The translations under genes and the position numbers were made by a program. Of a stretch of 64,000 nucleotides of DNA, positions 1 through 64,000 are shown one piece after another. This DNA is from Alteromonas naphthalenivorans (GTDB lineage: Bacteria > Pseudomonadota > Gammaproteobacteria > Enterobacterales > Alteromonadaceae): positions 4,402,001 through 4,466,000 of the forward strand of contig NC_015554.1 in the NCBI RefSeq assembly GCF_000213655.1. Direction: 5' to 3'. Every line of letters starts with the position of its first letter. Position 1 is the first letter of the stretch. A model generated the notes under the pieces. That model was not told the DNA's origin and did no database searches. It saw only the letters and a program-made list of their open reading frames with translations.

Positions 1-729
1 GACATAACCGGTGATGTTTTCCGAATCTTTGTCTTCATAAACAGGAATTCGTGAATACTCAATATGCGCGTGTTTATGGAAAAACACTTCTACCGTCATC
101 GACTCTGCCACTGAAAACAACACTGTACGATGTGTTATGGCATCTTTTACTTTTAATTCGTGCAAGCTTAACAAGCTTTGTAAAAATACCGCCTCGTGGT
201 TGGCCAACTGCCCTTCTTGACCTGATAGCTCGGCCATGGCGTGAAGTTCTCCGCGACTTAACCCTCGAAGTGGGCTGTCATCTTTAAAACCACGGGTAAG
301 CAATTCAGACATCACCACAAAAGGTTTAAGAATTATAATTAGATACTTGAGGAAATAGGCTGTCACTGGCGCTAATCCACGCCAATAGGTTGCACCGACG
401 GTTTTAGGAATTATTTCAGAAAAAACCAAGATAAGCAGCGTTAATACCGCTGAAATCACACCTAAATATGCTTCGCCAAACACACTAGCAGCCTGTGCAC
501 CCGCACCAGCAGCACCCATGGTATGCGCAATGGTATTCAACGTTAGAATTGCCGATAGCGGCGTATTGATATTATCGGTTTGCTTTCGTAGCAATATGCC
601 GCTAGGCCGATTCTCTTTTTCTAAAACAGAGATATAGGCTGAGGACACACTTAATATGACTGCCTCAGCAATTGAGCATAAAAAAGAGAAGCCCAAGGCA
701 ATCAATACATAAACGATGAGTAAAAACAT
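1..729 (-). CDS. CNNM/CBS-domain membrane protein (HlyC/CorC family), partial
   Basis: Reading the minus strand from an ATG at 727-729 gives an uninterrupted frame of 243 codons that runs off the left edge, so the C-terminal part is missing. The first ~100 residues contain hydrophobic segments typical of the DUF21/CNNM transmembrane domain (an N-terminal LIVYVLIALGFSFLCS helix with an IAEA motif, then a SEIIPKTVGA motif). A soluble stretch leading into a CBS-like region (HIEYSRIPVYEDKDSENITGYV) follows. Proteins of this family are linked to magnesium/cobalt homeostasis, and older annotations call them haemolysin-like. The function is inferred from the family. The gene is monocistronic as far as can be seen, with 158 bp before the next gene. 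Confidence 0.85.
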   Translation of the reverse strand, partial: MFLLIVYVLIALGFSFLCSIAEAVILSVSSAYISVLEKENRPSGILLRKQTDNINTPLSAILTLNTIAHTMGAAGAGAQAASVFGEAYLGVISAVLTLLILVFSEIIPKTVGATYWRGLAPVTAYFLKYLIIILKPFVVMSELLTRGFKDDSPLRGLSRGELHAMAELSGQEGQLANHEAVFLQSLLSLHELKVKDAITHRTVLFSVAESMTVEVFFHKHAHIEYSRIPVYEDKDSENITGYV

Positions 730-887
730 GAGTCCTTTCCGATAATCGGAGTATGAAGCAAACGACCATTATGCAAGCCTTAACCGGACTTACAAGAGCG
801 CAGGTGAATTAAATACGAATACCGAGTAATTTACTCATAAATACAGGTATCCATATACTAAATTACCTAACCATTATTACCTTTGTG

Positions 888-2123
888 TTAACCACAACAG
901 TCTTGATGGTTTTCTTCACGCTGTGCCAACCTAGCATTGACTTTTTTAACGCCCAATCGAGCCATTAGTGCAGCAAGAAGAATAGCGCACGCTGCATAGA
1001 GCGCTTGAATGTTAGCACCATGACTGTGTAGTTGGCTTTCCATATGAATTAAGCCTTCTAACGATAACGCTGACACCGCGTAATTAAGCAAATAGCCAAA
1101 CCCAATACTGGCTGTGATTACACTAAACAAATACAAACACAGGGTTCTAAAACCCATTTCTTGTTTGATCATGCCCATGGTAGAAACATTAGTAGCCGGC
1201 CCTGCCATGAGAAATACCAGCACCGCGCCAGGAGATAACCCAGCAGCTAAAAAACCCACTGCAAGCGGCGTAGATGCCGTGGCGCAAATATACATAGGAA
1301 TGCCAATGATGGCCATGACCAACATAGCGATAACCCCATCACCCCATTGAGTGAGAAAGTCTGTTGGTACCCAAGTTTTGATGGCTGCGGCTAAGGCTAG
1401 GCCAATAAGTAGCCATACCACAATATCTTCCAGCAATTTACCCGAGGCATAACGAAGCACTTGGGTAAGTTTGTTTGCTTGTTTTACTGATTCACCCTGA
1501 GTAGTGGCCGTGCCATCGCAACAACGTGTGGTTGGCTTTTCACTAGCACAACAACTCGTTTGCGCTTTATCCAACGATGCGGCTTCTTCTTGCTCTGGAG
1601 CTACAGAGGATTCACTTGAACAGCAAGATACACTGCCCGCGTGTTTATGTGGGTGCTGATGAGAGCCTTTATGAGAGTGAGTATGTGAATGTGCCGGTTT
1701 CTGAGACTTAGCGCCATCAAACCATCTCACCATAAGACCAGCATAGATTGCGCTAGCAATAGCGGCTATTGGCCTAACGATGGCGTACAGGGGGCCTAGT
1801 AATGCGTAAGAAACAGAAACACTGTCAACCCCTGTTTCAGGCGTAGAAACTAGAAATGAAATTGTCGATGGTTTAGAGGCGCCACTTCTACGCAGCCCTA
1901 TCGCAGCGGGAATAACGCCACAAGAACATAAAGGTAATGGAGCACCTATTACCGCGGCTTTCGTGATAGAGGCGGTTGAGCTGCTTCCCATGTGGCGCTC
2001 TAAAAAGCTGACCGGCACTAATTCGTGCATAATACCCGCCACCAGCAGGCCAAGTAACAGCCACGGAGCAGACTCCATAAATAGGCTGATGAAATTTTGC
2101 ACTAATAGCATTAGGTCAGTCAT
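888..2123 (-). CDS. SO_0444/DUF318-type permease, putative Cu/Zn efflux transporter
   Basis: This 411-residue membrane protein has two permease halves. The N-terminal half carries PLCSCG (64-69) and a TPETGVDS stretch; the C-terminal half repeats the pattern with ATASTPLAVGF and GPATN. The halves are joined by a long hydrophilic linker that is very metal-ligand rich: about seven His residues around 145-161, then Cys-Cys pairs at 167-168, 191-192 and 201-202, with a further Cys-Cys near the C-terminus. This architecture fits the YraQ/DUF318 permease superfamily, in which the SO_0444 branch is annotated as a Cu/Zn efflux transporter. Metal specificity is inferred. No metalloregulator gene is adjacent. 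Confidence 0.82.
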   Translation of the reverse strand: MTDLMLLVQNFISLFMESAPWLLLGLLVAGIMHELVPVSFLERHMGSSSTASITKAAVIGAPLPLCSCGVIPAAIGLRRSGASKPSTISFLVSTPETGVDSVSVSYALLGPLYAIVRPIAAIASAIYAGLMVRWFDGAKSQKPAHSHTHSHKGSHQHPHKHAGSVSCCSSESSVAPEQEEAASLDKAQTSCCASEKPTTRCCDGTATTQGESVKQANKLTQVLRYASGKLLEDIVVWLLIGLALAAAIKTWVPTDFLTQWGDGVIAMLVMAIIGIPMYICATASTPLAVGFLAAGLSPGAVLVFLMAGPATNVSTMGMIKQEMGFRTLCLYLFSVITASIGFGYLLNYAVSALSLEGLIHMESQLHSHGANIQALYAACAILLAALMARLGVKKVNARLAQREENHQDCCG

Positions 2124-2444
2124 ACCACTCCAAACGAACCGCGTTGAACATTTATATTTTTCACATGCTGATTTGCTTTGCCGACTTGCTATCCGACTTC
2201 CGACTTCCGACTTCCAGCTTAATGTGCCAATTTACTTGGCGGTAAATCTACCAAATCAGGCGAATGCGTATGATAGCAAATTTACGCGCCTACCGTGAAT
2301 GAACGAGAAGTAATCCACCTCATCGAATAACCCGATTGCCTACAAAAAAGCCGACGCAGAGAATAACGCTCTACGTCGGCTTTGTATAAAGCTAGCGCTC
2401 AACAATGTTGTGATAGCGGCTAGCTACTATTTTTACCGCTGTTG
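2124..2444. other. Intergenic region between permease start and cstA end
   Basis: This 321-bp region holds the cstA terminator (2344-2380) and, at 2181-2215, several closely spaced copies of a CCGACTT heptamer. It should also contain the permease promoter, but no convincing -35/-10 pair stands out. No coding sequence is supported. Confidence 0.5.
2344..2380 (-). terminator. Rho-independent terminator of cstA
   Basis: On the minus strand a stem made of GCCGACG and CGTCGGC, extended by four further pairs past one mismatch, closes a short loop and is followed by six T residues. It lies about 65 bp downstream of the cstA stop codon. Confidence 0.85.
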
Positions 2445-4133
2445 CTATTCCTTCTCGCCCACTTCGTCTTGATGTCCGCTACGAAGTTTAGCCACAACAG
2501 ACCATGCTTCGAGCATCACCAACACAGACACCACTAGCACCACAGCATCTAGGAAAACTAATAGGTAATTTTCAGCAAGATAATATTCTTTAAGTTTAAT
2601 TAGCCCAGCAAAGAAAGCCATGACCAAAACGAATACCATGGGTATTAATGTGTAACGGGCTGGTCTTCCCATCTTAATCAGCATGACTGAAATAACCAAC
2701 AAGGTAAGACTAGCCAGTATTTGGTTTGTAGAGCCAAACAGCGGCCAAATGATCATACCGCCACCGCCTGAAGAACCACCTGCGCCGAACGCTAGCAGTA
2801 AGCAACAAGCAACCGCTAAGAAAGTGGCGACCACACCATTTTTAAGTGCTGACAATTTATAAATATCGCCCCACTCTTGAATAATGTAGCGCTGAAGACG
2901 AACACCAGAATCCATAGTTGTGCCCGCGAACAACACGACCATTACCGCCAGTATGGTTGATGAGAAAGCTTCCTGCAGCCCCCACCCTTGATGAATAAGC
3001 GCCGCGCCGCCGCTAATAAACGCACCTACGCTACCTGCACCTAAGTGACTGTAGACTTCATGCCACTCTTCTGGAGAGGCCGCAAACGCCACACCACTAA
3101 CCGCAACAATGGTAATTAACGCCAAAGAACCTTCACCGATCGCCCCTAAATAACCCACGAAGCGTACATCAGTTTCCTTGTCTAACTGCTTTGAGCTGGT
3201 GCCTGAAGCCACAATACCATGAAAGCCTGACACTGCACCGCAGGCTATAGTGACGAACAATAAGGGAATTAAGCTAGGAGAGTCCATGGCCGTCTGTGTA
3301 TTGAAAGCTGGCGCTGTAATGTCTGGCATAGCAAAGAAGACCGCGCCATAAAGTAAAAATAGGCCAACCAACAGCTGCATACCGTTAATAAAGTCACGGG
3401 GTTGAAGCAACATCCACACGGGTAATAAAGACGCAATGGCAGCGTAAATAAACAGGATAACGATCCAGTTCGCTTTGTCAGCTAAACCGAACATGGTTTC
3501 AGGCAAGCTAATCGGGATATAGCTACCAGCATAAACCGAGGCGTAAAGCACCACGATACCCACAAGGCAAAGAGGAATTAAACCAAAGTTACGTTTTAAT
3601 AGCTGGCCAATAACAAGCGCTACGGCAATGGCTGTCCAGGCTGGGAAAACCGCATTAGGCTGAGAGACAAACGAGTTTGCTATCACCACGCCAAACACGG
3701 CATTAACCATTAACAGTACTAAAAAGATAACAATCATAAACAATGAACGAGAACGCTTGCCGATAACACTTTCAGACAAAGCTCCCATCGATTTACCCTT
3801 GTGACGCGCACTCGCCCACAAGGCCCCCATATCATGCACACCTGCAAACAATATGGTACCGAAAATAACCCAAAGTACGGCAGGCACCCAGCCCCAGTAC
3901 ACAGCGATAGCTGGCCCTACAATTGGCGCAGCCCCAGCAACTGACGTAAAGTGATGCCCCCAGAGCACCACTTTATTAGTAGGTACAAAATCTTTACCAT
4001 CCTGCAGCTCGTGAGCAGGCGTAGTGAAGTTATCGTCTAGTTTAAATATTTTCGTGGCAATAAATTTCGAGTAAACGAACCACCCGAGGAGCATGCCCAC
4101 GATCCCGAGTAATACTATGGCTATTGACTGCAT
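2445..4133 (-). CDS. CstA-family (carbon starvation) transporter
   Basis: This 562-residue polytopic membrane protein has CstA-family motifs throughout: VLWGHHFTSVAGAAPIVGPA near residues 57-76, then VHDMGALWASARHKGKS, GTSSKQLDKETDVR and GWGLQEAFSSTILAV. The family transports pyruvate or peptides, and CstA of E. coli is induced by carbon starvation. This protein is shorter than E. coli CstA (about 700 residues) and resembles the short form common in marine bacteria. The ATG at 4131-4133 starts directly with the first membrane helix. A terminator follows the gene. A short inverted repeat (TAGAC-CAAA-GTCTA at 4265-4278) lies upstream and may be a regulator site. The substrate cannot be read from the sequence. 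Confidence 0.88.
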   Translation of the reverse strand: MQSIAIVLLGIVGMLLGWFVYSKFIATKIFKLDDNFTTPAHELQDGKDFVPTNKVVLWGHHFTSVAGAAPIVGPAIAVYWGWVPAVLWVIFGTILFAGVHDMGALWASARHKGKSMGALSESVIGKRSRSLFMIVIFLVLLMVNAVFGVVIANSFVSQPNAVFPAWTAIAVALVIGQLLKRNFGLIPLCLVGIVVLYASVYAGSYIPISLPETMFGLADKANWIVILFIYAAIASLLPVWMLLQPRDFINGMQLLVGLFLLYGAVFFAMPDITAPAFNTQTAMDSPSLIPLLFVTIACGAVSGFHGIVASGTSSKQLDKETDVRFVGYLGAIGEGSLALITIVAVSGVAFAASPEEWHEVYSHLGAGSVGAFISGGAALIHQGWGLQEAFSSTILAVMVVLFAGTTMDSGVRLQRYIIQEWGDIYKLSALKNGVVATFLAVACCLLLAFGAGGSSGGGGMIIWPLFGSTNQILASLTLLVISVMLIKMGRPARYTLIPMVFVLVMAFFAGLIKLKEYYLAENYLLVFLDAVVLVVSVLVMLEAWSVVAKLRSGHQDEVGEKE

Positions 4134-4470
4134 ATTATTGTCCTGTGTCGATGTTGCACCGCATTATTCAATTTCTTTTTTGAACGCATATACAACGCTT
4201 TTCTGTCGTTAAAAAACGCTTATTTAAACATTAAAACATTATTTACTTTTTCACGTCGCCATATTAGACCAAAGTCTATTGTGGTAGCAGCTTTTTTACA
4301 CTGCTCGTACCATGCTAGTTTTGTGGCTTTTACCAATAATTTACAACAAAAATAGCAGGCTTAAAGAAAATAGCTGCTAAATATAGCGTTAATCTTACCT
4401 ACACCCTTCAAATACCGCTCAGTCTCGTTTATAAAGGCTCATCAATAAATAATTCTATTAATAAGCAGTT
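4134..4470. other. Divergent intergenic region cstA / PepSY gene
   Basis: This 337-bp AT-rich region must carry the promoters of both divergent genes. The only distinct element seen is the inverted repeat TAGAC-CAAA-GTCTA at 4265-4278, about 130 bp from the cstA start. No open reading frame is supported. Confidence 0.45.
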
Positions 4471-4989
4471 ATGGCATCACCAAAATTTCATATGGCCGTC
4501 CGTAAATATCACCGATGGTTAGGCTTTTTCTTAGCAGGCATAATGGCAATTTATGCTATCAGTGGCGTGTTACTCATTTTTCGCCCCACCGATTTCCTGA
4601 AATTCGATAAAACTGAAGTCCGTCAGTTGTCTCTAGACTTGAACGGAAAACAGGTAGCATCAAAAATTAAGGTGAAAGGTTTAAAGGTGGTTGAAGAGAA
4701 TGACACCCAAGTTGTGTTAAATATGGGTACCTATGACAAGGCAGACGGTGTCGCTACTATTACCCGTAAAGACTACCCTCTTGTGCTGGCAAAAATGGTT
4801 AAGCTTCACAAGGCGACGAATAACAGCCCATTATTTTGGTTGAACATTAGCTTTGGCGTTGCGCTTTTGTTTTTCGTCATCTCTGCATTTTTGATGTTTA
4901 TGCCTAAGCTGCCTATGTATAAAAACGGGCTTAAAATAGCGGGATTAGGTGCAGTAGTGGCTGTACTTGTAGTGATGTTCGGCTCATAA
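4471..4989 (+). CDS. PepSY-associated membrane protein
   Basis: This 172-residue protein has an N-terminal helix (WLGFFLAGIMAIYAISGVLL, about 16-35) preceded by HRW, as in PepSY-TM proteins. A small soluble domain follows, with an ATITRKDYP segment and a conserved-looking LHKATN motif. Two C-terminal helices lie at about residues 125-146 and 151-170. PepSY-TM proteins are often associated with iron/haem uptake or cell-envelope redox functions, but nothing next to this gene supports a specific role. A strong terminator follows, so it is probably transcribed alone. Confidence 0.75.
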   Translation: MASPKFHMAVRKYHRWLGFFLAGIMAIYAISGVLLIFRPTDFLKFDKTEVRQLSLDLNGKQVASKIKVKGLKVVEENDTQVVLNMGTYDKADGVATITRKDYPLVLAKMVKLHKATNNSPLFWLNISFGVALLFFVISAFLMFMPKLPMYKNGLKIAGLGAVVAVLVVMFGS

Positions 4990-4995
4990 CTTTAT

Positions 4996-5032
4996 GTGTT
5001 CGAACCGCCGTGGTGTGGTTCGAACACTTTTT
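4996..5032 (+). terminator. Rho-independent terminator of PepSY gene
   Basis: A perfect 11-bp stem (GTGTTCGAACC and its complement, 4996-5006 / 5017-5027) with a 10-nt loop is followed by five T residues, just after the PepSY stop codon. Confidence 0.9.
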
Positions 5033-5106
5033 AGCACATGCTTGAACCCTGTGGTAACGTATCTGAATAGTCACGAACTCGTACGCTCACTATCAGGGAA
5101 AGATTT

Positions 5107-5232
5107 ATGCCGCGCCAGTATAGCCTCCTTTTCACCGTAAGCACGCTTGAAATAGGTGCGCTCACTTCAGCTTTACTTGAGTTACAACACACTTCAAATG
5201 TAGCAGCGCATCTGCACAGTGAGCGTCTATGA
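5107..5232 (+). CDS. Small ORF (41 aa) overlapping the symporter start
   Basis: A 41-codon frame starts with ATG at 5107, preceded by an AGGGAA Shine-Dalgarno-like sequence at a suitable distance (about 5093-5102). It ends with TGA at 5230-5232. The stop overlaps the symporter start codon in an ATGA arrangement (5229-5232), which is a classical sign of translational coupling. The peptide begins MPRQYSLLFTVSTLEIGA; it is only mildly hydrophobic and I recognise no family. It could be a real small protein or a leader ORF that controls symporter translation. The evidence is positional only. Confidence 0.45.
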   Translation: MPRQYSLLFTVSTLEIGALTSALLELQHTSNVAAHLHSERL

Positions 5233-6797
5233 ATTTCATCGATTTCACGGTAGTGGCTATCTACCTCATGGGTTTATTAATCATGGGGTTTGTGTTTCGA
5301 AAACAAGTGAGTAAAAAGGATTACTTTCTTGCCAATCGACAGCTGGGCTGGAAACCTCTGTCTCTTTCTATTATGGCCACGCAGCTATCTGCCGTTAGCT
5401 TTATTTCGGCGCCCGCTTTTGTGGGGCTAAGAGAAGATGGTGGCCTTATTTGGTTGTCATACGAGCTGGCCCTTCCCCTTGCCATGCTAGCCCTACTCTA
5501 TTTTATCTTACCGACTTTGTATCGTTCTGGCGTAGTCAGTGTTTATGACTTTTTAGAGCAACGCTTTGGCCGCTCTTCCCGGGTGCTCATTAGCGTGGTG
5601 TTTCAAATAAGCCGTTCTTTTGCCACCGCTATTATGATCTACGCCATTTCGATTATCTTGCAAAGCACGATGGGCTTAGCGTTCTGGCAAAGCGTGTTAC
5701 TTATTGGTGTTATTACCCTTATTTATTCCCTTCAAGGGGGCATGAAAGCGGTGGTGTATGGTGACGCTGTGCAAATGGTATTAATAGTTGCAGGGGCATT
5801 GGTGTGTTTAGGCTTTGGGCTATACCACATAGGCGGTTGGACAAGCTTTCTTGAGCAGGTTCAGCCCGAACGACTCTCTACACTAAACACATCATCTTAT
5901 GGTTTTGATGGTGAAGGCTTCGGCCTACTGCCCATGATTTTTGGTGGCATCGTGTTATACGCTTCGTATTACGGCTGCGACCAATCAGAAGCCCAGCGTT
6001 CGCTGTCGGCTAAGAGCCTAGGCGATTTGAAGAAAATTATCATGGCTGCCAGCTTCTTACGTTTCCCTATCACGTTAATTTACTGCTTTGCAGGGTTAAT
6101 CATTGGCACATTAGCACTGACGACCCCAGAATTTCTTGCTCAAATTCCTGAGGACCAACCCGATTGGCTGATGCCTATCTTCATTGTTAATTACCTTCCA
6201 AACGGCATTCTAGGGTTATTGTTGGTGGCTATTTTAGCCGCGGCCATGTCCTCTTTAAGTTCAGCAATTAATAGCTTAGCGGCGGTATCTGTTGAAGATT
6301 ATTGTCGAGTTGTAGGCAAAACATTGTCACCAGAAAGTACCCTTCAAGTGGCAAAGTACACTGGCATGTTTTGGGGCTTGCTTACATTGAGTTTGTCCTT
6401 TGTGGTAGATGATATTGCCCCAACTATTATAGAGGCCATCAACAAGATTGGCTCAGTCTGCTTTGGTCCTATTTTGGCTACATTTTTCTTAGGCGTGTGT
6501 ACAAAACACCTTTTGGCAAAGCAGGTTAATACTGGGCTTATTGCGGGTGTATTGGTAAATATTTATTTGTGGCTCGCCCAGCCAGACGTTTTTTGGTTTT
6601 GGTGGAACGTGACTGGCTTTTTGACCGCGCTTAGTGTTTCTCTTGGAGTGTACTGGCTTAGTCACAAAAAGTTTAAACAACCCTTTATCAGAACCCGCCA
6701 AGATGTACTCACCAAAACCAATATGGCGGCCCTAATTACTTGGTGTGTTGTGCTTATTGGTATATGTATCGCCTTACCTGTGATGCTTATTCAATGA
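5229..6797 (+). CDS. Sodium:solute symporter (SSS family)
   Basis: This 522-residue protein has about 13 predicted membrane helices and the SSS-family layout. It starts with a FTVVAIYLMGLLIMGF helix followed by KKDYFLANRQLGW, then SIMATQLSAVSFISAPAF. A later GGMKAVVYGDAVQMVL segment and the AAAMSSLSSAINSLAAVSVEDY motif are typical of sodium-binding symporters. The closest subgroup by eye is the one annotated as sodium/iodide- or glucose-type symporters, but the substrate cannot be deduced. Its ATG overlaps the stop of the preceding 41-codon ORF, so the two are probably co-translated. A convergent esterase gene follows after 45 bp. Confidence 0.9.
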   Translation: MNFIDFTVVAIYLMGLLIMGFVFRKQVSKKDYFLANRQLGWKPLSLSIMATQLSAVSFISAPAFVGLREDGGLIWLSYELALPLAMLALLYFILPTLYRSGVVSVYDFLEQRFGRSSRVLISVVFQISRSFATAIMIYAISIILQSTMGLAFWQSVLLIGVITLIYSLQGGMKAVVYGDAVQMVLIVAGALVCLGFGLYHIGGWTSFLEQVQPERLSTLNTSSYGFDGEGFGLLPMIFGGIVLYASYYGCDQSEAQRSLSAKSLGDLKKIIMAASFLRFPITLIYCFAGLIIGTLALTTPEFLAQIPEDQPDWLMPIFIVNYLPNGILGLLLVAILAAAMSSLSSAINSLAAVSVEDYCRVVGKTLSPESTLQVAKYTGMFWGLLTLSLSFVVDDIAPTIIEAINKIGSVCFGPILATFFLGVCTKHLLAKQVNTGLIAGVLVNIYLWLAQPDVFWFWWNVTGFLTALSVSLGVYWLSHKKFKQPFIRTRQDVLTKTNMAALITWCVVLIGICIALPVMLIQ

Positions 6798-6842
6798 CAA
6801 GCAATGTCGATTATTTATATTGCCAACGGTCGTCATCGGCGG

Positions 6843-7952
6843 TTAGTTGCAATTTTTAGTACACACACTAAGTAGAAACTGCTTAAGCTCTTGGTATACA
6901 GTGAGAGACTCTGGGGTTTCATAAGCGACAACGTAATCGGCATGGGATAACCCTTCGAAAACTTCCAATTGTGTTCGAACTTTCGCATCACGTAACTTAC
7001 GATTTACTCGAACCGTATCGCTTAGAAACATATCTCGCGTGCCTGATATTAAAAACGTAGGCGGGAAGCCAGCAAAGTTTCCATAAAGCGGGGAAATAGA
7101 GGGATGGGTTAACCTTTCGTTTCCAGCATATAGATTAGCCGCTGCTTCCAAAAATCCTTGGTATGTCACCAAAATACGATCAACACCTTCATTGGTATAA
7201 AGAGTATCCCCGGTTTTCGTCAAATCTGCCCAAGGGGTGCCCGCATACACCGCTGAAGGCAATGGTTGTTTATCTGCAATAAGCGTTTGCACGGCTGAGA
7301 GGACTAAACCTGCTCCTGCAGACGTACCACCTATCAATAGGTTCTGTGCGCCATGTTCTGTAGCCAAGCTGCTATAAACCGACACGACATCGTTAAGTGC
7401 AGCTGGAAATGGAGCATGAGGTGGCATTCTATAATCGATACTAATCACTGTAATACCCACTCTGTGGGCGATTAATAAGCTTTCTTCTATGCTAGGCAAC
7501 CCAGAAAAAAACACGTAAGCGCCCCCGTGTGCGTCAATAAACACCTTGTCTTTAAATTCAGGTGCAATTGTTTTTGGCGTCAGCCGCCTCACCGGTACGC
7601 CGTTAATTTTTTCCAAAGACACATCAACATCAAACTGCTTGCGCATTTTTTTGATTTTCTTTTTCTGATCTGCATTCCTTATTTGAATCAATTCACGCCA
7701 CTGCTCTATAGATTGAGGCGTGTTGTTAACGACTTCATCAACTGACGGTATGGGGTATTGAGAAATCGCGCTTTTAAGTTCCTCGCTTGCAGCACTTGGC
7801 AGCGGAACCGTTTTAGCTGGCACGGTTAACGAAGATTCATAAGACAATTTGGCCGTATCAGTGTTGTGGGTAGAAGCCCCAGATGTAGAAGTCGAAAAGG
7901 TCATTGATACCACCAAGATGAAAAACGTGAAGGAAAAGGTAAGTAGGTGCAT
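6843..7952 (-). CDS. Secreted alpha/beta hydrolase, HSL-type esterase
   Basis: This 369-residue protein has an N-terminal hydrophobic signal sequence (residues 1-20). The catalytic domain shows the oxyanion-hole HGG (142-144) and the nucleophile elbow GGTSAG (Ser211). The general-acid Asp probably lies in SGTRDMFLSD and the His in GLSHADYV. The HGG plus GTSAG pairing is diagnostic for the hormone-sensitive-lipase-like esterases (family IV; alpha/beta hydrolase fold 3), which hydrolyse short acyl esters. A charged helical insert (DQKKKIKKMRKQF, about 95-107) precedes the catalytic domain, as in related secreted esterases. It is convergent with the symporter gene. Substrate unknown. Confidence 0.85.
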   Translation of the reverse strand: MHLLTFSFTFFILVVSMTFSTSTSGASTHNTDTAKLSYESSLTVPAKTVPLPSAASEELKSAISQYPIPSVDEVVNNTPQSIEQWRELIQIRNADQKKKIKKMRKQFDVDVSLEKINGVPVRRLTPKTIAPEFKDKVFIDAHGGAYVFFSGLPSIEESLLIAHRVGITVISIDYRMPPHAPFPAALNDVVSVYSSLATEHGAQNLLIGGTSAGAGLVLSAVQTLIADKQPLPSAVYAGTPWADLTKTGDTLYTNEGVDRILVTYQGFLEAAANLYAGNERLTHPSISPLYGNFAGFPPTFLISGTRDMFLSDTVRVNRKLRDAKVRTQLEVFEGLSHADYVVAYETPESLTVYQELKQFLLSVCTKNCN

Positions 7953-8070
7953 GCGTAAAACGCTTTTATGTTATCAAGATTGTTATAACCGATAACCACA
8001 CCCGTATACTGATACTTTTCAATAATAATCACTATTGTTCAAGTTATGCCAATAGTTTGCACATAAAAAG

Positions 8071-9255
8071 CTATGGCCGATTGCGACCATATTCATCATG
8101 ACTGGATACCCACTCATCTGCCACCACCGCCGCACCTAGCGATAGCTCGCCGCACAACACGGTAGCAGCAATAATTTCAGCTAACTTATTCACGCGGCCG
8201 TTACCATAACACCCTAGCGTTTCTAAGCACTCTCGCTGCGTAGCTAACCCAGTACCGCCGCCATAAGATGCTACGACGAGTGAAGGGATGGTAATAGAAA
8301 AATAATAATCGCCATTCGGGGTAATTTCACTGTAGGTATACCCTGCTGATGATTCGGCTACATTTGCGACATCTTGGCCGCAGGCTATAAACAGTGCAGT
8401 AATGCCATTGGCAAAGTGGGCTCCATTACTCACGCTCCCTGCCACAAATGCCCCCATGTTAGACAACTGGCGCTGCTTGAATAAGGCATCCGGTGAGCAA
8501 TGCATTAATGATTTCATTAAATCAGCAGGGATAGTGGTCTCGGCCACCACACGCTTACCTCGGGTATGTAGCGAATTCACAAAGGAGTGTTTTTTGTCGG
8601 TATCTAAATTACCCGATAGGGCGAAGTGTTCAAGCCCAGCTATGTGTTGCGCTTGCATCCATTGGCAAGCATGTCGCGTGGCCTTGCTAACCATGTTCTG
8701 CCCTGCCGCATCGCCACAGGTAAAGTTAAAACGTAACCAACGCATTTTAGATACGGCATACTGCTCGATATCGCGCAGCTTACCTACCGAAGTCGTTTCT
8801 TCTGCTTTGGCTTTAATTAGTTCGAAGTTGTCAGTGACCCATTTTCCGAATGCTAGTGCCGCGCGCGCATCTTCAAACACAAATACCGGCGCCCGCTGCA
8901 TGGCATCATCAATAACCGTAGTTTTAACCCCACCCGATTCAGCAGTTAACCGCATACCCCGGTTGTAACTGGCAACTAGCGTCCCTTCGGTAGTTGCCAT
9001 TGGAACATAAAACTCCCCTTGAGCATCTACACCCTTAATGACCAGCGGGCCTGCTAACCCAATAGGCACTTGGGCGACACCGGTGAAGTGTTCTATATTA
9101 CCCGGCAAAGTATCTGGCTTAATTGAGAAGGTACCTACATGATTCATTTCAGCGCCAGTTTTATCTTTCACAAACTCCCGACGTGTTGCCGCCATTTCAG
9201 CGGTGTAATCGTTGGAGCTCTGGTCATAGAATTTGCTTCGTGGGATCTTAGCCAT
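8071..9255 (-). CDS. Hydroxymethylglutaryl-CoA reductase
   Basis: This 394-residue protein is a catalytic-domain-only HMG-CoA reductase. Visible signatures are VPIGLAGPL (63-71), the catalytic Glu in TTEGTLVAS (Glu90), GDAAGQNM (181-188) and CGQDVANVAESSAG near residue 290. A SSHDEYGRN segment near the C-terminus could carry the catalytic His. The enzyme reduces HMG-CoA to mevalonate (or the reverse) with NAD(P)H. The motifs look closer to class I than to the class II Pseudomonas mevalonii type. No other mevalonate-pathway gene is in the window, so its role in isoprenoid synthesis or mevalonate catabolism is open. Most gammaproteobacteria use the MEP pathway, which makes the gene notable. It lies downstream of the repeat cluster. 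Confidence 0.88.
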   Translation of the reverse strand: MAKIPRSKFYDQSSNDYTAEMAATRREFVKDKTGAEMNHVGTFSIKPDTLPGNIEHFTGVAQVPIGLAGPLVIKGVDAQGEFYVPMATTEGTLVASYNRGMRLTAESGGVKTTVIDDAMQRAPVFVFEDARAALAFGKWVTDNFELIKAKAEETTSVGKLRDIEQYAVSKMRWLRFNFTCGDAAGQNMVSKATRHACQWMQAQHIAGLEHFALSGNLDTDKKHSFVNSLHTRGKRVVAETTIPADLMKSLMHCSPDALFKQRQLSNMGAFVAGSVSNGAHFANGITALFIACGQDVANVAESSAGYTYSEITPNGDYYFSITIPSLVVASYGGGTGLATQRECLETLGCYGNGRVNKLAEIIAATVLCGELSLGAAVVADEWVSSHDEYGRNRP

Positions 9256-9378
9256 ATCACTTACTTATTAACAAAATATTAACTAAGTATGAGAACGTTT
9301 TGTACTTATAAGCAAATTACATCTATGTATCTTTGCATATAGTTTTCTTCAATAGTATTTGCTTCGCGTTTGCAAGAA

Positions 9379-9540
9379 AGAGTAGCCCTCATCTGAAACC
9401 CTCAGCAGCATTGATGGATTCACGCGCGTTTCTGATGAGATTAATCACTATCTGAGTACGACGGCTTGTTTAGAAGAAAAGGCTTTGTGCGCCTCGGAAA
9501 CTCTCTACAGTATGGATGCTGTAACGAAGGCTCCATGCAT
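9379..9540. repeat. Palindromic repeat cluster, left (degenerate) half
   Basis: This is a diverged copy of the 9576-9760 block, offset by about 220 bp at its right end. It contains element A, with outer arms at 9388-9399 and 9428-9439 complementary at 11 of 12 positions and an internally deleted core. Element B begins at 9481 with the same left arm as element D and an inner hairpin at 9505-9524, but it lacks the right arm and breaks off at about 9540. The spacer between A and B (ATTAATCACTATCTGAGTA and onward) is also shared with the right half. Confidence 0.85.
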
Positions 9541-9575
9541 AGATTATCCCTTACTATTCCTATAGTTTATGCTAG

Positions 9576-9799
9576 GAGTAGCCCCCATCAGAAACCTTCC
9601 ACAGCATGGATGCTGTGGCAGAGGCCCCAGGGATGGGTTTACGCCGTGTTTCTGATGGGATTAATCACTATCTGAGTATGATGACTTGTTTATAAGGAAG
9701 GGCTTTGTGCGCCTCGGAAACTCTCTACAGCATGGATGCTGTAGCGAAGGCCCCATGGATGGGTTTACGCCGGGTTTACGAGGCGCGCAAAGCCCTTCC
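9576..9799. repeat. Palindromic repeat cluster, right half (two intact elements)
   Basis: Element C has perfect 12-bp outer arms (CCCATCAGAAAC at 9584-9595, complement at 9648-9659) around an inner hairpin at 9599-9618. Element D has 21-bp outer arms (9696-9716 and 9779-9799, differing only by one G-T pair) around an inner hairpin at 9725-9744. Both cores share a GAAAC start, a CAGCATGGATGCTG palindrome and an ATGGGTTTACGCCG tail. The arms of C and D are unrelated to each other. The core recurs at 43113-43290. Confidence 0.88.
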
Positions 9800-9826
9800 C
9801 CACCAGGTACACCAAATTACACGCAC

Positions 9827-9850
9827 AAAAAAGGCGCTCAAATGAGCGCC
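9827..9850 (-). terminator. Rho-independent terminator of tuf
   Basis: An 8-bp GC-rich stem (GGCGCTCA, 9833-9840, with its complement 9843-9850) is followed on the minus strand by six T residues. It lies 28 bp beyond the tuf stop. A T-rich stretch on the other side could make it work in both directions. Confidence 0.9.
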
Positions 9851-9877
9851 TTTCTTTTATGCTTTGGTTTGCTTAGA

Positions 9878-11071
<1,194 letters not shown>

Positions 11072-11122
11072 CTAAGTTAAAAGTCCGACCCAATACGGGA
11101 CCGGACCGAACCTTCATTTAGA

Positions 11123-13228
11123 TTAAATTCTAGATTCAATAATAGCCTGCGCCACATTTTTAGGCGCCTCAGAATAATTGAAGAACTCCATAGAGTATGA
11201 TGCGCGACCCTGCGTTTGTGAACGCAAGTCAGTAGCATACCCGAACATTTCTGAAAGCGGCACCTTAGCACGTACTATTTTAATACCTGCTACGCCTTCT
11301 TCCATACCTTCGATCATGCCGCGACGACGATTTAGGTCACCAACCACATCACCCATCCAGTCTTCTGGAGTAGTTACTTCAACTTTCATCATGGGTTCAA
11401 GCAACACCGGATTTGCTTCTGCGGCGCCTTTTTTGAAACCCATAGAGCCGGCGATCTTAAACGCCATTTCAGAAGAGTCAACATCATGGTACGAACCGTC
11501 AAACAAAGTAACCTTTACATCTAGTACCGGATACCCTGCTACAACACCACTTTGCAACTGCTCCTGAATTCCTTTATCAACCGCTGGTATGAACTCTTTT
11601 GGTACCACACCACCGGTGATGTCATTAACAAATTCGTAGCCTGCGCCTTCTTCTGCTTGTGGCTCAATACGAAGCCACACATGACCAAATTGGCCACGGC
11701 CGCCAGACTGACGTACGAATTTACCTTCAACTTCAACTTTCTTGCGAATGGTCTCACGATAAGCAACCTGAGGTTTACCTACGTTGCATTCAACCTTAAA
11801 TTCGCGTTTCATACGATCAACAATGATATCAAGGTGAAGCTCACCCATACCAGAGATAATCGTCTGGCCCGACTCTTCATCAGTCTTAACCTTAAATGAT
11901 GGGTCTTCAGCAGCTAGTTTACCTAGCGCGAGCCCCATCTTCTCTTGGTCAGCCTGAGAGCGTGGCTCAACAGCGATAGAAATTACTGGATCAGGAAATT
12001 CCATACGCTCAAGTGTAATGACATTATTCGGATCGCAAAGCGTATCACCTGTGGTCACATCTTTAAGACCAATGGCTGCGGCAATATCGCCAGCACGAAC
12101 TTCTTTAATTTCTTCACGGTCTTTAGCGTGCATTTGAACAATACGCCCAAAACGCTCGCGTTTACCTTTCACTGGGTTGTAAACCGTATCACCAGTATTA
12201 ACAACGCCAGAGTAACAACGGAAGAAAGTTAGCGTTCCTACGAATGGGTCGGTAGCGATTTTAAATGCAAGGGCCGAGAACGGCTCGCTGTCGTCTGCAT
12301 GACGCTCAGCTTCAGTTTCATTTTTGTCGTCTAAAACACCCGTAATAGCTTTTACTTCACTTGGTGACGGTAAGTATTCTACTACCGCGTCTAGTACTGC
12401 CTGAACACCTTTGTTTTTGAAGGCACTGCCACAGGTGGCAAGAACAATTTCGTTGTTCAGTGTACGGGTACGTAAACCAAGTCGGATTTCAGCTTCAGTT
12501 AGCTCTTCGCCTTCTAAATACTTATCCATAAGCTCGTCAGAGGCTTCAGCAGCAGCTTCAATCATCTCTGTACGATACTTTTGTGCGTTGTCTAAATATT
12601 GCGCTGGAATATCTTCATAGGTAAACGTCATACCCATGTCTTCGGCATTCCAGTTTATGGCTTTCATCTTAATAAGATCGATTACGCCATGGAACTCTTC
12701 TTCAGCGCCCATGTTCAATTGAATAGGAACACAGTTTGCGCCTAAGCGTTTACGGATTTGACCCACAACACGCTCAAAATCGGCGCCAGCTCGGTCCATC
12801 TTATTGATGAACACGAGACGTGGCACCTCATATTTGTCAGCCTGTCGCCAGACTGTCTCTGATTGAGGTTCAACCCCAGAAGACCCGCAAAAAACCACTA
12901 CAGCCCCGTCCAGTACCCGTAATGAACGTTCTACCTCAATGGTAAAGTCCACGTGTCCTGGCGTGTCTATAATGTTTATACGATGCTGATCGAACTGCTT
13001 TTCCATGCCTGACCAGAAACAAGTGGTTGCAGCAGACGTGATAGTAATACCACGCTCCTGCTCTTGTTCCATCCAGTCCATGGTTGCAGCACCATCATGC
13101 ACTTCACCGATTTTATGAGACAACCCTGTATAAAACAGGACTCTCTCTGTGGTCGTGGTTTTACCCGCGTCCACATGAGCCACAATACCAATATTGCGGT
13201 AACGCTCAATCGAGGTCTTACGAGGCAT
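11123..13228 (-). CDS. fusA: Elongation factor G
   Basis: This 701-residue protein is translocase EF-G. G1 is [14 protein letters not shown] (about 17-30), followed by the DTPGHVDFT and [10 protein letters not shown] motifs, the domain II/III/IV signatures ([17 protein letters not shown]) and [12 protein letters not shown] near the C-terminus. The length matches the E. coli protein (704). It is the third gene of the str operon, 27 bp after rpsG. The canonical translational role is secure. No odd features were seen. Confidence 0.98.
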
Positions 13229-13255
13229 ACATCTCTCTCAGTTATATTACGTTTA

Positions 13256-13726
13256 TTACCAACGGTAATGAGCAAACGCTTTGTTTGCTTCGGCCATACG
13301 GTGAACGTCTTCACGTTTCTTAACCGCAGAACCTTTGTTTTCTGATGCATCAATCATTTCAGCAGCCAGGCGTTGAGCCATTGACTTCTCGCCACGTTTA
13401 CGAGCAGCATCTACCAACCAACGCATACCTAGGGCATTACGACGAACTGGACGAACTTCTACTGGTACTTGATAAGTTGAACCACCTACACGACGAGATT
13501 TAACCTCTACAGTAGGACGGATGTTATCAAGTGCTTCTTCGAATACATCTAGGTGAGCTTTGCTGGTTTTTTCAGCAACAATATCGAGCGCACCGTAAAC
13601 GATTTTTTCAGCGACTGACTTCTTGCCGTCAAGCATTACGACATTCATGAATTTTGCAAGCAGTTGTGAGCTAAATTTTGGCTCTGGTAGGATTTTACGT
13701 TGACCTACGACTCTTCTTCTTGGCAT
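13256..13726 (-). CDS. rpsG: 30S ribosomal protein S7
   Basis: This 156-residue S7 protein starts [16 protein letters not shown] and contains the conserved [19 protein letters not shown] segment (here [17 protein letters not shown]). It nucleates assembly of the 30S head by binding 16S rRNA. In E. coli S7 is also the translational repressor of the str operon, acting at the rpsL-rpsG intergenic region. The 74-bp gap to rpsL would be the place for such a site here, but I did not identify its structure. Confidence 0.98.
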
Positions 13727-13800
13727 TTCTATTCTCCGTATGAATTCAGGAATTACCCAAAACTCTTAAACTTCAGTTTGGCCTTACTAACGGAGAACCG

Positions 13801-14175
13801 TTAAGACTTAGGCTTCTTCGCACCGTACTTAGAACGGGCTTGCTTACGATCGTTTACACCTGCGCAGTCTAATGTACCGCGAACTGTGTGATAACGAACA
13901 CCTGGTAGATCTTTAACACGACCACCACGGATAAGTACTACACTGTGCTCTTGTAGGTTGTGACCTTCACCACCGATGTATGAAGAAACTTCAAAACCGT
14001 TAGTTAGACGTACACGACATACTTTACGTAGTGCAGAGTTTGGTTTCTTAGGCGTAGTAGTATATACACGAGTACATACACCGCGTCTTTGAGGACAAGC
14101 TTGCAATGCAGCTACGTTGCTTTTTTCAACGGGCTTTTTGCGCGGCTTGCGGACTAACTGGTTAACTGTTGCCAT
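13801..14175 (-). CDS. rpsL: 30S ribosomal protein S12
   Basis: This 124-residue S12 protein is the first gene of the str operon. It starts [15 protein letters not shown] and carries the decoding-centre loop [12 protein letters not shown] with the lysine that is changed in streptomycin-resistant mutants, so the allele looks wild type. The [14 protein letters not shown] segment is also intact. A GGAG ribosome-binding site precedes the ATG. The transcript starts from a consensus promoter at 14360-14388 and passes an attenuator-like hairpin at 14205-14225. Confidence 0.98.
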
Positions 14176-14200
14176 TAACTAGCTCCTGATTAAAAACTAC

Positions 14201-14225
14201 AAAAACCCAATCACTCTGATTGGGT
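14201..14225 (-). terminator. rpsL: Attenuator-like hairpin in the rpsL leader
   Basis: A perfect 9-bp stem (ACCCAATCA, 14205-14213, with its complement 14217-14225) with a 3-nt loop is followed by five T residues on the minus strand. It ends only 26 nt before the rpsL ATG. It lies downstream of the rpsL promoter, so it acts inside the str leader as an attenuator or as the terminator for rpoC read-through. Confidence 0.75.
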
Positions 14226-14359
14226 CCATTAAAGCGACTTTTCTAACGTCACTCATTTAATGTTAATACTGTGCTTGTCAGCATTAACTGAGCTCTGATA
14301 CAAAAAACCGCGCCCATTTTCTTCTGCCTTTTAGAGGTCATCCAAAATCGGGTCGCGGA

Positions 14360-14388
14360 ATATTAATGATCATAGCTCGGCGTGTCAA
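14360..14388 (-). promoter_or_regulatory. rpsL: Sigma-70 promoter of the str operon
   Basis: On the minus strand a perfect TTGACA (14383-14388), a 17-bp spacer and TAATAT (14360-14365) lie about 185 bp upstream of rpsL. The region after the -10 box is GC-rich (CCGCGACCCG), like the discriminator of stringently controlled promoters. Confidence 0.8.
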
Positions 14389-14449
14389 GCTGTACAAAGG
14401 TTAAGCAGGCATTTAACTGCAATCTGTCAGCTTAACATGCCAATTTGTT

Positions 14450-14471
14450 AGGAGTACGTTAACGTACTCCT
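14450..14471. repeat. Perfect 22-bp palindrome after rpoC
   Basis: The half-site AGGAGTACGTT is followed directly by its exact complement, 11 bp downstream of the rpoC stop codon. There is no T-tract, so it is not a standard intrinsic terminator. It could be a transcript-processing stem or a protein-binding site. Confidence 0.6.
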
Positions 14472-14482
14472 ACGATCATGCC

Positions 14483-17400
14483 TTATTCGGCTGAGTCGTC
14501 ACCGGCGTTAAGTGCTTCGGTTAGTGCCTGTTCTGCATCAGCAGCAGAAACTGACATTTCTTCGATTTCTTCTTTACGACGTTGTGCACGACGTTCATGG
14601 TAAGCGAAACCTGTACCCGCTGGAATCAATCGACCCACGATTACGTTTTCTTTCAGACCGCGAAGGTCATCTTCTTTACCTTGAACTGCAGCTTCGGTAA
14701 GAACACGTGTTGTTTCTTGGAACGATGCAGCTGAGATGAATGACTCAGTAGATAGCGACGCTTTAGTGATACCAAGCAGTTGTGTTTCATACTGCGCTGG
14801 AATCTTACCGTGTTTTTCAACTTCACGGTTGGTCACTTTCACGTTAGACACTTCAACTTGTTCGCCTTCAAGGAACTGAGTATCACCTGAATGGGTAATA
14901 ACGCACTTACGCAACATCTGACGAATAACAACTTCGATGTGCTTATCGTTAATTTTTACACCCTGTAGACGGTAAACTTCCTGAACTTCGTTCACGATGT
15001 AGTTTGCTACAGCAGAGATACCACGTAGACGCAAGATATCATGCGGTGACTCAGGGCCATCTGCAATAACTTCACCACGTTCCACTTTCTCACCTTCGAA
15101 CACGTTAAGCTGACGCCATTTTGGAATCATCTCTTCGTATGCATCACCCTCTGGCGGCGTGATAACCAAACGTTTCTTACCTTTGGTTTCTTTACCGAAA
15201 CCAATAGTACCTGAAACTTCAGCAAGGATAGCTGGCTCTTTAGGCTTACGTGCTTCAAACAAGTCGGCTACGCGAGGTAGACCACCCGTGATATCACGTG
15301 TCTTCGAGCTTTCTTGAGGTATACGTGCTAACACGTCACCTTCGTTAGCAACCTTACCTTCTTTCGCTTCGATAGTCGTAAAGCTTGGCAGGCGAATCTC
15401 TTGAAGACCGAACTCATCACTTTCTAGGATAAGTTTAGGTTCTTTAGAGTTACTCTTCGCAAGATCTTTAACTACGATACGCGTAAGACCAGTTAATTCG
15501 TCTTGTTGCATCTCGGTGTTAGAGTCGTCGATGTCGGCAAAGCTAATCTTAGCTGCACGTTCAGTTACGATTGGGTGACTATGCGGATCCCAGTTAGCAA
15601 CAACGTCGCCAGCTGCAATAGTTGCACCGTCATCCACGCTAAGTACAGCACCGTAAGGTACTTTATAGCGCTCTTTCTCACGACCTTGTTCATCGATAAC
15701 AGTAAGTTCTGTTGAACGAGAAACAATAACCACTTTGCCGTCTGAGTTACGTACTGATTTTTCATTGTGTAGCTTAAGGCTACCCGCAGTTTTAACCTGA
15801 ACGCTGTTCTCAGCAGAAGCTCGTGATGCCGCACCACCGATGTGGAACGTACGCATGGTAAGCTGTGTACCTGGTTCACCGATCGACTGTGCGGCAATAA
15901 CACCCACAGACTCACCGCTTCCAACCATATGTCCGCGAGCAAGGTCACGACCATAACAGTTTGCACACACACCGAAGTCGTTATCACAGGTGATAACCGA
16001 GCGTACTTGAATTTGGTCAACAGAGTTAGCTTCAAGCATGTCTACTAGCGCTTCGTCTAGTAACACATTACGCTCAACCAATACTTCTGTAGTACCTGGT
16101 TTAACTACATCTTCTGCAACTACACGACCTAGTACACGCTCACGAAGTGGTTCTACAACGTCACCACCTTCAATTAGCGGTGTCATCTGAACACCACCGA
16201 AGGTGCCACAGTCGTCGTTAGTAATAACCAAATCTTGTGCAACATCTACTAGACGACGAGTTAGGTAACCCGAGTTCGCAGTCTTAAGTGCTGTATCGGC
16301 TAGACCTTTACGCGCACCGTGAGTAGAGATGAAGTACTGAAGTACGTTAAGACCTTCACGGAAGTTAGCCGTGATTGGCGTTTCGATGATTGAGCCATCT
16401 GGCTTAGCCATCAGACCACGCATACCCGCTAGCTGACGAATCTGAGCGGCACTACCACGAGCACCAGAGTCGGCCATCATATAAACAGAGTTAAATGAGG
16501 TTTGCTCTTCTTCTTCGCCATCGCGGTTAATTACGATGTCAGTCTTAAGGTTATCCATCATGGCCTTGGCAACTTTTTCGTTGGCATTTGACCAGATATC
16601 GATAACTTTGTTGTAGCGCTCACCGGCGGTTACAAGACCATTTTGGAACTGTTCCTGGATCTCGATAACTTCCGCTTCTGCAGCGTCGATAATATCTTTC
16701 TTCGCAGCTGGGATTACCATGTCATCGATACCAACAGATGCACCCGCAATCATTGCGTAGTGGAAACCGGTATACATGATTTGGTCAGCAGCGATTACTG
16801 TGTCTTTAAGACCCAGTGTACGGTAACAAGCGTTAAGCAAACGTGAAATCTGCTTTTTGCCCATTGCCTGGTTGATAATTTCAAACGGCAAACCTTTAGG
16901 TAGCATCAATGAGAAAATTGCACGACCAACAGTAGTATCTGTTAGCGTTACTTTCTCAGTCTTCACACCATCTTCGTCAATGTCGTATTCAGTGATACGT
17001 ACTTTAACGCGTGAGTGAAGTTCTGCGTTACCTGTGCGGTATGCTTTTTCTGCTTCATTCGGGCTGGTAAATACCATTGCCTCACCCAAACCGTTCACTT
17101 TGTCACGGGTTAGGTAATAAAGACCTAATACAACGTCCTGTGAAGGAACGATGATAGGTTCACCATTTGCAGGTGACAGAATGTTGTTGGTCGACATCAT
17201 CAACGCACGTGCTTCCAGCTGAGCTTCAATAGTCAGCGGCACGTGTACAGCCATTTGGTCACCATCGAAATCGGCGTTGTAGGCCGCACATACTAGTGGG
17301 TGAAGCTGAATCGCTTTACCTTCGATAAGGGTTGGTTCAAATGCCTGGATACCCAAACGGTGAAGTGTTGGTGCACGGTTAAGCATAACAGGGTGTTCAC

Positions 17401-18649
17401 GGATAACGTCATCTAGTACGTCCCATACCTCTGGTGCTTCACGTTCAACCAGCTTCTTCGCTGCTTTGATAGTTGTTGCTAGACCACGACCTTCAAGTTT
17501 TCCATAGATAAACGGCTTGAATAACTCAAGTGCCATTTTCTTAGGAAGACCACATTGGTGAAGACGTAATGTAGGACCAACGGTAATTACAGAACGACCA
17601 GAGTAGTCAACACGCTTACCAAGTAAGTTCTGACGGAAACGACCTTGCTTACCTTTAATCATATCGGCAAGTGATTTAAGAGGACGTTTGTTAGAACCTG
17701 TGATAGCGCGACCACGACGACCGTTATCTAGTAATGCATCTACCGCTTCCTGAAGCATACGTTTTTCGTTACGTACGATAATGTCAGGCGCCGCAAGGTC
17801 TAGAAGACGCTTGAGACGGTTGTTACGGTTGATAACACGACGGTATAAATCGTTCAGGTCAGACGTTGCAAATCGACCACCATCCAGTGGTACCAACGGA
17901 CGAAGGTCCGGCGGAAGTACTGGAAGTACAGTCAAGATCATCCACTCTGGCTTGTTGCCAGACTGTTGGAATGATTCAAGCAACTTAAGACGCTTGGTGA
18001 TTTTCTTACGCTTAGTTTCAGAGTTGATTGAAGGCAACTCTTCACGCATTGAAGCTACGTCAGCATCTACATCTAACACTTTTAAAAGGTCAAATACGGC
18101 TTCAGCACCCATTTTTGCGTCAAACTCGTCACCGTGCTCTTCAAGTGCATCCAAGTAATCTTCTTCGTTAAGAAGTTGGCTGCGCTCAAGGGTAGTCATA
18201 CCCGGCTCGGTTACTACGTAAGATTCAAAATATAGTACACGTTCAATATCACGAAGTGTCATATCAAGCATTAAGCCGATACGAGACGGAAGTGATTTAA
18301 GGAACCAAATGTGTGCAACTGGGCTTGCCAGTTCAATGTGACCCATACGCTCACGACGTACTTTAGTTAGGGTTACTTCAACACCACATTTTTCACAGAT
18401 AACACCACGGTGCTTCAGACGCTTATACTTACCACAAAGACATTCGTAGTCTTTAACTGGTCCGAAAATACGCGCACAAAACAGGCCGTCACGTTCTGGT
18501 TTGAACGTACGGTAGTTAATTGTTTCTGGCTTCTTAACTTCACCAAAAGACCATGAACGAATCATGTCAGGTGAAGCAAGACCGATTCGAATATTATCGA
18601 ATTCTTCAGTCTTGTTTTGTTGCTTTAGAAACTTTAATAAGTCTTTCAC
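14483..18649 (-). CDS. rpoC: RNA polymerase subunit beta-prime
   Basis: This 1388-residue beta-prime subunit has the N-terminal zinc ribbon ([20 protein letters not shown], about 70-89), the active-site [15 protein letters not shown] loop carrying the Mg-binding Asp triad, the bridge-helix/trigger-loop region with [12 protein letters not shown], and the second zinc cluster ([13 protein letters not shown]). The length is close to E. coli (1407). It is co-transcribed with rpoB, 81 bp upstream. Confidence 0.98.
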
Positions 18650-18730
18650 ATTACTCTCCCAGCGGAGTCAGTCTCTAGAACCCGGCGCAAGCGCCGGGCC
18701 ATCTCTTGTCATAACGTGGCGATTGCCGTG

Positions 18731-21700
18731 TTACTTCTCTTCCAACTCGATGTTGATACCCAACGAGCGGATTTCTTTAAGTAATACGTTGAATGACTCT
18801 GGCATGCCAGGTTCCATTCTGTGGTCACCATCGACGATGTTCTTGTACATCTTAGTACGGCCGTTAACATCATCCGACTTAACAGTAAGCATTTCCTGAA
18901 GGGTATATGCTGCACCGTAAGCTTCAAGGGCCCACACTTCCATCTCTCCGAAGCGCTGACCACCAAACTGAGCTTTACCACCCAGCGGCTGTTGTGTAAC
19001 AAGGCTGTACGAACCAGTTGAACGAGCGTGCATTTTGTCGTCAACCAAGTGGTTCAGTTTCAGCATGTACATGTAACCAACCGTAACAGGACGCTCAAAC
19101 TCGCGACCAGTACGACCGTCGAACAACGAAATCTGACCGCTTTCAGGAATGTCAGCTAACTTCAACATTTCCTTAATTTCAGATTCACGTGCACCGTCGA
19201 ATACAGGTGTTGCAATTGGAACACCCTTACGTAGGTTGTTTGCAAGACGTGTAATTTCGTGGTCGGTGAAGTTATCGATGTCCACTTCTTGGTGATTTTC
19301 GCCAAGCTCATAAATTTCTTTCAAGAAATTACGAAGCTTCTGCATCTCTTCATGCTCTTTTAGCATGCGATCGATTTTCACACCAAGACCGTGAGCAGCC
19401 ATACCCATATGTGTTTCTAGGATCTGACCGATGTTCATCCGCGATGGTACACCTAGTGGGTTCAATACGATGTCTACCGGCGTACCGTTAGCATCATATG
19501 GCATGTCTTCCACAGGCTGAATCGTTGAAATTACACCTTTGTTACCGTGACGACCGGCCATTTTATCACCAGGCTGGATGTGACGCTTAACAGCTAGGTA
19601 AACCTTAACAATCTTAAGGACACCAGGTGCTAGGTCATCGCCTTGTGTGATCTTGCGACGCTTAGTTTCAAACTTCTTATCGAAGTCTTCTTTGATTTCT
19701 GCGTGCTGATCAGCAATTTGGTCGATCTCAAGCTGTACGTCTTCGTCGTTTAATGCAATTTCAAACCACTTCTCACGCGGTAGGCTGTCAAGCTTAGCTT
19801 GTTCAACACCAGAGCGTAATAATGCGTTTTGTGCACGAGCAAAGATACCGTCTGCAAGAATTTCAAATTCGTCAGTAAGGTCTTTCTTAACCTGACGAAG
19901 TTGCATGTCTTCAATTTCAAGCGCACGTTTGTCTTTCTCTACGCCGTCACGGGTAAAGACTTGAACGTCGATAACCGTACCGTGAACAGAGTTAGGCACA
20001 CGTAGTGACGTATCTTTTACGTCAGACGCTTTTTCACCGAAGATTGCTCTTAATAGTTTTTCTTCTGGCGTAAGTTGAGTTTCACCTTTAGGTGTTACTT
20101 TACCTACCAGAATGTCGCCGCCTTTCACTTCCGCACCAATGTAAACAACACCTGATTCATCAAGCTTGCTTAGTGCAGATTCGCCAACATTCGGAATATC
20201 AGAAGAAATCTCTTCTGGCCCAAGCTTAGTATCACGAGCAATACAGCTTAGTTCTTGAATGTGGATAGTGGTGAAACGGTCTTCCTGAGCTACACGCTCA
20301 GAGATAAGGATTGAATCCTCAAAGTTATAACCATTCCAAGGCATGAACGCGATACGCATGTTCTGACCAAGCGCAAGATCGCCCAAGTCAGTAGATGGAC
20401 CGTCTGCCAATACATCGCCAGCAACAATCGGGTCGCCTACACTACAAGTAGGACGCTGATTGATACAGGTGTTCTGGTTAGAACGTGTGTATTTAGTCAG
20501 GTTGTAGATGTCGATACCTGCTTCACCAGGAAGCATTTCATCTTCTTCTACTTTTATAACGATACGGCTAGCGTCAACATAGTCAACTCTACCACCACGC
20601 TTAGCAACTACAGTAACACCTGAGTCAACAGCAATGGTTCTTTCCATACCGGTACCAACAAGCGGCTTATCAGCACGTAATGTAGGTACAGCCTGACGTT
20701 GCATGTTCGCACCCATCAATGCGCGGTTAGCATCATCGTGTTCTAGGAACGGAATGATACTCGCAGCGATTGAAACGATTTGCTGTGGAGAAACGTCCAT
20801 GTACTTGATGTCTTCTTTCGGCATCAAGGTGGTTTCACCACGGTGACGACATGGAATAAGGTCGTCTACTAGCTCACCGTTTGCGGTTAAAACAATGTTT
20901 GCCTGTGCAATTGCGAATTGACCTTCTTCAATTGCAGACAAGTAATCGATTTCTTCACTTACCACACCATCAACAATGCGACGGAACGGCGTTTCAAGGA
21001 AACCAAAGTCATTGGTACGCGCGAAGCTTGCCAATGAGTTGATCAAACCGATGTTTGGACCTTCAGGCGTCTCGATAGGACACAGACGACCGTAGTGCGT
21101 AGGGTGTACGTCACGTACTTCGAAGCCTGCACGCTCACGCGTAAGACCGCCCGGGCCTAATGCAGAAATACGACGCTTATGCGTTACTTCTGATAACGGG
21201 TTGTTTTGGTCCATGAACTGAGAAAGCTGTGATGAACCGAAGAACTCTTTAACCGCAGCCGAAATAGGCTTAGCGTTAATAAGGTCTTGCGGCATAATGC
21301 TATCAAGGTCGCCTAAGCTTAGACGCTCTTTAACAGCACGCTCAACACGTACTAAACCAACACGGAATTGGTTTTCAGCCATTTCACCCACAGAACGGAT
21401 ACGGCGGTTACCCAAGTGGTCGATATCGTCCACTTCGTCTTTACCGTCACGAATCTCGATAAGTTGCTTCATTACTGAAACAATATCGTCTTTATCTAGG
21501 GTGCCTGAACCAATCAATTCTTCACGGCCTAAACGGCGGTTGAACTTCATACGACCTACAGAAGATAGGTCATAACGCTCATCTGAGAAGAAAAGGTTTT
21601 GGAATAAGGTTTCTGCTGCGTCTTTTGTTGGTGGCTCACCAGGACGCATCATGCGGTAAATTTCAACAAGCGCTTCTAGGCGGTTTGTTGAAGAGTCGAT

Positions 21701-22759
21701 ACGCAATGTGTCAGAAATGTATGAACCATGGTCCAATTCATTTATGTACAAAGTTTCGAACTCTTTAATACCAGCTTGGCTTAGTGCCGCTAAGTTCTCA
21801 AGCGTTAACTCTTCGTTAGCGCTAACGATAACTTCGCCAGTATCTTCATTTACGTACGTTGCCGCGAATACGCGACCAATTAGGTAATCTGCTGGAACTT
21901 CAAGTTCAGATAAACCCGCTTTTTCAAGCGCACGGGTATGACGTGCAGATACACGACGACCGGTTTCAACAACAACATTACCTTCACCGTCAATGATATC
22001 GAATGCTGCAGTTTCGCCACGAAGACGATCTGGCACCACTTCCATCATTAACTTGTCTTTATCGATACGTACACTGACTTTCTCGAAGAACGTATCCAAG
22101 ATTTCTTCTGATGTCATTTCAAGCGCGCGTAAGATGATTGTTGCTGGCAACTTACGACGACGGTCAATACGAACAAACAGGTTATCTTTTGGATCGAACT
22201 CGAAGTCAAGCCAAGAACCACGGTAAGGAATTACACGTGCATTATAAAGCACTTTACCTGACGAGTGAGTTTTGCCTTTATCGTGATCGAAGAACACACC
22301 AGGTGAACGGTGTAGCTGTGACACGATAACACGCTCTGTACCATTGATAACGAACGTACCGTTCTGAGTCATCAATGGGATTTCGCCCATGTACACTTCT
22401 TGTTCTTTAATGTCTTTTACGGTACCTGGCGCAGCGTCTTTATCAAACAATACTAACCGTAGTTTTACTCTTAATGGAGCAGAGAATGTGACGCCACGAA
22501 TTTGACATTCTTTAACGTCGAATACTGGCTCTCCCAAACGGTAGCTAACATATTGAAGCTCCGAGTTACCTGAGTAGCTTTTTATCGGAAAAACGGAACG
22601 AAATGCTGCTTCCAAGCCGTATTGAGCATCGGCGTCGATCTCAATAAACTTTTTGAAAGAATCAAGCTGAATTGAAAGAAGGTATGGAATTTCCAATACC
22701 TGTGGGCGTTTGCCAAAATCCTTACGGATACGTTTCTTTTCGCTATAAGAGTAAACCAT
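18731..22759 (-). CDS. rpoB: RNA polymerase subunit beta
   Basis: I chose the ATG at 22757-22759 because the product then begins [19 protein letters not shown], as in E. coli RpoB, and has exactly 1342 residues. A GAGGAACCC ribosome-binding site precedes it. The in-frame ATG at 22807 would add 16 unconserved residues. The rifampicin-binding region ([16 protein letters not shown], then [13 protein letters not shown]) shows the sensitive-type residues. The C-terminus ends in INIELEEK. The gene lies 322 bp downstream of rplL, across an attenuator-like hairpin, and upstream of rpoC. Confidence 0.98.
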
Positions 22760-23081
22760 GGGTTCCTCAGCCTGCTGATTTATGACCCAACCTGCTGCAT
22801 TATGCATCGCGACGAGTGCTTCAAGCTATGAGCTTCGTGTTGAATTGCGCATAAGCAACAAACTTCCACAACCCTTTTTCGGGGCAATTCCACAGCATAC
22901 AACAAAATTTAACCAATTATTAGTTAACTTGTTGGTTTTATGCTTTTATGTGTAATTTCCGAGGTGCGCATTTAGTAGTGTAGTCAAGGGTTAGAATCTA
23001 CACACTGTACAGCGCAAAAAGGCTGGTGGTTTAAAAAACCACCAGCCTTGCCGTCTCAGGCAAATAATCTAAACAAATAGA
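22760..23081. other. rplL-rpoB intergenic region
   Basis: These 322 bp contain the attenuator-like hairpin at 23016-23047 and an AT-rich leader in front of rpoB. In E. coli this gap holds an attenuator and an RNase III site; only the former is evident here. No ORF is supported. Confidence 0.6.
23016..23047 (-). terminator. Attenuator between rplL and rpoB
   Basis: A perfect 12-bp stem (GGCTGGTGGTTT, 23021-23032, and its complement 23036-23047) with a 3-nt loop is followed on the minus strand by five T residues, directly after rplL. Because rpoB has no obvious separate promoter, it most likely terminates only a fraction of transcripts. Confidence 0.85.
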
Positions 23082-23456
23082 TTACTTAACTTCAACTTCA
23101 GCGCCAGCTTCAGTTAGCTGTGCTTTAAGTTCTTCAGCTTCTTCTTTGCTTACGCCTTCTTTGATAGCTTTAGGAGCAGATTCAACTACTTCTTTAGCTT
23201 CTTTAAGACCTAGGCCAGTCGCTGCGCGAACTGCTTTGATTACTGCAACTTTGTTTGCGCCGAATGAAGTCATTACAACGTCAAACTCAGTCTTTTCTTC
23301 AACTGCTGCTGCTTCGCCCGCTGCTGGACCAGCTACAGCTACTGCTGCAGATGCGTCAACACCGAATTTTTCTTCAGCTGCTTCGATAAGCTCAACCAAT
23401 TCCATAACTGGCATTTCAGCAATCGCGTTTAAGATATCTTCTTTAGTTAGAGCCAT
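23082..23456 (-). CDS. rplL: 50S ribosomal protein L7/L12
   Basis: This 124-residue L7/L12 stalk protein starts [20 protein letters not shown]. It has the Ala/Glu-rich hinge ([20 protein letters not shown]) and the C-terminal domain with [20 protein letters not shown] and KEAKEVVES. Dimers bind L10 and recruit translation factors. It is separated from rplJ by 59 bp and followed by a strong hairpin that would set the ribosomal-protein to polymerase ratio. Confidence 0.97.
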
Positions 23457-23515
23457 GTGGTCTAAACTCCTGGGTTTTTAAAATGTTAAAAAAATCAATA
23501 TGCCAAAAACGGGAA

Positions 23516-24034
23516 TTACTTCTCGTCTTTGATCGCCGCCAATACGCGCACAAACTTGGTAGGTACTTCGTTGATAGTTCGAACGAATTTCCCAACCGGT
23601 GCTTTGAAGGTTGCAAGAAGTTTTGCAAGCGCTTCGTCGCGAGTAGGAAGTGAAGCAACTGCGTCCAATTTATCTGGACCAAGAAGACCACTACCAATAG
23701 ATAGAGCTGTTACGTTCAACTTATCGTTTTGCTTCGCAAAGTCTTTGAAAAGACGTGCTGCACCACCAGGTGCCTCAACTGAGAAGCCGTAGATAAGAGG
23801 ACCAGTAAGGGCGCTATCTAAGTCTGCAAATTTACTGTCTGCCAATGCACGCTTAGCTAGAGTGTTACGTATAACCTTAAGGTATACGCCTTGCTCACGA
23901 GCTTTTACGCGAAGGTCAGTCAGTTCTGCAACTTCCATCCCACGGTATTCAGCGACGGCAACGGATAGAGCGCGAGACGCAACTTCAGAAACTTCTGCTA
24001 CGATCTCTTTTTTTGCTGCTAAACCTAGTGCCAC
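23516..24034 (-). CDS. rplJ: 50S ribosomal protein L10
   Basis: This is the L10 stalk base protein of about 172 residues. I prefer the GTG at 24032-24034, which gives [19 protein letters not shown], matching the family N-terminus. It is preceded at good spacing by AGAGGTGA. The GTG at 24041-24043 lies inside that ribosome-binding site and would add three residues. The body shows [19 protein letters not shown] and [11 protein letters not shown]10 with L7/L12 represses its own translation in E. coli by binding the rplJ leader; the 302-bp gap upstream would hold that leader. Confidence 0.95.
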
Positions 24035-24336
24035 TGAGTTCACCTCTTTGTATCTGACTTTGTATACAGTTACCTGTTTACGCCATCAGGGTTCACAGAT
24101 TGATATCAACATAATTGATGATACCGCTCTACGGTGTTTGTTACCCCAGAGAGTCTGAGTCAAACCACCGTCTGCGCAGGTTGTTGTATTAAGCGATATG
24201 TTTAATGTGAAAGTTCTCTTACCTCAATCACCACATCGCACCTGCGGTCTTGGACGGGAGTTGCCAATCAGCACTGCTGTATTGACGACTCCAACCCATT
24301 ACCTTTACAGAGAAGCCGAGTTGCCTCGGCAGGCTA
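24035..24336 (-). promoter_or_regulatory. rplA-rplJ intergenic (L10 leader region)
   Basis: This 302-bp non-coding stretch precedes rplJ, where gammaproteobacteria carry the L10-binding autoregulatory leader. Visible structure: a GCCGAG-GCAA-CTCGGC tetraloop hairpin at 24315-24330 soon after rplA, without a T-tract. I did not resolve the L10 kink-turn element, so the leader role is inferred from position and known biology. Confidence 0.5.
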
Positions 24337-25032
24337 TTAAAGACCTACTGAAGCTTTATCTAGAGATACGCCAGCGCCCATAGTGGTGCTTAGGCTAATC
24401 TTCTGGATATAAGTACCTTTAGCAGAAGAAGGCTTAGCTTTCTTCAATGCTTCTAGTAATGCTTCAAGGTTCTCTTGAATTTGGTTTGTTTCGAACGCAA
24501 TCTTACCAATGCTAGCATGGATGATACCGTTCTTATCGTTACGGTAGCGAACCTGACCAGCTTTAGCGTTCTTAACAGCAGTAGCAACGTCTGGCGTTAC
24601 TGTACCCGTTTTAGGGTTAGGCATTAGGCCACGTGGACCTAAGATTTGACCTAGTTGACCAACAACACGCATAGCGTCTGGGCTGGCAACAACAACGTCA
24701 AAGTTCATTTCGCCTTTCTTCACTTGCTCAGCAAGGTCTTCCATACCAACGATGTCAGCACCAGCTTCTTTAGCGGCTTCAGCGTTAGCACCTTGAGTAA
24801 ATACTGCAACGCGAACGTCTTTACCAGTACCGTTAGGTAGTACAGTAGCACCACGAACGTTTTGGTCAGATTTCTTAGCGTCGATACCAAGGTTTACTGC
24901 AACATCAACGCTTTCAGCGAATTTAGCTGTCGCTAATTCTTTAAGCAAAGCAACTGCTTCGTTGATTTCGTATTCTTTAGTCGCGTCTGTTTTTTCGCGG
25001 ATAATGCGAGCGCGTTTAGATAATTTAGCCAT
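24337..25032 (-). CDS. rplA: 50S ribosomal protein L1
   Basis: This 231-residue L1 protein starts [16 protein letters not shown]. It contains [19 protein letters not shown], the [13 protein letters not shown] motif and the RNA-binding [19 protein letters not shown]1 forms the mobile stalk near the E site and represses the L11 operon mRNA in E. coli. It follows rplK by 4 bp, so the two are translated together. Confidence 0.98.
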
Positions 25033-25036
25033 TCGA

Positions 25037-25465
25037 TTAGTCCTCTACGTTCAAGCCCATTGAGCGAGCAGAACCCGCGATAGTGCGAACCGCTGCATCT
25101 AGGTCAGCTGCAGTTAAGTCTGGTTCTTTAGTTTTGGCGATTTCTTCCAACTGAGCGCGAGTAACAGTACCCACTTTTTCAGTGTTAGGACGGCCAGAAC
25201 CGCTCTTGATGCCCGCTGCTTTCTTAAGCAGGTAAGACGCAGGAGGAGTCTTAGTTTCGAATGTGAAAGAACGATCTTCATAAACCGTAATTTCTACAGG
25301 TACCGGAGCACCTTTCTCAAGGCTATCTGTTTTTGCGTTAAACGCTTTACAGAATTCCATGATGTTCACACCGTGTTGACCTAGTGCAGGACCAACTGGT
25401 GGACTTGGGTTAGCAGCGCCTGCTGCAACCTGAAGCTTAATAATACCGCTTACTTTTTTAGCCAT
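25037..25465 (-). CDS. rplK: 50S ribosomal protein L11
   Basis: This 142-residue L11 protein has the N-terminal Pro-rich [19 protein letters not shown] and the C-terminal rRNA-binding [10 protein letters not shown] end. It organises the GTPase-associated centre and is needed for RelA activation. It is the first gene of the rplKAJL-rpoBC transcription unit and has a near-consensus promoter about 90 bp upstream. Confidence 0.98.
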
Positions 25466-25555
25466 TTTAAATGCTCTCTTGTTTGGGTATAGCGCCTTGC
25501 AAGTACAGAGATTACCTGCTCAATCGGCTTCCCGTTTCCGTTTAAAAGGGCGCGC

Positions 25556-25584
25556 ATTATATAAGGTGTTCAAATGGTATGCAA
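25556..25584 (-). promoter_or_regulatory. rplK: Sigma-70 promoter of rplKAJL-rpoBC
   Basis: On the minus strand TTGCAT (25579-25584), a 17-bp spacer and a perfect TATAAT (25556-25561) are followed by a GC-rich GCGCGCCC discriminator. It faces away from the divergent microcin-like gene at 25713. Confidence 0.85.
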
Positions 25585-25674
25585 GCATAAATGTGACTAA
25601 AAAACGATCTCATGGCCAGTTTTATTAAATATTCAGGGTTGTCAAAATTAACTCGGCTTTGGTGTAAGTTGCAC

Positions 25675-25703
25675 TAAGCCTTAATTTTAACAAATAAGGC
25701 TTA
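25675..25703 (+). promoter_or_regulatory. Hairpin in front of the microcin-like gene
   Basis: A perfect 9-bp inverted repeat (TAAGCCTTA, 25675-25683, with its complement 25695-25703) surrounds an 11-nt loop and ends 9 nt before the ATG at 25713. Its right arm contains the only AAGG that could serve as a ribosome-binding site, so folding could hide it. Regulation is inferred. Confidence 0.5.
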
Positions 25704-25712
25704 TTTAATACT

Positions 25713-25853
25713 ATGAGAGAACTAATCGAATTAAACAAAGAAGAAGTGTCCCAAGTGTCTGGAGCGTTGTGGGGAGTTGGAGGGGGTGTGGCTTCAGGTG
25801 CAATTGTCAACGTACTTTCAGACGCCGAAGATGCAGCGACAACAGATGAATAA
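25713..25853 (+). CDS. Microcin-like peptide with double-glycine-type leader
   Basis: A 46-codon gene starts at ATG 25713 and ends at TAA 25851-25853. The first 18 residues, MRELIELNKEEVSQVSGA, match the leader pattern of class II microcins: MRE/T-L/I, an N-E region, then V-S-G-G/A before the cleavage site of peptidase-domain ABC exporters. Microcin V, L and related peptides share this pattern. The mature part would be 28 residues, rich in Gly and small residues (GVGGGVASGAIVNVL), able to form a membrane helix, and ending in an acidic DAEDAATTDE tail. The gene is too short for routine gene callers and lies against the direction of the rpl genes. No peptidase-type ABC exporter or HlyD-like gene is nearby. 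Secretion and toxicity are inferred. Confidence 0.62.
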   Translation: MRELIELNKEEVSQVSGALWGVGGGVASGAIVNVLSDAEDAATTDE

Positions 25854-25858
25854 AAAAA

Positions 25859-26053
25859 ATGGAACATGCCACTAAATTTCTAGTCTGGATGATTTGCCTT
25901 ATCATAGTCAACTTCATTTTAAAGCGCGCTTTGAATGTCGGATTTTGGGACTCTTTTAGTAGTAGCAATAAAATATCCCAAAACACGAGCCTAATTCTGC
26001 AATTTCTATTTTCATTTTTTGCTTTTTTGAGCGTGTTTGTGTGGGTGAATTAA
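25859..26053 (+). CDS. Small membrane protein, candidate immunity protein
   Basis: This 64-residue protein begins 5 nt after the microcin-like stop codon. It has two likely membrane helices (FLVWMICLIIVNFIL, about 7-21, and LILQFLFSFFAFLSVFVW, about 45-62) separated by a polar loop with FSSSNKISQNTS. Small two-helix proteins directly downstream are typical of class II microcin immunity genes. No clear ribosome-binding site precedes the ATG; the A-rich gap suggests coupling to the upstream gene. The protein belongs to no family I recognise, so the immunity role rests on position, size and topology. Confidence 0.5.
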   Translation: MEHATKFLVWMICLIIVNFILKRALNVGFWDSFSSSNKISQNTSLILQFLFSFFAFLSVFVWVN

Positions 26054-26130
26054 CAATCTGTTTTTTACAAAAAAAGAAGTAATGATGTTTCACCCATTAC
26101 TATCTGAATAACACAAAAGCTCCTCATACA

Positions 26131-26156
26131 AAAAAGCCCCTATTAAGGGGCTTTTT
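26131..26156. terminator. Bidirectional terminator
   Basis: AAAAAGCCCC (26131-26140) pairs with GGGGCTTTTT (26147-26156) around TATTAA. It serves both the plus-strand microcin-like pair and the minus-strand nusG transcript. Confidence 0.9.
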
Positions 26157-26183
26157 TATGAACTTAGAGGTAGATAAAAAGAC

Positions 26184-26732
26184 CTAGCCTTTTTCTACCT
26201 GTCCGAATTCTAAATCTACCGGTGTAGAACGACCGAAGATAAGTACCGACACTTTTACGCGGCTCTTTTCGTAGTCTACTTCTTCTACCACACCATTGAA
26301 GTCTGCAAATGGACCGTCTGTAACGCGAACCACTTCGCCTGGCTCGAACAATGTCTTCGGCTTAGGCTTATCAACTGACTCTTCAAGACGGTTAAGAATG
26401 GCGTCTGCTTCTTTTTGGGTAATTGGCATTGGGCGGTCAGAAGTACCACCGATGAAACCAAGTACACGAGGAACGCTTTTCACTAAGTGCCAAGATTCTT
26501 CGTTCATTGCCATTTCTACCAATACGTAACCTGGGTAGAATTTACGCTCAGATTTACGCTTTTGGCCAGCACGCATTTCAACAACTTCTTCAGTCGGAAC
26601 TAGAATCTGACCGAAGTGCTCTTCCATGCCGTGCATCTTGATATATTCAAGTAGCGTTTTTTGAACGCGGCCTTCGTACTGAGAATATGCTTGTACTACG
26701 TACCATCTTTTTTTAATTTCTTCTTCAGACAT
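26184..26732 (-). CDS. nusG: Transcription termination/antitermination protein NusG
   Basis: This 182-residue NusG starts with the NGN domain ([20 protein letters not shown]), has the [10 protein letters not shown] segment, and ends with a KOW domain ([32 protein letters not shown]). It binds RNA polymerase and couples it to Rho or to ribosomes. It sits 3 bp after secE, the conserved arrangement. It is separated from rplK by 718 bp because of the inserted plus-strand gene pair, whereas this gap is usually short in gammaproteobacteria. Confidence 0.98.
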
Positions 26733-26735
26733 ACG

Positions 26736-27113
26736 TTATGCTCCTATTCCAGTAATGTATCCAACAACACGAACGATAATGCCGTCTAATCCCCAAAGGA
26801 TTAATGCCATTACCAACGTAGCCGCTAGTACGATGATAGTAGTTTGGTTTGCTTCTTGACGGGTCGGCCATACTACTTTGCGAACTTCAGTGCGCGACTC
26901 TTTAGCAAAGCTAAGGAAAGTGCTGCCTTTAACCGTTGATGCTGCAATAAAACCAGCAATAATCACTACCACTACTGCGGTAACTGCACGGTATAATACT
27001 GAAATTTCACCGAACACTGTGTTGGCCGTAACCAATCCAGCAAGTAGGGCAAATACCACTACCCATTTAAACATGTCCAATGCATTGGACTGATTTTCCG
27101 TCTTTTCGCTCAT
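26736..27113 (-). CDS. secE: Preprotein translocase subunit SecE
   Basis: This 125-residue protein has two N-terminal helices (about 12-30 and 40-60) and a third C-terminal helix. The conserved cytosolic amphipathic segment reads FAKESRTEVRKVVWPTRQEANQTT. This three-helix form is typical of enterobacteria-like SecE. It clamps SecY in the Sec translocon. It forms an operon with nusG. Confidence 0.97.
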   Translation of the reverse strand: MSEKTENQSNALDMFKWVVVFALLAGLVTANTVFGEISVLYRAVTAVVVVIIAGFIAASTVKGSTFLSFAKESRTEVRKVVWPTRQEANQTTIIVLAATLVMALILWGLDGIIVRVVGYITGIGA

Positions 27114-27171
27114 GTCACGATCCTAGCACTACAGCGTCGTTTTGCTCGCGCTAATACGCGAACTTGTAATT

Positions 27172-27248
27172 TGGCAGGGGTGGAGGGACTCGAACCCCCA
27201 ACCATCGGTTTTGGAGACCGCTGTTCTACCAATTCGAACTACACCCCT
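27172..27248 (-). tRNA. tRNA-Trp (CCA anticodon)
   Basis: The minus strand folds into a full cloverleaf of 77 nt including the encoded CCA end. The acceptor stem pairs AGGGGTG with CACCCCT, the D arm is GTTC/GAAC, and the anticodon loop is CTCCAAA with anticodon CCA. The T arm carries TTCGAGT. The top pair of the anticodon stem is a G-A mismatch. It lies just upstream of secE, where gammaproteobacteria usually have it, but without the tufB gene that often intervenes. Confidence 0.95.
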
Positions 27249-27458
27249 GTGGTGTTTAACTCACAAATTTTACTTACACTACCCTTGGGAATTCAGCGTC
27301 ATTTCAATGGAAAGTGCGGTATCGCAAGGGAGGGAGGCGTATTATACTCAAGATAACAAGCGGCACAAGGTTTTTGTTAACCATGTTTAAGGTATTACCC
27401 TCAGTGCAAGTTGTTCTACAACTTACTGTGCCGTTAAACTTGTTATCTCAGTGAAAAA

Positions 27459-29300
27459 CTATTCCACGCCAATAAAGCCGCCTGTTTGATGTGCCCATAA
27501 CTTGGCGTAAATACCATTATGTGCAATTAATTCAGCGTGAGTTCCCTGCTCTACTATCTGGCCTTTTTCTAACACTAGTAATCGGTCCATTTGCGCAATC
27601 GTTGAAAGCCTATGCGCGATAGCCAATACGGTTTTGCCTTCCATCACTTTATCTAGACTTGCTTGAATAGCGGCTTCAGCTTCTGAGTCTAAGGCAGAAG
27701 TGGCTTCATCTAAAATTAGTACAGGTGCATCTTTCAATAACACCCGGGCGATTGCAATACGTTGTCGTTGGCCACCGGACAGCTTCACACCACGTTCTCC
27801 CACATGGGCGTCGTAGCCAGTTCTTCCTTGGCTGTCAGTAAGGGTAAGAATAAACTCATGAGCTTCTGATAGCTTGGCGGCGTTTATCATTTCTTCTTCG
27901 CTGGCGTTGGTACGCCCGTAAAGAATGTTGTCACGTACTGACCTGTGCATAAGCGAGGTATCTTGTGTCACCATGCTAATTTTAGCTCGCAAGGTTTCTT
28001 GTCCAACTTGGGTTATATCTTGCCCATCAATAATGATGCGCCCCGATTGGGTATCGTAAAACCGCATCAGCAAATTAACTAATGTGGATTTACCCGAACC
28101 TGAACGTCCTACCAAGCCCACTTTTTCGCCCGGATGAATAGCGAGCTCTAAGCTAGAAAATACGTCGATGGGTTGGTTATCGGCTCCCGCGTAGGCAAAG
28201 TCCACGTTATCAAACTTAATACCACCACCCTGCACACTTAGCGCTGTGGCTTTAGGCTTATCTTTCACTGCGATAGGTTGGGCTAGCGTATTCATACCGT
28301 CTTGCACCGTGCCTAGGTTTTCAAACAGGCCCGATACTTCCCACATGATCCAATGCGACATTCCATTTAGGCGAAGAGACAAACTAATCGCAATGGCAAT
28401 ATCGCCTGGTGTGGCCAAATTTTCCATCCATAAATACACAGACAGTGCGCCAATGGTGAACACCAATATGGCATTCGACATTTCTACACAAAACTCTAAT
28501 ACCGTTACTAAACGCATTTGTGGGTACACAGTTTTTAAGAAGCCATCCATGCTTTCTCTGGCGTAGTCAGCTTCCCGGCGGCTATGAGAAAATAACTTTA
28601 CGGTCGTGATATTAGTGTAACTATCTACAATTCGACCCGTCATCATAGAGCGCGCATCGGCCTGCTTTTGTGACACTTGTTTAAGCTTGGGTACCAGCAT
28701 GCGCAAGATGAACATGTACACAAAAAACCACACCACAAGCGGCACCGCTAAGCGCCAATCGGTACTGAAAACCAGTACCACCATAGAAATAAAGTAGACG
28801 CTAATGTACACCAGCAAATCGAGGACTTTGGTTACAGTTTCACGGACAGATAGCGCGGTTTGCATGACTTTTGTAGCCACGCGACCCGCAAATTCATCGT
28901 GGAAAAAGGTTAAGCTTTGGCCGAGTAAATAGCGGTGGGCTTGCCAGCGAATACGCATGGGGAAATTTCCCATAAGCGACTGGCGTGAAAACAATGAACG
29001 TAACAGTATAAAGCCTGGAATCAGCACTAGCACGGTAACGGCCATGCCAATTAAGGTCCATTTTTGCTCGGCTAAAAAAGTTTCTCGGTTTTGTTCTGAA
29101 AACCAATCTACCAATTGGCCCAAGAAACCGAACAGCGCCACTTCTAGCACCGCAACAATGGCACTTAAAATAGAAACGGTGGCAATAACACCCCACATTC
29201 CTTGGGTGTAATACTTACAAAAGGCAACAATACCTGTTGGAGGTTGCCCTGGTGGGGCTTCAGGGAAAGGCTGTGTTAATCGTTCAAAAAATGAAAACAT
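27459..29300 (-). CDS. ABC transporter, fused permease and ATPase
   Basis: This 613-residue half-transporter has about six N-terminal helices (ABC type-1 exporter domain, about 35-330) and a C-terminal nucleotide-binding domain. Walker A is GRSGSGKST, the signature is KLSGGQRQR, Walker B is VLILDEATSALD and the switch His is in AIAHRLST. It resembles the MsbA/multidrug exporters and would act as a dimer in the inner membrane. It has no N-terminal peptidase C39 domain, so it is not an obvious exporter for the microcin-like peptide 1.6 kb away. Substrate unknown. Confidence 0.9.
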   Translation of the reverse strand: MFSFFERLTQPFPEAPPGQPPTGIVAFCKYYTQGMWGVIATVSILSAIVAVLEVALFGFLGQLVDWFSEQNRETFLAEQKWTLIGMAVTVLVLIPGFILLRSLFSRQSLMGNFPMRIRWQAHRYLLGQSLTFFHDEFAGRVATKVMQTALSVRETVTKVLDLLVYISVYFISMVVLVFSTDWRLAVPLVVWFFVYMFILRMLVPKLKQVSQKQADARSMMTGRIVDSYTNITTVKLFSHSRREADYARESMDGFLKTVYPQMRLVTVLEFCVEMSNAILVFTIGALSVYLWMENLATPGDIAIAISLSLRLNGMSHWIMWEVSGLFENLGTVQDGMNTLAQPIAVKDKPKATALSVQGGGIKFDNVDFAYAGADNQPIDVFSSLELAIHPGEKVGLVGRSGSGKSTLVNLLMRFYDTQSGRIIIDGQDITQVGQETLRAKISMVTQDTSLMHRSVRDNILYGRTNASEEEMINAAKLSEAHEFILTLTDSQGRTGYDAHVGERGVKLSGGQRQRIAIARVLLKDAPVLILDEATSALDSEAEAAIQASLDKVMEGKTVLAIAHRLSTIAQMDRLLVLEKGQIVEQGTHAELIAHNGIYAKLWAHQTGGFIGVE

Positions 29301-29388
29301 GCAACAAAACTCGTGTCGTTCTACATCAACTGCGTTTAATTACGTCATTCTACACGATATGTTCAATGCTCGGGTTTAAAACATCGGG

Positions 29389-30003
29389 TTACTCATCTTT
29401 GTAGCCTAAGTTTGTCAGAATGCTCTCTACCTTTTCACTATGTTGCGCTTGCCACTGCTCAAGTGTCATGGCTGCATCTTTCTCACCACGGGCAAAGGCT
29501 ATATCAAATGCTTCTTGTGCTTGTGCTTGCGGAATTACCACAATACCTTCCTCGTCAGCCACAATAATGTCACCGGCATTCACTGTTACGCCACCACATT
29601 GAATAGGCTGATTAAGGGGTGATATACACTTTTTAGCGCCCGGCTTAGGAATTACACCGCGAGCAAAGACAGGGAATTGATTTTCTCGGGTTTCAGCCAA
29701 GTCTCTTATGACACCGTCAATAACAAACCCTTTAATACCTCTAGCCTTAGCAATTGCACACACATTACCGCCCGCCACCGCGAATTTATCATCCGCCTCA
29801 ACCACGATGATATCGCCAGCATTAGCACGATAAATGGCCGCATGAAGCATAAGGTGATCTCCTGCCTCGCATTTTACTGTAAAAGCAGGCCCAGCAATGC
29901 GGGGGATCGGTTGCCACAATGGCTTAATTTTATAATCCATAAACTGCTTGCGAGGCAATGCGTCGGCGTACTCGCAAGGTGACACGGTATCGAATTGAAT
30001 CAT
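29389..30003 (-). CDS. RraA-like protein, HMG aldolase/oxaloacetate decarboxylase type
   Basis: I start at the ATG 30001-30003 because a GAAGGAATTAAC ribosome-binding site precedes it; a longer frame from 30081 would add 26 unconserved residues. The 204-residue product is a single RraA-fold domain. It contains AGPAFTVKCEAGD, the AVAGGNVCAIAKARG loop and GFVIDGVIRDL, whose Arg-Asp pair is used by class II HMG/CHA aldolases for metal and substrate binding. Those residues favour a 4-hydroxy-4-methyl-2-oxoglutarate aldolase or oxaloacetate decarboxylase over an RNase E inhibitor. No pathway genes adjoin it. Confidence 0.82.
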   Translation of the reverse strand: MIQFDTVSPCEYADALPRKQFMDYKIKPLWQPIPRIAGPAFTVKCEAGDHLMLHAAIYRANAGDIIVVEADDKFAVAGGNVCAIAKARGIKGFVIDGVIRDLAETRENQFPVFARGVIPKPGAKKCISPLNQPIQCGGVTVNAGDIIVADEEGIVVIPQAQAQEAFDIAFARGEKDAAMTLEQWQAQHSEKVESILTNLGYKDE

Positions 30004-30384
30004 GTTAATTCCTTCAATATTAAGTGAAGTGCAAAGGTGATTTTGCCTGCCCAATGTAGTCAATATATCGAAATTAGACACAGAAGTTGTTACAAGCTAT
30101 GTATTTTCACTATAAGTGCTTTTTCTAATGGAAGGAGCGTGATAAATATTAACGTAAGAGAATACTGCCTTTCGTGCCTTAATTTTAAGTCTATGATTTA
30201 TGAAGGCGACGACTTTTTAAAAGCGCTGATTTTAACCATCATACATTCGCCAGCGCTCCACATTGCATTACCAAAAGGCAATAGAGAGCATAAGTCAGTA
30301 TTCAGCCAACGAGACATGAACTTAACGACACAATTTAATCACGACTTGGTTCACACCAGCTTATAAAAATAGGAATTACAATCA
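30004..30384. other. Intergenic region RraA-like / M13 peptidase
   Basis: This 381-bp divergent region carries the promoters of both genes. It holds a possible 75-codon frame (30139-30366, GTG start) whose AAGGAG motif lies too close to the start for normal use. The peptide includes YCLSCLNFKSMIYEGDDFLK and matches nothing I know. I do not call it a gene with confidence. Confidence 0.35.
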
Positions 30385-32445
30385 ATGTTGAAAAGCGTAG
30401 TTAGCTTAAGCGTTGCATTAGCACTCACTGCATGTAGCCCACAAAATACACAACCTGAAAGCCAAGCGCCAACCGCGGCAACGCAACAAAAAGAATTAAA
30501 GTCTGGCGTGAACAAAGAAAACATGGATTTAACGGCCGACCCAGGCAACGACTTCTTCCAATACGTGAATGGCACGTGGGTGGATAACCTTGAGATCCCA
30601 GCCGATAAATCGAGTTATGGCGCTTTCACCATTTTGCGTGATGAATCTCAAGATCATGTGATGAAGATTATTAAAAGTTCTGCCGAAGGCGACTTTGCAG
30701 ATGGCACCGATGAACAAAAAGTGGGCGACTTCTATCGTGCTTACATGGATACGGATACGCTTAATGAGTTGGGTATAAGCCCAATTAATGCCGACATTGA
30801 AAAAATTGAAGCTATCACAAATTACGATGAATTAGCGGCATACTTTGCCTATGCCATTCGGTACGGCTATGTGACCCCATTCAACGTTGGCCAAAATGCA
30901 GATTTCAAATCGCCAGAATCTTATATGATTTATACATGGCAGTCTGGCCTTGGTCTGCCTGAGCGCGATTACTACTTTAAAGACGACGCCAAATCACAAG
31001 AAATTCGCGATGCCTACGTTAAACATATTGAAACTATGTTTACCCTCGCTGAATTTGATGCGCCTTCAGATAACGCACAAATGCTGTTTGATATGGAAAG
31101 CCGTATTGCCGAGCTTCATATGAAGAAAGAAGAAGTACGTAATTGGGCGGCTAACTACAATAAAGTGCCTGTGTCAGACCTAAGCACTCTTATGCCTAAC
31201 TTCCCGTGGTCACTTTTTCTTAATGAAATGGAATTAAACGACGTAGACAGCCTTGTGTTTTTACAAACTGATTTCATGAAGCAAATGGATACGTTCATCA
31301 CTGAAACCTCTTTGGAAGATTGGAAGGTATTCCTAAAATGGGGCTTACTTAATGCCTCAGCCAGCCGTTTAAGTGAAGATTTCGACACCGCTAACTTCAA
31401 TTTTTACAGCAAAACACTTCGCGGTGTCGAAGAGCCTGAGCCACGCTGGCGCAGGGCTGTTAGCCTTTCTAATGCGCATGTTGGCGAAGTTATCGGTAAA
31501 GTTTACGTGAAACAATACTTCCCGCCTGAAGCCAAAGAGCGTATGACCGACATGGTGAGTAATCTTTTGCTTGCCTACAAAGACAGTATTGAAAAGCTAG
31601 ATTGGATGACAGATGAAACCCGTGAGCAGGCGTTAGATAAGCTGTCTAAATTCACGGTTAAAATTGGTTACCCCAATACGTGGAAAGACTATTCTCAGCT
31701 GGTAGTGAAAGGCAGCGATTTATTTGGCAACTTAAAGCGTTCAGCCGATGTTGCCTACGAAGAAATGCTTAAGAAACAAGGCGGTCCAGTATGGAAGCAT
31801 GAGTGGGGTATGACGCCTCAAACCGTTAATGCTTACTATAACCCAACGGCGAATGAAATTGTTTTCCCAGCAGCTATACTTCAACCGCCATTTTTCGATA
31901 TGAATGCTGAAGACGCGGTAAACTACGGTGGTATTGGTGCCGTTATCGGACACGAAATTGGTCATGGTTTTGATGATGCAGGTTCGACGTTTGATGGTGA
32001 TGGCGCGTTACGCAACTGGTGGACTGATACTGACCGTCAGGAATTTGAGGCGAGAACGGCGAAACTTGTCGAGCAATTCAATGAATTCGAAGCCCTGCCA
32101 GAACTCTTCGTTAATGGTGAATATACTCTGGGTGAAAACATTGGCGACTTGGGCGGCATTAGTATTGCGCTTAAAGCCTATCACTTAACCTTAGAGGGTG
32201 AAGAAGCCCCTGTTATTGACGGTTACACTGGCGATCAGCGCGTATTTATTGGTTACGGCCAAGTATGGGCGAGCAAGTATCGTGATGAAGCCTTACGCAA
32301 CCAAATTCAGACCGACACCCACTCTCCAACCAAATTCCGTACTAACGGTGCACTGCGCAACGTTCCTGAATTTTACGAGGCGTTTGATGTTACCGAGGAA
32401 AATGATTTGTATTTACCGCCAGAAGAGCGCGTAAAAATTTGGTAA
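30385..32445 (+). CDS. M13-family zinc metallopeptidase, lipoprotein
   Basis: This 686-residue protein has a lipoprotein signal with lipobox LTAC (Cys17), so it is probably attached to a membrane facing the periplasm. The catalytic domain shows NEIVFPAAILQPPFF, the zinc motif HEIGH (523-527) and GENIGD with the third zinc ligand Glu584 and Asp588. These are diagnostic for neprilysin/PepO-like M13 peptidases, which cut oligopeptides. The C-terminal Trp typical of the family is present. The gene ends in a clear terminator. Confidence 0.93.
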   Translation: MLKSVVSLSVALALTACSPQNTQPESQAPTAATQQKELKSGVNKENMDLTADPGNDFFQYVNGTWVDNLEIPADKSSYGAFTILRDESQDHVMKIIKSSAEGDFADGTDEQKVGDFYRAYMDTDTLNELGISPINADIEKIEAITNYDELAAYFAYAIRYGYVTPFNVGQNADFKSPESYMIYTWQSGLGLPERDYYFKDDAKSQEIRDAYVKHIETMFTLAEFDAPSDNAQMLFDMESRIAELHMKKEEVRNWAANYNKVPVSDLSTLMPNFPWSLFLNEMELNDVDSLVFLQTDFMKQMDTFITETSLEDWKVFLKWGLLNASASRLSEDFDTANFNFYSKTLRGVEEPEPRWRRAVSLSNAHVGEVIGKVYVKQYFPPEAKERMTDMVSNLLLAYKDSIEKLDWMTDETREQALDKLSKFTVKIGYPNTWKDYSQLVVKGSDLFGNLKRSADVAYEEMLKKQGGPVWKHEWGMTPQTVNAYYNPTANEIVFPAAILQPPFFDMNAEDAVNYGGIGAVIGHEIGHGFDDAGSTFDGDGALRNWWTDTDRQEFEARTAKLVEQFNEFEALPELFVNGEYTLGENIGDLGGISIALKAYHLTLEGEEAPVIDGYTGDQRVFIGYGQVWASKYRDEALRNQIQTDTHSPTKFRTNGALRNVPEFYEAFDVTEENDLYLPPEERVKIW

Positions 32446-32471
32446 TAGATATTTGTTAGTGTTATTGAAGA

Positions 32472-32498
32472 GGCGGCAATTTCATTGTCGCCTTTTTT
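32472..32498 (+). terminator. Rho-independent terminator of M13 peptidase
   Basis: A 9-bp stem with one G-T pair (GGCGGCAAT, 32472-32480, with ATTGTCGCC, 32484-32492) is followed by six T residues, 27 bp after the stop codon. Confidence 0.88.
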
Positions 32499-32598
32499 AT
32501 ATCTGCATTAAATATGCGAATCGCGCTTAAACCGTACGGAAATTGATAGCCTCTATTCGCTAGCCACGTTTATGTACTTTAAACAGAATGCGTGAGAC

Positions 32599-33000
32599 TT
32601 ATGAAGGGTTGGCCAATTCCAGCAATACAGTAATAGCTTCGTCGGCTCGGCCAGCCGGAACGAAAATATGGTCATGATAATAACCGGCTACCACATTCGC
32701 GCTAATATTAGCCTTCGTAAGTGCAGCGGACATTACTGCGGTCATACCTACTGCATCTAAGCTTGAATGGACATTACATGTAATACGCTTAAAGGTGCTA
32801 TCTACTGCAAATCCTTCGTTACTTGCAAAAGATGATTCAAGAATAAGAGTTGTACCTTCATCTTCTTTATACACCATTAATGCATTGGCCAATTGAGTTG
32901 GCGAAACAGCGTAAGGCACGCTCACAAATACAAACGCTTCAGCGCTTAGCTCTGGCTGTAGTGTTTGTAATAAAGTACTTAAATCTGTTTCGCCTGACAT
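32599..33000 (-). CDS. ACT-domain protein (DUF2241 type)
   Basis: This 133-residue cytoplasmic protein has an N-terminal DUF2241-like segment (ETDLSTLLQTLQPELS, then FVFVSVPY) and a C-terminal ACT-type fold (RITCNVHSSLDAVGMTAVMSAALTKANIS, then YYHDHIFVPAGRADEAI). ACT domains bind amino acids or other small ligands and regulate enzymes; the ligand here is unknown. It lies downstream of dbpA on the same strand, past a 22-bp palindrome. Confidence 0.8.
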   Translation of the reverse strand: MSGETDLSTLLQTLQPELSAEAFVFVSVPYAVSPTQLANALMVYKEDEGTTLILESSFASNEGFAVDSTFKRITCNVHSSLDAVGMTAVMSAALTKANISANVVAGYYHDHIFVPAGRADEAITVLLELANPS

Positions 33001-33073
33001 CTAACCGCCTTTACTTTGCCTATCCAACTCGTGAAATATACTATCGTAGCTATTGTGCAATACGCTTGGGCTG

Positions 33074-33095
33074 TTATAGGTGATATCACCTATAA
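33074..33095. repeat. Perfect 22-bp palindrome at the dbpA stop
   Basis: The half-site TTATAGGTGAT is followed by its exact complement. It overlaps the dbpA stop codon (33090-33092) and lies about 75 bp upstream of the ACT-domain gene. It has no T-tract. It may be an operator for the ACT gene or an RNA stem at the dbpA 3-prime end. Confidence 0.5.
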
Positions 33096-34472
33096 CTTAC
33101 GTGCTCTCACACGTTTGCCTTTAATCTTGCCTTCACGGAAGTGATTCATAGCACGCTTTACACTACGCAATTTAACCGCAATAAAGCTTTGGCTATTTTG
33201 CACAGCAATTTTACCTACATCATCACCTGGTATGCCTGCATCTTTAGTCAGCGCACCAACTAAGTCACCAGGACGAAGCTTTTGCTTTTTACCCGCACTC
33301 AGTGAAATACAGCTAAATTCAGGTTCGATGATGCGGTTTTTATGGAAACGTAAGCCTTGTGCGCCTTTTAGCGGAATATCAGTGCCTTGAAGCACTTCAA
33401 TTTTACGCAAGAAATGCTCTTCCTCGTCGCCCACTAACGTTATTGCTGTCCCTTCAGCGCCCGCACGAGCAGTACGCCCAATACGGTGAATATGCGTTTC
33501 CGGCTCTTCGCTCACGGTGTAGTTGATCACACACGGAATATCATCAATATCAAGCCCACGTGCAGCTACATCGGTAGCAACCAGTACTTGTAGTGCATCA
33601 CTAGCAAACTGGTTAAGAACTGCCGTACGCTCGTACTGCTCCATTTCGCCCTGTAAACCTGCAGCACTAAAGCCATCTTCAAGTAACGACGCGACCACTT
33701 CAGTCACCTGTACTCGGCGGTTACAAAACACGATAGCTGTTTTAGGCTGAGAATCGGTCAGAATTGCTTTGAGCGTTTGTATTCGTGTGTGCGGAAGTAC
33801 GTTGTAACCGATTTGAGTAATCGACGGTTTGTTCGACTCATCACTTTCAACTTTACAAATTACAGGTTCGGTTAAATACTGATCGGCAATACGCTCAATT
33901 TCTTCTGTATAGGTAGCAGAAAATAGTAAGGTTTGTACGCCCTTCTTCATTGGCGAAAAAATGACTTTCAAGTCATCTTCAAAGCCCATATCTAGCATGC
34001 GGTCGGCTTCATCAAGCACGCGTAAACGTACATCTTTGAGCATCAGCCTGCGTTTCTCTACGTGCTCCATTACACGCCCTGGTGTACCCACTACAACATG
34101 AGCGCCATGTTTAAGCGACTGAATCTGTGGCCCCATAGGTTGACCGCCGCAGATGGTCATCACTTTAATATTACCAATTTGCTTTGCGGCATTTCTATAC
34201 TGCACGGCCACTTGGTCTGCCAACTCTCGCGTAGGGCACAATACCAGTACTTGAGTAGCAAATAATGTAGGGTCAATCTTTTCAAGCGCCGGTATTACGA
34301 AGCAAAGCGTTTTACCACTGCCTGTTTGCGCTTGCCCGATAACATCGCTTCCCGCTAATGCATGAGGTAAAGACTGTGCTTGAATGGGCGATAAGGTAAA
34401 AATACCTTGTGCATCTAACGCTTTTGTAATCGCTGGATTTATTTCCAACTGCTTTATTGTTTCAATTGTCAT
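33090..34472 (-). CDS. dbpA: DEAD-box ATP-dependent RNA helicase DbpA
   Basis: I use the ATG at 34470-34472 (460 residues, MTIETIKQLEIN); an in-frame TTG five codons upstream lacks a ribosome-binding site. Helicase motifs are complete: AQTGSGKT, PTRELADQV, VLDEADRMLDMG, SAT and HRIGRTARAG. The C-terminal domain with RLRPGDLVGALTKDAG and GKIAVQNSQSFIAVK is the RNA-binding domain that makes DbpA specific for hairpin 92 of 23S rRNA. It acts in 50S subunit assembly. It lies 33 bp downstream of pyrC, probably in the same transcription unit. Confidence 0.93.
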   Translation of the reverse strand: MTIETIKQLEINPAITKALDAQGIFTLSPIQAQSLPHALAGSDVIGQAQTGSGKTLCFVIPALEKIDPTLFATQVLVLCPTRELADQVAVQYRNAAKQIGNIKVMTICGGQPMGPQIQSLKHGAHVVVGTPGRVMEHVEKRRLMLKDVRLRVLDEADRMLDMGFEDDLKVIFSPMKKGVQTLLFSATYTEEIERIADQYLTEPVICKVESDESNKPSITQIGYNVLPHTRIQTLKAILTDSQPKTAIVFCNRRVQVTEVVASLLEDGFSAAGLQGEMEQYERTAVLNQFASDALQVLVATDVAARGLDIDDIPCVINYTVSEEPETHIHRIGRTARAGAEGTAITLVGDEEEHFLRKIEVLQGTDIPLKGAQGLRFHKNRIIEPEFSCISLSAGKKQKLRPGDLVGALTKDAGIPGDDVGKIAVQNSQSFIAVKLRSVKRAMNHFREGKIKGKRVRARKL

Positions 34473-34505
34473 TTCTGTTTTTTCCAAAGATGCATATACG
34501 TAGCG

Positions 34506-35564
34506 TTAGTCAGCCGAGCGCGTTTGGAAAGTATCTTGTAGTTTCCATTGAAGCGTCTGCCCTGCATAGAAAGGCACCATATCAGTACCATCAGCCAACG
34601 TGACCTGTTCAGGTACTGTCCACGCTTCTTTTACTAACGTCATTGTTGTGTTGTTTCTTGGTAGTCCGTAAAAGTCTGCGCCGTAGTTACTGGCGAACCC
34701 TTCTAGCTTGTCTAATGCGCCCAACTGCTCGAACACTTCAGCATAAAACTCGATGGCAGACCATGCGCTATAGCAACCAGCACAACCACACGCGTTCTCT
34801 TTTTTGTGTTTGGCATGAGGTGCTGAATCGGTACCTAAGAAGAATTTAGTATTGCCGCTGGCTACCACATTTTGCAGCGCTTTTTGATGTGTATTTCGCT
34901 TTAATACAGGTAGGCAGTAATTGTGTGGTCGAACGCCACCAACCAGTAAATCATTGCGATTTAACAATAAATGCTGCGGCGTAATTGTCGCGCCCACGTT
35001 GGCGCTAGCATCTACCACAAAAGCTGCTGCGTCTGCGGTAGTAATATGCTCAAACACTACTTTTAAGTTCGGAAAAGCCGCCACGATAGGTGACAAATGC
35101 GTATCGATGAACACTTTTTCACGGTCGAAGATATCAATATGCGATTCGGTAACTTCACCATGGATAAGTAGTAATAGCCCGTGAGCCTCCATGGCTTCAA
35201 AAACAGGGTATAACGCCTCGATACCTTTTACAGCAGCATCTGAATTGGTGGTTGCGCCAGCTGGGTATAGCTTGCACGCTGTTACGCCAGCAGCCTTCGC
35301 ATCAGCAATATCTTGGACTGATGTGGTGTTAGTCAAAAAGAGAGTCATTAGAGGTTCAAAGCTGCTACCCGTAGGACGAGCCGCTTCTATCCGCTGTTTG
35401 TAAGCTACCGCCATACTTGCATTCACCACAGGTGGAACCAAGTTAGGCATTACGATGGCGCGCTGAAAACAACGGGCTGTAGCGGGAACAGTTTCTGCTA
35501 ACATTTCGTTGTCACGAAAATGTAAGTGCCAATCATCGGGGGTTCTAATCGTTAGCGTTTGCAT
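34506..35564 (-). CDS. pyrC: Dihydroorotase
   Basis: This 352-residue protein is a PyrC-type (class II) dihydroorotase, which closes carbamoyl aspartate to dihydroorotate in pyrimidine synthesis. Metal ligands are visible in DWHLHFRD near residues 11-18. The [11 protein letters not shown] segment contains the Lys that is carboxylated in the E. coli enzyme. [15 protein letters not shown] and [15 protein letters not shown], with the catalytic Asp, follow. The length matches E. coli PyrC (348). It sits between the PhnA-domain gene and dbpA. Confidence 0.96.
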
Positions 35565-35592
35565 AACCGAAAGCTCTCTTCTTTAAGACCAA

Positions 35593-36150
35593 TTAAGATT
35601 TTTTTGTATATGCCGCAATAATAACAATGCGGGTACCATTCACTTTACCTTCAATATGCAAAGGGTTATCGCTTAGGCTAATGCCTCTTACTGGTGTGCC
35701 GCGCTTCGCTGTGAAGTTAGCCCCTTTCACAGTAAGGTCTTTAACTAGGTGCACATTATCGCCAGCTTGCAGCGCAGTACCGTTACAATCAAGCGTAGCT
35801 TCCTGCTCGATAAGTCCCGCTTCAGCCCACTGCTTAACATCGTCTTCTAAATAGGCCATGTCTAACAAATCTTGTGCCCAGCTTTCGCCGCTTATTTTAT
35901 TAAGCATACGATAAGCCACCACTTGAACGGCGGGTGTGGGTGACCACATGGCGTCGTTAAGACAACGCCAGTGGTTGGTGTCTATGTCGGCTTCACTGTT
36001 AAGTTGCATGCGGCAGGTTTGGCAAGTAAGTACCGCGCAGCCAGCAGTTTCGTCTGGCGACTCAGGTACCATGTAAACGTCTAAATTTTCGGTGTTCTTA
36101 CACAACTCGCAAGCGTTATCCGCTCGATTGAAAACAGCTTCTTGAAGCAC
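35593..36150 (-). CDS. PhnA-domain zinc-ribbon protein
   Basis: The product contains a CELC...CQTC zinc ribbon near the N-terminus and a C-terminal PhnA domain (DCNGTALQAGDNVHLVKDLTVKGANFTAKRGT). PhnA proteins were once linked to alkylphosphonate use, but PhnA is not a phosphonoacetate hydrolase in E. coli and the real role is unclear. I prefer the GTG at 36148-36150, which has AGGGA nearby and gives a start close to the zinc ribbon, as in relatives. The frame extends to an ATG at 36192, adding 14 residues. It lies 28 bp upstream of pyrC. Confidence 0.78.
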   Translation of the reverse strand: MLQEAVFNRADNACELCKNTENLDVYMVPESPDETAGCAVLTCQTCRMQLNSEADIDTNHWRCLNDAMWSPTPAVQVVAYRMLNKISGESWAQDLLDMAYLEDDVKQWAEAGLIEQEATLDCNGTALQAGDNVHLVKDLTVKGANFTAKRGTPVRGISLSDNPLHIEGKVNGTRIVIIAAYTKKS

Positions 36151-36234
36151 AGCAAATGTCCCTACGATATTTTGCCGCAAAGTATACCACAATTCGGCTA
36201 AATAGGGGCTGGCAAAAACGCCTGCTAAACATGG

Positions 36235-36813
36235 TTAAGGCGTGTCGTGAGACACCCAAATCAATTTACTGGTATCGTAGCCGCTTTGTGTAGCTTGGGC
36301 TAAGAGGGCGTCGATAGTTTCTTGAGGTAAGGATTTTTCTCTCGCTAAGATCCACAAATAATCTCTATCAGGCCCTGTTATCATGGCATATTGATAGTCT
36401 TCTTTGTCTAATGCCATCACCACATAACTGGCATAGAAAGGACCAAAGAATGATACTTTTAAATGCGCCGTATCGGCAGTCGATACAAAATAAGCTTTAC
36501 CTTCGGCCTCATCCCACTTTGCTTCTTCTTGCGAGTAACCTCGGTTGATAACCTTTACGCCACCATCGTCACGCATAGCGTAGGTAGCCGTAACATTGGA
36601 TAGCCCCTCTTCAAAACTGTGATCGTAGCGCGCTACCTCGTACCACTGCCCTAAATAACGGTCTAACTCAAATCCTTCCACCGGCTTGACGCCATCTGGT
36701 ACTGAAGTACATCCCACCAAAGTAAATAACATGGCCACACTGAACCATTTTTTACTATGCTGGCTAAACAATCGGCGAAAAATACCTTCATACGTATTCA
36801 ATGTGTTAAACAT
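36235..36813 (-). CDS. Lipocalin (Blc-type lipoprotein)
   Basis: This 192-residue protein has an unusually long basic N-terminus before the signal helix (FSVAMLFTLVGC), whose lipobox Cys is at about residue 35. A lipocalin fold follows, with the GxW motif in DRYLGQWYEVARYDHSFE and the conserved later strand YAMITGPDRDYLWILAR. Bacterial lipocalins of the Blc group are outer-membrane lipoproteins that bind fatty acids or lysophospholipids. The start may lie further in, at the Met-Leu-Phe of the helix, but the first ATG fits a signal sequence with a long n-region. Confidence 0.85.
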   Translation of the reverse strand: MFNTLNTYEGIFRRLFSQHSKKWFSVAMLFTLVGCTSVPDGVKPVEGFELDRYLGQWYEVARYDHSFEEGLSNVTATYAMRDDGGVKVINRGYSQEEAKWDEAEGKAYFVSTADTAHLKVSFFGPFYASYVVMALDKEDYQYAMITGPDRDYLWILAREKSLPQETIDALLAQATQSGYDTSKLIWVSHDTP

Positions 36814-36911
36814 CGACTAATCCCCTAGCTTCATCTATATATGGCTTACTTTAACAAAATAGCACGTTATCGTGACTGCCAACGCAGTTGCACATTTATT
36901 TGGAGTATAAG

Positions 36912-37862
36912 ATGCAAAACTATTTCCCAGACGCAAGCAGACTTGTTTATGGCTGCATGGGCCTTGGTGGTGGCTGGAACAACGAATCAGCAACGAAAGA
37001 ACATGTGTTACAAGCACACCAGGTAATAGAACAAGCATTGGCTCTTGATATTAATGTGTTCGATCATGCGGACATCTATACCTTTGGCAAAGCTGAAACC
37101 GTGTTTGGTAAGGTTCTAAAAGAAAACCCTTCGCTGAAAGAGCGCATGATTTTGCAATCTAAGTGTGCGATACGGTTCGAAGATGATTTAGGACCAAAGC
37201 GCTACGATTTCTCTGCAAAATGGATTGAATTTTCGGTAGAAGGAATTTTGCAGCGTTTGAACATAGAGCAACTTGATATTTTACTGCTTCATCGCCCCGA
37301 TCCCTTAATGGAACTGGATGAAGTGGCTACCACGCTCTCTTCCTTACAGCAGCAAGGAAAAATAAAGCACGTTGGCGTATCAAACATGCATGGGCATCAA
37401 ATGGCGTACCTACAATCGGCGCTTTCAAGCCCAATTGTGGCAAACCAATTGGAAATGAGCTTAGCGTTTCGAGACTGGTTAGAAGACGGTGTTACCACCA
37501 ATAGCCCAGCAAACCGTAACTCTGGTTATGCCCCAGGTACCCTTGAGTATTGCATGATGAACAAGGTGCAAATTCAAGCTTGGGGCAGCTTGGCACAAGG
37601 CAAGTATACGGGTGCCAGTACCCACAACGATACTGATGCTGCCACGGCTGCGCTGGTTAATTCTCTGGCCGCTGAATACCAGACTAGTCCTGAAGCTATC
37701 GTATTGGCTTGGTTAATGCGTCATCCTGCCAATATTCAGCCCGTACTTGGCACCACCAATATTGAACGTATAAAGGCCTGCCATAAAGCGTTAAAGGTTC
37801 ACCTTAGCCGTGAACATTGGTACTTGTTGTTAGAAACTGCACGTGGCCAGGAAATGCCATAA
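36912..37862 (+). CDS. Aldo/keto reductase (YdhF type)
   Basis: I start at the ATG 36912, preceded by a TTTGGAG ribosome-binding site; a frame from 36888 would add eight residues. The 316-residue TIM-barrel enzyme contains NVFDHADIYTFGKAE with the catalytic Asp and Tyr, KHVGVSNMHGHQM, and the C-terminal LGTTNIERI NADPH-binding motif. It resembles the YdhF branch. The likely substrate is a carbonyl compound, but it is unknown. The downstream glyoxalase-fold gene (49 bp) is probably co-transcribed, which suggests aldehyde detoxification. Confidence 0.88.
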   Translation: MQNYFPDASRLVYGCMGLGGGWNNESATKEHVLQAHQVIEQALALDINVFDHADIYTFGKAETVFGKVLKENPSLKERMILQSKCAIRFEDDLGPKRYDFSAKWIEFSVEGILQRLNIEQLDILLLHRPDPLMELDEVATTLSSLQQQGKIKHVGVSNMHGHQMAYLQSALSSPIVANQLEMSLAFRDWLEDGVTTNSPANRNSGYAPGTLEYCMMNKVQIQAWGSLAQGKYTGASTHNDTDAATAALVNSLAAEYQTSPEAIVLAWLMRHPANIQPVLGTTNIERIKACHKALKVHLSREHWYLLLETARGQEMP

Positions 37863-37911
37863 GGTAGGGTCTATGCCACATTCTGGTTTCATGTTTTAAC
37901 GGAGCTTATTT

Positions 37912-38295
37912 ATGTTAAAAGGAATTCATCACGTAGCGCTAATTTGTAGCGACTACCCGGTGTCTAAACATTTTTATACTGACATTCTTGGTCTTAGCGT
38001 TATTGCGGAAAATTATCGCGAAGCAAGAAAGTCATACAAGTGTGATTTAGCCTTACCTGATGGCGGACAACTCGAACTATTTTCATTCCCGGGTGCACCT
38101 GCTAGACCATCAAGGCCCGAGGCGCAAGGGTTGCGTCACTTGGCGTTCAGGGTAGATGACATTGATGAGGTGATTGCGCATTTAACTGCAAATAAGGTGG
38201 AGTGCGAGCCCATTCGTGTAGATGAATACACAGGAAAACGGTTTACCTTTTTCGCAGACCCCGACGGTTTACCGCTTGAGCTGTATGAAATGTAG
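37912..38295 (+). CDS. VOC-family protein (YaeR/GloA2 type)
   Basis: This 127-residue single glyoxalase/bleomycin-resistance domain starts with GIHHVALICSDYPVSKHFY and carries metal-ligand candidates His6, His7, Glu75-region and the C-terminal Glu in GLPLELYEM. It matches the YaeR-like group of glyoxalase I relatives. It follows the aldo/keto reductase gene by 49 bp with an ACGGAGC ribosome-binding site. Activity on methylglyoxal is possible but not shown by the sequence. Confidence 0.85.
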   Translation: MLKGIHHVALICSDYPVSKHFYTDILGLSVIAENYREARKSYKCDLALPDGGQLELFSFPGAPARPSRPEAQGLRHLAFRVDDIDEVIAHLTANKVECEPIRVDEYTGKRFTFFADPDGLPLELYEM

Positions 38296-38817
38296 TTTTG
38301 TATGAACAGTTCAAATGCGTCGTCTTTCGTGCATATCTTAATGTAACAGCGTACCGTTCAACTTAATCGTTTGCGCTTTCTGCAGATTTTCGCTGAAGTC
38401 ATCGAACTCATACCGTGTTTGCTTTATCACGCTGTTTGCTTACCGAGTTTAAATGCACTTCTGCGACTTATTTCAAAAGATTGACCCATCCTAAATAGCG
38501 TTGCGTTATGCACAGCGATGCAAGAATCTCGCTTGCCCCTTTTCAACAGCTTTGGCTAGAGCAATAATCGCCCATTCAGCCCCTATTATTATTGGCAGCC
38601 AGTAACGGAAAATCTATTTTGTTTTACTCCGCCGTAACTTAGCGTGATTTTGGCGTATTGCACAGGCAACCTAATAATTTACGACTATAATTTAGTAAGA
38701 GTAATCGATTTGCTAAAACGCATCGTATTACTGTGCGAATAGACTCTGTCATTTAACACTGAAGCTTAAAATATGCAGTCACCATATGGATATGGATGAA
38801 GCTTAAAAGGACAACAT
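38296..38817. other. Intergenic region before CPXCG gene
   Basis: These 522 bp contain no credible ORF. A TATAAT hexamer at 38686-38691, without a good -35 box, could be the -10 of the CPXCG gene. An 11-nt direct repeat GAAGCTTAAAA occurs near 38761 and 38798. Nothing else was recognised. Confidence 0.45.
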
Positions 38818-39006
38818 ATGAAGACCGATACACCTCTAGAGTACATGTGCCCCTATTGCGGCGCTTTCAATGAATTTTCTGAAGACACCATTCGCGATAT
38901 GTATCAAGAGCAAGTTGAAACTTGTGGGTGTTGCAAAAAGAATTTAAGCCTTACCGCAGCAAATGGGGTAGAAGGTCGTATTAACCTTGTCATCAGCGAA
39001 CTATAA
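38818..39006 (+). CDS. CPXCG-motif cysteine-rich small protein
   Basis: This 62-residue protein carries two zinc-ligand pairs: CPYCG (11-15) and CGCCK near residue 39, the hallmark of the CPXCG family. It probably binds one zinc ion. The family is widespread in marine gammaproteobacteria and has no established function. An AAGGACAACAT ribosome-binding site precedes the ATG, and a bidirectional terminator follows. Confidence 0.88.
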   Translation: MKTDTPLEYMCPYCGAFNEFSEDTIRDMYQEQVETCGCCKKNLSLTAANGVEGRINLVISEL

Positions 39007-39024
39007 ATAAAATCCATTCATAAT

Positions 39025-39051
39025 AAAAAACCGCTTTAAAAGCGGTTTTTT
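39025..39051. terminator. Bidirectional terminator CPXCG gene / folE
   Basis: AACCGCTT pairs with AAGCGGTT, flanked by A and T runs of six, at 39025-39051 between the two convergent genes. Confidence 0.9.
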
Positions 39052-39085
39052 ATTGGCCAAAGCAGTTAGCATTTTCCGTAAGTAA

Positions 39086-39769
39086 TTAACTAAAAAATGC
39101 TCTTCGCAATTCCACATCGGACAAGAATTTTCCACCTAGCGCGGATGTCTTCGTGTACGAATTAGTATCGCGTATACCTCTGGCTTTTACACAATAATGC
39201 GTAGCATTAATGCTTACCGCTACATCTTCGGTAGAGGCTAATGTCTGAATGGCCACTAGCACTTGCTGTGTTAGCCGCTCTTGCACTTGAGGGCGCTGTG
39301 CAAAGAAACTCACTAAGCGGTTTAATTTCGACAAACCGATAATAGTATCGTTAGGAATATAAGATACGGTAGCGAGGCCATCAATAGTCACAAAGTGGTG
39401 TTCGCACGTACTCGTTAAACTAATATCAGACACTTGAACAGGCTGATCAAGAAGCATCTTATTTTCGATTTGGGTTATTTTAGGAAAATTACGATAATCC
39501 AAACCGCCAAACACTTCGTTCACGTACATTTTCGCAATACGGGTTGGCGTGTCGTGCAAACTATCATCGTTAAGATCGAGCCCAAGCGTATTCATCACAT
39601 CACGCATTGCAATTTCAATCTTCTGACGTTTTTGCTCGTCGGACAAACCGTTCGCCACCATAGGTGTTTCCAGCCCTTTTTCTTCAAGCGCTGCTCTAAC
39701 ACGTTGTGCCGATTCAGAAATTGATGGCTCTAGTGCATCACGCACAATGACCGCTTCTTTTGCTAACAT
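39086..39769 (-). CDS. folE: GTP cyclohydrolase I
   Basis: This 227-residue protein is FolE, the first enzyme of tetrahydrofolate (and queuosine) synthesis, converting GTP to dihydroneopterin triphosphate. It shows [20 protein letters not shown], the zinc/active-site [28 protein letters not shown] and the zinc Cys in [11 protein letters not shown]. It aligns well with the E. coli protein (222 residues). The N-terminal ~40 residues are less conserved. It is divergent from aguA. Confidence 0.96.
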
Positions 39770-40240
39770 TAACCCTATCCGTAAATACTTCTTTACCCTT
39801 AAACGTAATCGACACGATTAAGGCTAACTTGATACCAAGATGCAAATGACAATACCGCCTGAAAGCCAACGCAAGACTACTGAATAGCATGATTACGGCC
39901 AAGGCATATAACTACGCTTTGGCAAAGGTTTGGCGACTTCTAATGGTTATATTTTAGCATTCTAGCGGCTATTGATCGAGCAAATGCTGAGATTAGCCTA
40001 ATCTGTAAATGCTATTAAAGGCATGTTTTATTTTTATTGAGATAAAACGGTCATTAAAGTAAATGAGATCAAAAAATAAACGTTAAATACCGCTACTACA
40101 AATCGCGCCTTTTCTATCACGTCGTCATTCTAATTGTGACACTGTTCGTGACAAGAAAAGAATTTCATCAAGTTTGCTATTGGTTGGCGTGAGTAGGATA
40201 GTTATAATCAACGCATTATTTATTTCTATCGAGAATAAAC
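39770..40240. other. Divergent intergenic region folE / aguA
   Basis: This 471-bp AT-rich region should contain promoters for both genes. I see no operator-like palindrome, terminator or credible ORF in it. Confidence 0.45.
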
Positions 40241-41305
40241 ATGCAAGGTAGTCGTAAACTGGTTCCTGAATGGGAAACCGTTGATGCTGTAATGCTGGCG
40301 TGGCCGCATGCAGAAACCGACTGGGCGCCATGGCTAGAAGAAGCCCGTGAAACCTATTTGAACGTGATTGCAGCGGTCAACCGTTATCATGCGGGTGTGA
40401 TATTGCTGTGTGCCCCTGACGATGTTGATAATGTGCAATCGCGTTTAGGCGATCACTCACGTGTACTCATTCTGCCTGCGTCTTATAACGACACTTGGGT
40501 GCGTGACTACGGTTTTTTGACCTGTCGTGATTCAGAAGGTTTTGGGGCGCCAGTAGAGTTTCGCTTCAATGGCTGGGGTGAAAAGTTTGATGCCAGTGAA
40601 GACAATATGGCTAACCAACGCTACCTTGCTTCATTGTGTAAATTGCCCCTTCGAAGTAGCCCAGTGGTGGCTGAGGGTGGCGCGTTAGAAATTGATGACC
40701 TAGGCCACTTGCTTAGCACCTCTCAGTGTCTATTAAACCCTAAGCGCAACGGTGATATGACTATCAATGATTACGCTGAAACCTTTAATGACATGTTAGG
40801 CTGCAATACGTTTACGGTGCTAGAACATGGTCACCTTGAAGGTGACGATACTGACGGGCATGTAGATACCCTTGTGCGTTTCACGCCCAATAAAGGCTTG
40901 GTTATCCAAGCGGCTGATAATCGCAAAGACGACAGTCATTATGCAGGGTTAAGTGCACTTTGCGATGAGTGCGCCAGTGCAATGCCTGAGCACGAACAAT
41001 ATCGATTGCCACTACCTAATATTGTTAACGACGAGGGCGAGCGTTTGCCCGCATCGTACGCCAATTTTTTGATCTGTAATCGTGCGGTGCTCTTACCTAT
41101 TTACGGGCAACCTGAAGATGAAGCGGCGATTAGCCAAATGCAGCTGGCTTACCCCGACCATATTATCGAGCCTATAGATTGCTCGGTGTTGGTAAAGCAA
41201 TTTGGCAGCTTGCATTGTATTTCCATGCAGGTACCCACAAATACGTTGAAAGAATCTGTTATTTCCACCTTCTCAAAAGGAGTGTCTGTACATGCAACGA
41301 ACTAA
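40241..41305 (+). CDS. aguA: Agmatine deiminase
   Basis: This 354-residue protein belongs to the peptidylarginine-deiminase-like superfamily. It has WPHAETDW (23-30), the NDTWVRDYG segment, EGGALEIDD and the His-Asp motif GDDTDGHVDTLVRF. The catalytic Cys is Cys326 in FGSLHCISMQ. It converts agmatine to N-carbamoylputrescine. Its end overlaps the aguB start by 14 bp, so the two steps to putrescine are encoded together. Confidence 0.93.
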   Translation: MQGSRKLVPEWETVDAVMLAWPHAETDWAPWLEEARETYLNVIAAVNRYHAGVILLCAPDDVDNVQSRLGDHSRVLILPASYNDTWVRDYGFLTCRDSEGFGAPVEFRFNGWGEKFDASEDNMANQRYLASLCKLPLRSSPVVAEGGALEIDDLGHLLSTSQCLLNPKRNGDMTINDYAETFNDMLGCNTFTVLEHGHLEGDDTDGHVDTLVRFTPNKGLVIQAADNRKDDSHYAGLSALCDECASAMPEHEQYRLPLPNIVNDEGERLPASYANFLICNRAVLLPIYGQPEDEAAISQMQLAYPDHIIEPIDCSVLVKQFGSLHCISMQVPTNTLKESVISTFSKGVSVHATN

Positions 41306-42185
41306 GCTAAAGATAGGCTTGGTACAACAGTCTGTTGCTGATAACGACAAAGCAACTAACTGGAATAAAAGTGCTGAGCAAGTTGCAAAACTCGCCGCCG
41401 AAGGCTGTGAGTGTATTTTGCTGCAAGAACTTCATAGCACCCTTTACTTTTGTCAGCAGGAAGATACAGACGCCTTTGATTTAGCCGAACCTATTCCAGG
41501 TCCTGCAACAGAATTCTTTGGCGAACTGGCTGAGAAACACAATATTGTGTTAGTGACCTCTTTATTTGAAAAGCGCGGCTCTGGCCTTTATCACAATACC
41601 GCTGTGGTATTTGATAGAAGCAAAGAAATTGCCGGTAAATATCGCAAAATGCATATTCCTGACGACCCAGGCTTTTACGAGAAGTTTTACTTCACACCGG
41701 GCGACATGGGCTTTACACCAATTGAAACTAGCGTGGGTAAATTGGGCGTATTAGTATGTTGGGATCAATGGTATCCAGAAGCGGCACGCTTAATGGCAAT
41801 GGCAGGGGCTGACTTACTGTTTTATCCTACTGCAATTGGTTGGGATAGCACAGATACCGAAGAAGAACGTAGCCGTCAACATGGCGCGTGGGAAACCATT
41901 CAGCGCTCACATGCGGTAGCAAACTCGGTGCCGGTCATCGTAGCAAACCGCACAGGCTTCGAAGCATCACCTGTTGATGGCGACCCAGGCATTCAGTTTT
42001 GGGGGCAAAGCTTTATTACGGGCCCGCAAGGTGAAATTCTAGCGAAAGCAGAAGCTGAAGGTGAAACTACCCTTTCGGTAGAGCTAGATTTAACCCGCAC
42101 TGAAAAGGTAAAACGCATTTGGCCTTATTTCCGTGACCGTCGCATTGATGCTTACGAAGACCTAACTAAGCGCTGGCGCGATTAG
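41292..42185 (+). CDS. aguB: N-carbamoylputrescine amidase
   Basis: This 297-residue nitrilase-superfamily enzyme has the Glu-Lys-Cys triad in LLQELHST (Glu46), YRKMHIPDD (Lys119) and VLVCWDQWYPEAA (Cys156). It hydrolyses N-carbamoylputrescine to putrescine, CO2 and ammonia, completing the agmatine route. It is translated with aguA through the 14-bp overlap. An AAAAGGAG ribosome-binding site lies within the end of aguA. A terminator follows. Confidence 0.94.
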   Translation: MQRTKLKIGLVQQSVADNDKATNWNKSAEQVAKLAAEGCECILLQELHSTLYFCQQEDTDAFDLAEPIPGPATEFFGELAEKHNIVLVTSLFEKRGSGLYHNTAVVFDRSKEIAGKYRKMHIPDDPGFYEKFYFTPGDMGFTPIETSVGKLGVLVCWDQWYPEAARLMAMAGADLLFYPTAIGWDSTDTEEERSRQHGAWETIQRSHAVANSVPVIVANRTGFEASPVDGDPGIQFWGQSFITGPQGEILAKAEAEGETTLSVELDLTRTEKVKRIWPYFRDRRIDAYEDLTKRWRD

Positions 42186-42228
42186 GCTAGCGCCTCATGC
42201 CCTTGTACAAGGGCTTATCAAAGTTTAA

Positions 42229-42258
42229 AACGGGCAACTAAAATGCCCGTTTTTTTTT
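42229..42258 (+). terminator. Rho-independent terminator of aguAB
   Basis: AACGGGCA (42229-42236) pairs with TGCCCGTT (42244-42251), followed by a run of T residues. A 16-bp palindrome (GCCCTTGTACAAGGGC, 42199-42214) lies just upstream. Confidence 0.9.
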
Positions 42259-42286
42259 GGCGCTCAGCATTATGAAAATTTGCCGA

Positions 42287-43021
42287 TTAAGCTTTAAAAA
42301 TCGTTCCGTCATACAACATATAACAAGCACGGGATTTTTTAGATGCTAACGCTAGCATAACCTCTTCATCCACATCTAAGCCCCCTGTGAATTGCCCAAA
42401 AGCTGGCATGATAAATAGGTCTTCTGTGACAACGAAGCACTTGCCTGAAAATCGCCGACGAGAAATAGTCTTACGTATTTTAGGGTGGTAATGGCCAATA
42501 ACTTGCTGCTTGATTTGAACCTTGCCCTTCGTACTTAGCTCGATTCCGTGCATCTCTGGCTCATGGCGAAACACCACATTATTTTGCACTATTTCATGGC
42601 ATGGATTACCGGGAATTCCTTCGGGTAAATCAGGGTCATGATTACCTTCCACCCAATCCCAATCAGGAACGCTATTTATAATCTCACATAAGAGGTTTCT
42701 GTCTTCATCGGTCATACGAGACATACTGTATTTATCGTGGAAACTGTCACCTAAGCTAATCACCCGAGCAGGATTATAATCGTGAATAATGTGCTGCAGG
42801 CGTTTAAGCGTAGCAACAGAATCAACACTTGGCAGCGGATTACCATAACTACGTAAATAACTGCCTTTTTCAAGGTGTAAATCAGATACCACCAGCCAAT
42901 CAAGCGCAGGCAAATACGCCACACCTCTGGCATCTAGCAACCAAAGCAGCTCTGCAAACTTCACAATACTAATACTACGCAACGCCACCTGTGAAGATAG
43001 CCACTGCTCACTTATTGCCAC
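42287..43021 (-). CDS. pdeM: Ligase-associated DNA damage response endonuclease PdeM
   Basis: This 244-residue calcineurin-like phosphoesterase has the full metal-ligand series: SDLHLEKG, SLGDSFHD, VEGNHDPD and IGHYHPK. It matches the PdeM proteins found with ATP-dependent ligase, Lhr-like helicase and MBL exonuclease genes, all of which lie in the next 6 kb here. The biochemical role (nuclease or phosphodiesterase) is assigned through that association. It is separated from the helicase gene by 298 bp filled with two repeat elements. Confidence 0.88.
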   Translation of the reverse strand: MAISEQWLSSQVALRSISIVKFAELLWLLDARGVAYLPALDWLVVSDLHLEKGSYLRSYGNPLPSVDSVATLKRLQHIIHDYNPARVISLGDSFHDKYSMSRMTDEDRNLLCEIINSVPDWDWVEGNHDPDLPEGIPGNPCHEIVQNNVVFRHEPEMHGIELSTKGKVQIKQQVIGHYHPKIRKTISRRRFSGKCFVVTEDLFIMPAFGQFTGGLDVDEEVMLALASKKSRACYMLYDGTIFKA

Positions 43022-43112
43022 TGATTAACCTCTTTCATAATATTTAACGCCATCCCACCACCTCCAAACTCCCAAACGAACTCTCCTATAGCGGTGGAGT
43101 GCGGTTGGGTAT

Positions 43113-43163
43113 GGAACCTTATGCAGCATGGATGCTGCATCAGAGCCTACATGGATGTATTCA
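43113..43163. repeat. Palindromic repeat element E (truncated)
   Basis: This element has a 20-bp inner palindrome (43121-43140, ATGCAGCATGGATGCTGCAT) and the following CAGAGCCTACATGGATGTATT. It loses similarity to the other copies after about 43161, and no complementary outer arms are visible. Confidence 0.8.
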
Positions 43164-43203
43164 ATTCATATTCACTCACTTTAACACCAATAGAATTAGA
43201 CTG

Positions 43204-43305
43204 GGTGAGCAGTATTGGCACTGGAAACCTTCCGCAGCATGGATGCTGCGGCAGAGCCTACATGGATGTATTTACGGCGTGTTTCTGGGGCTAATACTGC
43301 TCGAC
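43204..43305. repeat. Palindromic repeat element F (intact)
   Basis: The outer arms GAGCAGTATTGGC (43207-43219) and GCTAATACTGCTC (43290-43302) pair at all positions, counting one G-T pair. The inner hairpin lies at 43232-43251. The core between the arms matches elements C and D of the 9.4-9.8 kb cluster, whereas the arms do not. Confidence 0.85.
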
Positions 43306-43319
43306 CAAACTTAATATTC

Positions 43320-45845
43320 TCAAGACAACAATGCCCGTACTTCATCTAGCATATTTTCTGCTTCAGCATATAAATCGGCTTGCTCGAGTATCGCTTGCGC
43401 CCCCGCTCCTTTTATTTGTTCACTTCGCATGTTCAGCACGATAGGGATGGCCATGGGCGATACTTTTTCTAAGTTTACTAACGTGGTTTTATCAACAAAG
43501 CGGATGAGCAAATTCGCCAAGCGCTGCAAGTCCAACAACTCCCGCTCAGCATCCGCCCGCGCGACCGCTAAAAGGATATGATCTGGGTCGTGCTCACGCA
43601 GCGTGTCGTAAATTAAATCAGTTGAAAACGTTACCTGCTTCATGGTTTTCTGACTAGCATGATAACGCTGTTCCGTTAAGCCGCTTACTACTGCCACCTG
43701 CCTGAAAGAACGCTTTAACATAGGCGCTTGTAGCATCCAGTCTTGTAGTTCATCGCCTAATATATCTGGCTGAAACAGTTGCTGCAGTTGAGTATCGGTA
43801 ATTTGTTTAACCGCACTTATCGATAAACCATAGTCGGTAACGCTGAAACTCAATGGCTTTATTCCTATTTTTTCCATTCTACGGGTAACCAGCATGCCCA
43901 AGGTTTGGTTCGCTTTTCGTCCTTCAAAGGTGTAGTACAACGTATGGTTTACATTACGAAAAGGAAACTGCTCCACCAATACCTTTTCGGGCTCAGGAAG
44001 CTGTGAGAACTGTTGTTGTAAATTCAACCATTCTCGTACTTGCGCGGGTAATTTACGCCAACTCTTGGGATTCGCTAATATTGCTCGAACCCCATCAGCC
44101 AGATACGTCGACAGTGGCATTTGGCCACCGGAATAACTGGGTATTTTTGGCTCTTTTGCTTTCGCGGGGCGAGCATGTAGTTGCATATCGCGAATGGCTT
44201 CGTACTTAAGCACTTCACCGGCAAAATAAAAGGTGTCGCCTGGGGTAAGTTGCTGGGCAAAGTACTCTTCCACTTCACCAATAATTTTGCCCTGATTACC
44301 ACGGCGAATACGTTTTACTTTTAGCCTACCCGCTTCAACAATAGTGCCTATGTTCTGCCGATGCCTTTGTATTACCCGCCTGTTGGCAGGCGAAAAAGTG
44401 CCGTCCTCGTTCTGCATTAGGCGCTGATAACGCTCGTAGGCATTAAGCGCACTCCCGCCATCCAATGCGAACTGCCATAACTTCTCAAAATCACTTTTAT
44501 CCAGCCCTTGATAGGGCGATGCTAGAAGGATTTGCTCGTAAAGGGTATCTGGCGTGTCGGCATTACTGCAAAGGCAGTTCACAATAAACTGGGGGATAAT
44601 ATCCAATGCCCCCGGCTGTGGGGCATCGCCATCTAGTTCGCCTTTGTTAATTGCATTAATAGCGGCTTGGCATTCAAGGGCTTCAAAGCGATTAGCTGGC
44701 ACCAGCAAAGCTTCGCTGGGTTCGTCTAACCTATGATTTGATCGCCCTATACGTTGCAGCAATCGACTTACCCCTTTTGGGGCTCCAACTTGTATTACCT
44801 TATCTACATCGCCCCAATCAATACCTAGTTCTAGCGCCGAGGTACACACTACTGCCCGTAACAATCCGCTAGACATCATGGCTTCTGTTTTACGCCGCTG
44901 CTCTTTACTTAAACTGCCGTGATATAAGGCTATGGGTAAGGCAGCGGTGTTATGTTCCCACAGCATTTGAAAAATCAGTTCGGATTGGGCCCGGGTATTC
45001 ACGAACACCAAAGTGGTTTTTGCGTCTTCAATGGCCTTATATATATCGGTAATGGCATAGCGCGCCATAAAACCACCGAATGGCATGCGGTTTTCAGATT
45101 GCAGCATTTCTACTTTCGGTTTTTCACCCGCTTTCACGCTGATGATATTAGCGGTGCCTTCTGTGCCAGCTAGCCATGCACCTAGCGTTTCTGGGTAAGC
45201 TACCGTGGCCGACAACCCTACCCGCTTCATCTCGGGTGACAATACTGAAAGCCGTGCTAGCGCTAATGACAAAAAGTCTCCTCGCTTGTTTGCTACTAGG
45301 CTATGGGTTTCATCAATAATCACTCGCTTTAGTTTTCCAAATAGTTTGTCAGCATCAGCATAGCTCAGCATTAACATGAGTGATTCTGGGGTAGTAAGCA
45401 GCAAATTTGGCGGTTTTTTTCGTTGGCGCTGCCGTTTATGTGAAGGTGTATCGCCTGTACGGGTTTCCGCCGTTATCGGCAGGTCCATTTCTTCAATAGG
45501 TTGCAATAAGTTGCGATGAATATCTTGGGTTAGTGCTTTAAGTGGCGAAATGTATAAGGTGTGAAGCCCTTGCTGTGGCGATTGAGCTAACTCGACTAAG
45601 CTAGGTAGAAAGCCCGATAAAGTTTTACCTGCGCCTGTTGGGGCAATGAGCAAAGTGGTGTTGTAAGTTTTCCTTTTACGGCCAGCAGTTTGCTTAATAC
45701 TCTGTTCAAGTATTTTCCTCTGGTAATCTCGTAGCTCCCACCCTTTATTTTTAAACCATTGAGTAAAAACCAAAGGTAGAATGTTACTTTCGGTTTGAGG
45801 CTTTTTCTTAGGTGCGGCTTTTTCTTCAGGCATAGAGGATGACAA
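43320..45845 (-). CDS. Ligase-associated DEXH-box DNA helicase
   Basis: This 841-residue Lhr-core-like superfamily 2 helicase has motif I APTGAGKT (68-75), a Q-region RDYQRKILEQ, motif II in VIIDETHSLV, LSATV (motif III), VNTRAQSEL, CTSALELGIDWGDVDKVIQ and QRIGRSNHR (motif VI). The winged-helix and C-terminal domains follow. Helicases of this subfamily are named for their constant linkage to bacterial ATP-dependent DNA ligase. The gene is divergent from the exonuclease-ligase pair across 180 bp, which probably contains both promoters. Confidence 0.93.
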   Translation of the reverse strand: MSSSMPEEKAAPKKKPQTESNILPLVFTQWFKNKGWELRDYQRKILEQSIKQTAGRKRKTYNTTLLIAPTGAGKTLSGFLPSLVELAQSPQQGLHTLYISPLKALTQDIHRNLLQPIEEMDLPITAETRTGDTPSHKRQRQRKKPPNLLLTTPESLMLMLSYADADKLFGKLKRVIIDETHSLVANKRGDFLSLALARLSVLSPEMKRVGLSATVAYPETLGAWLAGTEGTANIISVKAGEKPKVEMLQSENRMPFGGFMARYAITDIYKAIEDAKTTLVFVNTRAQSELIFQMLWEHNTAALPIALYHGSLSKEQRRKTEAMMSSGLLRAVVCTSALELGIDWGDVDKVIQVGAPKGVSRLLQRIGRSNHRLDEPSEALLVPANRFEALECQAAINAINKGELDGDAPQPGALDIIPQFIVNCLCSNADTPDTLYEQILLASPYQGLDKSDFEKLWQFALDGGSALNAYERYQRLMQNEDGTFSPANRRVIQRHRQNIGTIVEAGRLKVKRIRRGNQGKIIGEVEEYFAQQLTPGDTFYFAGEVLKYEAIRDMQLHARPAKAKEPKIPSYSGGQMPLSTYLADGVRAILANPKSWRKLPAQVREWLNLQQQFSQLPEPEKVLVEQFPFRNVNHTLYYTFEGRKANQTLGMLVTRRMEKIGIKPLSFSVTDYGLSISAVKQITDTQLQQLFQPDILGDELQDWMLQAPMLKRSFRQVAVVSGLTEQRYHASQKTMKQVTFSTDLIYDTLREHDPDHILLAVARADAERELLDLQRLANLLIRFVDKTTLVNLEKVSPMAIPIVLNMRSEQIKGAGAQAILEQADLYAEAENMLDEVRALLS

Positions 45846-46025
45846 CTAAACCTTTAGCCGTTTTTGTAATCGCAATAAATTCTTCACCATAACTATCCCA
45901 ACCGCCGCTAGTTCAATTGTAAGCAATAGTAGATATACGTTAATTCACCAGAAGGGTTTAATTTTCCTCTACGCTCAACCAATTGCGTAAAACCACCGTA
46001 GTCATATGAAACGCTAACTAACAGC

Positions 46026-47123
46026 ATGTGGTTTTTTTATATGGTGGCTGAAAATGCAATACACCCCTCAAAGTGGATGAAAACGGACGACGCTGGTTTG
46101 TATTGTGTGCCGGGCGATTTTTATATAGACCCCATGCAGCCTGTAGCAACCGCGCTTGTTACCCACGGCCATGCTGACCATGCTAGAGCCGGCCACAAAC
46201 GAGTGTTCGCCCACCCGCAAACCATGGCAATTATGACCACCCGTTATGGCGACGATATGGCTGAAGTACAAATACCAGTGCCCTATCGCGAGAGCGTAGA
46301 GTTTGATGAGGTAATCACTACTGATAGTAACAGTGCCTCAACTGAACAGGAGCAACGCAAGATAAAAGTCACTTTTTACCCTGCTGGCCATATACTAGGT
46401 TCGTCACAATTGCTTATTGAGTATGCGGGTTATCGGCTAGTGATATCTGGCGATTACAAACGTAGGCACGATCCCACTTGTCCGCCGTTTGAAGTAGTAC
46501 CTTGCGATGTACTTATTACCGAGGCCACTTTCGGTTTACCGGTATTTGCCCACCCGCCAATCGAAAAAGAAATCCAAAAGCTTCTTCACTCCCTTGACGT
46601 GTTTCCTACACGTTGTCATTTAGTAGGAACCTACGCATTAGGCAAATGCCAACGGGTTATTTTAGCGCTTCGAGAAGCTGGCTATACCAAACCTATCTAT
46701 TTACACGGTGCACTACTAAAACTGTGTGATTTGTACGAACGAGAAGGCATAGCTTTAGGCGATATTATTCCAGTTAGCGAGGTAGAAGATAAAGCATTAT
46801 TAGCCGGTGAAATAGTGTTGGCTCCCCCCTCTGCATTAGCCGACAGGTGGTCGAGAAGCTTGCCACATGTTCGCGCTGTGTTGGCGTCTGGTTGGATGCA
46901 AATTCGCGCGCGAGCTAAGCAGCGCAACGCCGAGCTACCACTTATTATTTCAGATCACTGCGATTGGCCTGAGTTATTGCAAACCCTTACTGAAGTGAAC
47001 CCTAGCGAGGTATGGGTGACCCATGGCCGTGAAGATGCCCTTATGTATCAAGCACAAAAGATGGGGTTTAAAGCGCGAGCATTATCGCTGGTAGGTTACG
47101 ATGAAGCGGCGCAGGAGGAATAG
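46026..47123 (+). CDS. Ligase-associated exonuclease, metallo-beta-lactamase fold
   Basis: This 365-residue protein has the MBL metal motif THGHADHARAGH (His47, His49, Asp51, His52), AGHILGSSQ, and GDYKRRHDPTCPPFE. The C-terminal HCDWPELLQ and VWVTHGRED segments are typical of the beta-CASP-related exonuclease that accompanies ATP-dependent ligase. The start is uncertain: ATG 46026, 46041 or 46077 are all possible because no ribosome-binding site is clear. Relatives often begin close to the DAGLYCVPGDFYIDP segment. It is followed by the ligase after 2 bp. Confidence 0.9.
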   Translation: MWFFYMVAENAIHPSKWMKTDDAGLYCVPGDFYIDPMQPVATALVTHGHADHARAGHKRVFAHPQTMAIMTTRYGDDMAEVQIPVPYRESVEFDEVITTDSNSASTEQEQRKIKVTFYPAGHILGSSQLLIEYAGYRLVISGDYKRRHDPTCPPFEVVPCDVLITEATFGLPVFAHPPIEKEIQKLLHSLDVFPTRCHLVGTYALGKCQRVILALREAGYTKPIYLHGALLKLCDLYEREGIALGDIIPVSEVEDKALLAGEIVLAPPSALADRWSRSLPHVRAVLASGWMQIRARAKQRNAELPLIISDHCDWPELLQTLTEVNPSEVWVTHGREDALMYQAQKMGFKARALSLVGYDEAAQEE

Positions 47124-47125
47124 CA

Positions 47126-48727
47126 ATGCAGGCATTTAGTGACTTACTTGAACAGCTTTACTATACCGCCGGAACCAAAGCCAAAGCGCAGCTTATTCTG
47201 CATTACCTTGCTACTACGCCAGACCCCGATCGTGGCTGGGCCATTGCTGCTATGGCAGGCACGCTCAAGTTTGATTTTTTTAAGCGCAATACGGTAAAAA
47301 AACTGATTACCGAACGGGTAGACCCAGAACTATTTGCAATGAGCTATGATTATGTGGGGGAAGTGAGTGAAACGGTAGCCCACTTATGGCCCGAGTTTAC
47401 GCCTGATAAAGCATTGCCTAGCTTGTCTGAAGTGGTAGATACATTTGCCAATATCAGTAAACCAAAAGTCGCAGTAACGTTAGCGAATTACCTCACCATA
47501 ATGACCCCATCTCAGCGCTGGGCACTCTTAAAACTTGGTACTAGGGGGCTTAGAATTGGTGTGTCTGCTCGCTCTATCAAACAAATTTTGGCGGAATATG
47601 GCAATAAAGACATCACCGAAATAGAGAAACTGTGGCATGGCGTCGCGCCGCCTTATACCGACCTTCTCGAATGGCTTGAAGGTAACGGATCTAAACCGGA
47701 TATCAGTAACGCGGTTACCTTTCATCCTGTCATGCTATCTCACCCCATCGCGCAAGATGATGTCGATGACTTTGCTCCAGAACAATGGCAAATAGAACAT
47801 AAGTTTGACGGTATTCGGGTGCAACTCGTTTGCAATACCACAAAAGAAGAGCCTGAAAAGGCGCTATTTTCTCGCACTGGAGATGACATTAGCCATGCTT
47901 TCCCCGACCTACTCGATAGTGTCAGCGGCAATATGGTGCTAGACGGTGAACTGTTGGTGATGCATAACCAAGAAGTAGATACTTTCAACGCACTACAACA
48001 AAGGCTTAATAAGAAAAAGCCTACTGCTGCATTAATGGCAACCAACCCTGCGGGGCTAATTGTTTACGATGCACTGGTGCTAGACGGTAAGCAATTAACC
48101 GACTACCCCCTTACTACCCGACGTGAAGCGCTAGAAACGTGGTTTGACAAAAATGGCATTCAGGAACACGACAATGATTCACGACTGCATTTATCTGAGT
48201 GCTTATCTGCCGATTCACCAAAAGGGCTTCGTACTCTACATAAAAACGTGTGTAAAAACCGTGCTGTAGAAGGGCTCATGATAAAACGTTTAAGCAGCCC
48301 TTATGTGCCAGGTAGACCAAAGGGACAATGGTATAAATGGAAACGCGACCCACTGGTGGTCGATGCGGTAATGATGTATGCCCAGCGAGGCCACGGTAAG
48401 CGCTCGAGTTTTTATTCCGACTACACCTTTGGTGCATGGCAAGATGAGCAATTGCTGCCTATTGGCAACGCTTATTCGGGCTTCACCGATGAAGAGCTTA
48501 AGAAGCTAGATAACTGGGTAAGACGAAACGCCATAGGCCGTTTCGGGCCAGTGCGTGAAGTTAAAAAAGAGCTGGTACTAGAAGTGGCTTTCGATGCAGT
48601 TCATCCCTCCAACCGTCATAAATCAGGCGTAGCGCTACGATTTCCTCGTATACACCGTATCCGCTGGGATAAGCCTGCGAACGAGGCAGATACACTTATC
48701 AACGTGAAGGCACTTATCGAATCATAA
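47126..48727 (+). CDS. ATP-dependent DNA ligase (ligase cassette)
   Basis: This 533-residue protein has an N-terminal DNA-binding domain (about 1-200), then the nucleotidyltransferase motif EHKFDGIR with the adenylated Lys226, a LFSRTGDDI motif, DGELLV, EGLMIKRLSSPY and a C-terminal OB domain with LVLEVAFD and ALRFPRIHRIRWDKP. It starts 2 bp after the exonuclease. This enzyme is distinct from the NAD-dependent replicative LigA and is expected to act in repair. Confidence 0.95.
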   Translation: MQAFSDLLEQLYYTAGTKAKAQLILHYLATTPDPDRGWAIAAMAGTLKFDFFKRNTVKKLITERVDPELFAMSYDYVGEVSETVAHLWPEFTPDKALPSLSEVVDTFANISKPKVAVTLANYLTIMTPSQRWALLKLGTRGLRIGVSARSIKQILAEYGNKDITEIEKLWHGVAPPYTDLLEWLEGNGSKPDISNAVTFHPVMLSHPIAQDDVDDFAPEQWQIEHKFDGIRVQLVCNTTKEEPEKALFSRTGDDISHAFPDLLDSVSGNMVLDGELLVMHNQEVDTFNALQQRLNKKKPTAALMATNPAGLIVYDALVLDGKQLTDYPLTTRREALETWFDKNGIQEHDNDSRLHLSECLSADSPKGLRTLHKNVCKNRAVEGLMIKRLSSPYVPGRPKGQWYKWKRDPLVVDAVMMYAQRGHGKRSSFYSDYTFGAWQDEQLLPIGNAYSGFTDEELKKLDNWVRRNAIGRFGPVREVKKELVLEVAFDAVHPSNRHKSGVALRFPRIHRIRWDKPANEADTLINVKALIES

Positions 48728-48882
48728 TCTTAATGAAACATTTTTTTTACAAACCCTGTTTTTAGCTTACACTTAAAGTATATTAGCTTTTTCTGTTCCA
48801 TCTAACCTACTGTTAGAAAAGAAATTACAGAAAAATTTTTAAGTGCGCCTGCATAAGTTAATGCTGCGCCAAGGACAAAAAA

Positions 48883-49677
48883 ATGTTGTTTTCGCGATCG
48901 TTCAAACATTGCCTTATTGGTTTCCTTCTCCTTTTTTCCACAGCGAGTAATGCTGGCCTAATTACTAATATTGCGACTGAAACGGTCAGATACAGTATTT
49001 TATCTCAAAATCCTTGGGGTAACTTCGGGTGGACAGCTAGCTACGATATTAGCTTTGTCAATCAAGATTTACTTATTGATGTCGATGTTTATTTAAGGGG
49101 TGATGAACCCGGCAGTGCACTTAGAGACATTTGGGAAGATGGTATTGAATCCATTTGGAGTAATGCCTTTGACTTATCTGACGGCACCTATTTTTACGAC
49201 ACCGTATTTAATGTGGATTGGCTGAGCACTAGCGTGGGCGCTGACCATACAGTTACTGTCAATGAAGGTAATGGAAATGTGAACTTGACTCAATGGTACA
49301 CGGGTAGGCCATCAGGTTATTCGTTTAATCGTCAGGGGACAATAGCTGCTCATGAATTTGGCCACATGATTGGCTTATTCGATGAATACAATGGCGGTGC
49401 ACTCAATCCAGACGGGCTTATTAGGAATAACAGCATAATGGGCAGGAATCTATCCTCACCTCGCACCGATCACTTCGATGCTTTTTTAGAGTGGGCACAA
49501 GTTAATTCGGGCGTCGCTTCTCTAGCGTTAGTTGCCGACAGTGGCGTAGACAACTATTTCGTTCCTGAGCCAAATTCATTAGCCATTTTGCTACTTTCGA
49601 TTTGTATGGCTCTTTCCATCAAAACTAAGTCTAGGCGAAACAGTATAGAGGTAAGAGGCCCTAGTCTCTTCGCATAA
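48883..49677 (+). CDS. PEP-CTERM protein with HExxH protease-like motif
   Basis: This 264-residue exported protein has a signal peptide (FLLLFSTASNA, cleaved near residue 24). A metzincin-like zinc motif HEFGHMIGLFDEY lies at about 163-175. At the C-terminus it has VPEP, a hydrophobic helix (SLAILLLSICMALSI) and the basic KTKSRR, the PEP-CTERM sorting signal read by exosortase. A further 11 residues follow the basic cluster, which is longer than usual. It is probably a small zinc peptidase destined for surface anchoring or release with exopolysaccharide. No exosortase gene is in the window. A good AAGGA ribosome-binding site precedes the ATG. Confidence 0.75.
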   Translation: MLFSRSFKHCLIGFLLLFSTASNAGLITNIATETVRYSILSQNPWGNFGWTASYDISFVNQDLLIDVDVYLRGDEPGSALRDIWEDGIESIWSNAFDLSDGTYFYDTVFNVDWLSTSVGADHTVTVNEGNGNVNLTQWYTGRPSGYSFNRQGTIAAHEFGHMIGLFDEYNGGALNPDGLIRNNSIMGRNLSSPRTDHFDAFLEWAQVNSGVASLALVADSGVDNYFVPEPNSLAILLLSICMALSIKTKSRRNSIEVRGPSLFA

Positions 49678-49704
49678 ATTGTATCGCTATGTATTCTCAG
49701 CAAT

Positions 49705-49735
49705 AAAAAAGCAAGGCATACTCGCCTTGCTTTCA
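49705..49735. terminator. Bidirectional terminator PEP-CTERM gene / fructokinase
   Basis: AAAGCAAGGC (49708-49717) pairs with GCCTTGCTTT (49724-49733), with an A-run on the left and a T-rich right flank, between two convergent genes. Confidence 0.88.
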
Positions 49736-49784
49736 TTAATACACCTAAACTCATATCAATACAGGTTATGCGCCAATATATTGC

Positions 49785-50750
49785 CTATTTCGCAATATGT
49801 TCCATAGTAGGCAGTGCACTAAACGCGCCGTATTGCGTTACCGTGTATGCACCACAGCGAATAGCAAATTCAGTGGCTTCGCTTACGTTTTCAAAGCTAC
49901 TTGCCCACTTGTCGAATTCTGCGCTGTTAGCCACTTTGGTGGATAAGAAATACAAAAATCCGCCAATAAATGAGTCGCCAGCGGCAGTGGTATCTTTCAC
50001 GCTTACTTTTGGCGAGGCCAAGGTGCCGCTGAAATCTTTTGTTATGTACTGTATAGGTTCGCCGCCATCAGTCACTAATACCACTTTAACGCCGCTATCT
50101 AACCACTGTTGTACATGAGCCTGAGCATTTTCTTCACCGTAAAGCTCTGCTAACTCTTCTCGGCTTGCTTTTAAGATACTCACTTTCTTAGCCACGTCGT
50201 CAATTCGGACTGGGGCATTAGCGGTGTCATCCCAAAACGCTGGACGGTAGTTAATATCTAAACAGACAAGCATATTTTCTTGCTTGGCTTTATTTAGAAT
50301 ATAGTCGGTGCCAGGTAACAACTCTGGACCTGAAATAGACCCAGAGCAAAAATGCAGCACGCTAGTATCATCACAAGCAACCTTGGCTAAGTCTTCTTCA
50401 CCAATGTGCTTATGTGCAGCGTTATCAACATAGAAGTCGAAAGAACGTTCACCGTCTTTATCTAGGTTAACAAATGCTAGTGCCGTATTGGCGTCTTTCG
50501 TACTCCAAACATAATCAGTATTTACCTTGTGATAGCTAAGCATGTCTTGAAGAAAACGGCCAAAGGTATCATCACCTACTTTAGACACCATAGCGCCTTG
50601 CCCACCAAGCTTAGCAACAGCAACCGCTACATTCGCCGGCGCACCACCAGCATAAGGCTGAAATGAATTCATTGCTGGCATTTCACTTTGGTCCGCCGCA
50701 CCCGCACTTAACATATCGATAAGTACTTCGCCTAAACATAAAATTTTCAT
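49785..50750 (-). CDS. PfkB-family fructokinase
   Basis: I start at the ATG 50748-50750, which follows AGAGGTG at good spacing; the GTG two codons upstream lies within that site. The 321-residue sugar kinase has the N-terminal GEVLIDM, PfkB signature 1 (GGAPANVAVAVAKLGG), and signature 2 with the catalytic Asp in DTTAAGDSFIGGF. Fructose is the likely substrate, by similarity to bacterial fructokinases. It is divergent from a ROK regulator, with a perfect inverted repeat between them. Confidence 0.88.
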   Translation of the reverse strand: MKILCLGEVLIDMLSAGAADQSEMPAMNSFQPYAGGAPANVAVAVAKLGGQGAMVSKVGDDTFGRFLQDMLSYHKVNTDYVWSTKDANTALAFVNLDKDGERSFDFYVDNAAHKHIGEEDLAKVACDDTSVLHFCSGSISGPELLPGTDYILNKAKQENMLVCLDINYRPAFWDDTANAPVRIDDVAKKVSILKASREELAELYGEENAQAHVQQWLDSGVKVVLVTDGGEPIQYITKDFSGTLASPKVSVKDTTAAGDSFIGGFLYFLSTKVANSAEFDKWASSFENVSEATEFAIRCGAYTVTQYGAFSALPTMEHIAK

Positions 50751-51090
50751 AAACACCTCTGGCTGAAGCTAACAGCGATAACTTCGTATTTATACCGCTG
50801 TAGTCATGGATAATAAGCGTAGCCGAAGGACCTTCCGTCCGGGCACGTTAAATTATAGTTAATTAATTGGGGCACAGTATTAACTAGCAAAACAAATAAA
50901 TCAACCTTGTTGATTTAATATTTTATCATCATTAAAGACTGACTATTGAATATGTAATCTATCGGCTTGATTGGTAGAGAGAAACTGCTCTTGGTTAATT
51001 ATGTTAAATATATTGAATTAGTATCTATCCATGACTTAGTGGTGCTGTTTGTTATAACATTCATTTCATAATGATTCAGGTACACTGTAA
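50751..51090. other. Divergent intergenic region fructokinase / ROK regulator
   Basis: These 340 AT-rich bp hold the putative operator at 50897-50917 and both promoters, which I could not place with confidence. No ORF is supported. Confidence 0.5.
50897..50917. promoter_or_regulatory. Putative operator, perfect inverted repeat
   Basis: TAAATCAAC (50897-50905) and its exact complement (50909-50917) are separated by CTT. This 9-3-9 layout suits a dimeric winged-helix ROK repressor. It lies about 150 bp from the fructokinase start and about 175 bp from the regulator start. Confidence 0.65.
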
Positions 51091-52314
51091 ATGACAAAAT
51101 CCCACGAGCACTCGGTTTCATCACAGAGCGCATCAGAAATAGACTCGCACCACGGTGCAACTGCCTTACTAGATAACCGTACTCAAAATGAACGGGATAT
51201 CCTCACCCTGATTCGTCATGATGGCGCTATTCCGAAAGCAGATATTGCTCAACGTACGGGTTTATCTGCACAGTCGGCCACAGTCATTATTAAGAAACTA
51301 GAGTCCGAAGCCCTTGTTAAGCGACTGCCGCCAGTTCGCGGTGGTGTGGGGCAGCCTAAAGTTCCTTTTGGCTTGAATGCAGATGGTGCATTTGGGTTAG
51401 GCTTAAAAATTGGCCGCCGCAGTTTTGATATGACCTTGCTAGATTTGGCTGGCAATGTGAAAGCTTCGCTTCACGAAAAAGTAGCCTACCCCACCGTTGA
51501 TCATTTATTGTCATTTACACAGCGCGGTGTGTCTGTACTAACACAACAACTCAGTAACGAGCAGCGCACTCGTATTCGCGGACTAGGCATCGCCATGCCG
51601 TTTGAAATTTGGAATTGGGTAGAAGAAGCTGGGGCCCCTGCTGCTGCGTTAGAAGCATGGAAAAACCTTGATATTCAGACTGCGCTATTTGAACTACTAG
51701 ACTTACCCATCTATGTGAGTAACGATGCGACGGCGGCGTGCAGTGCAGAAATGGCCTTTGGTAATCCACATCGATTTAACCACTTCCTCTATGTTTTTGT
51801 TGGCACTTTTCTTGGCGGTGGCTTGGTTATTAACAATCAGCTATTTACAGGGAAATCGGGTAATGCCGGTGCAATTGGTTCCTTGCCTTTCTTGTCTAAC
51901 GCCCATAACCAACAGCAACAACTCATCACCCAATCATCACTATACTTGCTAGAAAAGCAGCTGAATGATGCGGGGCTTGATGGTAATAAATTGTATGAAG
52001 CTCCTGAACACTGGTCTGGCTTAAAAACTAATTCAGAATTTATGCGCATCGTTCAAGTGTGGATGGAACAGGCCGCCCAGGGGATTGCCTTTGCCACACA
52101 CTGCGCATTTAGCATGCTCGACCTCGATGGCATTATCATCGACGGTGCAATGCCGCAGAATATAAAACATGAATTGGTTACCTGCGTGCAAAACGCGTTA
52201 AAAGATGCTGATTTTCGGGGCATTACTCAAGGTAGTATTAGTGCCGGTAACGTAGGGAGTAAAGCGCAGTCTATCGGCAGCGCTAATTTGTCACTTATCG
52301 CGAACTACTATTAG
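51091..52314 (+). CDS. ROK-family transcriptional regulator
   Basis: This 407-residue protein has an N-terminal winged helix-turn-helix (ILTLIRHDGAIPKADIAQRTG, then LSAQSATVIIKKLE, about 36-75) and a C-terminal ROK sugar-kinase-like domain with GLGIAMPFE and VGTFLGGGLVINNQL. The usual ROK zinc-binding CGxxGC motif is not evident. Such NagC/Mlc/XylR-type proteins repress sugar genes and respond to sugars. The divergent fructokinase is the likely target, through the inverted repeat at 50897-50917. It is followed after 7 bp by the homocysteine methyltransferase gene. Confidence 0.88.
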   Translation: MTKSHEHSVSSQSASEIDSHHGATALLDNRTQNERDILTLIRHDGAIPKADIAQRTGLSAQSATVIIKKLESEALVKRLPPVRGGVGQPKVPFGLNADGAFGLGLKIGRRSFDMTLLDLAGNVKASLHEKVAYPTVDHLLSFTQRGVSVLTQQLSNEQRTRIRGLGIAMPFEIWNWVEEAGAPAAALEAWKNLDIQTALFELLDLPIYVSNDATAACSAEMAFGNPHRFNHFLYVFVGTFLGGGLVINNQLFTGKSGNAGAIGSLPFLSNAHNQQQQLITQSSLYLLEKQLNDAGLDGNKLYEAPEHWSGLKTNSEFMRIVQVWMEQAAQGIAFATHCAFSMLDLDGIIIDGAMPQNIKHELVTCVQNALKDADFRGITQGSISAGNVGSKAQSIGSANLSLIANYY

Positions 52315-52321
52315 TTTATAT

Positions 52322-53296
52322 ATGTTAAATAAAAGCAGGGGTAACGTGGTTACAACTACACTCACAGGCAAGACCGCTAGCGCTTCATCAACTACCGCAT
52401 CGTCAAATGTTTTAATTCTTGATGGTGGGTTAGGCAGAGAATTAGAACGAGTTGGGGCTCCCTTCCGGCAACCTGAATGGTCTGCTTTGTCTTTAATGGA
52501 AGCGCCCGATTTAGTAGCCCAAGTGCATCAAAACTTCGTGGATGCGGGTGCAAAAATTATCACCACCAACACTTACGCGTTAGTGCCTTTTCATATAGGG
52601 CAAAAACAGTTTGATGAACAAGCATTTTCGCTTGCCGCGCGCGCGGCCAGTATTGCCAGTACTGTGGCTAAAAAGAATGATATCTCAGTTGCTGGCTGTA
52701 TTCCTCCAGCTTTTGGCTCTTACAAACCTGAGCTATTCTGTGCCGAGCAACTCTCTTCTATTTTGCTGCCTTTGATTGAAGCACAAACACCCTATATCGA
52801 TTTTTGGCTTGTAGAAACTGTTTCTTCGGTAGAAGAAGCCAACGCGGTAACCTCTTTAATAAAAGAGCACTCATCTAAACCAATTTGGCTTTCTTACTCG
52901 CTCAGTAATCGTCATAACTTTTCAAACCCGGTGACCTTGCGGTCTGGTGAGTCACTGAATGCTATACTGCCCACACTAGACAACTTGGATGCCGTGTTGT
53001 TTAACTGCTCGCAACCTGAAGAGATGGAAGCAGCCATTACGTTCACACACCTGCATAATACCGATATGCACATCGGTGTTTATGCCAATAGCTTTTCAGA
53101 GCATGTTAGAAAGCATGATGCTAACGAAATGCTGTCTACGTTGCGTGAAGATGTCACCCCTGAGAAATACCTAGCGTACGCACAAACGTGGGTGAACGCT
53201 GGCGCTACAATTGTAGGTGGATGTTGCGGCATAGGCCCTGACCATATAAAAGCCTTGGCGCAAGGGTTAGCTAACCATTCAAAAATAGCAGACTGA
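52322..53296 (+). CDS. Homocysteine S-methyltransferase family protein
   Basis: This 324-residue protein shows ILDGGLGRELER near residue 32, the TNTYALVP segment, LFNCSQPE with the first zinc-ligand Cys, and the paired Cys in VGGCCGIGPDHIKAL near the C-terminus. These residues bind the catalytic zinc that activates homocysteine in MmuM-like enzymes. The first ~25 Ser/Thr-rich residues are not conserved, so the real start could be later. It is 7 bp after the ROK gene and probably co-transcribed; the link between the two is unclear. Confidence 0.85.
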   Translation: MLNKSRGNVVTTTLTGKTASASSTTASSNVLILDGGLGRELERVGAPFRQPEWSALSLMEAPDLVAQVHQNFVDAGAKIITTNTYALVPFHIGQKQFDEQAFSLAARAASIASTVAKKNDISVAGCIPPAFGSYKPELFCAEQLSSILLPLIEAQTPYIDFWLVETVSSVEEANAVTSLIKEHSSKPIWLSYSLSNRHNFSNPVTLRSGESLNAILPTLDNLDAVLFNCSQPEEMEAAITFTHLHNTDMHIGVYANSFSEHVRKHDANEMLSTLREDVTPEKYLAYAQTWVNAGATIVGGCCGIGPDHIKALAQGLANHSKIAD

Positions 53297-53335
53297 TTTG
53301 CAATCAATCACCTGCTATTTTGCCCCTACCAGCGA

Positions 53336-53995
53336 CTAACGCGTGACCACGTTTTTAGCGCCTTTTATTAACGCTTCCTTATCGATTTTATTGGGCACTT
53401 CAACACCACGGCGCGCCGCAGGGCGTGCCTCGATACTGTTTTTCCAGCGAGTTAAGTTATCTAGCCCTTCAATGCTCACGCCCGACCATTCGTAGGTTCG
53501 AACCCAGCACCAGTTCGCCATATCGGCAATACTGTAATCACCTGCTAAATATTCGTTGTCTTCTAGTCGCCCATCTAGCACTGTAAACAATCGGCGTACT
53601 TCATTTTGATAACGGTCGATAGCAATAGGAATTTTTTCTTCTAAATAGCGATGGAACACATTCGCCTGTCCCATCATTGGCCCAACCCCGCCCATTTGAA
53701 ACATAACCCATTGCATTACTTGGCTGCGGCCTTTGGCATCTGTTGGTAAAAACTTACCTGTCTTCTCAGCTAAATAAAGCATGATGGCGCCAGATTCGAA
53801 AACCACATGGTCGCCTTCGCTTTTGTCCACAATAACGGGAATCCTGCCATTTGGGTTCATGGCGAGGAACTCAGCGGTTTTTTGCTCGCCTTTCATTAAG
53901 TTTACCCCGTGCACGGTATAGTCGAGTTCCATTTCTTCTAGTGCTACTGAGGCTTTCCAGCCATTGGGTGTTGCTGCGGTGTATAAATCAATCAT
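53336..53995 (-). CDS. Glutathione S-transferase (YfcG-like)
   Basis: This 219-residue GST has an N-terminal thioredoxin fold ([32 protein letters not shown] with the cis-Pro; [15 protein letters not shown]) and a helical C-terminal domain ([16 protein letters not shown]). It resembles the YfcG/YghU Nu-class enzymes, which have disulfide-bond reductase activity with glutathione. Its ATG shares one base with the stop of the upstream GST gene (TAATG), so the two are translationally coupled. Confidence 0.9.
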
Positions 53996-54612
53996 TAGGC
54001 TTTTGCACTCGCTCTGCTGCTAACATTGTCGTACCAACGCTGAAGATTCGTTTGTTCATCTTTAATTCGAATATCGACCACCCGTGCAAAATCGATGGCA
54101 CATAGCGCAGTAATATCCGCAATAGAAAAGGTGTCTCCCGCTATAAACTCGTTTAGTTCGAGTCGGCGTTCGAGAATATTAAAGTACTTCGAAGCATTGA
54201 TACCGGCTTCTTTGCCGTATTCTGGCACAGGTACCATTCTGTCTTTGAAGTAACCTGTGGTGTGTTGAAAGCACATGCCTACTTGTAACATTAGCGCCAT
54301 TTCAACTTGCCGCTGCCACATCGAGATGGTGGCTTTTTCAATAGGCGTAGAGCCTAACAAGGAAGGTTCTGGATGAATGGCTTCAAAGTAAGTACAAATC
54401 GCGTCGGTTTCAGCAATGCAGGTACCGTCGTCCAACTCTAAAATAGGAATTTTACCTAGTGGGTTTTTCGCACGCATTTCAGCGCTTAAATTTTCACCCT
54501 TTTGAATATCTACTTGTACATACTCTACTTGTGACTCATCTATCCCTTTTTCAGCAAGGAACATGCGAACACGTCGAGGATTAGGCGCTGTTTTGGTCTC
54601 GTAAATTTTCAT
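53995..54612 (-). CDS. Glutathione S-transferase
   Basis: I start at the ATG 54610-54612 (205 residues, [19 protein letters not shown]); the TTG two codons earlier is less likely. The thioredoxin-fold half has [15 protein letters not shown] and [11 protein letters not shown]; the helical half has [20 protein letters not shown]. It is a second, different GST upstream of the YfcG-like one, and the genes overlap by one base. Substrates are unknown. Confidence 0.88.
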
Positions 54613-54725
54613 AGGCAATATTGTATTGTTGGAATGTTAACAGCCAGACTAGTGCTGCTTGCGCGTGGGTTCAAATCATATTCCATTGGGGTACAACTAT
54701 TAAAAGGTTGAATGGTTATACCTGT

Positions 54726-55727
54726 TCACGAATTTGTATCGACTAACACACGCAGCCGCTTTTGTTCGGTATTCGAGAAGTGAGTGTGCCTGTACGTTGA
54801 CAAGGCATCTTGCCGTGCATCCTCTATCATCCCACTAACGCTTATATGTTGCTGGTATTTGCGGTAGGCATCTATACGTTGTTGCCATAGTGCCTGCGCC
54901 CCCCATAATACCGAAAAACGCTCAGCTACTTGATGACCAAACTCAGCGGCAATAGCCTGGTAACGAGACTCTGAATCTGCATACCTTTGCTTAATTTGGT
55001 TAATTTTTTCCATGTCTAAGGTAGGTTGAAAAGCCACTTTTTCCTGTTCATCCAGTGCATTTAATTGACCAAAGATCTCATTTCGTTTTTGTTCTCTTGA
55101 GAGCTCACGATCTTGAGCAATAGCAAGGCGAGCAAGAGCCCTTGCGTCAATGGCCGCATCGGCAGAAAACAAGTACTCATACTCTTCTTGAGAAAAGTAA
55201 CTAAGACGCAGCGTATCTCTTGTTGCTAGCTTTTGTTCAACGTCACTTAACGAAATACCAGCATAAGTGATGTCGGTGACGGTGCTCTCGTTTGATACGG
55301 TGAGCACCTTGTCAATTTCAGCATCGGTATTTGCCAATGCTACTTTATATTCAATATATCGCGTGAATACATCAGCGGCGTACATAGCCGATCTAGCCTC
55401 ATACATGTCTGTAGCATTCACACTAAACCGTGCAGTAACTTCGTTATCTGAAGCGCCCTTATTAGTAAATATAAAGCGATCGAAATTGTCCTTTACGCCA
55501 AAATATAAGGTGAAAATTGGTAGGTCAGAGCCTACACTTTTGACTGGCTGAACCGCTTTTTTAATTTCAGTTTCTGTCGCATCTTTATTGGGTAATGCTG
55601 ACGTTGAAAGTTGGCGATTTTCACGTATCTCCCCATCACCGACAATCCGACTCTCGCTTAATGGAATAATAACTACGAATACGAAAAAGAGGGCGGCGCC
55701 CCCTCCCATTAATACCCACCGGCACAT
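54726..55727 (-). CDS. Lipase-specific foldase (lipase chaperone)
   Basis: This 333-residue protein has an N-terminal membrane anchor (GGGAALFFVFVVIIPL, about 8-23), a variable linker and a long helical periplasmic domain. It overlaps the lipase gene by one base (TAATG), the usual arrangement for lipase and Lif pairs. The canonical Lif motif RxxFDYxLSAxGE is badly degraded here: FDRFIF, then TNKGASDNE at about residue 75-95. Function is therefore supported by position, topology and the helical C-terminal part (YQAIAAEFGHQVAERFSVLW) rather than by the signature. It should fold the lipase before type II secretion. Confidence 0.78.
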   Translation of the reverse strand: MCRWVLMGGGAALFFVFVVIIPLSESRIVGDGEIRENRQLSTSALPNKDATETEIKKAVQPVKSVGSDLPIFTLYFGVKDNFDRFIFTNKGASDNEVTARFSVNATDMYEARSAMYAADVFTRYIEYKVALANTDAEIDKVLTVSNESTVTDITYAGISLSDVEQKLATRDTLRLSYFSQEEYEYLFSADAAIDARALARLAIAQDRELSREQKRNEIFGQLNALDEQEKVAFQPTLDMEKINQIKQRYADSESRYQAIAAEFGHQVAERFSVLWGAQALWQQRIDAYRKYQQHISVSGMIEDARQDALSTYRHTHFSNTEQKRLRVLVDTNS

Positions 55728-56668
55728 TATAAGCCTTGGTTTTTCAGACGGTTGGCTTGGTCAATAAATACATCCACTGGATTGGTTTCAAACCAATGGG
55801 TGATGCCAAAGCTTTGGTTAACTTCATCAAGGTGATTCATCTTGTAGTTATCTTTAAGCACTTTACCTAAATGAGAGCTGCAAGAAGACACCAGCCCATC
55901 ATTGGTTTCACCAAATGCTATTCCAGTGATGGCAAGAAAAGGGTCGACCACGTCCAGCGCATTTGTGTAAGTTCTACCACCACTCCAAGAATAATAGTAC
56001 ACACCATTCTCACCTAACTGTTTGCCGTCATTGCGGCAGTAGGCCGAGGGCATGCCTTCGGGGTAGCGTGCGTTGAACGCAATTGAACCAGAAGTTGATA
56101 GCGAGGTTAGCGCAGCCACAGAGTCGGTAGGTTTATCTCGAGGGTCTGAGCCTGAAGCAAGTTCGATAAGATTAGCAAAAGCGTCAGTGATCAACCCCAC
56201 AGTTCCTTCTTGTACAGACCCTTCCGTAAGCCCACTTTTCAATACATCTGCCACAGCGCTTCCCCAGTTCACACCAGCTACCGATGTAACTGACGCCACT
56301 TTACTTGGCGCTACGCTCGCGGCATACCTTGCTGTTGGGCCCCCATGGCTATGGCCAATTAGATTAACCTTCTGGGCTCCAGAAAGTGCAAGTACCTCAT
56401 CAATATAGTTAAGTAACTGCTCTCCCCTCACTTCAGTAGAGTTAGAAGGAGACACTTCTGCGATATAAACTACTGCGCCGTTTCGAGATAGTTTTTGTGG
56501 CACCTTGTAAAAGTAATCTACAAACAAGATGTCATCAAAACCGAAGAGACCGTGAACCAGTACAATAGGATATTGTGTTTTAGCATAGTTGCCTGCCCAA
56601 GATTGAGCTGGCAATACTGCGACAAGCAAAAACAGCATGAGCGTTGTTATTTTCGTTCTTAGTTTCAT
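55727..56668 (-). CDS. Secreted triacylglycerol lipase (subfamily I.1/I.2 type)
   Basis: This 313-residue protein has a Sec signal peptide (cleavage after PAQSWA, residue 25). The catalytic domain has the oxyanion segment VLVHGLFGFDD (37-47), the nucleophile Ser107 in GHSHGG, a probable Asp in DVVDPFLAI and His in the C-terminal GITHWF. Two Cys (AYCRND and SSCSSH) can form the conserved disulfide, as in Pseudomonas LipA. It would be exported by Sec, folded by the adjacent chaperone and secreted by a type II system not encoded here. Confidence 0.9.
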   Translation of the reverse strand: MKLRTKITTLMLFLLVAVLPAQSWAGNYAKTQYPIVLVHGLFGFDDILFVDYFYKVPQKLSRNGAVVYIAEVSPSNSTEVRGEQLLNYIDEVLALSGAQKVNLIGHSHGGPTARYAASVAPSKVASVTSVAGVNWGSAVADVLKSGLTEGSVQEGTVGLITDAFANLIELASGSDPRDKPTDSVAALTSLSTSGSIAFNARYPEGMPSAYCRNDGKQLGENGVYYYSWSGGRTYTNALDVVDPFLAITGIAFGETNDGLVSSCSSHLGKVLKDNYKMNHLDEVNQSFGITHWFETNPVDVFIDQANRLKNQGL

Positions 56669-56984
56669 TGCATGTTCCCTGAATTATAAACATTAGTGGT
56701 CTGAGGCCAGACCTGAGTTATTTTTATGTTAATTTAATGTAAATAACAAGATAAATAAGAGAACGACCCTCTATGCAATTACTTAGAGGCTTTACACATA
56801 GTCAGGGTTATTAAGGAAAGAAAAAAGTAAAACGCTTTATATTCAGAAGGCTACCCTGAAAATAGGGTATAAGCCTTTATACTATTTAATAAACGAATAA
56901 AGAGAATAGGGAGAGGTTATAGCTAGGGAAGATGTTAACCGACCTATGCAATCGAGAGTCATATGCGCCGGCTATTTGGCTTAA
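56669..56984. other. Intergenic region lipase / UbiG-like gene
   Basis: These 316 AT-rich bp should include the lipase promoter and the end of the UbiG-like transcript. I see no clear terminator, operator or ORF. Confidence 0.45.
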
Positions 56985-57794
56985 TTACTTCCGATGGTAA
57001 ACCTGTAGGTAATTGACGCTTAGGCTGGGAGTAAGCTTCCATACTTTAGTGAATGGATTTAATGCCATGCCGGTCTCATGGTTAAGCGTAAACCCTTCAC
57101 CTACCCAATGGTTGAGTTCAGTGGGTTTAACAAATTTTTGCCAGTCGTGAGTACCGACAGGTAAATATCGCATGACATATTCAGCGCCTACAATCGCGAT
57201 AATATAACTCTTTATAGTTCTATTTAATGTAGCAAGCACCAATAAGCCGCCGGGCTTCACTAAGCTTGCACACTCTTTTATTAGCTGCGCTTGATCAGGT
57301 ACATGTTCAACGACTTCCGCATTAATCACTATATCAAATTGACGCTCTTGGCTTACTAAATCGGACGAAAGCCCATGCATGTAGTTCACTTCCACATTGC
57401 TTTGCTTTGCATGCCGCTTCGCCACTTCAATACTCATAGCGCTTGCATCTATACCGGTAACATCCGCCCCCTTCAACGCCAGCGGTTCACTGATTAGTCC
57501 TCCCCCGCAACCAATATCTACGATTGAGAGCCCAGAGAAAGGCTTGGTTTTATCCATAGGGTTCGCTTGGAAGTTTGTTTTAGACACCTTTTGAACAACG
57601 CGCTGCGCTTGCTCGCTTTTCATAAAGTGGCTGGTTATTTGAGATTCAATGACAGATAACCGTGCACGATTGAAATCTAATGCCGTTTTATAATTTCCAT
57701 TGGGATCCCACCAGCTTTCAGCCAGCGCATCAAAGCGGTCGATTTCCTGTTTTGAAAAATTAATGGGCGCTGATTTTTGGCTTTTATCTAACAT
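56985..57794 (-). CDS. UbiG-like ubiquinone O-methyltransferase
   Basis: This 269-residue class I SAM methyltransferase shows FDALAESWWDPNG (the UbiG N-terminal motif), the SAM-binding VDIGCGGG (92-99), AEVVEHVPD and the UbiG-typical NRTIKSYIIAIVGAEYVMRYLPVGTHDWQKF run (split here only by the usual variation). It is longer than E. coli UbiG (240) because of about 30 extra residues before the SAM motif (about 54-87). UbiG methylates both O positions in ubiquinone synthesis. Whether this is the main UbiG or a second copy cannot be told from the window. Confidence 0.85.
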   Translation of the reverse strand: MLDKSQKSAPINFSKQEIDRFDALAESWWDPNGNYKTALDFNRARLSVIESQITSHFMKSEQAQRVVQKVSKTNFQANPMDKTKPFSGLSIVDIGCGGGLISEPLALKGADVTGIDASAMSIEVAKRHAKQSNVEVNYMHGLSSDLVSQERQFDIVINAEVVEHVPDQAQLIKECASLVKPGGLLVLATLNRTIKSYIIAIVGAEYVMRYLPVGTHDWQKFVKPTELNHWVGEGFTLNHETGMALNPFTKVWKLTPSLSVNYLQVYHRK

Positions 57795-57962
57795 GCACTA
57801 ACACCAGTTTGTAAAATAGGTAAGTCACTCAAATCTATCTACGCTAGCTTCCCGTAAGAAAACCCTATGGGGTATTGTGTTGCCCGCGGTTAACAGATGC
57901 CTGAGTTTTATGAATAATAGGTATACAATCAATGCTTATACGCGCAAAAAGAGGTATTTGTT

Positions 57963-58322
57963 TTGGCCAATGCTAAAAATGTCTATGGAAGACCACTACA
58001 ACTATGTTGTGGTAACACAGGTTACACCCGGGAAGGCTTTTGCTATGTGCCCGATGCAGATGTAGGAAACCACAGTGTGTGTGCGGTAGTTACCGATGAA
58101 TTTCTACAATTTTCATTACGTCAAGGCAACGACTTGATTACACCTTGGCCTAGTATGGACTTTGCTGGCTTACTGGCGGGCGACAGGTGGTGCTTATGTG
58201 CCGCCAGATGGTTACAAGCTTATGAAGCAGGCGTTGCTCCCAAAGTGCGATTAGAAGCGACTCATGAACGGGCGCTAGATATTATCCCTCTGGCCACCCT
58301 TGAAGCTTTTGCTGCAGAATAA
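57963..58322 (+). CDS. DUF2237 family protein
   Basis: This 119-residue cytoplasmic protein starts at a TTG with an AGAGG ribosome-binding site 8 nt upstream. Conserved segments are NVYGRPLQLCC, SVCAVVTDEFLQFS, GNDLITPWPSMDFAGL and GDRWCLCAARWLQA. The Cys-rich pattern is characteristic of DUF2237, which has no known function. It is divergent from the UbiG-like gene. Confidence 0.85.
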   Translation: MANAKNVYGRPLQLCCGNTGYTREGFCYVPDADVGNHSVCAVVTDEFLQFSLRQGNDLITPWPSMDFAGLLAGDRWCLCAARWLQAYEAGVAPKVRLEATHERALDIIPLATLEAFAAE

Positions 58323-58327
58323 GAAAA

Positions 58328-58357
58328 CGGGTGACTTCAATTGGAAGTACCCGCCTT
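58328..58357. terminator. Possible terminator between convergent genes
   Basis: CGGGT (58328-58332) pairs with ACCCG (58349-58353), continued inward past a bulged G by ACTTC/GAAGT. The T-tract is weak, but the hairpin lies right after the DUF2237 stop. Confidence 0.5.
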
Positions 58358-58398
58358 TAAACTGTCTAGTCTATTTGAACGCTAGGTCGTTTTGAGCC

Positions 58399-59829
58399 CT
58401 AAGGCGTTCGAATAACCATAAGTCGTGTTTCTGTCATGTCTTCTATGGCATAACGAATGCCTTCACGGCCAAGGCCTGAATCTTTTACGCCGCCATAGGG
58501 CATGTTATCTACACGCCAGCTAGGCACGTCGCCGATGACTACACCACCTACTTCAAGCACATCCCATGCTTTATGTGCTTTATAGATATCACGAGTGAAG
58601 ATACCGGCTTGCAGCCCATAACGACTGTTATTCACTTCCTCTAATGCACTATCGTAATCGTCGAACGGCTGTAATATAGATAGCGGACCAAATGCTTCCT
58701 CAGCACTTGCATCACAATCTTTTGATACGTTCTCCATTACCGTCGCTTGCAACATGGCACCGTCTCTTTCGCCGCCGCATAGCACACTTGCGCCAGCCTC
58801 TTTGGCATCTTTAATCCAACCTTCCAAACGCTTGGCCTCACCTTCTGAAATCATGGGGCCAATGAAAGTATCTTCATCGCTAGGATCGCCAGACACTAAC
58901 GCTTCAACTCGTTCTACATAGCGAGACTTAAATTCATCGTAAATAGCAGAATGCACCAATAAGCGCTGCACAGAAATACAGCTTTGCCCTGATTGGTAGT
59001 AGGCTCCAACGATAATTCGGTCGATAGCGTCACTAATGTCAGCGTCTTCATCTACTATACAAGCGGCGTTACCGCCTAGCTCTAACACCACAGGTTTTTT
59101 GCCAGCTTTCGCTTTTAACGCCCAGCCCACATCAGGTGAGCCAGTAAAGCTTAGTAGCTTCAATCTCTCATCGGTGGTAAATAAATCGGCGCCATCGCGG
59201 CTACAAGGAAGAATTGAAAATGCGCCTTTTGGCATTAGCTCGCATTCTGCTAACACTTCACCAATAATCAACGCACCGATAGGCGTGCGAGAAGCAGGCT
59301 TAAGTACAAACGTGCAACCCGCGGCAATAGCCGGTGCCACTTTGTGTGCAGCTAGGTTCAGCGGGAAGTTAAACGGTGAGATAAACGAACAAGGGCCAAT
59401 AGGCACTTTTTTCGTCATACCTTGGTATCCTTTGGCGCGGGCAGAAATTTCTAAATTAACCACTTCACCATTAATTCTTACCGATTCTTCTGCCGCAATT
59501 TTAAACGTATCAATCAACCGGCCTACTTCGCCTTTAGCGTCCTTAATAGGCTTACCCGCCTCAATACACAACGCCTTACCTAATTCGTCTGCACGCTCTG
59601 TAAAGCGCTTAACGCAATGCTCTAATATTGCTTGGCGCTCGTAAGGTGCGAGCGCTGTCATTGCAGGTTGTGCCTTTTCAGCAGCGGCTATAGCTTTATC
59701 AATCACTTGTGCATCGGCTAACGCCACTTTTGTGGCCACTTCACCCGTGTATTTATTGGTAACGTCTAAATCGGTATTAGCAAAACAAGGTTCGCTTGCA
59801 AGGTAATAGGGATAGTTGTCTTTTAACAT
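58399..59829 (-). CDS. Aldehyde dehydrogenase family protein
   Basis: I start at the ATG 59827-59829, after an AAGGAG ribosome-binding site; the GTG two codons earlier overlaps the site. The 476-residue enzyme has the cofactor-binding VLKPASRTPIG, FTGSPDVGW, catalytic Glu in LELGGNA and the nucleophile Cys in GQSCISVQR. The overall pattern is near the lactaldehyde/phosphonoacetaldehyde dehydrogenase branches. It follows the acetolactate-synthase-like gene by 9 bp, so the two act together: the ThDP enzyme could form or consume an aldehyde that this protein oxidises. Confidence 0.88.
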   Translation of the reverse strand: MLKDNYPYYLASEPCFANTDLDVTNKYTGEVATKVALADAQVIDKAIAAAEKAQPAMTALAPYERQAILEHCVKRFTERADELGKALCIEAGKPIKDAKGEVGRLIDTFKIAAEESVRINGEVVNLEISARAKGYQGMTKKVPIGPCSFISPFNFPLNLAAHKVAPAIAAGCTFVLKPASRTPIGALIIGEVLAECELMPKGAFSILPCSRDGADLFTTDERLKLLSFTGSPDVGWALKAKAGKKPVVLELGGNAACIVDEDADISDAIDRIIVGAYYQSGQSCISVQRLLVHSAIYDEFKSRYVERVEALVSGDPSDEDTFIGPMISEGEAKRLEGWIKDAKEAGASVLCGGERDGAMLQATVMENVSKDCDASAEEAFGPLSILQPFDDYDSALEEVNNSRYGLQAGIFTRDIYKAHKAWDVLEVGGVVIGDVPSWRVDNMPYGGVKDSGLGREGIRYAIEDMTETRLMVIRTP

Positions 59830-59838
59830 GTTCACTCC

Positions 59839-61479
59839 TTATAATTTTGCGCTTAGTTCGGCAATCGTATGGTTAAGTGTTTCGTCATTCATGCTGTAGT
59901 CTACGGGGCAGTCGATAACGTGAACGCCAGGCGTATTTAAACAACTTTCTACCATAGGGATTAGCAACTCGGTACTGTCTACGCGCCAACCATGGGCACC
60001 GTAGCTTTTTGCGTACTTCACAAAATCTGGATTACCGTAATCCAAACCGAACTCATCAAACTGCATATTGGCTTGTTTCCATTTAATCATTCCATACGCA
60101 TCGTCACGCAGTATGATCACAATAAGGTCAAGTTTGAGACGAACCGCCGTTTCAATCTCTTGACTGTTCATCATGAAACCGCCGTCTCCGCACACACTCA
60201 TTACCGGCACATCCGGCTTCACTAGTTTTGCAGCTATTGCCGAGGGTAAACCTGCACCCATTGACGCCAGCGCATTGTCTAGCAGCAAGGTATTAGGATG
60301 ATAAGCGGGATAATTTCGCGCAAACCAAATTTTATATACACCGTTATCTAAGGTGACTATGCCATCATCTGGCATAACTTTTCGAATATCGCGAACAAAT
60401 CGTTCTGGTAATATCGGGAATCGGTTGTCGTTTTCCGCTTCCGCTCTGTGTTTTTCATAGGCATCGTGTACGTCCTTATAGAAATCGAGTTTCCAACCCT
60501 CTTGCGGCGTAATGCCTTCTTTTATTTGCCAAATACTATTGGCAATGTCTCCTACTACCTCAAGTTGTGGAAAGTACACGGGGTCGACAGCAGCTGACTC
60601 AAAGTTCATGTGAATGACTTTTTTGCCATTGTCATGCATAAAGAAAGGTGGCTTTTCCACCACGTCATGCCCAACATTAATAATAAGGTCGGCTCTTTCT
60701 ATCGCTCTATGAACAAAGTCGTTATCTGATAAAGCAGTATTCCCCGCAAACCTTGGGTCGCTTTCGTTTAGCACCCCTTTACCCATCTGCGTGGTAACAA
60801 AGGGTATGCAGGTTTTATCAACAAATTCCCGCAACATTTTTGCGGTTAGTTTTCTATTTGCTCCCGCGCCAATTAGCAACAACGGAGAGGTGGCCTCTTC
60901 AATCATTGAAATGGCTGATGAAATCGCTTTGTATTCTGCAATAGGCCGTCTTGATGTACTTGGTGTTAATAAGGGTACTGAGGTGTGCTCATCAGCAATA
61001 TCTTCAGGAAGCTCTATATGGACAGCACCTGGGCGCTCTTCCGATGCTAACCGAAATGCTTCGCGTACGACTGAGGGAATACGATCGCCGCTGACCACTT
61101 GCGTGGTAAATTTAGTGATGGGGCGCATCATATCGACAATATCGATAACCTGAAATCGGCCTTGTTTGCTGGTTTTAATGGGCTTTTGCCCTGTGATCAT
61201 TAACATGGGCATAGCCCCAAGTTGCGCATACGCAGCAGGGGTAACTAGATTGGTCGCACCTGGGCCAAGGGTAGATAGGCACACGCCAACTTTACCGGTT
61301 AGTCTTCCGTAAGTGGCAGCCATAAAACCCGCACCTTGTTCATGGCGGGTAAGTACAAGTTTAATTGAGGAGGTTCTTAACGACTCAAGCAAGTCGAGGT
61401 TTTCTTCGCCAGGAATGCCAAAGATGTATTCTACACCTTCAGCCTCCAACGCTTTTACGAAAAGGTCAGACGCTTTCAT
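59839..61479 (-). CDS. Acetolactate-synthase-like ThDP enzyme
   Basis: I start at the ATG 61477-61479 (546 residues, MKASDLFVKALEAEGVEYIFG), which agrees with the family N-terminus and has AGGA nearby. An in-frame start at 61512 would add 11 residues. It has the ThDP-activating Glu in LTRHEQGAGFMA, the central dehydrogenase-like domain and the ThDP/Mg motif GDGGFMMNSQEIETAV. It looks like a large-subunit-only acetolactate synthase. There is no regulatory-subunit gene next to it; an aldehyde dehydrogenase follows instead. The real reaction may differ from branched-chain amino acid synthesis. Confidence 0.87.
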   Translation of the reverse strand: MKASDLFVKALEAEGVEYIFGIPGEENLDLLESLRTSSIKLVLTRHEQGAGFMAATYGRLTGKVGVCLSTLGPGATNLVTPAAYAQLGAMPMLMITGQKPIKTSKQGRFQVIDIVDMMRPITKFTTQVVSGDRIPSVVREAFRLASEERPGAVHIELPEDIADEHTSVPLLTPSTSRRPIAEYKAISSAISMIEEATSPLLLIGAGANRKLTAKMLREFVDKTCIPFVTTQMGKGVLNESDPRFAGNTALSDNDFVHRAIERADLIINVGHDVVEKPPFFMHDNGKKVIHMNFESAAVDPVYFPQLEVVGDIANSIWQIKEGITPQEGWKLDFYKDVHDAYEKHRAEAENDNRFPILPERFVRDIRKVMPDDGIVTLDNGVYKIWFARNYPAYHPNTLLLDNALASMGAGLPSAIAAKLVKPDVPVMSVCGDGGFMMNSQEIETAVRLKLDLIVIILRDDAYGMIKWKQANMQFDEFGLDYGNPDFVKYAKSYGAHGWRVDSTELLIPMVESCLNTPGVHVIDCPVDYSMNDETLNHTIAELSAKL

Positions 61480-61610
61480 TAATCCTACACTCCATTTTAC
61501 GTTAGTATTCACGCGGCAAACGCGTATTAGTAAAGGTTGCTACGCAAAGAGTATAGATAACGATTAATGTGGTTTTGTGAAACTATTCAACAACACCTAC
61601 CTTTTGGCGC

Positions 61611-62024
61611 TTATTGCTGGTCTAATTTCTTTTCCCATTCCGTTAACTTTTTCTGAGTTTGGGCATCTACGTCGGCTTTATTTTCGCTTATCCACCACTT
61701 TTCCATTAAGCGCACGTTTTTTTGATTCGCTTTATAAAATACATCCACAATATCGCCAATGAAGGGGACAAAGCCTAGGCCAAAATCGATAGCGGAATTT
61801 TTTACCATTTGCGCAACCAATGCACTGGGCATTCCCAATGATTTCCCCAACCACACAATACGTAAAGAAACGAGCAGCATTAGTGCATCACCCGCGCCTG
61901 GGATAAGGCCAACGATAGAGTCGAGGCCTATCCGAATCGGAATAATCGGTAACTTAACAGCCGTATCAAGTAAATTTGCTAACTTTTGTGCTTTTAACAG
62001 TGCCTTAGGGGCTTTACTATCCAT
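61611..62024 (-). CDS. DUF4112 membrane protein
   Basis: This 137-residue protein shows the DUF4112 pattern: LANLLDTAVKLPIIPIRIGLDSIVGLIPGAGD (central part), then LVSLRIVWLGKSLGM and FVPFIGDIVDVFYKANQKN. It has two or three short hydrophobic segments with the two Pro-Gly/Gly-Asp turns (LIPGAGD and FIGD). The family has no known function. It lies 36 bp downstream of hemH on the same strand and may be co-transcribed. Confidence 0.85.
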   Translation of the reverse strand: MDSKAPKALLKAQKLANLLDTAVKLPIIPIRIGLDSIVGLIPGAGDALMLLVSLRIVWLGKSLGMPSALVAQMVKNSAIDFGLGFVPFIGDIVDVFYKANQKNVRLMEKWWISENKADVDAQTQKKLTEWEKKLDQQ

Positions 62025-62060
62025 GTTTAGCTACCTTATTAACGTAATAACATTTACTGG

Positions 62061-63140
62061 CTATTTGTCAGCGCCTAACGCGCGAGCTAAGCCAGCTCGT
62101 AATGCTGTATCTTTATTCACAGTCCAACCATGTAGATTTTCTTTTACCAAATCGAACAACATATCAATATGTGCTTCGTCACTGTTTAATGCTGGAATAT
62201 ATTCGTACTTTTCACCACCCGCTTCCATGAAGTATTCACGATTTTCTTCGCCAATTTCTTCGATAGTTTCTAAGCAGTCTGCAGAAAAACCGGGGCACAT
62301 CACTTGTATCGACTTCACCCCATTGCCAGGCAACGACTTCATCGTTTCGTCAGTATAGGGTTTTAACCACTCAGCTTTACCAAAACGAGACTGGAAGGTG
62401 GTCATGTACTGCTCATGAGTTAACCCAAGTTCTTCGGCCAACAAGCGTGATGTTTTATGGCATTCGCAGTGATAGGGGTCGCCATTTAATAAGTAGCGCT
62501 TTGGAATACCGTGGTAAGAAAGAATAAGCTTATCCGCTTTACCGTGTTCTTCCCAGTATGCACGTACTTTATTTGCCAGAGCTTTAATATAATCAGGCCT
62601 GTCGTTGTAATGATTCACAAAACGTAGTTCTGGTAACCAGCGGCGTTTAGTAAAGTCTTTAGCAATAGCATCAAAAGTAGACGCCGTAGTAGAGGCGCTA
62701 TACTGAGGGTACAAAGGCAAGACTACTAACTTTCTTACGCCCTGCGACAACATGCGTTCAATAGTGTCACTAATAGCAGGGTTACCGTAACGCATTGCAA
62801 AATCGACAACGACATCATCGCCATATTCTGCTTTGCAGCGCGCCTCTACTGCCTTTGCTTGCGATTTGGTAATTGTTAGCAACGGTGAACCTTCTTCCGT
62901 CCAAACAGTTTTGTAAGCTTCAGCTGAACGCTTAGGGCGAGTATTTAATATGATGATGTTTAAAATGAACCACCAAAGCGCACGAGGGATCTCTACTACT
63001 CGCGGGTCTGAAAGAAACTCTTTTAGATAGGGGCGCAGGGCCGCCGCAGTTGGGCTTTCTGGTGTACCTAAATTAGTAACCAACACGCCTATTTTGTCTG
63101 ATTGACTGTGAGTAAAACCCTGATTGCTTTTGAACTTCAT
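62061..63140 (-). CDS. hemH: Ferrochelatase
   Basis: I start at the ATG 63138-63140 (359 residues); the TTG one codon upstream is unlikely. The enzyme inserts ferrous iron into protoporphyrin IX, the last step of haem synthesis. Visible motifs are GVLVTNLGTPESP, the PLYPQYSASTTAS segment, active-site His in SYHGIPKRY, and MCPGFSADCLETIEEI with the catalytic Glu. A Cys-rich DPYHCECHKTS lies after the His. It is probably transcribed with the downstream DUF4112 gene. Confidence 0.95.
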   Translation of the reverse strand: MKFKSNQGFTHSQSDKIGVLVTNLGTPESPTAAALRPYLKEFLSDPRVVEIPRALWWFILNIIILNTRPKRSAEAYKTVWTEEGSPLLTITKSQAKAVEARCKAEYGDDVVVDFAMRYGNPAISDTIERMLSQGVRKLVVLPLYPQYSASTTASTFDAIAKDFTKRRWLPELRFVNHYNDRPDYIKALANKVRAYWEEHGKADKLILSYHGIPKRYLLNGDPYHCECHKTSRLLAEELGLTHEQYMTTFQSRFGKAEWLKPYTDETMKSLPGNGVKSIQVMCPGFSADCLETIEEIGEENREYFMEAGGEKYEYIPALNSDEAHIDMLFDLVKENLHGWTVNKDTALRAGLARALGADK

Positions 63141-63249
63141 CAATTATTCCGCGTTAAAAAAACACTATAACTAGTATACTGAATTTACGGCAATTTTGGG
63201 CGAATAGACCACAAATTTAGCACGATTGATGCAATTAAATTTAGCGATT

Positions 63250-63276
63250 AAAAAAGGTGGCCTTAGCCACCTTTTT
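63250..63276 (-). terminator. Rho-independent terminator of the AbgT gene
   Basis: GGTGGC and GCCACC, extended by A/T pairs, form a stem around CTTA. On the minus strand it ends in a T run, 22 bp after the transporter stop codon. Confidence 0.9.
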
Positions 63277-63297
63277 AGTCTTAATATTTTCAACCAG

Positions 63298-64000
63298 TTA
63301 AGGCTGATAGTAGGTGGCTGCACCTGGCCCTACAGGCATACCCAATACAAAGACCCACAGATAAAACAGTATGGTCCAACCCACGATAAACACCATGGAA
63401 TAAGGCAGCATCATCGCAATTAAGGTGCCCATACCGAGATCTTTTTTATACCTTGCTGCCATGGCTAAGATAAGACCGAAGTAGCTCATCATTGGCGCAA
63501 TAACATTGGTTACTGAATCTCCGATACGATACGCCGCCTGAATAACCTCTGGTGAATAGCCTATCAACATCAGCATAGGCACAAAAATAGGCGCAGTTAC
63601 TGCCCACTGCGCCGAGGCGCTACCTAACGATAAGTTAACCACACCACACATTAAGATGAACAAAATAAACACTGACGGGCCATCTAGACCAGCCGCTTGT
63701 AGAAGCGCTGCGCCTTTAACGGCTAACACTGTGCCTAAATTAGTCCATTTAAAGAACGCCACAAACTGCGCAGCAAAAAAGACTAGGGTAATATACAACC
63801 CCATTGCGCCCATACTTTTTGCCATTGCATCAATCACATCACGATCGTTTTTCATCGAGCCTGTAACACGACCATAAACAAAGCCAGGCACAGCAAAAGA
63901 AACAAAGATAAAGGCAACTATGCCTTTTAAGAAAGGCGAACCCGCTACCGCGCCGGTTTCAGGGTGACGCAGAATACCGTTTTCAGGCACAATAGTGAGC
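63298..64000 (-). CDS. AbgT-family transporter, C-terminal part
   Basis: The frame is open to the right edge, so the N-terminal half lies outside the window; the visible part has about 234 residues. It contains several helices and AbgT-family segments: FAVPGFVYGRVTGSMKNDRDVIDAM, the LSLGSASAQWAVTAPIFVPM motif, and YRIGDSVTNVIAPMMSYFGLIL. AbgT proteins import p-aminobenzoyl-glutamate or export sulfonamide-like antimetabolites using an ion gradient. A terminator follows. The gene is not linked to folate genes here except for folE 24 kb away. Confidence 0.87.
   Translation of the reverse strand, partial: LTIVPENGILRHPETGAVAGSPFLKGIVAFIFVSFAVPGFVYGRVTGSMKNDRDVIDAMAKSMGAMGLYITLVFFAAQFVAFFKWTNLGTVLAVKGAALLQAAGLDGPSVFILFILMCGVVNLSLGSASAQWAVTAPIFVPMLMLIGYSPEVIQAAYRIGDSVTNVIAPMMSYFGLILAMAARYKKDLGMGTLIAMMLPYSMVFIVGWTILFYLWVFVLGMPVGPGAATYYQP

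Follow-up and report, generated by a model that had tools for sequence, protein, structure and literature searches.

Is the 46-codon gene between rplK and nusG in Alteromonas naphthalenivorans a new, naturally short microcin, or is it what remains of a longer one? The DNA that we analysed (the window) is a stretch of 64 kb from a genome available as a single contig (G000; 4.97 Mb, 100% complete). Within the window the gap between rplK (25037..25465, minus strand) and nusG (26184..26732, minus strand) covers 718 bp (25466-26183) and holds two plus-strand open reading frames (ORFs) of interest. The first one (25713..25853) starts with ATG and lies on the strand opposite to rplK and nusG. Its product of 46 residues consists of an 18-residue leader ending in Gly-Ala (GA), MRELIELNKEEVSQVSGA (25713..25766), and a core of 28 residues, LWGVGGGVASGAIVNVLSDAEDAATTDE. 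By the GG/GA rule given in the excerpt of PMC10233263, cleavage by a C39 peptidase is predicted after Ala18. The first-pass annotation had reported this ORF, its class II microcin-type leader and its orientation, all of which are present in the sequence. It had also described the gene as an orphan with an unusual acidic core and a presumed toxin function, and for those points the comparison with other genomes gave a different answer.

To find full-length homologues we searched 59 Alteromonas genomes with the 100-residue protein of genome G012. G077 carries a homologue of 100 codons at the same locus. The DNA alignment of G000 and G077 spans rplK to nusG and contains a single large gap of 162 bp, which is in the window; all other gaps are small (1-8 bp). 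The 162 bp correspond to exactly 54 codons; on one side of the missing block is the Trp-Gly that follows the leader, on the other the tail with its Val-Gly-Gly-Gly. The junction lies at 25775..25776 in the alignments with G077 and with the A. lipotrueae genome (G032), and the DNA alignment shows no clear direct repeat there that would account for the deletion. The window gene has kept the leader and the last 25 residues (25776..25850), which are acidic and end in TTDE, and it has lost the greater part of the Gly-rich core. A naturally short microcin was therefore rejected, and we describe the gene as an internally deleted microcin precursor gene. The 28 residues following the leader are indeed acidic, as had been noted (net charge −5), and contain 18% Gly. 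They are not a natural core, though, but a remnant of a precursor of about 100 residues, and the acidic tail that had seemed unusual for a bacteriocin is the ordinary C-terminus of the full-length relatives.

Further full-length relatives were found in G012 (75% identical to G077) and in G028, G016, G029 and G027 (39-43%). All six aligned full-length proteins (100-104 residues) have the middle that the window gene lacks, and 18 of the 25 columns that are invariant in this alignment fall inside the deleted part. As every aligned full-length relative keeps this part, the short form arose from the long one. The conservation of the leader in relatives had been proposed as a check, and the leader is conserved at the locus in G077 and G012 as well as in the database protein P0008. 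The latter came from a search of a large protein database, which gave 31 matches, with scoring limited to the 7,994 candidates that had most words in common with the query. P0008 (100 residues, 7 member sequences) is the closest intact relative among the scored candidates and contains the missing middle. By hand count 45 of the 46 residues retained in the window are identical in P0008; the local alignments to the window protein cover 38 retained residues, 37 of them identical. The short form occurs a second time in P0001 (5 member sequences), with the same junction, on a contig of 1,569 bp. Its first six residues differ from those of the window protein, and it could come from the same strain. 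Database relatives such as P0023, P0024, P0029, P0032 and P0033 are among the entries that are shortened or altered; they look like more damaged or cut copies, and assembly errors are possible.

The copy in G032 is broken in a different way, having lost its start, most of the leader and another internal stretch. This damage is separate from that in the window, so at least two such events have hit the gene among close relatives. Judged by the sequence comparison, the deletion in the window is recent. For the retained toxin codons we found dN = 0.039 and dS = 0.24 between G000 and G077, against dN = 0 and dS = 0.15 for nusG. These values bear on the codon constraint that the first-pass annotation had asked about; the divergence since the deletion is too small to judge selection on the 46-codon form. 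A deletion has a one-in-three chance of being in frame, so that the kept frame is by itself no evidence of selection.

The second ORF of interest (25859..26053), which the first-pass annotation had passed over, starts 5 bp past the microcin stop, so the gene is not an orphan. This ORF is intact and encodes a candidate immunity protein of 64 residues. Two of its segments, residues 7-25 and residues 45-63, are hydrophobic and predicted to be transmembrane by Kyte-Doolittle hydropathy only. Its homologues in G077 (89% identical) and G012 (45%) also lie directly behind the microcin. Matches to the immunity family occur in all 11 gaps that hold microcin or immunity sequences, the one in G082 being partial and weak (E = 7e-4). 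In the excerpts of PMC9746304 and PMC10233263 the immunity proteins of class II microcins have the same kind of size, position and membrane helices, and the 64-residue protein is likely the immunity partner. Between G000 and G077 the gene is constrained (dN = 0.053, dS = 0.48). Between G000 and G032, in both of which the toxin is broken, the first 48 immunity codons differ by three nonsynonymous and one synonymous change (dN = 0.026, dS = 0.036), and in G032 the C-terminus is frame-shifted. These differences are too few to judge; they give no sign of selective keeping, and plain decay in progress fits equally well.

Immunity-type genes also occur apart from a toxin elsewhere. The gap of G018 holds one with no microcin. 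In G012 an extra protein of 112 residues is encoded at gap positions 860-1198 (within L114); it is 95.5% identical to the protein behind the two-peptide microcins of G016. G012 lacks those two-peptide microcins, and its 112-residue protein is a possible orphan immunity protein.

We also inspected the signals around the two ORFs. No Shine-Dalgarno-like sequence of its own was seen for the immunity start in GATGAATAAAAAAAATGG, which makes coupled translation of the immunity gene plausible. Ahead of the microcin start a 9-bp inverted repeat spans an AAGG (25675..25703, plus strand) and is predicted to form a hairpin. The folding energy of 70 nt was −9.8 kcal/mol in the window compared to −5.0 kcal/mol in G077 (z = −1.72 and 0.22, respectively), and the 70-nt folding predicted no hairpin over the upstream AAGG in G077. 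The hairpin might lower translation of the window gene, as these modest folding values hint. At the convergent ends of the microcin operon and nusG an A-run, a stem-loop and a T-run resemble a terminator by eye (26130..26157, no strand assigned), and terminator prediction near nusG returned the minus-strand version alone (26149-26137).

Taken together we consider it very probable that the window carries a putative toxin gene, inactivated by an in-frame deletion, whose undeleted precursor was of the class II microcin type and had about 100 residues; next to it is an intact candidate immunity gene that is probably co-translated. The 162 bp that were deleted encode the first of the predicted hydrophobic stretches as well as the glycine-rich middle. 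With both of these gone the window allele is most likely inactive, and the toxin function that had been proposed for it is unlikely. The cell may still synthesise the shortened product, cleave off its leader and export it, most likely as a non-toxic peptide. As the reading frame is kept, the stop codon still lies 5 bp before the immunity start, and coupled translation could go on. In that case the cell would no longer make the toxin itself but could still withstand strains that do, such as those of the G077 type. In the full-length relatives a C39 machine would export the peptide and remove the leader after Gly-Ala; the target would be the inner membrane of related bacteria, and the putative two-helix immunity protein would shield the producer.

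Several other explanations were weighed against this one. The short form might be a working minimal peptide, with the C39-exported core of 28 residues acting as a small bacteriocin. Start, leader and tail are intact, the short allele is found on a second contig (P0001), and part of what is retained is hydrophobic (mean hydropathy 1.41 over residues 17-35). In the excerpt of PMC10233263, however, the cores of the ten verified class II microcins measure 60-90 residues, 18 of the 25 invariant family columns were lost with the deletion, and a second lineage damaged the same gene differently. We thus regard a minimal bacteriocin as improbable. It is very improbable that the leader and tail serve as a decoy or signal, competing for the exporter peptidase or for a reader of TTDE and so damping the other microcins of the cell. 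The kept parts are exactly those that are common to the other two microcin-like genes of the cell, but the shortened gene has been seen as a single allele, and the deletion is so recent that selection cannot be read from it.

Two further explanations concern the reality of the gene itself. Our sample contains one genome per species, and the deletion could in principle be a sequencing or assembly artefact in a strain with a full-length gene. This seems very improbable given that the same junction occurs on the separate contig of 1,569 bp (P0001) and that the window genome is one contig and 100% complete. A chance ORF with a chance leader was also considered. A regular expression for the leader pattern matched one ORF in the window, which is the 46-residue ORF, and the same expression found a match in 10 of 100 versions of the window that had been shuffled with dinucleotides preserved, so the leader motif taken alone is weak evidence for the gene. 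The expectation by chance is nevertheless far exceeded, because homologues occupy the same locus in other genomes; they are full-length and conserve frame, start, stop and partner gene. Same-locus homology rules out a chance ORF, whose probability we regard as negligible.

We then compared the inactivated gene and its relatives with known systems. In the excerpts of PMC10233263 and PMC9746304 class II microcins have leaders of 15-18 residues ending in GG or GA, precursors of 75-120 residues and immunity proteins of 51-216 residues. The window leader agrees with these values (18 residues, GA end), and so does the adjacent small protein in size and place (64 residues, 5 bp downstream), its protective function being putative. 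Core and precursor, with 28 and 46 residues, are too short. A C39-peptidase ABC transporter with a fusion protein exists in the genome; it is not close to the microcin, though, as the C39 domain is about 75 kb away. The Gly/Ser-rich C-terminal attachment region of the siderophore-bearing class IIb is lacking, the tail being acidic (...EDAATTDE). The system resembles class IIa microcins (V, L and N type) in its double-glycine leader, its Gly-rich core with no siderophore-type tail, the small membrane protein directly downstream and the combination of a C39 ABC exporter and a membrane fusion protein in the genome. It differs from them in the exporter lying about 75 kb off instead of adjacent, in the window core of 28 residues instead of 60-90 and in the host genus, which is Alteromonas and not Enterobacterales. 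The full-length family probably works like class IIa microcins. The window gene itself is not one, because its core is too short.

With the Pfam model MccV (PF17508) the relatives reach 10.8-13.3 bits (cut-off 27) and the window protein gives no match. No Pfam or NCBIfam model reached its cut-off for the tested microcin and immunity proteins (the NCBIfam set left out G077, P0008 and the other two microcin-like proteins of the cell). The microcin family appears to be new, yet of the known class IIa-like type. A plasmid-borne family was rejected after a tblastn search of 72,556 plasmid records with the G077 microcin and with the immunity protein gave no matches. A different likeness is seen in G016, G029, G034 and G076, which hold two adjacent short double-glycine peptides in the manner of Gram-positive two-peptide bacteriocins (Bacteriocin_IIc, PF10439). 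The pair of G029 scores 18.0 and 19.7 bits with that model, under the cut-off of 27.1, and the second peptide scores higher with the unrelated TraT model (24.7 bits, also under the cut-off). Unlike the PF10439 bacteriocins these peptides have a Gram-negative host, and they belong to a different family from the window gene. Finally, an immunity-type gene beside a broken or absent toxin, as in the window, in G018 and perhaps in G012, recalls the orphan bacteriocin immunity genes. The immunity gene of A. lipotrueae is unlike them in that it is itself decaying, and the genes described here are putative immunity genes.

The first-pass annotation had seen no dedicated exporter nearby and had suggested to look for a C39-type exporter elsewhere in the genome. 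Such an exporter is present. The window genome contains two Peptidase_C39 matches, neither of them inside the 64 kb, and the strong one (PF03412, 124 bits, positions 1-132) is at C1:4352033, about 75 kb from the 46-codon gene. The C39 domain contains ECGLAC, HFVV and HDP, which by eye are the putative catalytic Cys, His and Asp motifs. The cluster (L028, 8724-13742) encodes a fusion protein of 416 residues (HlyD-type as read by eye), the C39 ABC transporter of 751 residues, a LuxR-type regulator of 103 residues, a GG-motif precursor of 74 residues and an ATP-grasp protein of 305 residues. The precursor ends in PVYITLAIGEDGGQLPDLLS, and this end is conserved across species. The ATP-grasp protein scores 104 bits with TIGR04187 (cut-off 350) and is above the cut-off of RimK (PF08443). 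From its gene content the cluster is perhaps an undescribed modified-peptide locus. As candidates for a TolC-type outer-membrane factor the window genome has 22 matches to the OEP domain.

A C39 match that we call strong (E below 1e-30) is present in 57 of the 59 Alteromonas genomes; the other two are G006, with no match, and G018, whose match is weak. In 19 genomes rplK and a strong match are on one contig, and the distance between them is 57-92 kb in 18 of these, the exception being G072. Among 14 other genomes inspected around a strong C39 match, nine have the whole cluster including the precursor (G077, G082, G032, G076, G080, G016, G029, G023 and G066), in G012 and G028 all cluster genes except the precursor were seen, G001 has the fusion protein, the ABC transporter and the LuxR-type regulator only, and G034 and G010 have a different locus type. 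Loss of the exporter can be rejected as the cause of the decay, because broken microcins (G000, G032) and an intact one (G077) coexist with the same C39 cluster. We infer that the exporter of this cluster would handle the gap microcin. The dependence on an unlinked exporter that had been predicted is thus supported as regards the existence of the exporter, while its handling of the microcin is a conjecture.

To follow the TTDE tail we used a DNA pattern that encodes Thr-Thr-Asp-Glu and ends with a TAA or TGA stop (TAG stops fall outside the pattern). In the window genome all three sites end double-glycine-type ORFs: the window gene, an ORF of 79 residues (C1:657898, minus strand) and one of 99 residues (C1:2187237, minus strand), with cores that look unrelated. 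Behind the 79-residue ORF there is an ORF of 66 residues with hydrophobic stretches, and behind the 99-residue ORF one of 60 residues that is of a similar kind by eye. The pattern written backwards, used as a control, has no match in this genome. Across the genus we found 62 matches in 42 of the 59 genomes, compared to 88 for the backwards control, and as a genus-wide marker the DNA motif was not supported; because the control exceeds it, the motif is informative only together with a leader. We inspected 59 of the 62 matches: nine end short ORFs flagged as double-glycine and 50 are mostly very short frames or the ends of long proteins. Among the nine, the four ORFs of 79 residues were flagged at an internal start, yet they carry the leader at the true N-terminus. 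The remaining three matches are the known microcins of G016 (C155) and G029 (C66) and the remnant in G032. The tail is also absent from the ends of some relatives (G028, P0012, P0017, P0018 and others). Divergent double-glycine peptides ending in TTDE were seen in L232 (1501-1740, minus strand), L233 (1501-1800, minus strand), L010, L083-L085 and L225.

Perhaps there are scattered microcin-immunity pairs, several with a C-terminal TTDE tail, that are served by one core exporter. A more far-reaching form of this idea, to which we give only a small chance, is a dispersed cartridge system: pairs with unrelated cores would each stand by themselves at permissive chromosomal sites (the rplK-nusG gap here, positions beside rpsQ or rplN in two other genera of the family) and would all depend on a single conserved core C39 exporter. 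The TTDE-like tail that several of them have would be a common handle, which the exporter or a receptor recognises or which the ATP-grasp ligase might even modify. The window allele would then be a leader and a handle with no cartridge.

The gap itself proved to be a variable site. rplK was found in 57 of the 59 genomes and the length of the gap was measured in 56; in G013 there is no nusG within the 15.8 kb fetched. The gap ranges from 204 to 10,280 bp (204-267 bp in 19 genomes and 509-10,280 bp in the remaining 37), which does not agree with the normally tight cluster that had been assumed. Of the 56 gaps, 11 contain sequences of these microcin or immunity families. Seven have intact microcins, either a single peptide (G077, G012, G028) or two adjacent peptides of 71 and about 81 residues (G016, G029, G034, G076), three have broken microcins (G000, G032, G082) and one has the immunity type only (G018). 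The gap of G010 encodes another short peptide with a GG motif. Other cargo, as read by eye from the translations, includes mechanosensitive-channel-like, GGDEF-type and serine-hydrolase-like proteins and an iron-ABC-like set. In the wider family a microcin profile matched in 9 of 295 genomes including G000 and G028, the match in G000 being its second microcin-like gene and not the window gene. In other genera of the family a microcin-like gene adjoins rpsQ in G155 (L223) and rplN in G093 (L225), with gene names taken from the translations.

Our literature search, which covered titles, the starts of abstracts and a few passages outside the subscription literature, returned no description of class II microcins of Alteromonas and no report linking Alteromonas bacteriocins with rplK or with double-glycine. 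In the part of PMC6361997 that we consulted, antiSMASH bacteriocin clusters are mentioned for two A. stellipolaris strains (data not shown). In the excerpts of PMC8749424 and PMC8960797 microcin is a word in the reference list only, and in that of PMC11928666 the mention concerns Nif11 peptides and microcins in general.

Two points are of wider relevance. A leader-first reading of raw sequence can lead one to see a new short peptide in what is left after a deletion, and comparison at the same locus settles the identity. The gap is also a small natural record of the gain and loss of a toxin, with empty, intact, broken and immunity-only states among congeneric species. As these states coexist, it becomes testable in marine bacteria whether immunity outlives the toxin for a reason. 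Elsewhere in the window we observed a match to the Rfam family P26 (RF00630) at 23020-23076 on the minus strand (42.5 bits), directly downstream of an rplL-like ORF (23082-23456).
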